From assembly GCA_031266795.1 (NCBI GenBank), contig JAISAI010000040.1, positions 1 through 32,019 on the forward strand: DNA of 32,019 bases, written 5' to 3'. Made by a program: the position numbers and the translations under genes. Below, in pieces: positions 1 through 32,019 of this stretch (position 1 is its first letter; each line of letters opens with the position of its first letter). Below the pieces are notes generated by a model, which searched no databases, had not been told where the DNA came from, and saw only the letters and a list, made by a program, of their open reading frames with translations. This DNA comes from Eubacteriales Family XIII. Incertae Sedis bacterium (GTDB lineage Bacteria; Bacillota; Clostridia; Peptostreptococcales; Anaerovoracaceae).

Positions 1-20
1 GCCCTCGTCTCAGATCGGAC

Positions 21-50
21 AGAGAGCCGGGCCCGCAGGCCCGGCTCTCT
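21..50 (+). terminator. Perfect 13-bp hairpin, possible terminator of an upstream gene
   Basis: A 13-bp perfect stem (21-33 with 38-50) closes a 4-nt loop. Only a short T run (57-60) follows, a few bases away, so terminator activity is uncertain. It may end the gene that lies left of the window. Confidence 0.35.
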
Positions 51-134
51 GCACCATTTTGATCTCCTTTGGTGATTGGCTCAATTTCGATTTACGTGGG
101 ATAGGGAGTGAACAGTAACTGAATAACTAATATT

Positions 135-152
135 TTGTAACACAATTGTAAC
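135..152 (+). promoter_or_regulatory. Phased direct repeat TTGTAAC, possible late-gene activator site
   Basis: TTGTAAC occurs at 135-141 and 146-152, an 11-bp period that places both copies on one face of the helix. It lies in the AT-rich leader upstream of the terminase operon, where related phages place the binding site of an ArpU-type late activator. No convincing -35/-10 pair could be assigned, so the role is inferred from position and spacing. Confidence 0.25.
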
Positions 153-190
153 TTTACAGTACGGTGCAAAATGATTTATGCTATTCTTGC

Positions 191-230
191 AAAAGGTGAC
201 TCCGGATATGTGTCTGGGGTCGCTTTTTTT
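191..230 (+). terminator. Rho-independent terminator-like hairpin in the terminase leader
   Basis: Positions 191-203 pair with 216-228 through 13 pairs including several G-U pairs, around a 12-nt loop, and the 3' arm runs into seven Ts (224-230). The form is that of an intrinsic terminator or attenuator. It could end the upstream regulatory gene while the late operon starts nearby or reads through. Confidence 0.5.
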
Positions 231-247
231 CTCCTCCCTCGACGGTT

Positions 248-277
248 GTAGCCCGGGTACTTTCCTGCCCGGGCTAC
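248..277 (+). other. Perfect 10-bp GC-rich hairpin before terS
   Basis: Positions 248-257 and 268-277 are exact reverse complements around a 10-nt loop. No T run follows. It is the third hairpin within 260 bases and sits 65 bases before the likely terS start. It may stabilise the mRNA or form a regulatory structure. The rest of the leader (51-134, 153-190, 278-342) shows no gene. Confidence 0.3.
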
Positions 278-342
278 GTAAAGAAAACCAGGAAATATTT
301 CATACGTTCCAGACACCAAAAAAAGACGATGGATGTGAAAAT

Positions 343-795
343 ATGGCAAAAGGGAAATTTGAAAAATGGCTTTTGCCTGAGAACCTCATACGCATCGAGG
401 GGTGGGCGAAGGACGGGCTGATAGACGAGCAGATCGCGGCCAACCTCGGAGTGCGCCGATGCACCCTCTATGACTGGAAGAAACGGTTCCCGGAGATCGC
501 GGAAGCCCTCAGCAAGGGCAAGGACAGCGCGGACCGCGAGGTCGAGAACGCGCTGTTCAAGAGCGCGCTCGGGTATGAGTACGACGAGGAGACCTACGAG
601 CTCGACCGCAAGACAGGCGAGATGGTTCTGGTAAAGACGGTGACGAAGCGGGTCCCCCCCAATCCGACATCCTGTATCTTCTGGACGAAAAACCGCAAGC
701 CGGACGAGTGGCGCGACAAACAGCTCGTCGACATTGCAAGCGATGTCGAGCTGTTTGTCCGCATTGATGACGGCGACGGTGATGGCGTAGGGTAG
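343..795 (+). CDS. Phage terminase small subunit
   Basis: This is the DNA-recognition subunit of the packaging motor, which selects phage DNA and hands it to the large subunit. The ATG at 343 gives 150 aa, a usual size. An upstream ATG at 178 in the same frame would add 55 residues read through two hairpins and is unlikely. The N-terminus carries a helix-turn-helix (about residues 25-60, with a DEQIAANLGV..CTLYDWKK pattern), as in PBSX XtmA-like subunits. The C-terminal half contains the segment PNPTSCIFWTKNRKPDEWRDK, typical of this terminase and transposase-like HTH family. The neighbouring large subunit starts 10 nt downstream. The ribosome site for the 343 start is weak. Confidence 0.85.
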   Translation: MAKGKFEKWLLPENLIRIEGWAKDGLIDEQIAANLGVRRCTLYDWKKRFPEIAEALSKGKDSADREVENALFKSALGYEYDEETYELDRKTGEMVLVKTVTKRVPPNPTSCIFWTKNRKPDEWRDKQLVDIASDVELFVRIDDGDGDGVG

Positions 796-805
796 CGCGC
801 GCCGT

Positions 806-2080
806 ATGGACATCAGCGTACAGCGCAACCCGGTATTCAGGCCGGTGTGGCAGTCGCAGCGTCGGTACGTCGTGATGAAGGGCTCTGCCGGCAGCGGCAA
901 GAGCGCCGACACGGCGCAGCGGCTCATCCTGCGGCTATTACACGACAAAGGGCGCAACCTCCTGTGTGTACGCAAGACGGAGATCACCCACCGCCTGAGC
1001 ACGTACAACGAGCTGAGGGGCGCGATCAGCCGGCTCGGCGTCGGGGGGTATTTCATGTGCACGGAGTCCCCTCTGCGTATCCGGTGCATCAACGGCAACG
1101 AGATCGCTTTTCGGGGCGTCAAGCACGAGGCCGAGAGGGAGAAGCTGAAGTCGATCACCTTCGAGAAAGGCGGCCTGACGGATGTCTGGATCGAGGAGGC
1201 GACGGAGATCACGAGGAGCGATTTCGACATCATCGACGACCGCCTCCGCGGGGTATTGCCCGACGGGCAGTTCTACCAGATCGTGATGACTTTCAATCCG
1301 GTGTCGGCCCTGCACTGGATCAAGGCGGTGTTTTTCGATCGGCCAAGCACCGGTGTGCTGACACACCACTCGACATACCTCGACAACCGCTTTTGCGACG
1401 AGGCGTACAGACAGCGCATGGCGCGCCGTAAAGAGCTCGACCCAAGCGGGTACGTCGTGTACGGCTTGGGCGAATGGGGCACGATCTCGGAGGGGCTGAT
1501 CCTCTCCGGATGGGAAGCGTCGGAGATCAGCCAGGATACGGCCGACTACGACGACTGCGCGATCGGGCAGGACTTTGGTTTCCGTCACGCGAACGCCATC
1601 TTATTGCTCGGCTGGCGTGACGGCGACGTCTACATCCTGCGTGAGATATACGCGCATGAGAAAACCTCCGGCGAGCTCATAGCTATAGCCGATGCGAAGA
1701 GCTGGCCAAAGACTTTGCAGATGTACTGCGATGCGGCCGAGCCCGACCGGATCAAGATGTGGCGAGGGGCGGGATACCAAGCGCGCCCGGTAAAAAAGAC
1801 AAAGGGCGCGAAGGACAAAAGCTATGTGCTCGGCCAGATCGACTGGCTGAAGCAGCGGCGGATACACATACATCCGTCATGCGTGCACACGATAGCCGAG
1901 ATACGGCAATGGAGTTGGAAAAAAGATGAGCAGATGGACGCTTATGTGGACGAGCCGGTACCGTTCATGGACGACGCGATGGCCGCGCTTAGGTATGGCG
2001 TGGAGGCATGGCGCAAGCCGCCGGCCATCGAGGTGATGAAGCCGGTGGGTGAGGATGACTACGAGGATGATTATTACTGA
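806..2080 (+). CDS. terL: Phage terminase large subunit (ATPase/nuclease)
   Basis: This is the motor ATPase and DNA-cleaving nuclease that fills the prohead through the portal. The 424-aa protein has Walker A GSAGSGKS at residues 26-33 and a Walker B-type VWIEEA at 127-132, as in the PBSX/SPP1 terminase_3 family. A C-terminal RNase H-like nuclease domain begins near residue 250 at the acidic motif GQDFGF. Length is normal for the family. It follows the small subunit by 10 nt, and its end overlaps the beginning of the portal gene, so the three packaging genes are probably translationally coupled. No damaged motif was seen. Confidence 0.95.
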   Translation: MDISVQRNPVFRPVWQSQRRYVVMKGSAGSGKSADTAQRLILRLLHDKGRNLLCVRKTEITHRLSTYNELRGAISRLGVGGYFMCTESPLRIRCINGNEIAFRGVKHEAEREKLKSITFEKGGLTDVWIEEATEITRSDFDIIDDRLRGVLPDGQFYQIVMTFNPVSALHWIKAVFFDRPSTGVLTHHSTYLDNRFCDEAYRQRMARRKELDPSGYVVYGLGEWGTISEGLILSGWEASEISQDTADYDDCAIGQDFGFRHANAILLLGWRDGDVYILREIYAHEKTSGELIAIADAKSWPKTLQMYCDAAEPDRIKMWRGAGYQARPVKKTKGAKDKSYVLGQIDWLKQRRIHIHPSCVHTIAEIRQWSWKKDEQMDAYVDEPVPFMDDAMAALRYGVEAWRKPPAIEVMKPVGEDDYEDDYY

Positions 2081-3530
2081 TACGCAGCTTACGGTAGCAA
2101 ATATCAAAAACAACTCCGGCATGACGACCGACGAGATCATCAAGAGCGAGACCGATCTCTGGCTGTCGAGCCGGGCACGGGAGAACCAGCTGCTCGGGGA
2201 GGCGTATTACCGCGTCAACGGCGAAGGCGTCGAGATCCTGAAAAAGGAGCAGAAGCTACCCAAGCGGTCGAACATCAAGCGGGTACACCCTTTCGTCCGC
2301 GAGCTTACGGACCAGAAAGTGGGATACCTGCTCGCGAACGATCCGGAAGTGGCCACGGATAATGCGCGGTACAAAGAGGCCCTTGACAAGGTCATGGACA
2401 AGCGCTTCATGCGTCTGCTCATGCGCACAGTCAAGGATGTCGTGAAGTGCGGGATGGCCTACTGGCAGCCATATTTCAACTCGGAGGGCGGGCTCGCTTT
2501 CAAGCGTCTGAAGCCGTGGGAGGTGAAGCCGCTGTGGCTTGATGACGACCACGAAAAGCTCGGCGGGTTCATCCGCGTATGGGAGCGCGAGGAGTATGTT
2601 TCCCGCCAGAAAAAGGCCGTACGGTATGTGACCTACGGGGATGACAAATGCTTCAGGCACTACAGGTACGAGGAGGGGGGCACACGCTTTGAGCCGATTG
2701 GCACAGAGCCGCACTTCTGCCTCGTCACGCAAAAGGGAGGGAAAGAGGCAAAAGCGCCTTATAAGTGGGGGCGGGCGCCCTTGGTGTACTGGAAGGCCAA
2801 TGCCGAAGAGCAAGGGATTGTAGAGCAGCTTAAGAGCCTCGTAGACGACTATGACCGCCAGGCGAGCAAAAACAGCGATCTGCTGGCTGACCTCGCACAA
2901 CTCGTGTGGATAATTAAGGGCTACGGTGGCCAGAACCTCGGCAGCTTTATGGATGACCTCCTCAGGTATATGGCGCTGAAGGTGGACGGCGACGGCGGCG
3001 TTGACACCATCAAGATGGAGCCCGACACGGACGCGGTCGCCGAGCTGCTCGCGCGGACCCGGCAGGACCTGTACCAGTTCGGCCGCGGCGTCGACACGCA
3101 GAATGAGGACCTCGGCAATGCGTCCGGACAGGCGATCCGGTTCAGGTACGGCAACCTCGATCTGGACAGCTCCATCATTGAGAGCGAGCTGCAAGCAAGT
3201 TTTGAGATTGTCGAGTGGTTTATCCAGCAGGCATTGCTGCTTACAGGGCAGGGCGACTTCACATCCGAGGATGCGCAGATCGTATTCCACCGCGACACTA
3301 TCATCAACGAGAAGGAGATTGTCGAGATATGCGCCAAATCCAAAGGGGTCATATCCGATAAGACAATAATGGAGCACCACCCGTGGGCGGCCGAGGATGA
3401 AGGGGAGCGCCTCGCGGAGCAGGAAGCTGATGCCATGAAGCGGGCCGAAGAGTATCAAAACGCATTCGGCCTAAAGGCAGCGGATGGTGACGGCGCCGGC
3501 GCTGCGGCAGGGCAGACTCAGGCAGCATGA
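2055..3530 (+). CDS. Phage portal protein (SPP1 gp6-like)
   Basis: The portal forms the dodecameric vertex ring through which DNA enters and leaves the head, and it docks the terminase. The roughly 490-aa product resembles the SPP1 gp6/PBSX XkdE portal family, with a conserved RxHPFVRELTDQKVGYLLANDP-type N-terminal segment and a central segment LVDDYDRQASKNSDLLADLAQLV. The start is ambiguous: GTG 2049, ATG 2055 and ATG 2067 are in frame and all overlap the end of terL. ATG 2055 is chosen because a G-rich stretch precedes it. The C-terminus is Ala/Gly-rich and the gene overlaps the next one by 4 nt. Confidence 0.93.
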   Translation: MTTRMIITDTQLTVANIKNNSGMTTDEIIKSETDLWLSSRARENQLLGEAYYRVNGEGVEILKKEQKLPKRSNIKRVHPFVRELTDQKVGYLLANDPEVATDNARYKEALDKVMDKRFMRLLMRTVKDVVKCGMAYWQPYFNSEGGLAFKRLKPWEVKPLWLDDDHEKLGGFIRVWEREEYVSRQKKAVRYVTYGDDKCFRHYRYEEGGTRFEPIGTEPHFCLVTQKGGKEAKAPYKWGRAPLVYWKANAEEQGIVEQLKSLVDDYDRQASKNSDLLADLAQLVWIIKGYGGQNLGSFMDDLLRYMALKVDGDGGVDTIKMEPDTDAVAELLARTRQDLYQFGRGVDTQNEDLGNASGQAIRFRYGNLDLDSSIIESELQASFEIVEWFIQQALLLTGQGDFTSEDAQIVFHRDTIINEKEIVEICAKSKGVISDKTIMEHHPWAAEDEGERLAEQEADAMKRAEEYQNAFGLKAADGDGAGAAAGQTQAA

Positions 3531-4984
3531 AGAACGCGGAATACTGGAAGAAGCGGGCCGAGATACTCGAGGACGCGCGCCATGGCGAGGCTGAGGCCTA
3601 CGCCGCGCAGATCGCGAGGGAATATGATAAATACTCGGCGCGCACAAGGGCCGACATCGAAAGGTGGTACCAGCGCCTTGCCGACAACAACGGCCTCTCG
3701 CTTGCCGGCGCGCACAAGCTCCTGAAAGCTGGTGAGCTTGACGAGTTCCATTGGGATGTCGAGGAGTACCAGAAGCGCGGCCGCGAGAACGCGATAGACC
3801 AGCGGTGGATGAAGCAGCTCGAGAACGCTTCCGCAAAGGTCCATATCAGCCGCCTTGAGGCCGCGCAGACGGAAATGCAGCAGCAGGTCGAGATGCTCGC
3901 GGCCGGGCAGGAACGCGGCATGACGCGGCTGCTTGGTGATACGTTCAAAAAAGCCTACGGGCAGACGGCGTTTGAGTTACAGAAGGGCATAGGCGTCGGT
4001 TTCGGCATCTATGGTGTTGACCCGCGCGCCGTGGCCGACATCATCCGGAAGCCGTGGACGACAGATCGGCGCTCGTTCTCTGACCGGATATGGACGAACA
4101 AGGTTGAGCTGCTCGCGCGGCTACAGACCGACCTGACGCAGGCGGTCATGCGCGGGGACAACCCCAAGACGCTGGCGGCTGGCATAGCAAAAGATTTCGG
4201 GACATCGAAGTACAAGGCCGAGCGTCTTGTGCTCACGGAGGCGGCCTATTTCTCCGCTCAGGGGCAGAAAGACGCATATAAGGAGCTGGGGGTCGAAGCG
4301 GTCGAATTCGTAGCCACGCTTGACCACAGGACGTCGGCGGAATGCCGCAGTATGGACGGGCAGATCATCGCAATGAAAGACTACGAGCCGGGCGTGACCG
4401 TGCCGCCGCTTCACCCTTTTTGCCGAAGCACGACGGCGCCATGGTTTGATGACGACTTCACGGAAGTGGACTACCGCGCCTCGCGGGATGAGGCCGGCAA
4501 GACCGTGTATGAGGTTCCCTCGGATATGACGTATCCGGAGTGGGCGGAGACGTTCATGGGCGGCGAGAAAGGTGTTGCAAGTACGGGGAAAGGGAGTATA
4601 ATAAAAGCAGGGCAGGAGGAATCATTATTGAAAAAGTTGCCGAACGCAGTATCTGCGTCAACGACACAGGAAAAGCTACAAGGGTATTTACTAAACAGTA
4701 ATCATCCCGTCGGTGGTAACAAAGCGAGAGTGATTCGGTCCGTTCTGGGGTATCATTATCAGAACTGGGACGTGCTTGCCGATAAAATATACATAGCAGT
4801 TCAGGATGCATCGGTTGTGCGTATCATGAAAACACGCTACGGTGTGAAGTACGAAACACATTTGCTGATAGAAGGCGAAAAGGGTAAGAGTTTACTTATG
4901 AGAACGATATGGCAAATAGATAATGAGTCAGACATCCCACGTCTTGTAACCATAACTTTTGATCGGCGAAAGGGTGTGAAATAA
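3527..4984 (+). CDS. Minor head protein (SPP1 gp7 family) with C-terminal DUF6883-like extension
   Basis: Residues 1 to about 350 form a head-morphogenesis protein of the SPP1 gp7/Mu gpF type. This is a portal-associated capsid component, and some members are ejected with the DNA. The hallmark is near residues 260-305: LDHRTSAEC, then DG, then PPLHPFCRS. The usual family end (EVPSDMTYPEWAE near residue 338) is present, but the frame runs on to residue 485. Residues about 368-485 resemble DUF6883, with KLPNA near the start, YLLNSNHPVG in the middle and IPRLVTITF near the end. DUF6883 is of unknown function and occurs as a toxin-like C-terminal domain. Base composition becomes AT-richer from about 4590, which suggests acquisition. 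An internal promoter and start lie at the junction. Confidence 0.9.
   Translation: MKNAEYWKKRAEILEDARHGEAEAYAAQIAREYDKYSARTRADIERWYQRLADNNGLSLAGAHKLLKAGELDEFHWDVEEYQKRGRENAIDQRWMKQLENASAKVHISRLEAAQTEMQQQVEMLAAGQERGMTRLLGDTFKKAYGQTAFELQKGIGVGFGIYGVDPRAVADIIRKPWTTDRRSFSDRIWTNKVELLARLQTDLTQAVMRGDNPKTLAAGIAKDFGTSKYKAERLVLTEAAYFSAQGQKDAYKELGVEAVEFVATLDHRTSAECRSMDGQIIAMKDYEPGVTVPPLHPFCRSTTAPWFDDDFTEVDYRASRDEAGKTVYEVPSDMTYPEWAETFMGGEKGVASTGKGSIIKAGQEESLLKKLPNAVSASTTQEKLQGYLLNSNHPVGGNKARVIRSVLGYHYQNWDVLADKIYIAVQDASVVRIMKTRYGVKYETHLLIEGEKGKSLLMRTIWQIDNESDIPRLVTITFDRRKGVK
4575..4602 (+). promoter_or_regulatory. Sigma-A-like promoter inside the minor head gene
   Basis: TTGCAA (4575-4580) is separated by 16 nt from a perfect TATAAT (4597-4602). 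A start near 4609 would be followed by AGGAGGA (4614-4620) and a TTG codon at 4628, exactly where the DUF6883-like domain begins. The order promoter, ribosome site, domain start is unlikely by chance within a GC-rich coding region. It suggests that the downstream cassette once was, or still is, its own transcription unit. It would allow expression in the lysogen while late genes are silent. Confidence 0.6.
4628..4984 (+). CDS. Possible stand-alone DUF6883-like protein from an internal TTG start
   Basis: This is an alternative product in the same frame as the minor head protein. The TTG at 4628 lies 7 nt after the strong ribosome site AGGAGGA and gives 118 aa, about the size of a free DUF6883 domain. 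Similar domains are known as short proteins and as tails of larger proteins. The stop overlaps the following ATG (TAATG), the tight coupling expected of a toxin-antitoxin or toxin-immunity pair. The biochemical activity of DUF6883 is not known to me, so a toxic role is inferred from architecture only. Confidence 0.45.
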   Translation: MKKLPNAVSASTTQEKLQGYLLNSNHPVGGNKARVIRSVLGYHYQNWDVLADKIYIAVQDASVVRIMKTRYGVKYETHLLIEGEKGKSLLMRTIWQIDNESDIPRLVTITFDRRKGVK

Positions 4985-5220
4985 TGAATAGGTTCAAAGA
5001 ACTTGATATAGTTCGGCTGAAAACGTCACGTCCTGATTTAGGTATTGATACTCGTCATCAAGGAGCAATTGTCGATGTGCTGAACAACGGAGAGGCTTTT
5101 ACCGTTGAATTTATTGATGACAATCACGAAACTATCGAGGACAGCCTATGGGCCGAATTTAAGCCAGAAGAACTGATATTTGTAATGTCTGATAAGATAG
5201 AGCGTGTGAATGTCGCCTGA
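4984..5220 (+). CDS. DUF4926-like small protein, candidate immunity partner
   Basis: The 78-aa protein has the pattern of DUF4926: an N-terminal FKELDIVRL, a central GAIVDVLNNGEAFTVEFID and a C-terminal FKPEELIFV, which suggests a small SH3-like beta barrel. It begins at the ATG overlapping the stop of the DUF6883-like domain by one base, so translation is probably coupled. From family knowledge, DUF4926 genes often sit next to DUF6883 genes, which supports a functional pair. An immunity or antitoxin role is inference. The acidic composition would suit binding of a basic partner. The region is AT-rich relative to the flanking head genes. Confidence 0.7.
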   Translation: MNRFKELDIVRLKTSRPDLGIDTRHQGAIVDVLNNGEAFTVEFIDDNHETIEDSLWAEFKPEELIFVMSDKIERVNVA

Positions 5221-5223
5221 AAG

Positions 5224-5409
5224 ATGAAATACTTTAACGAGAATATGTATATTGAAGATGCTCGGAGGGCAATGTTTAAATATGCGTCAGAGACGAAAGA
5301 CGATGATAAAAGGTTTAACGCTATCGTGAATGAGTATGATGAAATCATGCCGATTCTGTATGAGAAAGAAGCGTCTGACCCGAACGTGACGAATATGCTG
5401 ACGTCTTAG
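5224..5409 (+). CDS. Small hypothetical protein in the accessory cassette
   Basis: The 61-aa product is not recognised. It is predicted to be mostly helical and charged, with a cluster ASETKDDDKRF in the middle, and has no signal peptide or membrane segment. The ATG lies 3 nt after the DUF4926-like stop, so it is probably co-translated with that gene, although its ribosome site is poor. It is the last gene before the terminator at 5438-5457, hence the third member of the presumed promoter-to-terminator cassette. It could be a second immunity factor or an unrelated moron. Confidence 0.55.
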   Translation: MKYFNENMYIEDARRAMFKYASETKDDDKRFNAIVNEYDEIMPILYEKEASDPNVTNMLTS

Positions 5410-5437
5410 CATAGCGGTCGTTTAATAGACAACCAAG

Positions 5438-5457
5438 CCGCCTCCGGGCGGTTTTTT
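5438..5457 (+). terminator. Rho-independent terminator closing the accessory cassette
   Basis: CCGCC (5438-5442) pairs with GGCGG (5447-5451) around a four-base loop, followed by six Ts (5452-5457). It lies 28 nt after the stop of the 61-aa gene. Together with the promoter at 4575-4602 it frames the cassette as an independent unit. Late phage transcription must read through it to reach the scaffold and capsid genes. Confidence 0.75.
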
Positions 5458-5470
5458 ATTGGAGGTTACA

Positions 5471-5761
5471 ATGGTTCAAGAAAATGAAATAGACTTCGTA
5501 GCGGCTGTAGGCAATATCCGAATCACAAAAGAAGCCGCAGACAAAATAGCGGACTCTGTGTGGATCAGCCATTACAATCAGGATGTTTACACACTATTAC
5601 AACAGGCGCTTGAGGCAGCTTGGAAACATGAAGCCGAATATATAGTGTCGAAGTACCAAGGGATGGATAAATCTCTTATTGATGAGTTCGCTCACAATGT
5701 GAACAGCAGTAAACACTCCCCAGTTCTTTTGGATGGGCAATCGTGTTCTTCTGAACAATAG
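5471..5761 (+). CDS. Hypothetical protein, 96 aa
   Basis: The start at ATG 5471 is supported by a strong GGAGG (5461-5465) 5 nt upstream, directly after the terminator T run. The product is helical and acidic, begins MVQENEIDFVAAVG, contains the segment NQDVYTLLQQALEAAW, and ends with two cysteines. No family is recognised. It probably depends on read-through of the terminator, since no clear promoter lies between. Its last 70 bases overlap the end of a minus-strand gene that also has good signals. At least one of the two C-termini may therefore be shaped by overlap or by truncation of this gene. Confidence 0.55.
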   Translation: MVQENEIDFVAAVGNIRITKEAADKIADSVWISHYNQDVYTLLQQALEAAWKHEAEYIVSKYQGMDKSLIDEFAHNVNSSKHSPVLLDGQSCSSEQ

Positions 5762-5880
5762 ACTTCGGTCTTGTACTGTTTGCTTAATGATCCAAGTATT
5801 TTGACCTCGGTCTTGCGTTTTGTAATATCAATGTTCTTATCAACGACTTCGCAATAAAGCGTGGTTGTGGTTTCACTCAT
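5692..5880 (-). CDS. Small cysteine-containing protein, antisense to the late operon
   Basis: The 62-aa product starts MSETTTTLYCEVVDK and carries Cys/His residues (C10, then C.EEHDCP, then a final C near residue 56) that could form a small zinc site. The start is supported by an AGAGGTGAT ribosome site about 6-8 nt upstream on the minus strand. An extended -10, TGCTATAAT (complement of 5907-5915), lies further upstream. It is the only minus-strand gene in the phage block, as is common for lysogeny-expressed morons. No specific function is recognised. It overlaps the end of the convergent 96-aa gene by 70 bases. Confidence 0.6.
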   Translation of the reverse strand: MSETTTTLYCEVVDKNIDITKRKTEVKILGSLSKQYKTEVYCSEEHDCPSKRTGECLLLFTL

Positions 5881-5882
5881 AG

Positions 5883-5915
5883 ATAATCACCTCTCTTCCA
5901 AGAGTGATTATAGCA
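5883..5915 (-). promoter_or_regulatory. Extended -10 promoter with overlapping inverted repeat
   Basis: On the minus strand, TGCTATAAT (5915-5907) is a perfect extended -10; no good -35 was found. Overlapping the predicted start point is an inverted repeat, ATAATCAC (5883-5890) against GTGATTAT (5904-5911), with inner arms CTCTT/AAGAG (5893-5897, 5900-5904). This layout fits an operator that blocks RNA polymerase, or a 5' hairpin in the transcript. Confidence 0.5.
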
Positions 5916-5955
5916 CGCATAGGCGCGTTCTTCCGGGAGCGCGCCGTTTGCGTGC
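5913..5955 (+). other. Nested hairpin between accessory patch and scaffold gene
   Basis: An outer 7-bp stem (GCACGCA 5913-5919 with TGCGTGC 5949-5955) encloses a 9-bp stem (5922-5930 with 5937-5945, one G-U pair) and a 6-nt loop. No long T run follows, so strong termination is unlikely. It may be an mRNA-processing or stability element ahead of the highly expressed scaffold and capsid genes. It abuts the minus-strand promoter. Confidence 0.4.
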
Positions 5956-6040
5956 GTTATAGATTTGCTATCCGGCAAGCGTAAAAGGGCCGGCAGACGT
6001 GAGGGGCGACCTCGTAAAAAAGCGTAGAAAGGACGAAACA

Positions 6041-6613
6041 ATGAAGCGGGATTTTCTGAAGAACCTCGGACTTGAAGAGGACGTGATCGATAAGATCATG
6101 GCGGAGAACGGTAAAGACATCGAGGGCCTGAAAGGGCAGGTTGACACGCTGAAGGCGTCGGAGACCGGGCTGAAAAGCCAGCTCACGCAGCGCGACAAGG
6201 ACCTCGCGGACCTCAAGAAGAACGCCGGTGACAGCGAGGATCTGAAGGCCAAGTATGAGGATCTGCAAACCACATACAAGGCCGAAAAGAAGGCCCTCGA
6301 GGACCAGGTCAAGGATACGCAGATTTCGGCGGCGATCAAGGTCGCTGTCGCGTCGTCGGCCCATGACCCTGACCTCGTCGTATCGCAGATCGACAAGGCC
6401 AAGATCACGCTGGGCGACGACGGCAGCGTGAAGATGGGGCTTGACGAACAGGTCAAGGAGCTCCAGAAGTCGAAGGCGTTCCTTTTCAAGGACGAAGGGA
6501 AGGTCACATTCACGGGCGCGAGCCCTGCCGAGTCAGGCGATGGGGATACTCTGGGCGATGACCTGAGCGAGGCCGACCTAAACGCCGCTTTCGGTATAGT
6601 AGCAACAACGTAG
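6041..6613 (+). CDS. Phage scaffold protein (GP20-like)
   Basis: The 190-aa scaffold guides assembly of the capsid shell and is lost before or during packaging. The protein begins MKRDFLKNLGLEEDVIDKIMAENG, the conserved opening of the Phage_GP20/XkdF-type scaffolds. A long charged coiled coil follows (about residues 30-95, rich in K, E, D and L). The C-terminal part holds a segment KSKAFLFKD.GKVTFTGASPA that matches the capsid-binding end of the family. The ATG at 6041 follows an AGAAAGGAC ribosome site also used before the capsid gene. The capsid gene starts 13 nt downstream, as expected for this pair. Confidence 0.9.
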   Translation: MKRDFLKNLGLEEDVIDKIMAENGKDIEGLKGQVDTLKASETGLKSQLTQRDKDLADLKKNAGDSEDLKAKYEDLQTTYKAEKKALEDQVKDTQISAAIKVAVASSAHDPDLVVSQIDKAKITLGDDGSVKMGLDEQVKELQKSKAFLFKDEGKVTFTGASPAESGDGDTLGDDLSEADLNAAFGIVATT

Positions 6614-6626
6614 AAAGGACAATACT

Positions 6627-7538
6627 ATGGCAGATAATGTAGTGAATTACGCGACTAAGTTTGAGAAGACGCTCAAACAGAAGTACACGCAGGAGCTCAA
6701 GACGACGGACCTCACGACTCCGGTAGGCAGTCAAGGGCTTCGTTTCGGCGATGCGAAGCATATCAAGATTCCGTATCTCAACGTCGGCGGGTACAAGGAC
6801 CATGGCCGTGCCGGCGGGTTCAACCGCCAGGCGGTGGAAAACGAGTGGATGGAGAAGGCATTGGCTTTCGACCGCGATGTCGAGTTCTTTGTCGATGTGA
6901 TGGATGTGGAGGAAACCAATCAGGTCCTTGCCGCGGCGAACCTGACGAACACGTTCTTGACGGAACAGGCTATCCCCGAGACGGACTGTTACCGTATCTC
7001 GAAGCTGTACGCTGACTTTGTCTCCCTCGGTGGCGTAGCCGATACGGTGGCGATTACCGCCGCGAACATCCTCTCGAAGTTCGACGACCTCATGGAGGCG
7101 CTCGACGAGGATCAGGTACCGGAAGAGGGCAGGATGGTCTATGCCACTCCGGCGATCCACAAGATACTCAAGTCGGCGCAGGGCATTTCCCGCTCCGTAA
7201 AGAACGGCGAGAAGGCCATCGCCCGCGAAGTCACGCGCCTTGACGACGTCAATATCGTGAAGGTTCCGTCCGCGCGCATGAAGACGGCGTACAACTTCAC
7301 GGACGGCTGCGTTCCCGGCACTACTGCCGGCCAGATCAATATGCTGCTCTTGCATCCGTCGGCCGTAATCGCCGCAGACAGGCACGCTTACATCAAGCTG
7401 TGGCCTCCGGGTACACACACGACGGGCGATGGGTACCTGTACCAGAACCGCAAGTACGGCGACCTCTTCGTGATCGACACCCGCGTGAAGGCGATCAAGG
7501 CGAACATCACACCGTATACCCCGCCCTCCCAAGGGTAG
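6627..7538 (+). CDS. Major capsid protein
   Basis: The 303-aa protein forms the icosahedral head lattice, presumably in the HK97 fold. It resembles capsid proteins of Clostridium and PBSX-like phages: an N-terminal MADNVVNYATKFEKTLKQKYTQELKTTDLTT, then a beta-rich region with IKIPYLNVGGYKDHGRAGG, and later the helix EALDEDQVPEEGRMVYATPAIHKIL. It directly follows the scaffold and has a strong AGAAAGGAC ribosome site, which fits a highly expressed gene. No protease gene is nearby, and none is needed for many gp7/GP20-type heads. The length is normal. Confidence 0.92.
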   Translation: MADNVVNYATKFEKTLKQKYTQELKTTDLTTPVGSQGLRFGDAKHIKIPYLNVGGYKDHGRAGGFNRQAVENEWMEKALAFDRDVEFFVDVMDVEETNQVLAAANLTNTFLTEQAIPETDCYRISKLYADFVSLGGVADTVAITAANILSKFDDLMEALDEDQVPEEGRMVYATPAIHKILKSAQGISRSVKNGEKAIAREVTRLDDVNIVKVPSARMKTAYNFTDGCVPGTTAGQINMLLLHPSAVIAADRHAYIKLWPPGTHTTGDGYLYQNRKYGDLFVIDTRVKAIKANITPYTPPSQG

Positions 7539-7555
7539 CAGGAAAGGAGCAGAAT

Positions 7556-7729
7556 ATGTATATAGCAAAGAAGGCCAATAGGGAATACTCCATAAGCGCG
7601 CGCGACAAATCGAAGTACGCGGATATGGGGTATCAGATCATCGAGGTCGATGACAAAGGCAGGGTCAAACCGACGCCCGAGCCTGAGACACCCAAGGCGC
7701 CCAAAGCGCCCGAGACGCCCGCGAAGTAG
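7556..7729 (+). CDS. Small phage protein after capsid
   Basis: The 57-aa protein starts at ATG 7556 after GGAAAGGAGC. It has a compact N-terminal part (YIAKKANREYSISARDKSKYADMGYQIIEVDDKG) and a Pro/Lys/Glu-rich tail with repeated PK-A-P-E-TP units. Such short proteins between capsid and connector genes occur in many siphophages and myophages, often without assigned function. A head-decoration or DNA-binding role is possible but not shown. An in-frame ATG further upstream lies inside the capsid gene and is not used here. Confidence 0.75.
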   Translation: MYIAKKANREYSISARDKSKYADMGYQIIEVDDKGRVKPTPEPETPKAPKAPETPAK

Positions 7730-7731
7730 CC

Positions 7732-8091
7732 ATGGACATCAATCAGCTGGCAAAAGACCGCCTTGCGGCGCTTGGGTATGGTGAGGGGCTCGACGAGGGG
7801 CTCCTCGCTTATCTCGTGGAGAAGGTGAAGTGCGACATCCTGAACTTCACGAATCTCGAGAAGATACCCGCCGGGCTCAATTATGTAGGGGTCGATATGG
7901 TCGCCGGGGAATACCTCAGGGCGACCCTGCTATCGGAGGATTCGCCCGGATCAGCGGCCGCGGCGGTAAGCTCGATCACCGAGGGCGACACGAAGGTCGA
8001 CTTTGCGTCGTCCCGGTGGGTAAGCGAAGCGCTCGTATCGAAGCTGACGTCCACGGCGCCGCTCGTGGCATACAGGAGGCTCAGATGGTGA
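7732..8091 (+). CDS. Head-tail connector protein (gp6/gp15-like)
   Basis: This is the probable head-completion adaptor that sits under the portal and prepares it for tail joining. The 119-aa mainly helical protein matches the profile of gp6/gp15-like connectors: an N-terminal MDINQLAKDRLAALG, a helix VEKVKCDILNFTNLEKIPAGL, and the segment GVDMVAGEYLRA. It starts 2 nt after the preceding stop and overlaps the next gene by 7 nt. Position (first gene of the connector group after capsid) supports the call. Confidence 0.85.
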   Translation: MDINQLAKDRLAALGYGEGLDEGLLAYLVEKVKCDILNFTNLEKIPAGLNYVGVDMVAGEYLRATLLSEDSPGSAAAAVSSITEGDTKVDFASSRWVSEALVSKLTSTAPLVAYRRLRW

Positions 8092-8468
8092 TCCCCAGTA
8101 AGATGCGCGAAAAACAGCGCGCGGCGATTGAATCGCTTTATGAGGATACCTGTAAAGTCACGGTGACGGCCTACACCAAAGACCCGGTCACAAAAAAAGA
8201 GGTACCCCATGACGACGTCGTTGTAGAGGGTCAGCCGTGCCGGTTGTCCTTCAGTTCGGTCGCGGTGACGAGCGCGGAGGATAGCACTGCGGTGGTCGTG
8301 CAAGCGGCCAAACTGTTTGTGTCTCCGGATGTGGATATACCGCCCGGCTCCCACGTCATGGTGATGCGGCCAGGCGGCGCTGTCTATCACTATAAGATGT
8401 CCGGGCTCCCCGCGTCGCGCCCGTCGTGTCAGGTGATACCGCTCGTAGCGGACGAGGGCCGGGCATGA
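8085..8468 (+). CDS. Head-tail closure / minor capsid protein
   Basis: The 127-aa beta-rich protein starts at ATG 8085 with AGGAGG 5 nt upstream inside the previous gene. It opens with MVIPSKMREKQRAAIESLYEDTCKVTVTAYT and carries the segment KLFVSPDVDIPPGSHVMVMRPGG. Both resemble the minor-capsid and head-closure (SPP1 gp16-like) proteins that form the stopper retaining packaged DNA. It sits between the connector and the HK97 gp10-type gene, the standard place for a stopper. The stop overlaps the next ATG (ATGA). Family assignment is by pattern and order, not by a search. Confidence 0.75.
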   Translation: MVIPSKMREKQRAAIESLYEDTCKVTVTAYTKDPVTKKEVPHDDVVVEGQPCRLSFSSVAVTSAEDSTAVVVQAAKLFVSPDVDIPPGSHVMVMRPGGAVYHYKMSGLPASRPSCQVIPLVADEGRA

Positions 8469-8902
8469 AGTGGGGCAAGGTGGAGTTTGATGACTGGGAG
8501 CGCCTTGAGCGTAATTTGAGTAAGATCGCGGCGATAGATTTTGATAAGTTTTGCCGGGACGTTGCCAAAGAGCTCGCGGCGCGGCTCATCCGTAACCTCA
8601 TCAAGACAACGCCCGTAGACACGGGTACGCTCCGGCGGGGATGGACGGGCGGCGTGGACGCAAATGCGGCCGCATATGCAAACGGACTCAAAGTACACCG
8701 CTTGGGTGATACATATCAAATTCTCATAATGAACCCTGAAAAATATGGCGCGTACGTGAACTACGGGCACCGGACACGCGATCATAAGGGCTTCGTGGAG
8801 GGCTATCACTTCCTCGAAGTGTCCGTCGATGCCGTCCAGCGCGGCGCCGATAAGGTTATCGAGAAGAAACTGCGGAAGCTGCTGGAGGACGCATTCAGAT
8901 GA
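8465..8902 (+). CDS. HK97 gp10-family tail-completion protein
   Basis: The 145-aa protein contains the family's signature: TTPVDTGTLRRGW near residues 53-65, then NPEKYGAYVNYGHRTRDHKGFVEG..FLE. These are typical of HK97 gp10/SPP1 gp17-like neck or tail-completion proteins that prepare the tail end for joining the head. The ATG at 8465 overlaps the previous stop and has an upstream GAGGG-type ribosome site. A longer start at 8426 exists but would overlap the neighbour by more. It overlaps the next gene by 4 nt. Confidence 0.88.
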   Translation: MKWGKVEFDDWERLERNLSKIAAIDFDKFCRDVAKELAARLIRNLIKTTPVDTGTLRRGWTGGVDANAAAYANGLKVHRLGDTYQILIMNPEKYGAYVNYGHRTRDHKGFVEGYHFLEVSVDAVQRGADKVIEKKLRKLLEDAFR

Positions 8903-9330
8903 CGACAGACGACATCACCACAGGGATCTCGTGCAGGCTTGACGCCCTGTACCCTGCCAGCCATATCTACACTGACAAGAATGTGGAACAGGGGCTTGAG
9001 ACGCCGGCTTTTTACATCAAAAGCCCGAGCGGCAGCATCGGCCCCGGCTATATGCAGGGCAGGAAGGTCCACCGCCTGTTCATTATCGAATACTATCCGG
9101 AGAGCGAGGGCAGCCGGGACGAGTGCGCGAGCGTCGCCGACATACTCATGATCGAGCTCGCACTGATAACCTTGCCGGATGGCCACAAGATACGCGGGAC
9201 GGACATCGACTACACGGTACAGGACGGCGTGTTGCATATGACCGTGGGCTACGACTGCATGGTCGCGTATACGCAAGATACCGAAGCCATGGAAACGCTT
9301 GATACGTCCATCGGAACGAAAGGAGCATAG
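8899..9330 (+). CDS. Phage tail terminator family protein (DUF6838-like)
   Basis: The 143-aa protein opens MTTDDITTGISCRLDALYPASHIYTDKNVEQGLETPAFYIK, a pattern of PBSX-region tail-terminator proteins (DUF6838 type). These cap the tail tube and connect it to the head. The mixed alpha/beta order and the position just before the sheath gene fit. It overlaps the gp10-family gene by 4 nt and is followed by a 67-aa gene. The domain call is from recall of the family pattern. Confidence 0.8.
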   Translation: MTTDDITTGISCRLDALYPASHIYTDKNVEQGLETPAFYIKSPSGSIGPGYMQGRKVHRLFIIEYYPESEGSRDECASVADILMIELALITLPDGHKIRGTDIDYTVQDGVLHMTVGYDCMVAYTQDTEAMETLDTSIGTKGA

Positions 9331-9334
9331 AGCA

Positions 9335-9538
9335 ATGTCAGAAGCTGATAAGAAAGCCGAAAAGAAGCCCGAGCCGAAAGCGGCGGAGGCTAAATATACG
9401 GTCGCCCAGATCGTGGCGTCGCAGCGGTACAAGCCGCAGCGCGACATCATCACGGCGATACTCGATAAGGATAAGGAATACACCTTGGGCGACGTCGACA
9501 GGCGCGTCAAGGCGTATCTCGAAAGGAAGGTGGTCTAA
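9335..9538 (+). CDS. Small lysine-rich phage protein before tail sheath
   Basis: The 67-aa protein starts at ATG 9335 after AAAGGAGC. The first 25 residues are Lys/Glu/Ala-rich and probably disordered. The remainder has the segment YTVAQIVASQRYKPQRDIITAILDKDKEYTLGDVDRRVKAYLERKV. This C-terminal motif occurs in short proteins preceding sheath genes of many Firmicutes myophages and may be a fold-back DNA- or protein-binding helical unit. No function is established. It ends at the base before the sheath ATG. Confidence 0.7.
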   Translation: MSEADKKAEKKPEPKAAEAKYTVAQIVASQRYKPQRDIITAILDKDKEYTLGDVDRRVKAYLERKVV

Positions 9539-10858
9539 ATGGGTCTTGGTGGTGGAGTATGGACTGGTCAGGATAAAATCCTGCCGGGCGCATACATCAA
9601 TTTTGTCGCGGCGGCTCGCCCCGGCAGCGGGATAGGCGAGCGCGGAGTCGTTGCGCTCCCTATGGCGCTCGACTGGGGGGCTGTCGGTGAGGTCGTTACG
9701 GTCACGCAGCAGGAGTTCTATCGGTATGCTGAGCGCCTGTTCGGCTATACGTATGACGCGCCACAGATGATCAATCTGCGGGAGGTTTTCAAGAACGCCC
9801 TCAAGGTGCTGGTCTATCGCTTGGCAAACGGCGCTATGGCCGCATCGAACGACTATGCTACGGCGAAGTATCCGGGGGCGCGGGGCAATGACATAAAGAT
9901 CGTCGTCGCCCCGAACATCGACCTTGCGAACCAGTTTGACGTCAGCACGGTCGTGGGGAAGAAGATCGTGGACACGCAAACAATACAGGCCGCGTCGGGG
10001 CTTATAGCGAACGACTGGGTTGTCTTCGATCCGGAGGCGCCACTTACGCCGACCGCTGGGACCCCGCTCACGGGCGGGAGCAACGGAGACGCCCCGACGG
10101 GAGCGGAGTACCAGGGCGCGCTCGACGCATTCGAGAACTGTTACTTCAACGTGCTTGCCCTGCCGATTGAAGAGGATGCGTATACCCAGTCCGTCAAATC
10201 GGTCTATACGGCGTATACGCGGCGTCTGCGCGACGAGGAGGGCATCAAGTTCCAGCTTGTTTGCTACCGGTACGCCGAGGCCGACTACGAGGCTGTGGCC
10301 AGCGTCGAGAATGCCGTGGTAGGCACGAACCCCGCAGCGGCCGTATACTGGACGGCGGGGGCGCTTTCGAACGCGGCCGTGAACACGTCGCTCTCAAATA
10401 CCCCGTACAACGGGGAGTACGAGGTAGGTACGGCCTACACGCAGTTCCAGCTTGAAGAGGGCATACTCGCCGGGAAGTTCCTGTTCCATAAGGTCGGCGA
10501 CGAGGTGCGCGTCCTCACGGACATCAATACCTTGACGACGATCACTGAGGGCAAGAACGAGGATTTCAAGTCGAACCAAACGTGCCGGATCATCGACGAG
10601 ATCGGCACGAGCATTGCGCGGATCTTCAACAACGACTTTTTCGGCAAAGTCCCCAATGATTCGGCGGGGCGTGTAGCGCTATGGTCACGTATCGTCGAGC
10701 ACCACAAGACGCTCGAGACTATGCGGGCGCTTGAAAACTTCAATCCGGACGACGTGGCCGTGGCCGCCGGCGAGAGCAAGAAAAGCGTTGTGGTGAACGA
10801 TGCGATAACCGTTGTCGGAATCATGGAAAAACTGTACATGACGGTCGTCGTGCAGTAG
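9539..10858 (+). CDS. Tail sheath protein (XkdK-like)
   Basis: The 439-aa protein forms the contractile outer tail. The N-terminal MGLGGGVWTGQDKILPGAYINFVAAARPG... and the segment GERGVVALPMALDWG are typical of PBSX XkdK/phage tail-sheath proteins. The C-terminal third contains LTDINTLTTITEGKNEDFKSNQTCRIIDEIGTSIARIF, the conserved sheath core that docks on the tube. Its presence shows that this is a myovirus-type particle. The gene directly precedes the tube gene (13 nt). Confidence 0.95.
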   Translation: MGLGGGVWTGQDKILPGAYINFVAAARPGSGIGERGVVALPMALDWGAVGEVVTVTQQEFYRYAERLFGYTYDAPQMINLREVFKNALKVLVYRLANGAMAASNDYATAKYPGARGNDIKIVVAPNIDLANQFDVSTVVGKKIVDTQTIQAASGLIANDWVVFDPEAPLTPTAGTPLTGGSNGDAPTGAEYQGALDAFENCYFNVLALPIEEDAYTQSVKSVYTAYTRRLRDEEGIKFQLVCYRYAEADYEAVASVENAVVGTNPAAAVYWTAGALSNAAVNTSLSNTPYNGEYEVGTAYTQFQLEEGILAGKFLFHKVGDEVRVLTDINTLTTITEGKNEDFKSNQTCRIIDEIGTSIARIFNNDFFGKVPNDSAGRVALWSRIVEHHKTLETMRALENFNPDDVAVAAGESKKSVVVNDAITVVGIMEKLYMTVVVQ

Positions 10859-10871
10859 GAAGGAGATCACA

Positions 10872-11342
10872 ATGGCAAAGACTATGGATGTCCACGAGAT
10901 CGTATCCGGGGCCGAGGCCGAGTGCTTTATCACGATAGCCGGACGCCGGTACAATTTCGCGAACGCGAAGTCCCTCGAGGCAACTGTTGAAAAAACAAAG
11001 ACGCAGCTCCCTATTCTCGGTAAGCGATCGAAGGCGAACAAGACGACAAGCCTTGAGTACAAAGGGAGCGCAACACTGTACTACAACACGTCCGTCTTGC
11101 GCGAGGCGATGTATACCTACAAGATGACGGGCGTAGACCTCTATGCGGAGGTACAGGTCACAAACTACGACCCGACGACGAACATCGGGCGCCAGACCGT
11201 GACTCTGCTCGGTGTCAACTTCAACTCGGTCGTGCTTGCGAAGTTCGACATAGACAGCGACGATGCGCTTAGCGAGGATGTCGAGTTCACTTTCGAAGAT
11301 TTTGAAATGCCCGAGAAGTTCGCGCTTCTGCAGAGCATGTAG
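10872..11342 (+). CDS. Tail tube protein (XkdM-like)
   Basis: The 156-aa protein builds the inner tube through which DNA passes. The pattern MAKTMDVHEIVSGAEAECFITIAGRRYNFANAKSLEATVEKTKTQLPILGKRSKANKTTSLEYKGSATLYYNTSVLREAM matches the XkdM tube family: two beta sheets, with a long loop after the first strand pair. It follows the sheath by 13 nt with an AGGAAGGAG ribosome site and precedes the tail chaperones, as in PBSX-like phages. The length is typical. Confidence 0.92.
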   Translation: MAKTMDVHEIVSGAEAECFITIAGRRYNFANAKSLEATVEKTKTQLPILGKRSKANKTTSLEYKGSATLYYNTSVLREAMYTYKMTGVDLYAEVQVTNYDPTTNIGRQTVTLLGVNFNSVVLAKFDIDSDDALSEDVEFTFEDFEMPEKFALLQSM

Positions 11343-11355
11343 GGAGGTAAGGAAA

Positions 11356-11787
11356 ATGTCTAATTTCAGTTCTTTCTTTAAGGATTCAGCGCTGAAGCTG
11401 GAAAACAAGAAAATCGTAGTTTCGGAGCGTTTCAAGGACAGCAAAGGCAAACCCGAAAAGTGGGAAATCCGCCCGTTGTCGTTCCGTGAGGTGACACAGC
11501 TCCGCGCGGAGTCGCAGAAAAAGACGTCTATCAAAGCCGGAAAGCGGAGCGCGTCTATCGACATTCCTGATGACGACAAGTTTCGCCTGAAGTTCGCCGC
11601 CGCCGCGACCGTATACCCCGACCTGCACGACAAGGCGCTACAGGACTCATATGGGGCAAAAGGCGCAGAGGCCCTGCTTACCGAGATGCTGACTTCCGCG
11701 GAGATGGACGACTATACAGATATAGTACAGCAGGTCAGCGGCTACGATATGGGCCTTGAGGACAAGGTGGCGGAAGCAAAAAACTGA
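11356..11787 (+). CDS. Tail assembly chaperone, short form (XkdN-like)
   Basis: The 143-aa protein starts at ATG 11356 after GGGAGGTAAGGA. It resembles XkdN/tail assembly chaperone proteins: MSNFSSFFKDSALKLENKKIVVSERFKDSKGKPEKWEIRPLSFREVTQLR, then KFAAAATVYPDL, then QDSYGAKGAEALLTEMLTSAEMDDYT. The chaperone binds the tape measure and keeps it soluble until tube subunits polymerise. Most ribosomes stop at TGA 11785-11787. A slippery heptamer ends one base before that stop, so a minority are expected to shift and make the long form. Confidence 0.88.
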   Translation: MSNFSSFFKDSALKLENKKIVVSERFKDSKGKPEKWEIRPLSFREVTQLRAESQKKTSIKAGKRSASIDIPDDDKFRLKFAAAATVYPDLHDKALQDSYGAKGAEALLTEMLTSAEMDDYTDIVQQVSGYDMGLEDKVAEAKN

Positions 11788-11957
11788 TCGGTGGGGAGGA
11801 TGTTGACGCGGTTTACGCGCACTGTTTTCTCCACCGATTTCACATCATGCCATGGGAATGGCTCGATATGGCGCCCGAAAGACGGGCGTTTTTGATTGCG
11901 TCGCTTGAAGTATACGCCGAAGACGAAAAAGAAGCTGAGAAGAACGCTAAAGGATAG
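11356..11957 (+). CDS. Tail assembly chaperone, -1 frameshift long form
   Basis: After slippage at A_AAA_AAC (11778-11784) the -1 frame reads on through LIGGEDVDAVYAHCFLHRF, then MPWEWLDMAPERRAFLIASLEVYAEDEKEAEKNAKG, and stops at TAG 11955-11957. This gives about 200 aa in all. The extension lacks its own ribosome site at the proper place, has coding character (IMPWEWLDM-type motif as in XkdN2-like extensions), and ends 5 nt before the tape measure ATG. The ratio of short to long form is important for tail assembly in lambda G/GT and many other phages. The frameshift is predicted, not shown. Confidence 0.8.
11778..11838 (+). promoter_or_regulatory. Programmed -1 frameshift signal: slippery heptamer and stem-loop
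   Basis: A_AAA_AAC (11778-11784) is in the correct X_XXY_YYZ phase, one codon before the zero-frame TGA. Two bases later, 11787-11800 pairs with 11825-11838 in 14 continuous pairs (three G-U). It encloses an inner CGCG/CGCG hairpin (11807-11810 with 11816-11819). The spacer is short for a classical stimulator, so the first pairs may open on the ribosome. Confidence 0.78.
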
Positions 11958-11962
11958 ATAAG

Positions 11963-13942
11963 ATGGCCACTGGTGTTGTAAGGGCAGGGATAAAACTGAA
12001 TGACGGTGTGTCGCCCGTACTGAAGCAGATGGTCTCATCTGTCCGCGGCGTGATCAAGGCTTTCGACAAGCTGGACCAAGGCGTGGCTAAGGGCGTCGAC
12101 GTAAAGGCGCTGCGCAAGGCCGACAACGAGCTGTTGAAGATACAGAACCATCTCAACAATATGAATGGCGCAAGTGCAGGCGGTGGCGGTGGCCTTGGCG
12201 GTGTCACGAAAGGCTTCGGCAAGCTCGGCGGCGCGGTAGTCGTCGCGAATCAGGCTCTGCAATTTCTCGATGCGACGGCCGGGCGCGCTGTCCGCGCGGT
12301 TGGAAGCGCGATCGGCGCGGTGCTCTCCATGGGCAATGAGCGCGCCGGCGCGATAGAGGGCGCGGAGGCTACTCTTAACGGTTTGCATCATAGCGCGGAA
12401 GAGATTGCGGCCATCATGGAAAACGCGAAGCAGTCTGTCCTTGGTACAAAGTTCGGGCTCGGTAACGCAGCCGAGATTGCAGCAAGTGCTGTTGCGGCTA
12501 ACATACAGCCCGGCAAAGACCTTGAGCGGTATCTGACCCTTATAGGAGACGCAGCGTCGATCGCGAAAGTCGATATGTCTGAGATGGGTGCGGTCTTTAA
12601 CAAAGTCGCAGCTGGCGAGAAGATGACAGCTCAGGAGCTGAATCAACTCACTGACAAGGGAATTCCTGCTCTAAGCCTGCTGGCAGACAGTATGGGAACA
12701 TCTACCGGTGCAGTGCGCGACATGGTATCTGCCGGCAAGATCGGGATTGTAGAGCTCCAGAACGCGATCGAGCTTGGCATGGGCGGCGCGGCCAAGTCTG
12801 TAACTACTTTTGAATCGGCCGTTGAAAACACTAAAGCGGCGCTCAGCCGTTTCAGTGAGGGCTTAATGGTGCCGCTGCGTGGCATCGGCAAGGAGGTACT
12901 TATAAACGTCATTCCGGCGATCAATAAACTTGCTGGGATAACGGAGCCTGTGTTTGAAGGGATGGCAGACCGGATAGGTACAGTAGTAAATTTCTTGGCA
13001 GACGAGTTGTTGCCGTACCTTGAACGTATTGGCCCAATCATCGAGAAAGCCGGAAATTTCGCCATTGACATATTTGAACAGATAGCTCCTTATATAGTAG
13101 CCGTCACTGATATGGTTTTAGACATGATAGAGCAATTTCAGGATTTGACAAGTGGATTAGCCAACAACGAAGAAGCGTTTAAGCAACTGGAGATTGCTCT
13201 CATTGCTATTGCAGGCGGTGCAATGCTTGCGTTTCTTGAAGTCATTTTAGCTATAAACACCGCATGTTACGGGGTTGCAACCGCAGTCTGGGCGGTTATA
13301 GGTGCGATACAGAGAATTGCCGCAGCATTTATTGATGCCGCGAGAATTATTATGCAGTACGTCGTTGGCAATGAAGAGGCAGCAAAGAAGTTGTCGGATG
13401 CGGCAGCAGCAATGGCAGATAATGCCACAGGGTCATTCGAGGAGATGAGGAAATCCGCGCTCGCAACCGGGGACGCCGGTAAACTTATGGCCGACATGAT
13501 GGTTGGTGGCATTGAGTCGATTGCGAATGCAATGAACGGTATTGATGGATTACGTTCTACTTTACACATTGATATATTGAGGCGTGGGTTTGGCGCGGGC
13601 GCGCAAGGGTCCGCCAATAGCACAGGGCAAGCAATCACAAAAATTCATCCTGGCACAAATAGAATCACGGGCGCGGACACACTCACGAGCGGAAGCGGCG
13701 CCGCCAAGCAGACGGCCAAAAACACAAAGCAGACGGCCGACAATACAGCCAAGTCCAAGGAGGATTTGAAGTACCTCCGCGACGTGGCCACGAGAAAGGC
13801 GGTCAACCGCTTCACAACCGCTTCGCTGCATCTTACTTACACGGCAAACAACAAAGTGGACGGCAATATGGATATAGACGGGATGAACCAAGACTTCTTC
13901 GGGCGGCTCGTCGAGGGCGTGAACGCGATAGCGGAGGCGTAG
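11963..13942 (+). CDS. Tape measure protein
   Basis: The 659-aa protein sets tail length and is threaded inside the tube. Residues 1-60 form a helical start MATGVVRAGIKLNDGVSPVLKQMVSSVRGV. A TIGR02675-type tape-measure core follows, with ERAGAIEGAEATLNGLHHSAEEIAAIMENAKQSVLGTKFGLGNAAEIAASAVAANI and later ALSLLADSMGTSTGAVRDMVSAGKIG. A hydrophobic segment at about residues 410-450 may serve in membrane passage of DNA. At about 1.5 angstrom per residue the tail would be near 100 nm. The 12.9-13.6 kb part is AT-richer than the rest. It follows the chaperone long form directly. Confidence 0.92.
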   Translation: MATGVVRAGIKLNDGVSPVLKQMVSSVRGVIKAFDKLDQGVAKGVDVKALRKADNELLKIQNHLNNMNGASAGGGGGLGGVTKGFGKLGGAVVVANQALQFLDATAGRAVRAVGSAIGAVLSMGNERAGAIEGAEATLNGLHHSAEEIAAIMENAKQSVLGTKFGLGNAAEIAASAVAANIQPGKDLERYLTLIGDAASIAKVDMSEMGAVFNKVAAGEKMTAQELNQLTDKGIPALSLLADSMGTSTGAVRDMVSAGKIGIVELQNAIELGMGGAAKSVTTFESAVENTKAALSRFSEGLMVPLRGIGKEVLINVIPAINKLAGITEPVFEGMADRIGTVVNFLADELLPYLERIGPIIEKAGNFAIDIFEQIAPYIVAVTDMVLDMIEQFQDLTSGLANNEEAFKQLEIALIAIAGGAMLAFLEVILAINTACYGVATAVWAVIGAIQRIAAAFIDAARIIMQYVVGNEEAAKKLSDAAAAMADNATGSFEEMRKSALATGDAGKLMADMMVGGIESIANAMNGIDGLRSTLHIDILRRGFGAGAQGSANSTGQAITKIHPGTNRITGADTLTSGSGAAKQTAKNTKQTADNTAKSKEDLKYLRDVATRKAVNRFTTASLHLTYTANNKVDGNMDIDGMNQDFFGRLVEGVNAIAEA

Positions 13943-13943
13943 C

Positions 13944-14552
13944 ATGGCGTACAGGATATATATAGACGGCATGCTGCTGCCCATCGCGCCGGCGAAGATC
14001 AGTATGCAGATCAGCAACCGGAACGAAACGATCACCCTCATCAACGAGGGTGAGGTGAACCTGCTCAAGTCGCCGGGGCTTACGATGATCACGATGGAGG
14101 CGCTGCTTCCGGCTGACAATGCGCCGTTTTGCGACTATGTGGCCGGCTTTATCCCCGTGCACGATTTCCTGCAGCTCTTCGAGCGCCTGAAGGTCGAGAA
14201 ATCGAATTTCCCGCTCGTGGTCTCCCGCATGTATGAGAACGGGGTCGGGCTGCATGGCACGAGCATGACGGTCACGCTCGAGGACTATGAGAGCGTCGAC
14301 GATGCAGAGGCCGGGTTTGACACGACCGTGGCGCTGTCTTTCAAGAAATACGTCTCCTACGGCACGCAGAAGGCGAATCTGCTCCCGGCGACGTACACCA
14401 CAAAGAAAGGCGACACGCTCGCCAAGATAGCTACCCTGTACTACGGCAACAGCAAGAATTGGGCGAAAATATATAACGCCAACAAGTCGAAAATCAGCAA
14501 GAGCCAGAAGAAATCACTTAACAAAGGGATCAAGCTCACGATACCAAAATGA
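13944..14552 (+). CDS. XkdP-like LysM tail protein
   Basis: The 202-aa protein starts 1 nt after the tape measure stop. The N-terminal part (residues 1-145) has the XkdP pattern MAYRIYIDGMLLPIAPAKISMQISNRNETITLINEGEVN. Residues about 148-202 form a LysM domain (TYTTKKGDTLAKIATLYYGN..NWAKIYNAN, ending KGIKLTIPK), which binds peptidoglycan sugars. It is thought to sit at the tail hub and anchor it in the cell wall during ejection. The position between tape measure and hub gene matches PBSX XkdP. Confidence 0.9.
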   Translation: MAYRIYIDGMLLPIAPAKISMQISNRNETITLINEGEVNLLKSPGLTMITMEALLPADNAPFCDYVAGFIPVHDFLQLFERLKVEKSNFPLVVSRMYENGVGLHGTSMTVTLEDYESVDDAEAGFDTTVALSFKKYVSYGTQKANLLPATYTTKKGDTLAKIATLYYGNSKNWAKIYNANKSKISKSQKKSLNKGIKLTIPK

Positions 14553-14567
14553 CGGAAAGGACGGCGT

Positions 14568-15533
14568 ATGTACGAGCTCGTGATACAGTCGGGCCCCAAG
14601 ACCATCATAAAGCCGTCTGTCGAAGACGGGGTGGCGTGGGAGACCGAGCGGAGGGATATGCCGGGCAAGCTGACGTTCACCGTCCTCGCTGACAGCGCGA
14701 ATAAATTCAAGGAGGGCAACCCCGTCCGCTTCAAGGCGAACGGCAAGAATGTCTTTTACGGTTTTGTTTTCCAGAAGTCGCGCAGCGCGGACGGCAGGAT
14801 AAAGGTATTGGCTTATGACCAGATCAGGTATCTGAAGAACAAGGACACCTACGTGTTCAGGAATAAGACCGCGGCGCAGATCGTCAAGAAACTGGCCAAG
14901 GACTACGGGCTGAACCTCGGGGGTATCTCGGGTACCAAGAAGAAGATAAAGTCGCTCGTAGAGGACAATAAGACGCTTCTCGACATGATACAGGACGCCC
15001 TCGACCTGACGATGGACTCGCGGAAAGAGCTCTACGTCCTGTTCGACCAGTTCGGCAAGCTGCGGCTCAAGGCGGCGGCCGCCATGCGGATTGACAAGCT
15101 GCTCATAAACCATGACGCCGCGCAGGACTTTGAGTACAACAGCAGCATAGACGAGGACACGTACAACGTCGTCAAGCTCATCTACAACAACAGCAAAAAA
15201 AAGACGCGCGACGTGTACATGGCGAAGTCAAGCAAGGCGATCAACAACTGGGGCCGGCTCCAATACTTCGAGAACCTGAACGATAAGAAAAACGGCAAGA
15301 AGAAGGCGAAGGCCCTGCTCAAACTCAAAAACCGGGTGACGAGGACGCTATCCATCAAGGGCGCTTTCGGGGACATCAGGGTGAGGGCGGGGTGCAGTAT
15401 CCTCGTCGCGGTCAAGACCGACGATATAAAGCAATCGGGCTATCTGCTTGTGGAGCGGGTGGCCCACACGTTTGGCAAGGACACCCACACGATGGATCTG
15501 ACGCTCAAAGGAGGAAAGTATTTCGATGGCTAA
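14568..15533 (+). CDS. XkdQ-like baseplate hub protein
   Basis: The 321-aa protein resembles XkdQ and phage late-control gpD-like hubs: [73 protein letters not shown]. It is followed by a hinge with many lysines ([25 protein letters not shown]) and a second barrel. It probably forms the trimeric hub below the tube, with the spike attached. The ATG at 14568 follows GGAAAGGAC. It overlaps the next gene by 8 nt. The lysine richness is higher than in the neighbours but fits the family. Confidence 0.88.
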
Positions 15534-16104
15534 CGAGACGGACGCCATACGTGCGATAAAGACCCTTGCCAAGAATGTGATCGAATCAGCGAAGCTCGGG
15601 GACCTCATTTTCGGAAGCGTGAAAAAGCTCTCGCCATTGCGGGTGCAGATCGACCAGAAGCTGGTCGTCGAGGGCGAGGAGCTGCTGCTCACGGATAATA
15701 TGCGCTCGTCGCTCCAGTCCGGTGACGAGCTGCTGCTCATACGCCAGTCGGGCGGGCAGCTCTTTTTCATCGCCGAAAACCTCACGCATGACGCGTCAGG
15801 AGGCGACGGGCCCCAAGGCCCGCCGGGGCCGAAAGGCGATACCGGCGATAAAGGCCCGAAAGGCGACAAAGGCGATAAGGGAGACCAGGGCAACAAAGGG
15901 GACGCCGGGGATACTGGCCCGGTGGGGGCGACTGGCGCCGTCGGGCCCGCCGGGCCAACAGGACAGGCCGGAGCGACAGGTGAGCCGGGTCCGGCCGGGG
16001 CAACCGGCGCTCCGGGGCCGAAGGGCAATAAGGGCGATAAAGGAGACCAAGGGCCGTCAGGCAGCCTGACGCTGCCGATGAAATGGGGTGATCTGATTGG
16101 CTGA
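15526..16104 (+). CDS. DUF2577 (XkdR-like) baseplate protein with collagen-like domain
   Basis: The 192-aa protein has a DUF2577/XkdR-type N-terminal barrel (residues 1-88; [43 protein letters not shown]...[13 protein letters not shown]). About 28 uninterrupted Gly-X-Y triplets follow (about residues 94-178), rich in KGD, GPA, GAT and GPK, and then a short end [12 protein letters not shown]. Gly-X-Y repeats form trimeric collagen-like rods. They are common in phage fibres but unusual on this baseplate family. The repeat may extend the trimeric baseplate outwards or bind a host surface. It overlaps both neighbours by 8 nt. Confidence 0.85.
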
Positions 16105-16549
16105 TATGGTGCCAAACTATGACAACTTGGACGAGTCCGAAATCTTCGGCGACGAGGACGACTACACCGACGAGGATGATGTAGCTGAAGAGGCCGAACA
16201 GCAGCCCTCGTATACGTACCGGATCAAAGACGACGGCACGGTGTCCGGCATGGTCGACGGCCTTGACGCGGTCAAACAGGCTATACGCCTCATCCTCAGC
16301 ATCGAGAGATACGACTACACGATCTATTCGTGGGACTATGGCTCGGAGATCAAGCATCTCTATGGGATGCCGATCGACTACTGCATCCCCGAGCTCGAAA
16401 GGGTGGTCACGGAAGGCCTGTTGCGCGACGACAGGATAAAAGCCGTAGGCGGGTTTGGCTTTGGGTCGGACAAAAGGTCAATCACCATTACTTTTACGGC
16501 ACACACAATTTTTGGAGACATTGAATTGGAGCACGAGGCGAATGTTTGA
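16097..16549 (+). CDS. DUF2634 (XkdS/gp25-like) baseplate protein
   Basis: The 150-aa protein belongs to the baseplate wedge group: after an acidic, disordered N-terminus (residues 1-38) comes [51 protein letters not shown], the DUF2634/XkdS pattern related to T4 gp25. It should link the hub to baseplate J. The TTG at 16097 is preferred because GGGGTGAT lies about 6 nt upstream. An in-frame ATG at 16106 is an alternative. It overlaps the collagen-like gene and the next gene by 8 nt. Confidence 0.88.
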
Positions 16550-17612
16550 AAATGTAACAGGCGACTTGATAATGGAGCGTATGCTCGCGCGCGTACCTGA
16601 ACACATACGCGGTAAGTCCATAGATAAGCGGGAGGGCTCTATCATCTATGACGCGCTTGCCCCGGCCGCGCAGGAGCTCTTTGTGATGTACACCTGCCTT
16701 GACGACATATTCGACGAGGCGTTCGCCGATACGGCGGCCCGCGAGTACCTCGTGCGCAGGGCGTCCGAGCGGGGCTTGGCGCCGTTTCCCGCAACATACG
16801 CTATATGGCGCGGGGAATTTAATATGGACGTGCCGATCGGCAGCAGGTTCTCGATCGAGGACCTCGACTACGTCGTGATCGGCAAGATCGAGGATTTTGT
16901 TTTCGAGCTCCAGTGCGAGACGGTGGGCGCCGTCGGCAATGACTACGCCGGGGACCTCATCCCCGTGGAGTACATCGATGGCCTCGAGTATGCGGAGCTG
17001 ACGCAGCTCCTGATACCGGGCGACGATGAAGAGGATACGGAGAAGTTCCGGGCGCGGTATTTTGAGTCGTTCAAGTACCAGTCATTCGGCGGGAATATCG
17101 CGGACTACAAAAGCAAGGTGCTTGCGATCCCCGGCGTCGGCGCCGTGAACGTCGTGCCTGTGTGGGACGGCGGCGGCACCGTCAAGATCGTGGTCTCGGA
17201 CTCGCAGTACCACGCCCCCACGCAAACGCTTATTGACCGGGTACAGTCCGAGATCGATCCAGGTCAAACGGGCCTTGGCTACGGCCTTGCGCCCATCGGG
17301 CATGTGGTGACTGTAGAGGGCGTAGAAACGACGGTCGTAAACCTCGCGGCGCTCATCGAGTATGAAACCGAGTATGACTGGCCGGCGGTGCAAGTGGAGG
17401 CCTGCGCGAAGCTGGATGACTATTATAACGAGCTGTCGCGGAACTTCGGGTCGTCCCAGCAGATCATCATCCGCATATCGCAGATCGAAATCAGGTTGCT
17501 CACGGTCAAGGGCATAGCGGATATTGCGGATACGCAGATAAACGGGATAGCGGCCAACTTGGTCTTGCAGAACAATAGATTGCCGCTTAGAGGTACTTTT
17601 AATGGATCGTAA
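16542..17612 (+). CDS. Baseplate J-like protein (XkdT-like)
   Basis: The 356-aa wedge protein matches phage P2 gpJ/PBSX Xkd[52 protein letters not shown], then GTLIPVEYIDGL-type segments, then GDDEEDTEKFRARYFESFKYQSFGGNIADYKSKVLAIPGVGAVNVVPVWDGGGTVKIVV. These form the outer baseplate ring that triggers sheath contraction. The ATG at 16542 lies at the end of the DUF2634 gene. A longer upstream frame exists but lies in the neighbour and is not used. It overlaps the next gene by 11 nt. Confidence 0.93.
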   Translation: MFENVTGDLIMERMLARVPEHIRGKSIDKREGSIIYDALAPAAQELFVMYTCLDDIFDEAFADTAAREYLVRRASERGLAPFPATYAIWRGEFNMDVPIGSRFSIEDLDYVVIGKIEDFVFELQCETVGAVGNDYAGDLIPVEYIDGLEYAELTQLLIPGDDEEDTEKFRARYFESFKYQSFGGNIADYKSKVLAIPGVGAVNVVPVWDGGGTVKIVVSDSQYHAPTQTLIDRVQSEIDPGQTGLGYGLAPIGHVVTVEGVETTVVNLAALIEYETEYDWPAVQVEACAKLDDYYNELSRNFGSSQQIIIRISQIEIRLLTVKGIADIADTQINGIAANLVLQNNRLPLRGTFNGS

Positions 17613-18144
17613 ACTTGCGGGCTATTTACCACAGCCCCTCGCCGAGCTACGCGAGTTTCAGCTGCTCACGGCCGCAGAGGATCCCGAATTTGATCTTCTA
17701 TGGGATGCGTACGATCGGGTGCTTGACAGCGCCTACATCGAGACAGCCGACGAAGCCGCGATCGAAAGGTACGAGAAGATGTTCGAGGTCATACCCGGCG
17801 AGTTCGATTCGCTCGAAGACCGGCGCGCCTACATCAGCGTCCTGCTGTCGACCATAGCCCCCTATACGTATCCGTGGTTTGCCGCCCTGCTGAAGGGGAT
17901 GTACGGCGATGAAAATATCGATATTACTTTGGACGCGAACCACTACAAACTTTCGCTCGATCTAAAGATCGGTTCCAAGTTTTTTTCGAGGGTGGTGAGG
18001 GAACTCGCCCGAAAGTGCGTCCCGGCGAACATCCTCGTCAATATCGTGCTCGATTTCAACCGGTGGGAAGATATTCGGCCGCGTACGTGGAGTGAAGTGT
18101 ATGCAAGCAAATGGTATGAGGTCAAGGAGGTAAAAGAGCAATGA
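17602..18144 (+). CDS. DUF2313 (YmfQ/XkdU-like) tail protein
   Basis: The 180-aa protein resembles the DUF2313/YmfQ family (Mu gp48-like), which follows baseplate J in many myophages and connects the baseplate to fibres. The pattern includes MDRKLAGYLPQPLAELREFQLLTAAEDPEFDLLWDAYDRVLDSAYIETADEAAIERYEKMFEV and later EDRRAYISVLLSTIAPYTYPWFAALLKGM. The ATG at 17602 overlaps the J gene. It overlaps the next gene by 4 nt. Confidence 0.88.
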   Translation: MDRKLAGYLPQPLAELREFQLLTAAEDPEFDLLWDAYDRVLDSAYIETADEAAIERYEKMFEVIPGEFDSLEDRRAYISVLLSTIAPYTYPWFAALLKGMYGDENIDITLDANHYKLSLDLKIGSKFFSRVVRELARKCVPANILVNIVLDFNRWEDIRPRTWSEVYASKWYEVKEVKEQ

Positions 18145-18524
18145 GGTATGCCCCAAATTATAACTTAAAGATACCGGAGTACGACGATAATGCGGACATC
18201 TCCGATATTGATGATAACTTCGATGCGATCGACGCAATCCTGAAAACCAAGACTGAAATCGATGAAGTCGAAATCACCCTCGCAGCGTCCGCGTGGTCGT
18301 CGGGCGTGGCGACGATAAGTAATGAGGCGATACCAACTAACCCCGACGGAGATGTGGTCGTGACACTGCAAGAGGGCGCGACGGACGCACAGGAGAAAGC
18401 GGCGGGCAACGCAACAATAAAGCCTGTGCTCGGGAGCCAGCAGGCCGGCAGCCTGCAAATACGGGCACAGGGGGTTGTCCCGGCGATCGCCTTGCCGATA
18501 CTGCTCAAGATCGTTAAGAAATAA
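18141..18524 (+). CDS. Small tail/fibre-associated protein
   Basis: The 127-aa protein has an acidic N-terminus (NYNLKIPEYDDNADISDIDDNFDAIDAIL), a pattern seen at the beginning of phage tail fibres and fibre adaptors. It is followed by a beta-rich part with AWSSGVATISNEAIPTNPDGDVVVTLQEGATDAQEKAAGNATIKP, which recalls carbohydrate-binding or trimeric fibre tips. It overlaps DUF2313 by 4 nt and precedes the lectin-like gene by 13 nt. The role as a fibre or adaptor is inferred from position and motifs. Confidence 0.7.
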   Translation: MRYAPNYNLKIPEYDDNADISDIDDNFDAIDAILKTKTEIDEVEITLAASAWSSGVATISNEAIPTNPDGDVVVTLQEGATDAQEKAAGNATIKPVLGSQQAGSLQIRAQGVVPAIALPILLKIVKK

Positions 18525-18537
18525 GGAGGACAGACTT

Positions 18538-19335
18538 ATGGCAATACTATCAGGTATAGACTCTTCGCCGCTGGGCGTAGCGGTGGCGATGGGGCTCGCG
18601 GACGGCAACGGGAAGGTCAACCCGAAGCGGGAACAGAGCGGGACAGTGACCGGGATGTCGTTTATAGTCAATACATATTCGACGAAGACGGTGACATTTC
18701 CTAAAGCCTTTGACCATGTACCGAATGTAAAGGCATGGTGTAGTGGGGGGAACTGCGGCATAGTAAACGCTTCGTGGCCAAGTAAAACAGGCTTTACGTT
18801 GCGCACATTCGGGTTAGGAGCAGTAAATTACACCGATCAAGTGGACTGGGAAGCCAAAGACCTAGAATATATGTTCGGGGGGGGGCTAACGCATGTTCGC
18901 TATCCCGTGGCGGTGGCCGCGGCTATCTCCGATGGGAGGTGGCGGCATGAGCGTGCTGACACATTTCCCGGCCCCCGGCCCGGACTACTCGAAAGAGACG
19001 AGCGACAGTTTCACTTACGATCGGGTACGACTGACAGGAGACTACTACAAGGTGACGATGTCCGGCAGCAAGAATTTCGCGTCACTCGCGGTGTCAGGAC
19101 TCATAACTACAGTCCCCGAGAAATATCGTCCGACGATGACAGTGAATATGGGTGTGGGCGTCACAAACACGCCTGTATCCAACTATTACGCAAATGTGGC
19201 CACAAACGGCAAAGTGTCTTTGGGCGGCACGGCACTTTCGGGCGGCTCCTGCTGGATACTCTTTTCGGGCAGCTGGATACACAAGGGCGATTAAGAAGGC
19301 GGCTGGCCACCACCGAGAGGGGGTGGGCGGCATGA
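18538..19335 (+). CDS. Tail-fibre-type protein with H-type-lectin-like domain, frame altered at a 9-G tract
   Basis: The ATG at 18538 follows GGAGGA. Residues about 35-110 look like an H-type lectin: TKTVTFPKAFDHVPNVKAW, later TGFTLRTFG, and VDWEAKDL near the end, so it may bind host sugars. As sequenced, nine Gs (18877-18885) keep this frame open to 19335, but the added tail is Arg-rich, lacks protein-like character and crosses the next gene. With eight Gs the frame would stop at TAA 18887-18889 and give a tidy 116-aa protein ending FGGG, as expected for a lectin. So the true product is probably the short one. The tract is either phase-variable or a sequencing error. Confidence 0.6.
   Translation: MAILSGIDSSPLGVAVAMGLADGNGKVNPKREQSGTVTGMSFIVNTYSTKTVTFPKAFDHVPNVKAWCSGGNCGIVNASWPSKTGFTLRTFGLGAVNYTDQVDWEAKDLEYMFGGGLTHVRYPVAVAAAISDGRWRHERADTFPGPRPGLLERDERQFHLRSGTTDRRLLQGDDVRQQEFRVTRGVRTHNYSPREISSDDDSEYGCGRHKHACIQLLRKCGHKRQSVFGRHGTFGRLLLDTLFGQLDTQGRLRRRLATTERGWAA
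18877..18885 (+). repeat. Nine-G homopolymer tract at the end of the lectin-like gene
   Basis: A run of nine Gs lies 2 nt before a TAA in the +1 frame. A gain or loss of one G would switch between a 116-aa product (8 Gs), the long fused frame (9 Gs) and a third frame ending at the TGA that overlaps the next ATG at 18947 (10 Gs). Such tracts slip readily during replication. Confidence 0.9.
18947..19294 (+). CDS. Small tail-fibre-type protein, first MSV-THFP copy
   Basis: The 115-aa protein starts at ATG 18947 with GGAGG 7 nt upstream. It begins MSVLTHFPAPGPDY. The beta-rich rest (SDSFTYDRVRLTGDYYKVTMSGSKNFASLAVSGLI... ending CWILFSGSWIHKGD) suggests a compact fibre-tip or receptor-binding module. 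The leader (ribosome site plus first eight codons) is nearly repeated before the next gene, so the two genes look like exchangeable cassettes. No enzyme motif was seen. The ATG at 18893 is possible but lacks a ribosome site. Confidence 0.65.
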   Translation: MSVLTHFPAPGPDYSKETSDSFTYDRVRLTGDYYKVTMSGSKNFASLAVSGLITTVPEKYRPTMTVNMGVGVTNTPVSNYYANVATNGKVSLGGTALSGGSCWILFSGSWIHKGD

Positions 19336-19736
19336 GCGTGTTTACACATTTCCCAAGCGGCGGGATCAGCATCGTAGAGCATATAAGCTCTGGCGGATGG
19401 GAGATAGACAAGTACTCGGACGGGCGGTGGCGGGGTGAGTATACAAAAACCGGCCAAATAACATACACGGCATCGAACATAGGGGTTTTTGACGGCAGCG
19501 GCAACGCATCAAACTCGCCCACACGCACAATACCTATCCCTGTGGGCTATGGACTGAAAGTATCAGCGGTGCTACTTGCCAACTGTTCGTTGCGAGGGGG
19601 CATCTATGATGCTACCGCAAGCTCTGTAAGCAAGACGGATACGACAATTTCTGTCGTATGGAGAGTACTGACCTTATACACACAGGAGACGTTAAACAGC
19701 CAAGAATCAATTATAGCAATAGGGACGTGGGCATAA
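19332..19736 (+). CDS. Small tail-fibre-type protein, second MSV-THFP copy
   Basis: The 134-aa protein begins MSVFTHFPSGGISIVEHISSGGW, with a GAGAGGGGG ribosome site 8 nt upstream. Residues 1-8 match the previous gene except for one position, but the rest differs. The beta-rich body with KYSDGRWRGEYTKTGQITYTASNIG and a mid-segment NASNSPTRTIPIPVGYGLKVSAVLLANC suggests a receptor-binding fibre end. Shared leader and diverged body fit module exchange between fibre genes. Confidence 0.65.
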   Translation: MSVFTHFPSGGISIVEHISSGGWEIDKYSDGRWRGEYTKTGQITYTASNIGVFDGSGNASNSPTRTIPIPVGYGLKVSAVLLANCSLRGGIYDATASSVSKTDTTISVVWRVLTLYTQETLNSQESIIAIGTWA

Positions 19737-19762
19737 AAGTCACCTTGGCGTAACGGCACACA

Positions 19763-19883
19763 TAGCCGGCGCAGTAAGCCGCGAGCCATGAGCCGCGCCA
19801 CACGGCTATTATGAATAAAGCGCGAGGGCCCAGAGATTCGACGGCAACCTTGCCATGATGGGGGCGGCAGTGTGTACCGCCCC
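19763..19883 (+). other. Two hairpins in the gap before the holin
   Basis: TAGCCG (19763-19768) pairs with CGGCTA (19803-19808), with further GCGC pairing inside. A second stem, GGGGCGG (19861-19867) with CCGCCCC (19877-19883), follows. The second has no T run but could slow transcription before the lysis genes. No gene is seen in 19737-19904. Confidence 0.4.
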
Positions 19884-19904
19884 TCAAAAAGAAAGGAACA
19901 TAGA

Positions 19905-20336
19905 ATGAACAGACAAGCAATTACCCAAATAGTCATCCTCGCGGTGACAATCATCGCGGCGATCGGCGGCCTGTTCGGCGCGGATATGTCTGCGCTCGAC
20001 CCGGACCAGATCGGCGTGGTCGCCGGCGGCCTCATCACGGTCATAGCGCCGATCTGGCTTGCATGGAAGGATACGCCGCTCACGAACCCGGCGCAGAAAG
20101 CGCAAGCGCTCATCAAGGCGTACAAGCAGGGCGTCGCTAATCTCACGGACGAAGAGGTGGCCGAGCTCATGGCCGCATACAAATTTATTGGAGACCATTT
20201 TGTGGATAATAGCGACACGCCGGCCGGCTTCGATAAATTCAGCCATGAGGCGGAGTTTCCGGAAGCAGGATGTGGCCACGCCGTGGCCGACGACTTAGAT
20301 GACGACGAAGAGGAGGATGGAGACGATGGGCTATAA
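19905..20336 (+). CDS. Holin (SPP1-holin-like)
   Basis: The 143-aa protein starts at ATG 19905 after AAAGGAAC. The first 60 residues have two hydrophobic segments (about 5-25 and 35-55) around a short loop GADMSALDPDQIG, the usual topology of phi29/SPP1-type holins. A long acidic tail ends DDLDDDEEEDGDDGL. The middle segment (NPAQKAQALIKAYKQGVANLTDEEVAELMAAYK) is helical. It makes holes in the membrane that release the endolysin, whose gene overlaps by 11 nt. The acidic tail is longer than usual and may regulate timing. Confidence 0.8.
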   Translation: MNRQAITQIVILAVTIIAAIGGLFGADMSALDPDQIGVVAGGLITVIAPIWLAWKDTPLTNPAQKAQALIKAYKQGVANLTDEEVAELMAAYKFIGDHFVDNSDTPAGFDKFSHEAEFPEAGCGHAVADDLDDDEEEDGDDGL

Positions 20337-20997
20337 GCAGTACAGCCAGGCACAGTTACTGAAGACCTACGGCAAGTCTGCCGACAAGGTGCGCGCGCAG
20401 CTGGTCAGCGCCAAGATCAATCTCGGTGTGGCCGGCAACACGATCTCGTTGCCCGTGCACAAATCGATCAAGACGTCGCTCGAGGCGGCCTGCAAAAATT
20501 ACCGGAACAAAGTCAAAAGGGGCGAAGCCCCGGCCTACAAGCTCCTGCCGAAATACTGCGGTAGCTTTAACTGGCGCAACATCAAGCGCCCGGACGGGAG
20601 CACGGGCTCGACGCTATCCATGCACAGCTTCGGGATCGCGATCGACCTGAACTCATGGAATCCGAACGGACAAGGCAAGAATGCAAAGTCCGACATCCCC
20701 AATCCTGAGCTTGTCAAGAGCTTCGAGCGCTACGGCTTTTTCTGGGGCGGCAAGTGGTCGGGCGGTTCACGCGACCCCATGCACTTTGAGTACGCGCCGC
20801 TTTCCTTTGCGGAAGTCGTGGAGGTCTTTAAGGTCACTCGCAAGGGCGGCACCGGCATCTACGCCAAGGCGTCAGCCAAGGCCGCGAAGCCCGGCGTCTA
20901 CGCATACAATAAGACGATAGAGGCCAAGCGGCAAAGCGGTAGCTGGGTCAAGACCGGCAAGGGGTATGTGCAGACGAAATTTTTGAAGGCGTCGTGA
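20326..20997 (+). CDS. Endolysin: M15 family peptidase with C-terminal wall-binding region
   Basis: The 223-aa enzyme should cleave peptidoglycan peptides. It has the VanY/M15 zinc motif SMHSFGIAID (His100, Asp107) and the third ligand His153 in DPMHFEY, so it is probably active. The N-terminal 40 residues include KYSQAQLLKTYGKSADKVRAQLV. The C-terminal part (about residues 180-223; GTGIYAKASAKAAKPGVYAYNKTIEAKRQSGSWVKTGKGYVQTKFL) has an SH3b-like pattern for wall binding. The ATG at 20326 overlaps the holin, with GGAGGATGGAG just upstream. Confidence 0.92.
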   Translation: MGYKQYSQAQLLKTYGKSADKVRAQLVSAKINLGVAGNTISLPVHKSIKTSLEAACKNYRNKVKRGEAPAYKLLPKYCGSFNWRNIKRPDGSTGSTLSMHSFGIAIDLNSWNPNGQGKNAKSDIPNPELVKSFERYGFFWGGKWSGGSRDPMHFEYAPLSFAEVVEVFKVTRKGGTGIYAKASAKAAKPGVYAYNKTIEAKRQSGSWVKTGKGYVQTKFLKAS

Positions 20998-21551
20998 TGG
21001 AGCATATACAGATAGCAGGAACAATCATCGGGCTGATTGTCGGCTCCCTTACGGTCGTACCAGAATTCAATCTTAGCGTCGTAATTATGGTGGTTATTGA
21101 ATTTATCATTTTAGCGTCCGCCTTTACGGGCGCTATTCTTGCACTCGATAAATTCAGCTCGCGCTTCCGGATCGGCCGGAAAGTAAGATCGCTTATGACC
21201 GCTGATACCGACAAAAAGATCGAGGTGATGCAGTCAGAGATCGGTACAAAGATAGACGATCTGCATACTGACATCGTAGAGATGCGGCGCGACTATGACA
21301 TGAGGCTCGATACTATAAGCGATAGTGTGGGAGGCACAGCGATCCGGATATCGGCCATAGAAATGGATCACATAAAGCAGATCATAGTGGATAGGCGGAT
21401 GCCCCTCGAGGAAAGGATCAGCGCCGGCGACAAGTATATCACCGCAGGCGGCAACAGTGACATCGCGCTCATGGTAGAGGTTCTCAAAGAAAAGCGCAAG
21501 GACGGGCTACACCGATATGAGTCCGGTGACATAACGGAGGCCGAGGGTTAA
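20997..21551 (+). CDS. Membrane-anchored coiled-coil phage protein, last late gene
   Basis: The 184-aa protein (ATG 20997; GTG at 20994 is an alternative) has two N-terminal hydrophobic segments (about residues 3-22 and 30-52). A cytosolic part with a likely coiled coil follows (DTDKKIEVMQSEIGTKIDDLHTDIVEMRRDYDMRLDTIS). Its end contains MPLEERISAGDKYITAGGNSDIALMVEVL. Similar proteins follow endolysins in Firmicutes phages. An auxiliary lysis or holin-like role is possible, but I do not recognise a defined family. Its last codons form part of the following terminator. Confidence 0.65.
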   Translation: MEHIQIAGTIIGLIVGSLTVVPEFNLSVVIMVVIEFIILASAFTGAILALDKFSSRFRIGRKVRSLMTADTDKKIEVMQSEIGTKIDDLHTDIVEMRRDYDMRLDTISDSVGGTAIRISAIEMDHIKQIIVDRRMPLEERISAGDKYITAGGNSDIALMVEVLKEKRKDGLHRYESGDITEAEG

Positions 21552-21560
21552 CCCGGCCTC
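21537..21560 (+). terminator. Likely terminator of the late operon
   Basis: GAGGCC (21537-21542) pairs with GGCCTC (21555-21560), and the enclosed GGGTTAACCC palindrome extends the stem. It overlaps the stop of the last phage gene. Short T-rich stretches follow but no strict T run, so its efficiency is uncertain. Confidence 0.5.
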
Positions 21561-21873
21561 AATCGCCTCATAATTTTAACCATCTTTTAACCACCAGTAA
21601 GGCCAAAACGGTTTAGTTGTGTATATCGGTTTATATGCCAGTGTGGTTGAAAAATTGCGATACATTCACGTTGTATAGTACCATATATTATTGGATGTTA
21701 GAATATTTTGGAAACAGTAGGATTAATACATAGCCTTAACGCACACCCCAGGATAGGCGATATTGTACCACATCCAATTTTTTTTAGCCACTATTTAGCC
21801 ACTTTTTTTTAAGAACTGATTTCAACTGATTTCAAATTTGCTTTGTCGCGCTCGTTTAGGTATCCTATTATTT
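21561..21873. other. AT-rich phage-host junction, probable attachment region
   Basis: No gene was found in these 313 bases. The stretch is much more AT-rich than either side. It contains a 9-bp inverted repeat (ATTGGATGT 21690-21698 with ACATCCAAT 21770-21778) and phased direct repeats further right. It lies between the last phage gene and the first host gene. The absence of an evident promoter for the latter fits an insertion here. The attachment core and host target could not be defined without the left end. Confidence 0.5.
21783..21833. repeat. Phased direct repeats at the presumed attachment end
   Basis: TTTAGCCACT occurs at 21783-21792 and 21794-21803 (11-bp period), and AACTGATTTC is tandem at 21814-21823 and 21824-21833 (10-bp period). 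Such helical spacing is typical of arm-type integrase or excisionase sites. The role is inferred. Confidence 0.55.
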
Positions 21874-23175
21874 ATGAATGTGGTGGACTTCTTCGGGCAA
21901 ACCGTTAATAGGAATTTTCGGCGGCATCCGCGCTTTACGCGCGGCTTCGTCAGGCTCGGCTACGCGGCGCAGCAGCGCATGCTGCGCGGGAAGCGCGGCG
22001 ACAGGCGGCTCCCGTCGCAGATACTGCTTGAGCAGCTTTCCATGCGCGCGATGCGCGCTCCGCTTTCTGATCCATCCCGGACGGCCATCGTGAATATGTT
22101 CGCCCCCGCAGAGCTGCTGCACGCCATGGGGCTGCACCCGCTCTGCGCGGAGGGTTTCTCGTCGTATCTGTCGGGCGGCAGGTGCGAGCGCGGCTTTCTC
22201 GACTACGCCTCGGAGCGCGGCGTGCCGGAGACCTTCTGCTCGTATCATCGGGCGCTCATCGGCGCCGTCCTCGCTGATCTCGTACCGAAACCGCGCTTTA
22301 TCATCTCTTCGAGCTCCGTGTGCGACGCGAACACGAGCACGTTCCGGACGGTGGCCGCGCACTACGGCATGGACGCGTTCTACATCGACGTGCCCCACGA
22401 AGAGAGCGGGGATGCGGTAGCGTACGTGCGGGGGCAGCTCGAGGACTTGGTGCGCCTGCTCGAGGACGGCATGGGCAAAAGGATGGATGAGGAGGCGCTC
22501 GGGCGCGCGGTCAGGAATACAAACGCTTCCGTCAGGTATCAGCTGAAATTTATAGAGGAACTCTCGCGCAGGGATTTTTACACGTATATAGCGGCTGAGA
22601 TGCACCGGATCATCGCAGGGCACAATCTGCTCGGGACGGACGAGGCGCTCGCGTTTTTTCGCGCGCAGTACGAGGATATACTCGGGTCGCCGCCGCTGGG
22701 TGGCGGCGCGGGGGCGGGGCGGCGAAAGCGCGTCATATGGTGCCATGTGCTGCCTTACTATGTGGCGCCGCTCAAGGAGGCGTTCAACTTTTCCGACAGG
22801 TATCAGCTCCTCATGAGCGACCTGAACTACGATCAGCTCATAGGGCTCGACGCGGGGGACGTGCTCGGCTCTATGGCGCGCCGGCTCATCACGAACCATT
22901 TCAACGGGAGCGCGGAGCGCCGCGCGGCGTCCGTGACGGATATGGCGAGGAAGCTCGGGGCGGACGGGGCCGTGATATTCTGCCACTGGGGCTGCAAGCA
23001 CTCGAACGGCGGCGCGTTCATGCTGCGCGACGCGCTGAAGGACGCCGGCGTGCACACGCTCGTTCTCGACGGCGACGCGTGCGACCGGCGCAACACGAAC
23101 GAGGGGCAGTTCGCCACGCGCTTGCAGGCTTTTCTCGAGATTTTGGACGGGCGACAGGGCGGGGCGGCATGGTAG
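21874..23175 (+). CDS. 2-hydroxyacyl-CoA dehydratase/BcrBC-type subunit (HgdB family)
   Basis: The 433-aa protein belongs to the pfam06050 HgdB/BcrC group of iron-sulfur enzymes, which includes 2-hydroxyacyl-CoA dehydratases, benzoyl-CoA reductases and double-cubane cluster proteins. Seen are TAIVNMFAPAELLHAMGLHPLCAEGFSSYLSGGR, then SSSSVCDANTSTF, then FYIDVP, and a C-terminal DGDACDRRNTNEGQFATRLQAFLE. Several Cys residues could bind an Fe-S cluster. It overlaps the next ORF, which carries a second such module and the activator, so the substrate reductase and activator form one operon. The substrate is unknown. The start lacks a clear ribosome site, perhaps because the prophage sits just upstream. 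Confidence 0.85.
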   Translation: MNVVDFFGQTVNRNFRRHPRFTRGFVRLGYAAQQRMLRGKRGDRRLPSQILLEQLSMRAMRAPLSDPSRTAIVNMFAPAELLHAMGLHPLCAEGFSSYLSGGRCERGFLDYASERGVPETFCSYHRALIGAVLADLVPKPRFIISSSSVCDANTSTFRTVAAHYGMDAFYIDVPHEESGDAVAYVRGQLEDLVRLLEDGMGKRMDEEALGRAVRNTNASVRYQLKFIEELSRRDFYTYIAAEMHRIIAGHNLLGTDEALAFFRAQYEDILGSPPLGGGAGAGRRKRVIWCHVLPYYVAPLKEAFNFSDRYQLLMSDLNYDQLIGLDAGDVLGSMARRLITNHFNGSAERRAASVTDMARKLGADGAVIFCHWGCKHSNGGAFMLRDALKDAGVHTLVLDGDACDRRNTNEGQFATRLQAFLEILDGRQGGAAW

Positions 23176-25085
23176 GCTACGTATGCAAGTACACGCCCAT
23201 CGAGGTGTTCGCGGGCTTCGGCGAGGCGCCCTCGTTCTTGTTGCCGGAGGAGGCGTCGTACGACTGCGCCGACAGCCTGATGTGGCCGGCCGTGTGCGGC
23301 TACGCCAAGTCCGTGCTTCAATGCCTGCACGAGGGCGACGGCGGCGCTTGCGCTTGCGGCGCTGCGGTGTTCACGGACTGCTGCGACGCGATGAAGCGGG
23401 TGTACGACATACTGTCGCGCGGCGCGGTTCAGGCGGGCGGCGCTACGGACATCGGCGCTTCTGCGGAACATGCGGGATCGGCGTATGCCGGCGCTCCCCC
23501 GGAGTCCGCCGGCGCGGTGGCCGCGCCGTTCATGGTATGGCTTCCCCGCGTGATAACGGACGCTTCTATCCGCGAATACGCGCGCGGCGTCGGCTCGTTC
23601 ATCGAGCGGTATGAGGCGTACTGCGGACGGCGTTTCGATGTCCCGGCGTTTCTCCGCGCGTGTGCCCGCGCGAATGCGGGCAATGGCCCGGCGCGTGACG
23701 GCGAGGGCTATGTCGCGCTCATGGGGGCGCGCGCGCCGGCCTCGCTCATGAACGCGGCGCAGGGGCTCTGTGCGCTTCCCGTGCGCAATCTCACGTGCGG
23801 CTCGGGCGAGCGGAAATTTTCCGGTATTCCGGACGCCGACAGGGTGAACAACGCCGGGGTGGGCAATGGCGGGGTGAGCGCCGGACGCGCGGGTCTCACG
23901 GACGAGTTGCTGATTTGGTACGCGGGCGAGCTGCTCGCGCAGACGCCGTGCATGCGCATGAACGACAGCGGCGCGCGGAGCGCATTGACGGGCGACCCCA
24001 GTCTTAAAGCGGTCGTCTACCATACGATACAGTTCTGCGATTTTTACGGGTTTGAGTACGCGCGCCTGCCGCAGGGTGTCCCCGCGCTGAAGCTCGAGAC
24101 GGACTATACGCCGGCGTCCTCGGGACAGCTCGCCACGCGCCTGCAGGCGTTTTTCGAGAGCAACGGCATGCTCCTCGCGGACGCGCGCGCCCGGGCGCCC
24201 GAGAGCGCCGGGCCGTCGCACACCGGACGCGGCCCCGCGGACTATGGGGCGTTCCGTATTACGGGCAACGACAGGAGGGACGACATGCCAAACAGATACT
24301 ATGCGGGCGTGGACAGCGGCTCCACGTCCACGAACGCCGTCGTCATAGACGCGGACGCGGAGATCGTCGCGTCTTCGACCGTGCCCACGGGAGCGGACAG
24401 CGCCGCGGCCGCGAGGATGGCCTTGAGCGAGGCGCTCGCGGAAGCGCATAGTACCGAAGGCGAACTCGCGGCCATCGTCGCCACGGGCTACGGCAGGGTC
24501 TCCGTCCCGTTCGCGGCCCAAGACGTGACGGAGATCACCTGTCACGCCAAGGGCGCGCACCGGCTCGCTCCGGGGGCGCGCACGGTGATAGACATCGGCG
24601 GGCAGGACAGCAAGGTCATCCGGCTAAGCCCCGACGGGAGCGTGACGGAGTTTTCGATGAACGACAAATGCGCGGCCGGCACGGGGCGCTTCCTTGAGCT
24701 CATGGCCGCCACGCTCGGCATGGATATGGACGAGATGGCCCGCGCGGGATTGCGCCCGGGCGAGACGGTGGATATTTCGAGCATGTGCGCCGTGTTCGCC
24801 GAGTCGGAGGTGATTTCCCTCATCGCGCGGGGCAAGAGCATCGAGGATATAGTGTGGGGCGTCGATCTCGCCATAGCGGGCCGCGTCGCGAGCATGGCCA
24901 CGCGCCTCGGCGCGGAGGCGCCGTACGTGATGACGGGCGGCGTCGCGAACAACGCGGGCGTCGTCAAAGCGCTTGGCGAAAAGCTGCGCGAAAGGAGCGG
25001 GCGGCATGGCGGCCTGACCGTGCCCGGCTCACCGCAGATATGCGGCGCCCTCGGCGCGGCGCTCATCGCGCGTGATACCGCGTAA
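23169..25085 (+). CDS. Fused HgdB-type module and BadF/HgdC-type ATPase activator
   Basis: The 638-aa ORF overlaps the previous stop. Residues 1 to about 345 form a second HgdB-like module with CKYTPIEVF, FTDCCDAMKRVYD, LPRVITD and TRLQAFFES; an Ala/Gly-rich linker follows. Residues 373-638 are an ASKHA activator: AGVDSGSTSTNAVV (phosphate 1), DIGGQDSK (phosphate 2), GGVANNAG (adenosine), and the cluster ligands Cys501 in DKCAAGTG and Cys540 in SSMCAVF. The activator hydrolyses ATP to push an electron into its dehydratase partner. A strong internal ribosome site and ATG at 24285 suggest that a free activator is also made. The 21874 and 23169 modules probably form the paired dehydratase subunits. 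Confidence 0.85.
   Translation: MVGYVCKYTPIEVFAGFGEAPSFLLPEEASYDCADSLMWPAVCGYAKSVLQCLHEGDGGACACGAAVFTDCCDAMKRVYDILSRGAVQAGGATDIGASAEHAGSAYAGAPPESAGAVAAPFMVWLPRVITDASIREYARGVGSFIERYEAYCGRRFDVPAFLRACARANAGNGPARDGEGYVALMGARAPASLMNAAQGLCALPVRNLTCGSGERKFSGIPDADRVNNAGVGNGGVSAGRAGLTDELLIWYAGELLAQTPCMRMNDSGARSALTGDPSLKAVVYHTIQFCDFYGFEYARLPQGVPALKLETDYTPASSGQLATRLQAFFESNGMLLADARARAPESAGPSHTGRGPADYGAFRITGNDRRDDMPNRYYAGVDSGSTSTNAVVIDADAEIVASSTVPTGADSAAAARMALSEALAEAHSTEGELAAIVATGYGRVSVPFAAQDVTEITCHAKGAHRLAPGARTVIDIGGQDSKVIRLSPDGSVTEFSMNDKCAAGTGRFLELMAATLGMDMDEMARAGLRPGETVDISSMCAVFAESEVISLIARGKSIEDIVWGVDLAIAGRVASMATRLGAEAPYVMTGGVANNAGVVKALGEKLRERSGRHGGLTVPGSPQICGALGAALIARDTA
24285..25085 (+). CDS. Possible stand-alone activator from an internal start
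   Basis: AGGAGG (24273-24278) lies 6 nt before ATG 24285, which opens MPNRYYAGVDSGSTS, the natural beginning of a BadF/HgdC activator. The product of 266 aa is the usual length of a free activator. Since the activator must dock to and leave its partner, a separate product is plausible even though the frame is continuous with the upstream module. Confidence 0.5.
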   Translation: MPNRYYAGVDSGSTSTNAVVIDADAEIVASSTVPTGADSAAAARMALSEALAEAHSTEGELAAIVATGYGRVSVPFAAQDVTEITCHAKGAHRLAPGARTVIDIGGQDSKVIRLSPDGSVTEFSMNDKCAAGTGRFLELMAATLGMDMDEMARAGLRPGETVDISSMCAVFAESEVISLIARGKSIEDIVWGVDLAIAGRVASMATRLGAEAPYVMTGGVANNAGVVKALGEKLRERSGRHGGLTVPGSPQICGALGAALIARDTA

Positions 25086-25230
25086 GCGTGACCGTTGAGT
25101 AGTAACTCCTACGCGCAGAGCCGCCCCACATCATATATAATAGTAGAATAATTGGAGGATGACGAGCGGGGCGCCCGCCGGTCAGGCGGCTGTGGACTGA
25201 GCCGACAAAAAAGGCGACAGGGATCATTAC
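25086..25230 (+). promoter_or_regulatory. Intergenic leader of the formate/nitrite transporter with TATAAT
   Basis: A perfect TATAAT lies at 25136-25141 in an AT-rich pocket. No good -35 was found 16-18 nt upstream. The following leader of about 85 nt has a small GC hairpin (CCGCC/GGCGG around GGTCA). AGGGA lies 7 nt before the ATG. No known riboswitch consensus was recognised. Confidence 0.4.
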
Positions 25231-26136
25231 ATGGAAAAGATATTGAAACCGGATGAAATACTGAACGTGAGCTTGGACGTCGCGGAGACGAAGGCAGGCG
25301 GCGGCTTCGTGAAGCTGCTCGTGCTCGCGGTACTCGCGGGCGCGTTCATCGCGTTCGGCGCGGAGGGCTCGAGCATCGCGGCGTACAGCCTCCTCGCCGA
25401 GCCCTCCACCTACGGGCTCGGCAGGGCGCTCGCCGGCGCGATATTCCCCGTGGGGCTCATCCTCGTCGTCATCGCCGGCGCGGAGCTCTTCACGGGCAAC
25501 GTGCTCATAGTCGGAGCGGTGGCGGCGAGGCGCGTGAGCCCCGGCGCGCTGCTGCGCAACTGGGGCATAGTCTACCTCGGCAACTTCATCGGCGCTCTGC
25601 TCATCGTGTGGCTCATCGCCGCGGGCGGCCAGCTTCACGGCGGCGCGGATATGCTCGGCGCGGTCACGATCAAGATCGCTGCGGGCAAGGCAGGCCTGAG
25701 CTTTTCGTCGGCGCTCGCGCTCGGCGTCATGTGCAACTGGCTCGTGTGCCTCGCGGTCTGGCTCGCCTACGCCTCGAGCACCGTGCAGGGCAAGATCGCG
25801 GGCATATTCTTTCCCGTCATGCTCTTTGTGCTTTCCGGCTTCGAGCACAGCATCGCGAATATGTATTACATTCCCGCCGGCATCCTCGCGAAGTCCAATC
25901 CCTCGTTTGCCCGCGCCGCGCTCGACATCGGCGTGACGCAGCAGCAGATCGACGGCCTGACGTGGGCGTCGTTCTTCGGAGGCAACCTGCCGCCCGTCAC
26001 GCTCGGCAACATCATCGGCGGCGCGGTATTCGTGTCCTTAGCCTACCTCGCGGCCTATGGCTTGAAGAAAAAAAACGCCGGCCCGAGGGTGGTAGACGCG
26101 GATAGCCTGCGCGACGAGATAAGGAAGGAATGGTAG
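25231..26136 (+). CDS. Formate/nitrite transporter family channel
   Basis: The 301-aa membrane protein is a pentameric FocA/NirC-type channel for formate, nitrite or another small anion. It has about six hydrophobic segments and the family signatures VIAGAELFTGN (near residue 90) and GFEHSIANMYYIP (near 210), with the half-helices at NFIGALL and GGNLPPVTLGNIIGG. No regulator gene adjoins it. In a fermenting anaerobe it probably exports or takes up formate, which suits the adjacent radical and iron-sulfur fermentative genes, but the substrate cannot be fixed by sequence. Confidence 0.93.
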   Translation: MEKILKPDEILNVSLDVAETKAGGGFVKLLVLAVLAGAFIAFGAEGSSIAAYSLLAEPSTYGLGRALAGAIFPVGLILVVIAGAELFTGNVLIVGAVAARRVSPGALLRNWGIVYLGNFIGALLIVWLIAAGGQLHGGADMLGAVTIKIAAGKAGLSFSSALALGVMCNWLVCLAVWLAYASSTVQGKIAGIFFPVMLFVLSGFEHSIANMYYIPAGILAKSNPSFARAALDIGVTQQQIDGLTWASFFGGNLPPVTLGNIIGGAVFVSLAYLAAYGLKKKNAGPRVVDADSLRDEIRKEW

Positions 26137-26181
26137 GGCAGGCACGGATGGCTTTGGAGGTTAAAATAATAATAACAACGT

Positions 26182-27189
26182 ATGAATATTTCCAGTATAA
26201 ACATAAGTGAGATAGAGGGATTTTTGTTTGGAAGCGCGGAGGACGAGGCGGGCGCTACGGGATGTAGCGTCGTCGTGTGCCCCGGCGGCGCGGTGGCCGG
26301 CGTGGACGTGCGCGGCGGCGGCCCCGCTACGCGCGAGACGGATCTGCTCTCACCCGAAAGAAGGATAGAGCGCGTGCACGCCGTCGTGCTGTCCGGAGGG
26401 AGCGCCTTCGGGCTCGATGCGGCATCCGGCGTCGTGGCGTATCTCGAATCAAAAGGCATAGGCTATGAAACCCTCGTTGCGAACGTACCCATCGTGTGCG
26501 GCGCGTCCCTGTTCGATCTGCTCGTAGGCGACCCGGCGGCGAGGCCCGATAAGGATATGGGGCGTAGGGCCTGTGAGGAAGCGTTCGCGGGAGCGCCGCC
26601 GCGCGAGGGCAATTGCGGCGCCGGTACGGGCGCGACCGTCGGTAAGTACCTCGGCCCGGCGCGCATGATGAAGTCCGGCCTCGGCTTCGCGGCCGTACGC
26701 GTAGGCGATGTCAAGGTCGGCGCCGTGGCCGCGGTCAACGCCATAGGGGACGTACGCGACCCTGATACCGGAGAGCTCGTCGCGGGTATGCTGTCGGAGG
26801 GCGGCGGCGCCATCGTCGGCGCATCAGACGCTCTGTACGCGGCTATCGAACAGGGCCGCGACGTGTTGACTCAGGGCGGCCCCGGAACGAACGCCGGCGG
26901 CGTATCCGAGAACACGACCTTGCTGTGCGTCGTCACGAACGCTATCATGACGAAGGCGCAGGCCAGTAGGATGGCGACGCTCGCTCACGACGGCATGGCG
27001 CGGGCTGTGCGCCCCGTCCACACATCGGCTGACGGCGACGCGGCTTTCGCGCTCGCGTCGTGCGTGGCGCGCGCGGACGCCGACGCCGTGTCGTGCCTCG
27101 CGGCGGACATGGCGGCGGCCGCGATAAAGCGGGCCGCGCTCGCCGCGAAGCCCGCGTACGGCCTGAAAGCGGCGGAGGACTTCCGTTGA
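26182..27189 (+). CDS. P1 family peptidase (DmpA/S58-like)
   Basis: The 335-aa protein resembles DmpA-type L-aminopeptidase/D-esterases, which self-cleave to form an N-terminal nucleophile. Seen are the N-terminal GATGCSVVVCPGGAVAGVDVRGGGPATRETDLLSPERRIERVHAVVLSGGSAFGLDAASGVV and a segment GNCGAGTGATVGKYLG. The conserved cleavage-site region NTTLLCVVTNA lies near residue 250. It probably acts in the cytosol on small peptides. The ribosome site is doubtful: GGAGG lies about 21 nt upstream of ATG 26182. The gene runs into prmA with overlap. Confidence 0.9.
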   Translation: MNISSINISEIEGFLFGSAEDEAGATGCSVVVCPGGAVAGVDVRGGGPATRETDLLSPERRIERVHAVVLSGGSAFGLDAASGVVAYLESKGIGYETLVANVPIVCGASLFDLLVGDPAARPDKDMGRRACEEAFAGAPPREGNCGAGTGATVGKYLGPARMMKSGLGFAAVRVGDVKVGAVAAVNAIGDVRDPDTGELVAGMLSEGGGAIVGASDALYAAIEQGRDVLTQGGPGTNAGGVSENTTLLCVVTNAIMTKAQASRMATLAHDGMARAVRPVHTSADGDAAFALASCVARADADAVSCLAADMAAAAIKRAALAAKPAYGLKAAEDFR

Positions 27190-28184
27190 ATTTGAAAGAA
27201 CGCCCCTATACGGAAACCAAAATTTATACGACGAGTGCGGGAGTGGAGCCCGTGAGCGCCTTGCTCTCGACGTTCGGCGTCACGCAGCTGAGCGTCGAGG
27301 ATAGCGGCGACCTCCGAGCCATCATCGAGGCTAAGGACTGGCTCGGTTGGGACTATATAGATGAAGGCTTAGCGGACGAAGCGCGTAGCGGCGAGGGTGA
27401 GGCCGTGCTGACGTTTTATACGGAGGGCACGGACGAGGGCGCGGCGCTGCTCACGCGGATAAAGACCGGGCTCATGATGCTGAAAGCGGACGAGCAGTAC
27501 GGCGAATACGGCGCCGCCGCCGACTTCGGCAGGCTCTACGCGGAGTCGGGGCCTCTGCCTGACGAATGGAAAGACAAGTGGAAAGAGGGGTTCAAGGCGT
27601 TTCGCGCTACGGGCCGCATCGTCGTCCGCCCCTCGTGGGACACGGACGACCTCGCGGGCGAGGGTGAAATAGTCGTAAGCATAGATCCGGGGATGGCCTT
27701 CGGCACGGGGACCCATGAGACGACGGCCATGTGCCTGACGGCGCTCGAACGCTTCGTGAGGCCGGGCATGAGCGTACTCGACATAGGGACGGGCTCGGGC
27801 ATACTCGCGATCACCGCGTCCCTGCTCGGCGCGGAGCGCGTGACGGCTATCGAGTACGATGCGGACGCCGCCGCGTCAGCGTCCGCAAATTTCGGGCTCA
27901 ACGGCGTGGCGGGCCGCGTGAAGCTGATCGAGGGCGACATCCGGGAGCTCGCCGGGAGTATCGGGGCGTACGACGTGGTAGTCGCGAATATCACGAGCGG
28001 GCTCGTGCATCGTATCGCGGCGACGCTCCCGGCGCTCACTGCGCGCGGCGGCAAGCTCATAGTTTCCGGCCTGCTCGCGGAGGAAGAAACAAGGATGAAA
28101 GACGCGCTCACGGGAGCGGGATTTATTATTGCTTCAACAGAAACGAGAGGGGAGTGGCTCACGTTATGCGCAGATTTTTTGTAG
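27186..28184 (+). CDS. prmA: Ribosomal protein L11 methyltransferase
   Basis: PrmA uses S-adenosylmethionine to trimethylate ribosomal protein L11. The 332-aa protein has the family N-terminal domain (KERPYTETKIYTTSAGVEPVSALLSTFGVTQLSVED) and the linker WKEGFKAFR. The methyltransferase core follows: PGMAFGTGTHETT, then DIGTGSG at residues 199-205, and VVANITSG, the NPPF-like loop. The TTG start at 27186 overlaps the previous stop and has GGAGG 7 nt upstream. rsmE follows with a 19-nt overlap, the usual Firmicutes order. Confidence 0.93.
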   Translation: MNLKERPYTETKIYTTSAGVEPVSALLSTFGVTQLSVEDSGDLRAIIEAKDWLGWDYIDEGLADEARSGEGEAVLTFYTEGTDEGAALLTRIKTGLMMLKADEQYGEYGAAADFGRLYAESGPLPDEWKDKWKEGFKAFRATGRIVVRPSWDTDDLAGEGEIVVSIDPGMAFGTGTHETTAMCLTALERFVRPGMSVLDIGTGSGILAITASLLGAERVTAIEYDADAAASASANFGLNGVAGRVKLIEGDIRELAGSIGAYDVVVANITSGLVHRIAATLPALTARGGKLIVSGLLAEEETRMKDALTGAGFIIASTETRGEWLTLCADFL

Positions 28185-28933
28185 ATGCGGACGCCGTCAG
28201 GGACGGCAAGATATATATCGAGGATGAGGGCGACGTGCGGCACATACGCGACTCGCTGCGCATGAAGCCGGGCGACGTTCTCTCCTTATGCGACGGCGCG
28301 GGGCGTGAGTACGAGGGCGGGATAGACGAGATAGGCGAGGCCGTGACGCTTTCGATCAGCGACATCACTCACGCCGTGGAGCCGCGAACGAAGATCACGC
28401 TGTACCAGTGCGTACCCAAGCAGGGCAAGATGGAGACCGTGATACAGAAGTCGACGGAGCTCGGCGCGATTCGCTTCGTCCCGGTTTTTTCAGAGCGCAG
28501 CGTACCGAGGCCGAGTGACGGCGGGCGCAAGATGGAGCGCTGGAGGCGCGTGGCGGAGTCGGCGTCGAAGCAGTCGGGGCGCGGGCTCGTGCCGGTCGTG
28601 GATGTTCCGCTCACGCTCGCGGAGGCCGTGGGGACATTTGGCGAGTACGACCTGACTATCTTCCCGTATGAGAACGAGGATCGCGACACGATCAAGGACG
28701 TCCTGCGCGGCCACGCAGCGGCGCTCGGGGACGCTGGCGCCGCAGGCGGGTCGCCCGACAGGGGCGCGCGCGTCGCGGTCGTCATAGGCCCCGAGGGTGG
28801 ATTCACGGACGCGGAAGCGTTCGCGATAGAGAGCGCGGGCGCGTCGCCGTGCTCGCTCGGCGCCACGATACTGAGGACAGAAACAGCCGGGCCGGCAGTA
28901 GTGGCTATGATCTTGTACGAATTGGAATTGTAG
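28166..28933 (+). CDS. rsmE: 16S rRNA (uracil-1498-N3)-methyltransferase
   Basis: RsmE methylates U1498 in 16S rRNA near the decoding site. The 255-aa protein opens MRRFFVDADAVRDGKIYIEDEGDVRHIRDSLRMKPGDVLSLCDGAG, the PUA-like N-terminal part. Its SPOUT knot is seen in VVIGPEGGFTDAEAFAIESAG and LGATILRTETA. ATG 28166 lies inside the end of prmA, so the two are coupled. Length and motifs are normal. A hairpin element begins 7 nt after the stop and separates it from mtaB. Confidence 0.94.
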   Translation: MRRFFVDADAVRDGKIYIEDEGDVRHIRDSLRMKPGDVLSLCDGAGREYEGGIDEIGEAVTLSISDITHAVEPRTKITLYQCVPKQGKMETVIQKSTELGAIRFVPVFSERSVPRPSDGGRKMERWRRVAESASKQSGRGLVPVVDVPLTLAEAVGTFGEYDLTIFPYENEDRDTIKDVLRGHAAALGDAGAAGGSPDRGARVAVVIGPEGGFTDAEAFAIESAGASPCSLGATILRTETAGPAVVAMILYELEL

Positions 28934-28940
28934 AAAGGTG

Positions 28941-29084
28941 ACTATTCAGACATGCTTGTCTTTTTTCCGCATAGCACGCGCTTTTACACAGAACCCGTGC
29001 TCGCGTACCTCAAAGTACGCTCCGCGCGGAACCTGTGCAAAAGCACGCACTCTGCGAAAAAAATCCTAAGCATGTCTGAATAGT
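28941..29084. repeat. 144-bp hairpin element, MITE-like
   Basis: The ends are a 17-bp perfect inverted repeat (ACTATTCAGACATGCTT at 28941-28957; its complement at 29068-29084). Further inside are imperfect arms with GCTTTT/AAAAGC and CACAG/CTGTG pairing, and a perfect GCGTAC/GTACGC stem at 29003-29008 and 29015-29020. The whole folds as one long stem about a 6-base loop. No protein is encoded. No target duplication was seen. Confidence 0.75.
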
Positions 29085-29094
29085 TATGATATAA

Positions 29095-30363
29095 ATGAAA
29101 ATCGCATTCTATACGCTCGGCTGCAAGGTCAATCAGTACGAAACGCAGGCGCTTTCCGAACGCTTCGCGGCGCTCGGCTTCGAGGTCGTGGGGACGGAGG
29201 AAAAAGCTGACGTCTACGTCGTCAATTCGTGCACCGTCACGGGCATAGCGGACCGGAAGTCGCGCAAGCTCGCGCGCCGCTCGAAACGCATGAGCCCGGA
29301 CGCGCTGACCGTGCTGACGGGATGCTACGCCGAGGTGGGCGCGGACGACCTGAAAGGCGTGGAAGAGATAGACATGGTCGTGGGGAACGGCGACAAGGAG
29401 AGCTTGCCGGAACTGATTGCGGACGCGGTCGGCGCGCGCGGGGGAAGCTCGTCCGCATCCGCCTGCGCCGCGCCGGGAGACCGTGATCTGCCGGACGGCG
29501 TGACGGGGCTCGCCGACCGCGCGAGGGCGTACATCAAGATCGAGGACGGCTGCGACAGGAGCTGCTCGTACTGCATAGTGCCGGCCGCGCGCGGCAAAGT
29601 CAGGAGCAGGGAGCTCAGCGACATTCAGGCGGAGGCGCGCGCATTGGTCGCGAACGGATACAAGGAGATTGTGCTCACGGGAGTGAACGCCGCGCTGTAC
29701 GGAGGCGCCGGCGGACGCGGGATCATCGACGCGGTCGACGCCGTATCGAAGATAGGCGGCGACTTCCGCGTGAGGCTGAGCAGCCTCGAACCCACGGTCA
29801 TAGACGCCGCCTACGCGGCCGAGCTCATAAAGCGCGAGATACTGTGCCCGCATCTCCACCTGTCGCTGCAGAGCGGCTCGGACGCCGTGCTGTCCGCCAT
29901 GAACAGGGGCTACGCCATGCGCGGCTATCTTCGCATAGCGGAGGTACTCAAGCGCCACGACCCGCTGTTTTCGATAACGACGGACATCATAGCCGGCTTC
30001 CCCGGCGAAACGGAAGCGGATCACGAGGCGTCGATGAAAGCGATAAATGACGTAGGCTTTTCGCGTATCCACGTGTTCAGGTATTCGCGTAGGCCCGGTA
30101 CGCCGGCCGCAGGCATGCCGGGCCAGATACCGTCAAAGCTAAAGGCGGAGCGCAGCCGCGCGCTCATCGCGGAGGGAGAGAAGTCGGCGAATCTATTTTT
30201 GAATAAAAATACCGGAACCCGGCGCAGGACGCTGTTCTACGGTTCGGATGGGAGTGGGATGTACCGAGGCGTCACGGACAACGGCATAGAGGTGAGGCAA
30301 AAATCCGCCGAAGATATTTCAAACGAGTTCAGGGATATAAGGCTCGATAGTCTATATATATAA
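29095..30363 (+). CDS. mtaB: tRNA N6-threonylcarbamoyladenosine methylthiotransferase
   Basis: MtaB adds a methylthio group to t6A37 of tRNAs that read ANN codons. It is a radical-SAM enzyme with two iron-sulfur clusters. The 422-aa protein has the N-terminal cluster cysteines C10, C46 and C77, the radical-SAM motif C153-x3-C157-x2-C160 (CDRSCSYC), and a C-terminal TRAM-like end (RRTLFYGSDG...). It is placed after prmA-rsmE, as in many Clostridia. No ribosome site precedes ATG 29095: the hairpin element ends 10 nt before it, which may have changed its expression. Confidence 0.93.
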   Translation: MKIAFYTLGCKVNQYETQALSERFAALGFEVVGTEEKADVYVVNSCTVTGIADRKSRKLARRSKRMSPDALTVLTGCYAEVGADDLKGVEEIDMVVGNGDKESLPELIADAVGARGGSSSASACAAPGDRDLPDGVTGLADRARAYIKIEDGCDRSCSYCIVPAARGKVRSRELSDIQAEARALVANGYKEIVLTGVNAALYGGAGGRGIIDAVDAVSKIGGDFRVRLSSLEPTVIDAAYAAELIKREILCPHLHLSLQSGSDAVLSAMNRGYAMRGYLRIAEVLKRHDPLFSITTDIIAGFPGETEADHEASMKAINDVGFSRIHVFRYSRRPGTPAAGMPGQIPSKLKAERSRALIAEGEKSANLFLNKNTGTRRRTLFYGSDGSGMYRGVTDNGIEVRQKSAEDISNEFRDIRLDSLYI

Positions 30364-30373
30364 TTACGCCGCA

Positions 30374-30398
30374 AAATACACGGTGTATTTGTTATAAT
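30374..30398 (+). promoter_or_regulatory. Promoter and palindromic operator of the SorC-type gene
   Basis: A perfect palindrome AAATACAC-G-GTGTATTT (30374-30390) ends 2 nt before a perfect TATAAT (30393-30398). It thus covers the spacer and part of the -35 region, where a bound repressor would block polymerase. Autoregulation by the following gene is inferred. Confidence 0.6.
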
Positions 30399-30448
30399 TT
30401 ATGGCGGGACTTCAATTTGCTATTTGGTGCACAGACGGAGGAGACGGA

Positions 30449-31426
30449 ATGCCAAACAACACTCAAAGCGACATAGAGCTGATTGTGAGCGTCGTAAGGA
30501 AATACTATGAGATGGGGATGACGCAGGACCAGATTTCAAGCGAGGAATTTATCTCCAAGTCTACAGTCAGCAGATTGCTCAAGAAAGCTACAGAGAATGG
30601 CATCGTCCAGTTTCAACTGAATTACCCTGTTGATTCGATCAAAGATATCAAGAGGGAGTTCAGGAAATATTTTAGCTTTTCAAATTTGCATATTGCCCCT
30701 ACATTCACGGACAATCCGGAGACAAAACTCCGGGACACCTGCCGGCTGGCCGCAAACGATATTTGCAATATGTTAGAGAAGGACGACATATTGGGGATAG
30801 GGTGGGGGCTGTCAATGGAGCAGCTCACGGAGATATTATCGACTGAAATCATTATTAAAGTCAAATGCGATAAAGTCGTGATGATCGACGGTTCCATTGC
30901 AAGCGATATCAATTCGATGCAATCCACTTCTATCATAAAAAAACTCGCGGATTTCTTTTCAGCGGACGGCTATCTCATGCCGGTGCCCATGATAGTTGAC
31001 TGCAAAGAAACGGCGGATATCCTCAAGGAAGACTCCCATGTGAGATATGTTATGGACTACGCGCGAAAAGCGCGCATAGCGGTGTTCAGTATCGGGTACG
31101 CCTCCCACGATTCCGTGCTGAGAAAGCGGGGGGCGTATTCGAAAAAGGAATACGACGAAGCCCTGTCAAACGGGGCGGTAGGTGATATCCTCGGGCATTG
31201 CTTCAATATCGCGGGCCGTTCAGTCAGCAAAGAGACGGAAGAACGCATTATCGCGCTGAGCCTGGATGAGGTGAGGGAAAAGGAACACCGGATCGGTATA
31301 GCCGTAGGCCCGAATAAGGCAAAAGCAATTATCGGGGCGTTGCGCGGCAACATCGTAAACCATCTCTACACGGACGGCGATACGGCGAAAGAAGTTATCC
31401 GCATTATCCGAAAGACGTTCAATTAA
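30449..31426 (+). CDS. SorC/DeoR-type sugar-binding transcriptional regulator
   Basis: The 325-aa protein has an N-terminal HTH (about residues 10-45; MTQDQISSEEFISKSTVSRLLKKATENGIVQ). A sugar-phosphate-binding domain of the SorC type follows, with GIGWGLSMEQLTEIL, a central segment DGSIASDINSMQSTSI and a C-terminal IGIAVGPNKAKAIIGALRGNIVNHLYTD. Regulators of this type sense phosphorylated sugars. ATG 30449 is chosen because GGAGGAGA lies 6-8 nt upstream. The earlier ATG at 30401 lies only 3 nt after the -10. No sugar operon adjoins it in the window, so its targets are unknown. Confidence 0.9.
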   Translation: MPNNTQSDIELIVSVVRKYYEMGMTQDQISSEEFISKSTVSRLLKKATENGIVQFQLNYPVDSIKDIKREFRKYFSFSNLHIAPTFTDNPETKLRDTCRLAANDICNMLEKDDILGIGWGLSMEQLTEILSTEIIIKVKCDKVVMIDGSIASDINSMQSTSIIKKLADFFSADGYLMPVPMIVDCKETADILKEDSHVRYVMDYARKARIAVFSIGYASHDSVLRKRGAYSKKEYDEALSNGAVGDILGHCFNIAGRSVSKETEERIIALSLDEVREKEHRIGIAVGPNKAKAIIGALRGNIVNHLYTDGDTAKEVIRIIRKTFN

Positions 31427-31493
31427 AGCTGTTAAGAAAAGGCGAAAGAGCGCGGTTTGTGGAACACAGTCTGACGTCCCTCTATGCTCTCCC

Positions 31494-32019
31494 CTATTTT
31501 TTGTTACTCGCAAGCTGCGCACGAAGCTCCGCGATGGTCGCTTCCTTGTCCGCGATGGTCGCGTCCTTGTCCGCAACAACTTTCCGCCATTTCTCGCGTT
31601 CGCGCCGCTCCGCATTTTTCAGCGCGCCCGCCTCGTCATGCCGGGCCTTTGCGCGTAGCCGCTCCAGTTCCTTGAACTCGTCTCTTGCCGTGATTGACCT
31701 GTACGCCGCAACCGCCTGTGCCACTTCGCTCACCTCCAATTTCTCAAGCTCTTCGAGCTCTTCTTCCGTTTGCGCGTCAAGCACCTTGAGCCAAAGCTGC
31801 ATCTTGTCGTCCATGTCAATCTTCTTCGGAATCTTTGGCAGCTCGAAAAAATGCAGCTCCATCCTGTCAGTCAGCAGTTCCTGTCGCGACTGTTCCAAGA
31901 AAGCAAACTTCGAATGCAACGCTTCGCAGTCAAACAGTTCAAAATCCAAAATACTGATCAGCACCGCCCGTGGCAAATCCCGGTAATCCTCGCCCGCTTT
32001 CAACGCAGAAACGAACAGT
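31494..32019 (-). CDS. Rpn-type PD-(D/E)XK nuclease/transposase-like protein, C-terminal part
   Basis: The minus-strand frame enters from the right edge of the window and ends at 31494, so the N-terminal catalytic part is outside. The visible 175 or so residues include AGEDYRDLPRAVLISILDFELFD, then QSRQELLTDRMELHFFELPKI and WLKVLDAQTEEELEELEKL, typical of Rpn/TIGR01784 recombination-promoting nucleases. The end is a long charged coiled coil with repeated DKDATIADKEATIAEL. These genes are often multicopy in Clostridia. Catalytic residues cannot be judged here. Confidence 0.85.
   Translation of the reverse strand, partial: LFVSALKAGEDYRDLPRAVLISILDFELFDCEALHSKFAFLEQSRQELLTDRMELHFFELPKIPKKIDMDDKMQLWLKVLDAQTEEELEELEKLEVSEVAQAVAAYRSITARDEFKELERLRAKARHDEAGALKNAERREREKWRKVVADKDATIADKEATIAELRAQLASNKK
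31531..31572 (-). repeat. Two tandem 21-bp units in the Rpn coiled coil
   Basis: Units 31531-31551 and 31552-31572 differ at one base and encode a seven-residue repeat (DKDATIA/DKEATIA), one coiled-coil heptad each. Copy number may vary between strains by slippage. Confidence 0.8.

Follow-up and report, generated by a model that had tools for sequence, protein, structure and literature searches.

A poly-G tract as a proposed three-way selector of tail tips in an Anaerovoracaceae prophage

The tail-tip locus and its G tract

The window (the whole 32,019-nucleotide stretch of DNA analysed) corresponds to contig C91 in a draft genome of 1.81 Mb (142 contigs, completeness 73.8%) and carries a contractile-tailed prophage with terminase, portal, sheath, tape measure, baseplate J and Gp48-like genes. 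Small genes follow 3' of the Gp48-like gene, and after them a holin-like gene and an endolysin-like peptidase gene. The small genes include one referred to here as the stem, a label taken from its position alone, and three tandem genes referred to as tips (Table 1). The stem has no Pfam match, and its PHROG match reaches E 0.066 only. Past the prophage, positions 21838-25085 contain 2-hydroxyglutaryl-CoA dehydratase-like genes and a BcrA/BadF-type ATPase gene, at which the called ORFs overlap by about 440 bases.

Table 1. Features of the tail-tip region of the window (n, number of Gs in the tract)
Feature	Position	Strand	Basis or remark
Baseplate J-like gene	16455..17612	+	Pfam Baseplate_J, E 2.4e-50
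Mu Gp48-like tail gene	17602..18144	+	Pfam Phage_Mu_Gp48, E 3.7e-18
Stem, 127 aa, directly 5' of the tips	18141..18524	+	ORF
Tip 1, H-lectin-like	18538..18889	+	116 aa with eight Gs
G9 tract (dial), 3' end of tip 1	18877..18885	+	Sequence
Stop A, TAA; n = 8 or 11	18887..18889	+	Tip 1 ends, nothing coupled
Overlap B, ATGA; n = 7 or 10	18947..18950	+	Stop overlaps tip 2 start
Tip 2, 115 aa	18947..19294	+	ORF and sequence comparison
Skip frame C, n = 9; no stops across tip 2 (+2 frame)	18886..19335	+	
Overlap C, ATGA; n = 9	19332..19335	+	Stop overlaps tip 3 start
Tip 3, 134 aa; holin-like gene next	19332..19736	+	

The first-pass annotation, made from the sequence alone, had called the first tip gene lectin-like. 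The Pfam match of tip 1 to H_lectin (PF09458; E 0.013, 16 bits) is below the curated cut-off of 24, whereas that of tip 2 from the related genome G341 is above it (E 3.3e-9, 37.2 bits), and in a comparison set of 29 sequences, from which tip 1 of G165C2 and tip 1 of G165C56 were left out, the two tips match each other (31.7% over 82 aa, E 3.2e-9). Within this set, tips 2 and 3 of the window are weakly similar (24% over 94 aa, E 0.007), and tip 3 also has a weak resemblance to G165 and G372 tips (E 7e-4). The Pfam scan also placed a G372 tip above the cut-off for Gp53-like_C, a phage tail-fibre C-terminal domain, and a G306 tip just below it; five other tips scanned had no credible Pfam match. 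The modules thus seem to draw on a common, exchangeable pool of tip domains. The tips probably bind receptors. Structure prediction for tip 1 alone gave a useless model (mean pLDDT 33), phmmer against solved structures found nothing credible (best E 0.33), and tip 1 matched only itself in 99 related genomes. No new relative was found with tip 1 in viral contigs or in phages (tblastn), with window DNA or tip 3 in phages, or with the window baseplate J or one G165 tip in viral contigs.

The nine-G tract that the first-pass annotation placed at the end of this gene is indeed present there, and frame reading confirmed the outcomes that this annotation gave for eight, nine and ten Gs. Three different ends follow from the number of Gs alone (length modulo 3). 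With eight Gs, the frame from 18538 reaches the TAA at 18887-18889 and gives a 116-aa product. With ten, it ends at a TGA (18948-18950) within the ATGA of the tip 2 start. With nine, as assembled, it encodes a 265-aa protein with an Arg-rich tail, crosses the whole of tip 2 and ends at a TGA (19333-19335) within the ATGA of the tip 3 start. This nine-G tail had been judged implausible, a judgement at odds with a frame that stops on the start codon of tip 3. Overlap of stop and start codons, as in termination-reinitiation coupling, is thus present at both 18947 and 19332. Tip 3 has no G tract at its own end. A fusion of tips 1 and 2 was rejected, because the register in frame with tip 2 meets a TAA immediately. 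Raw tract frequency was likewise rejected as evidence: about 0.29 single G runs of at least nine are expected in the window by composition (both strands, first-order estimate), so one such run is unremarkable, tract length alone proves nothing and the three-stop layout carries the argument.

Recurrence of the layout and the open skip frame

The Gp48-like gene, used as the query for finding relatives, has matches in 15 of 296 family genomes, its own included. Of 14 stretches around these relatives, ten have no G run of at least eight, three have one and the last has only a contig-end artefact, so that comparison with relatives, which had been proposed as a check on the tract, cuts both ways. 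The run in the last case (L053, G274:C11, 6143-6194) lies at a contig end, consists of 22 Gs followed by an A run and looks like an assembly artefact. A named isolate, Anaerovorax odorimutans SL.3.17 (G165; family Anaerovoracaceae, Peptostreptococcales), has prophages in which the stem gene ends in G12 or G10 and the tips end in G tracts.

A search pattern (eight Gs, 35-65 bases, GGNG, 2-6 bases, GCRTGA) was present in 7/349 genomes of the family sample and in 1/349 with the reversed control. The order sample, part of which is shared with the family sample, gave matches in 6/393 genomes, of which one lies outside the family. The phylum sample gave matches in 2/398, one being the window's own genome, against 5/398 with the reversed control. 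The pattern is therefore enriched in the family (7 vs 1) and at chance level beyond it (2 vs 5). Among named genomes, a stricter pattern matched A. odorimutans SL.3.17 and two further family genomes, which are Clostridiales/Family XIII drafts.

Eleven tip-end tracts were examined in seven genomes, six of them besides that of the window: one in the window, four in G165 (C2, two in C56, C206), one in G372, two in G306, and one each in G341, G211 and G216. At all 11, one register stops on the start of the next tip and one stops early. This agreement is weak evidence alone, because the search pattern itself requires a start codon there; four of the tracts (window, G165:C2 and both of C56) had come to light before the pattern search. 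The stop/start overlaps of the relatives are ATGA, GTGA or TAATG. The three-way layout recurs in G165 (C2, both tracts of C56, C206), G372 and G306, and in G341 by way of a second tract inside the Shine-Dalgarno sequence of tip 2, which makes four of the six other genomes with tip-end tracts. In the G341 locus (L154, G341:C152, oriented 6918-6984) the first of two successive G8 tracts closes tip 1 and the second forms the tip 2 Shine-Dalgarno; the second could add a tip 2 fusion as a further outcome.

Strong evidence for the module comes from the skip frame, which is held open beyond chance. No stop interrupts the +2 frame along the full tip (97-127 codons) in 8/11 tips directly after a tract, compared with 0/18 other tip and stem genes at these loci (Fisher p 3.8e-5), in a test that left out tip 1 of G165C56 and read several of the other genes in frames running past a tract. 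The list of other genes initially had 22 entries, of which 21 were tested; three that follow a tract (G306 tip 4, G211 tip 2 and G216 tip 2) were regrouped into the tract-following set, leaving 18. These three are also the cases in which the skip frame is closed. Each of them closes its array, with non-tip genes next and so no tip left to reach by skipping, whereas a further tip is present in all eight open cases (open in 8/8 with a further tip vs 0/3 without; Fisher p 0.006). That the frame matching the window's Arg-rich tail is stop-free in every module with a further tip to reach also tells against calling the tail implausible.

In seven of the eight open modules the skip frame terminates precisely at the start codon of the further tip (ATGA for the window, GTGA for all four G165 modules, TAATG for G372 and G306); in G341 it is entered through the second G8 and ends in ATGA. 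Synonymous-codon shuffles, which preserve each protein and its codon use, gave probabilities of an open frame of 0.021 for the window, 0.003, <0.0002, 0.009, 0.022, 0.0002 and 0.075 for six other open modules, and 0.017 for G341. The closed frame of G216 has 4 stops against a shuffle mean of 4.0, as expected. Three candidates from outside the family (L180, L204 and L246) have an open +2 frame with probabilities of 0.15-0.43; in GC-rich DNA, then, an open frame has little meaning by itself.

The tip-end tracts are 8 to 11 Gs long, and the register is not conserved among them: two are in A, seven in B and two in C. Three G165 stem tracts (L047, L057 and L155), which have similar flanks, are 12, 10 and 10 Gs long. 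An in-frame fusion of stem and tip would need 8, 11 or 14 Gs there, and all three copies are in short, unfused registers. Differences of length and register between copies are what drifting tract lengths would leave.

Proposed tip selection by tract length and competing explanations

The tract, the three stops, the start-codon overlaps, their recurrence and the registers that differ between copies point to a slippage-driven three-way selector of tail tips acting by translational coupling, and this reading is considered probable. The prophage would carry several small tail tips in tandem, which probably bind receptors, and the tract at the 3' end of tip 1 would change length in this lineage through replication slippage, its length modulo 3 setting the frame in which ribosomes exit tip 1. 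In register A they would stop at once and tip 1 would be made alone. In register B they would stop on the start of tip 2, which would then be translated by termination-reinitiation. In register C, that of the assembled copy, they would read through tip 2 in another frame and terminate at the tip 3 start, so that tip 2 would be occluded and tip 3 translated, and receptor binding would presumably vary with the tip made. The idea in the first-pass annotation that the tract sets which fibre end is made stands in part: the gene is a tail-tip gene whose product the length can set, but the outcomes are not mainly alternative ends, as two of the three stops address the starts of further tip genes.

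Coupling alone does not explain an exclusive choice, because in register B tip 1, with about 20 added residues, would be made alongside tip 2. A deselected tip may be inactivated by its frame-shifted tail, which would make the choice exclusive. Several of these tails end in Ala-Ala, and the pattern by which some modules were found favours a final Ala; that such ends act as a degradation tag is speculation. The 3/11 modules that have no skip frame count against the selector.

A broader version of the selector, put forward tentatively and with more doubt than confidence, is a stepping device in which homopolymer length modulo 3 would address tandem tips, the silent skip frame would be kept by selection, and modules could be nested to form a tree of tip choices. 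Nesting is exemplified by G165:C56, where the tip reached by skipping has its own tract, which would choose between two further tips.

In overlapping genes as treated in the cited part of PMC6728339, the downstream start depends on a ribosome arriving from upstream. The likeness to the window lies in a stop that overlaps a start, a downstream gene that needs upstream translation and local structure at the start; the overlap described there is fixed, whereas in the window the tract length would pick one of two. The Shine-Dalgarno sequences of 19 coupled starts have a mean predicted unpaired probability of 0.19, compared with 0.51 for 24 ORF starts of the window taken from a mechanical ORF list (p 2e-7), 0.28 for the same 19 sites with shuffled flanks (p 0.003) and 0.44 on average for 12 control starts of G165. 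The paired state is only modest, as 10/19 coupled sites exceed the 25th percentile of their own flank shuffles, and much of the contrast with ordinary genes is due to the G-rich motif itself. At overlap B the Shine-Dalgarno is G-rich and predicted to be largely paired. Such predicted pairing fits starts that need a ribosome from upstream; the strong G-rich motifs of the tips might also permit independent starts.

G runs are slippery in principle, and a ribosome or RNA polymerase slipping on the run could yield three products in set ratios from a fixed DNA length, for which the same three stops would serve equally well. Such recoding should keep one register, yet all three occur among the 11 tracts and their lengths vary, and it is judged unlikely. 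More improbable again is that the tract varies only the C-terminus of tip 1, and with it binding, the downstream overlaps being ordinary operon packing. C-terminal phase variation by a 3' homopolymer has been proposed for Helicobacter canadensis in the cited part of PMC2823697, and the tract registers would add tails of about 20 or about 130-160 residues; the proposal gives no account of a +2 frame that is open just where a further tip exists. Sequencing or assembly error, the plain alternative of the first-pass annotation, with a true length of eight and tip 1 simply ending at TAA, is hardly credible: the source is a draft metagenome assembly and long G runs at contig ends do exist (L053), but the layout is also found in the A. 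odorimutans isolate and in other assemblies, the nine-G frame has no stop within tip 2 and terminates precisely at a start codon, and a one-base mistake in length would leave the architecture intact.

The proposed selector has partial counterparts among known systems. DNA-inversion switches of tail fibres (Mu gin, P1 cin and the bifidobacterial shufflon) need a recombinase and inverted repeats. Their outcome, a phage population with alternative receptor-binding ends, is also the one envisaged for the window, where homopolymer slippage is proposed instead. The usual picture of homopolymer phase variation is of one gene switched between two positions, and poly-G tracts reportedly occur in many phage genera. 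Poly-G phase variation of phage receptor-binding proteins is described for Campylobacter Fletchervirus (Sorensen et al. 2021, Cell Rep 35:109214, cited in PMC11868660). There, according to the cited part of PMC11868660, long G tracts in receptor-binding genes switch expression and diversify the population; the window resembles it in having a long G tract in a putative receptor-binding gene. In the Fletchervirus NCTC12673 (GU296433), both G runs of at least seven precede long open stretches, an on/off layout: the G11 has 42 codons open before it and 271 after it in one frame, and the G9 has 64 codons before it in one frame and 210 after it in another. The 64-codon frame also ends in ATGA, and the ORF starting there has only 6 codons. 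The window layout therefore differs, its tract lying at the 3' end of tip 1 and not in the upstream on/off position. Helicobacter canadensis shares with the window a homopolymer near the 3' end, three frames with different ends and a possible merger with the next gene; the system as presented in the cited part of PMC2823697 has neither coupling to alternative downstream starts nor a skip frame, and the word "phage" is absent from the main text.

A search of the open-access literature found no paper that joins C-terminal phase variation with termination-reinitiation or describes a skip frame. With poly-G phase variation of phage receptor-binding proteins already published, what is new here is the 3' tract, the tandem tips, the three outcomes and the selected skip frame. 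One tract appears to address either of two downstream genes or neither. If this is true, a phage could maintain a repertoire of receptor-binding tips with no recombinase, long out-of-frame ORFs that annotation discards would have a function, and the logic would be testable, as length modulo 3 predicts the tip.

G tracts beyond the family and in the host genome

Among named genomes the stricter pattern was found in 16 stretches, five from three family genomes and 11 from unrelated lineages; of the latter, only L164, L167, L169 and L171 passed a loose frame test. With the matches listed from a pattern scan of viral contigs, the candidates number at least 41, of which 11 are from the family and 30 are others; most of the 30 are only putative, and many are probably due to chance. 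The G165 stem has 323 relatives in viral contigs, of which 80 were kept as loci. Six of the 80 have a G run of at least eight, L098 passes the loose overlap test, and no three-way module was found in these 80.

In the matches listed from the viral and named-genome scans, further arrays of tandem tail-tip-like genes have G tracts at their 3' ends close to the next start, in L252 (two G8), L179 (G8, G10 and G11), L203 (three G10) and L169 (two G8), and single tip-end tracts of 11, 8 and 9 Gs were tested in L188, L207 and L210; all seven loci passed a pattern and a loose frame test only. The stop/start overlap was found at 2/2 tracts of L252, 1/3 of L179, 1/3 of L203 and 1/2 of L169, and at the tested tract of each of L188, L207 and L210. 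The +2 frame is open in L188 (P 0.027), with no register leading into it, and no open skip frame was found in the other six, which look like two-position switches. A two-position coupling switch may thus be widespread in phages and drafts. One L252 tip matched only its own contig among viral contigs, and searches in phages with DNA of L188, L252 and L179 and with one L207 tip gave no new relative.

The window Gp48-like protein has one viral relative, the distant L026 (IMGVR_UViG_2744054506_000001), in which a G9 (7216-7224) lies in frame inside an 869-codon fibre-like open frame, where one-base shifts lead to an early stop. In another prophage (L044, G012:C20), a G13 at 9886-9898 lies between two small genes 3' of a Gp48 homologue; the three-stop test is inapplicable there, because no upstream frame of 60 codons reaches the tract. 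A further contig of this genome (L045, G012:C9) has four G tracts of 11-19 in a row within about 95 bases (3154-3248).

The host genome has 18 separate G runs of at least nine, and the 17 outside tip 1 (L010-L025) are 9-12 long. Thirteen of these 17 are located inside a gene with a signal-peptide-like start or no more than about 300 bases upstream of one, at or near its 5' end; in three of the 13 (L011, L016 and L017) the run is on the strand opposite to the gene. G9 tracts are present in all five genomes of the host genus and in 29/56 other genomes, with none in the remaining 27; they are not confined to the host genus, as G018 and G012 have many. The tract positions suggest a likely surface phasome in an Anaerovoracaceae genus, and since G tracts are also found in surface genes of the host genus, variation in phage and host may run in parallel. 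Eight such genes were scanned, of which four have BspA-type LRR and fn3, beta-helix, or GLUG and Big_4 domains and four have no Pfam domain. At L018, L019 and L022 the signal-peptide-like start is in one frame and the long remainder of the gene in another.
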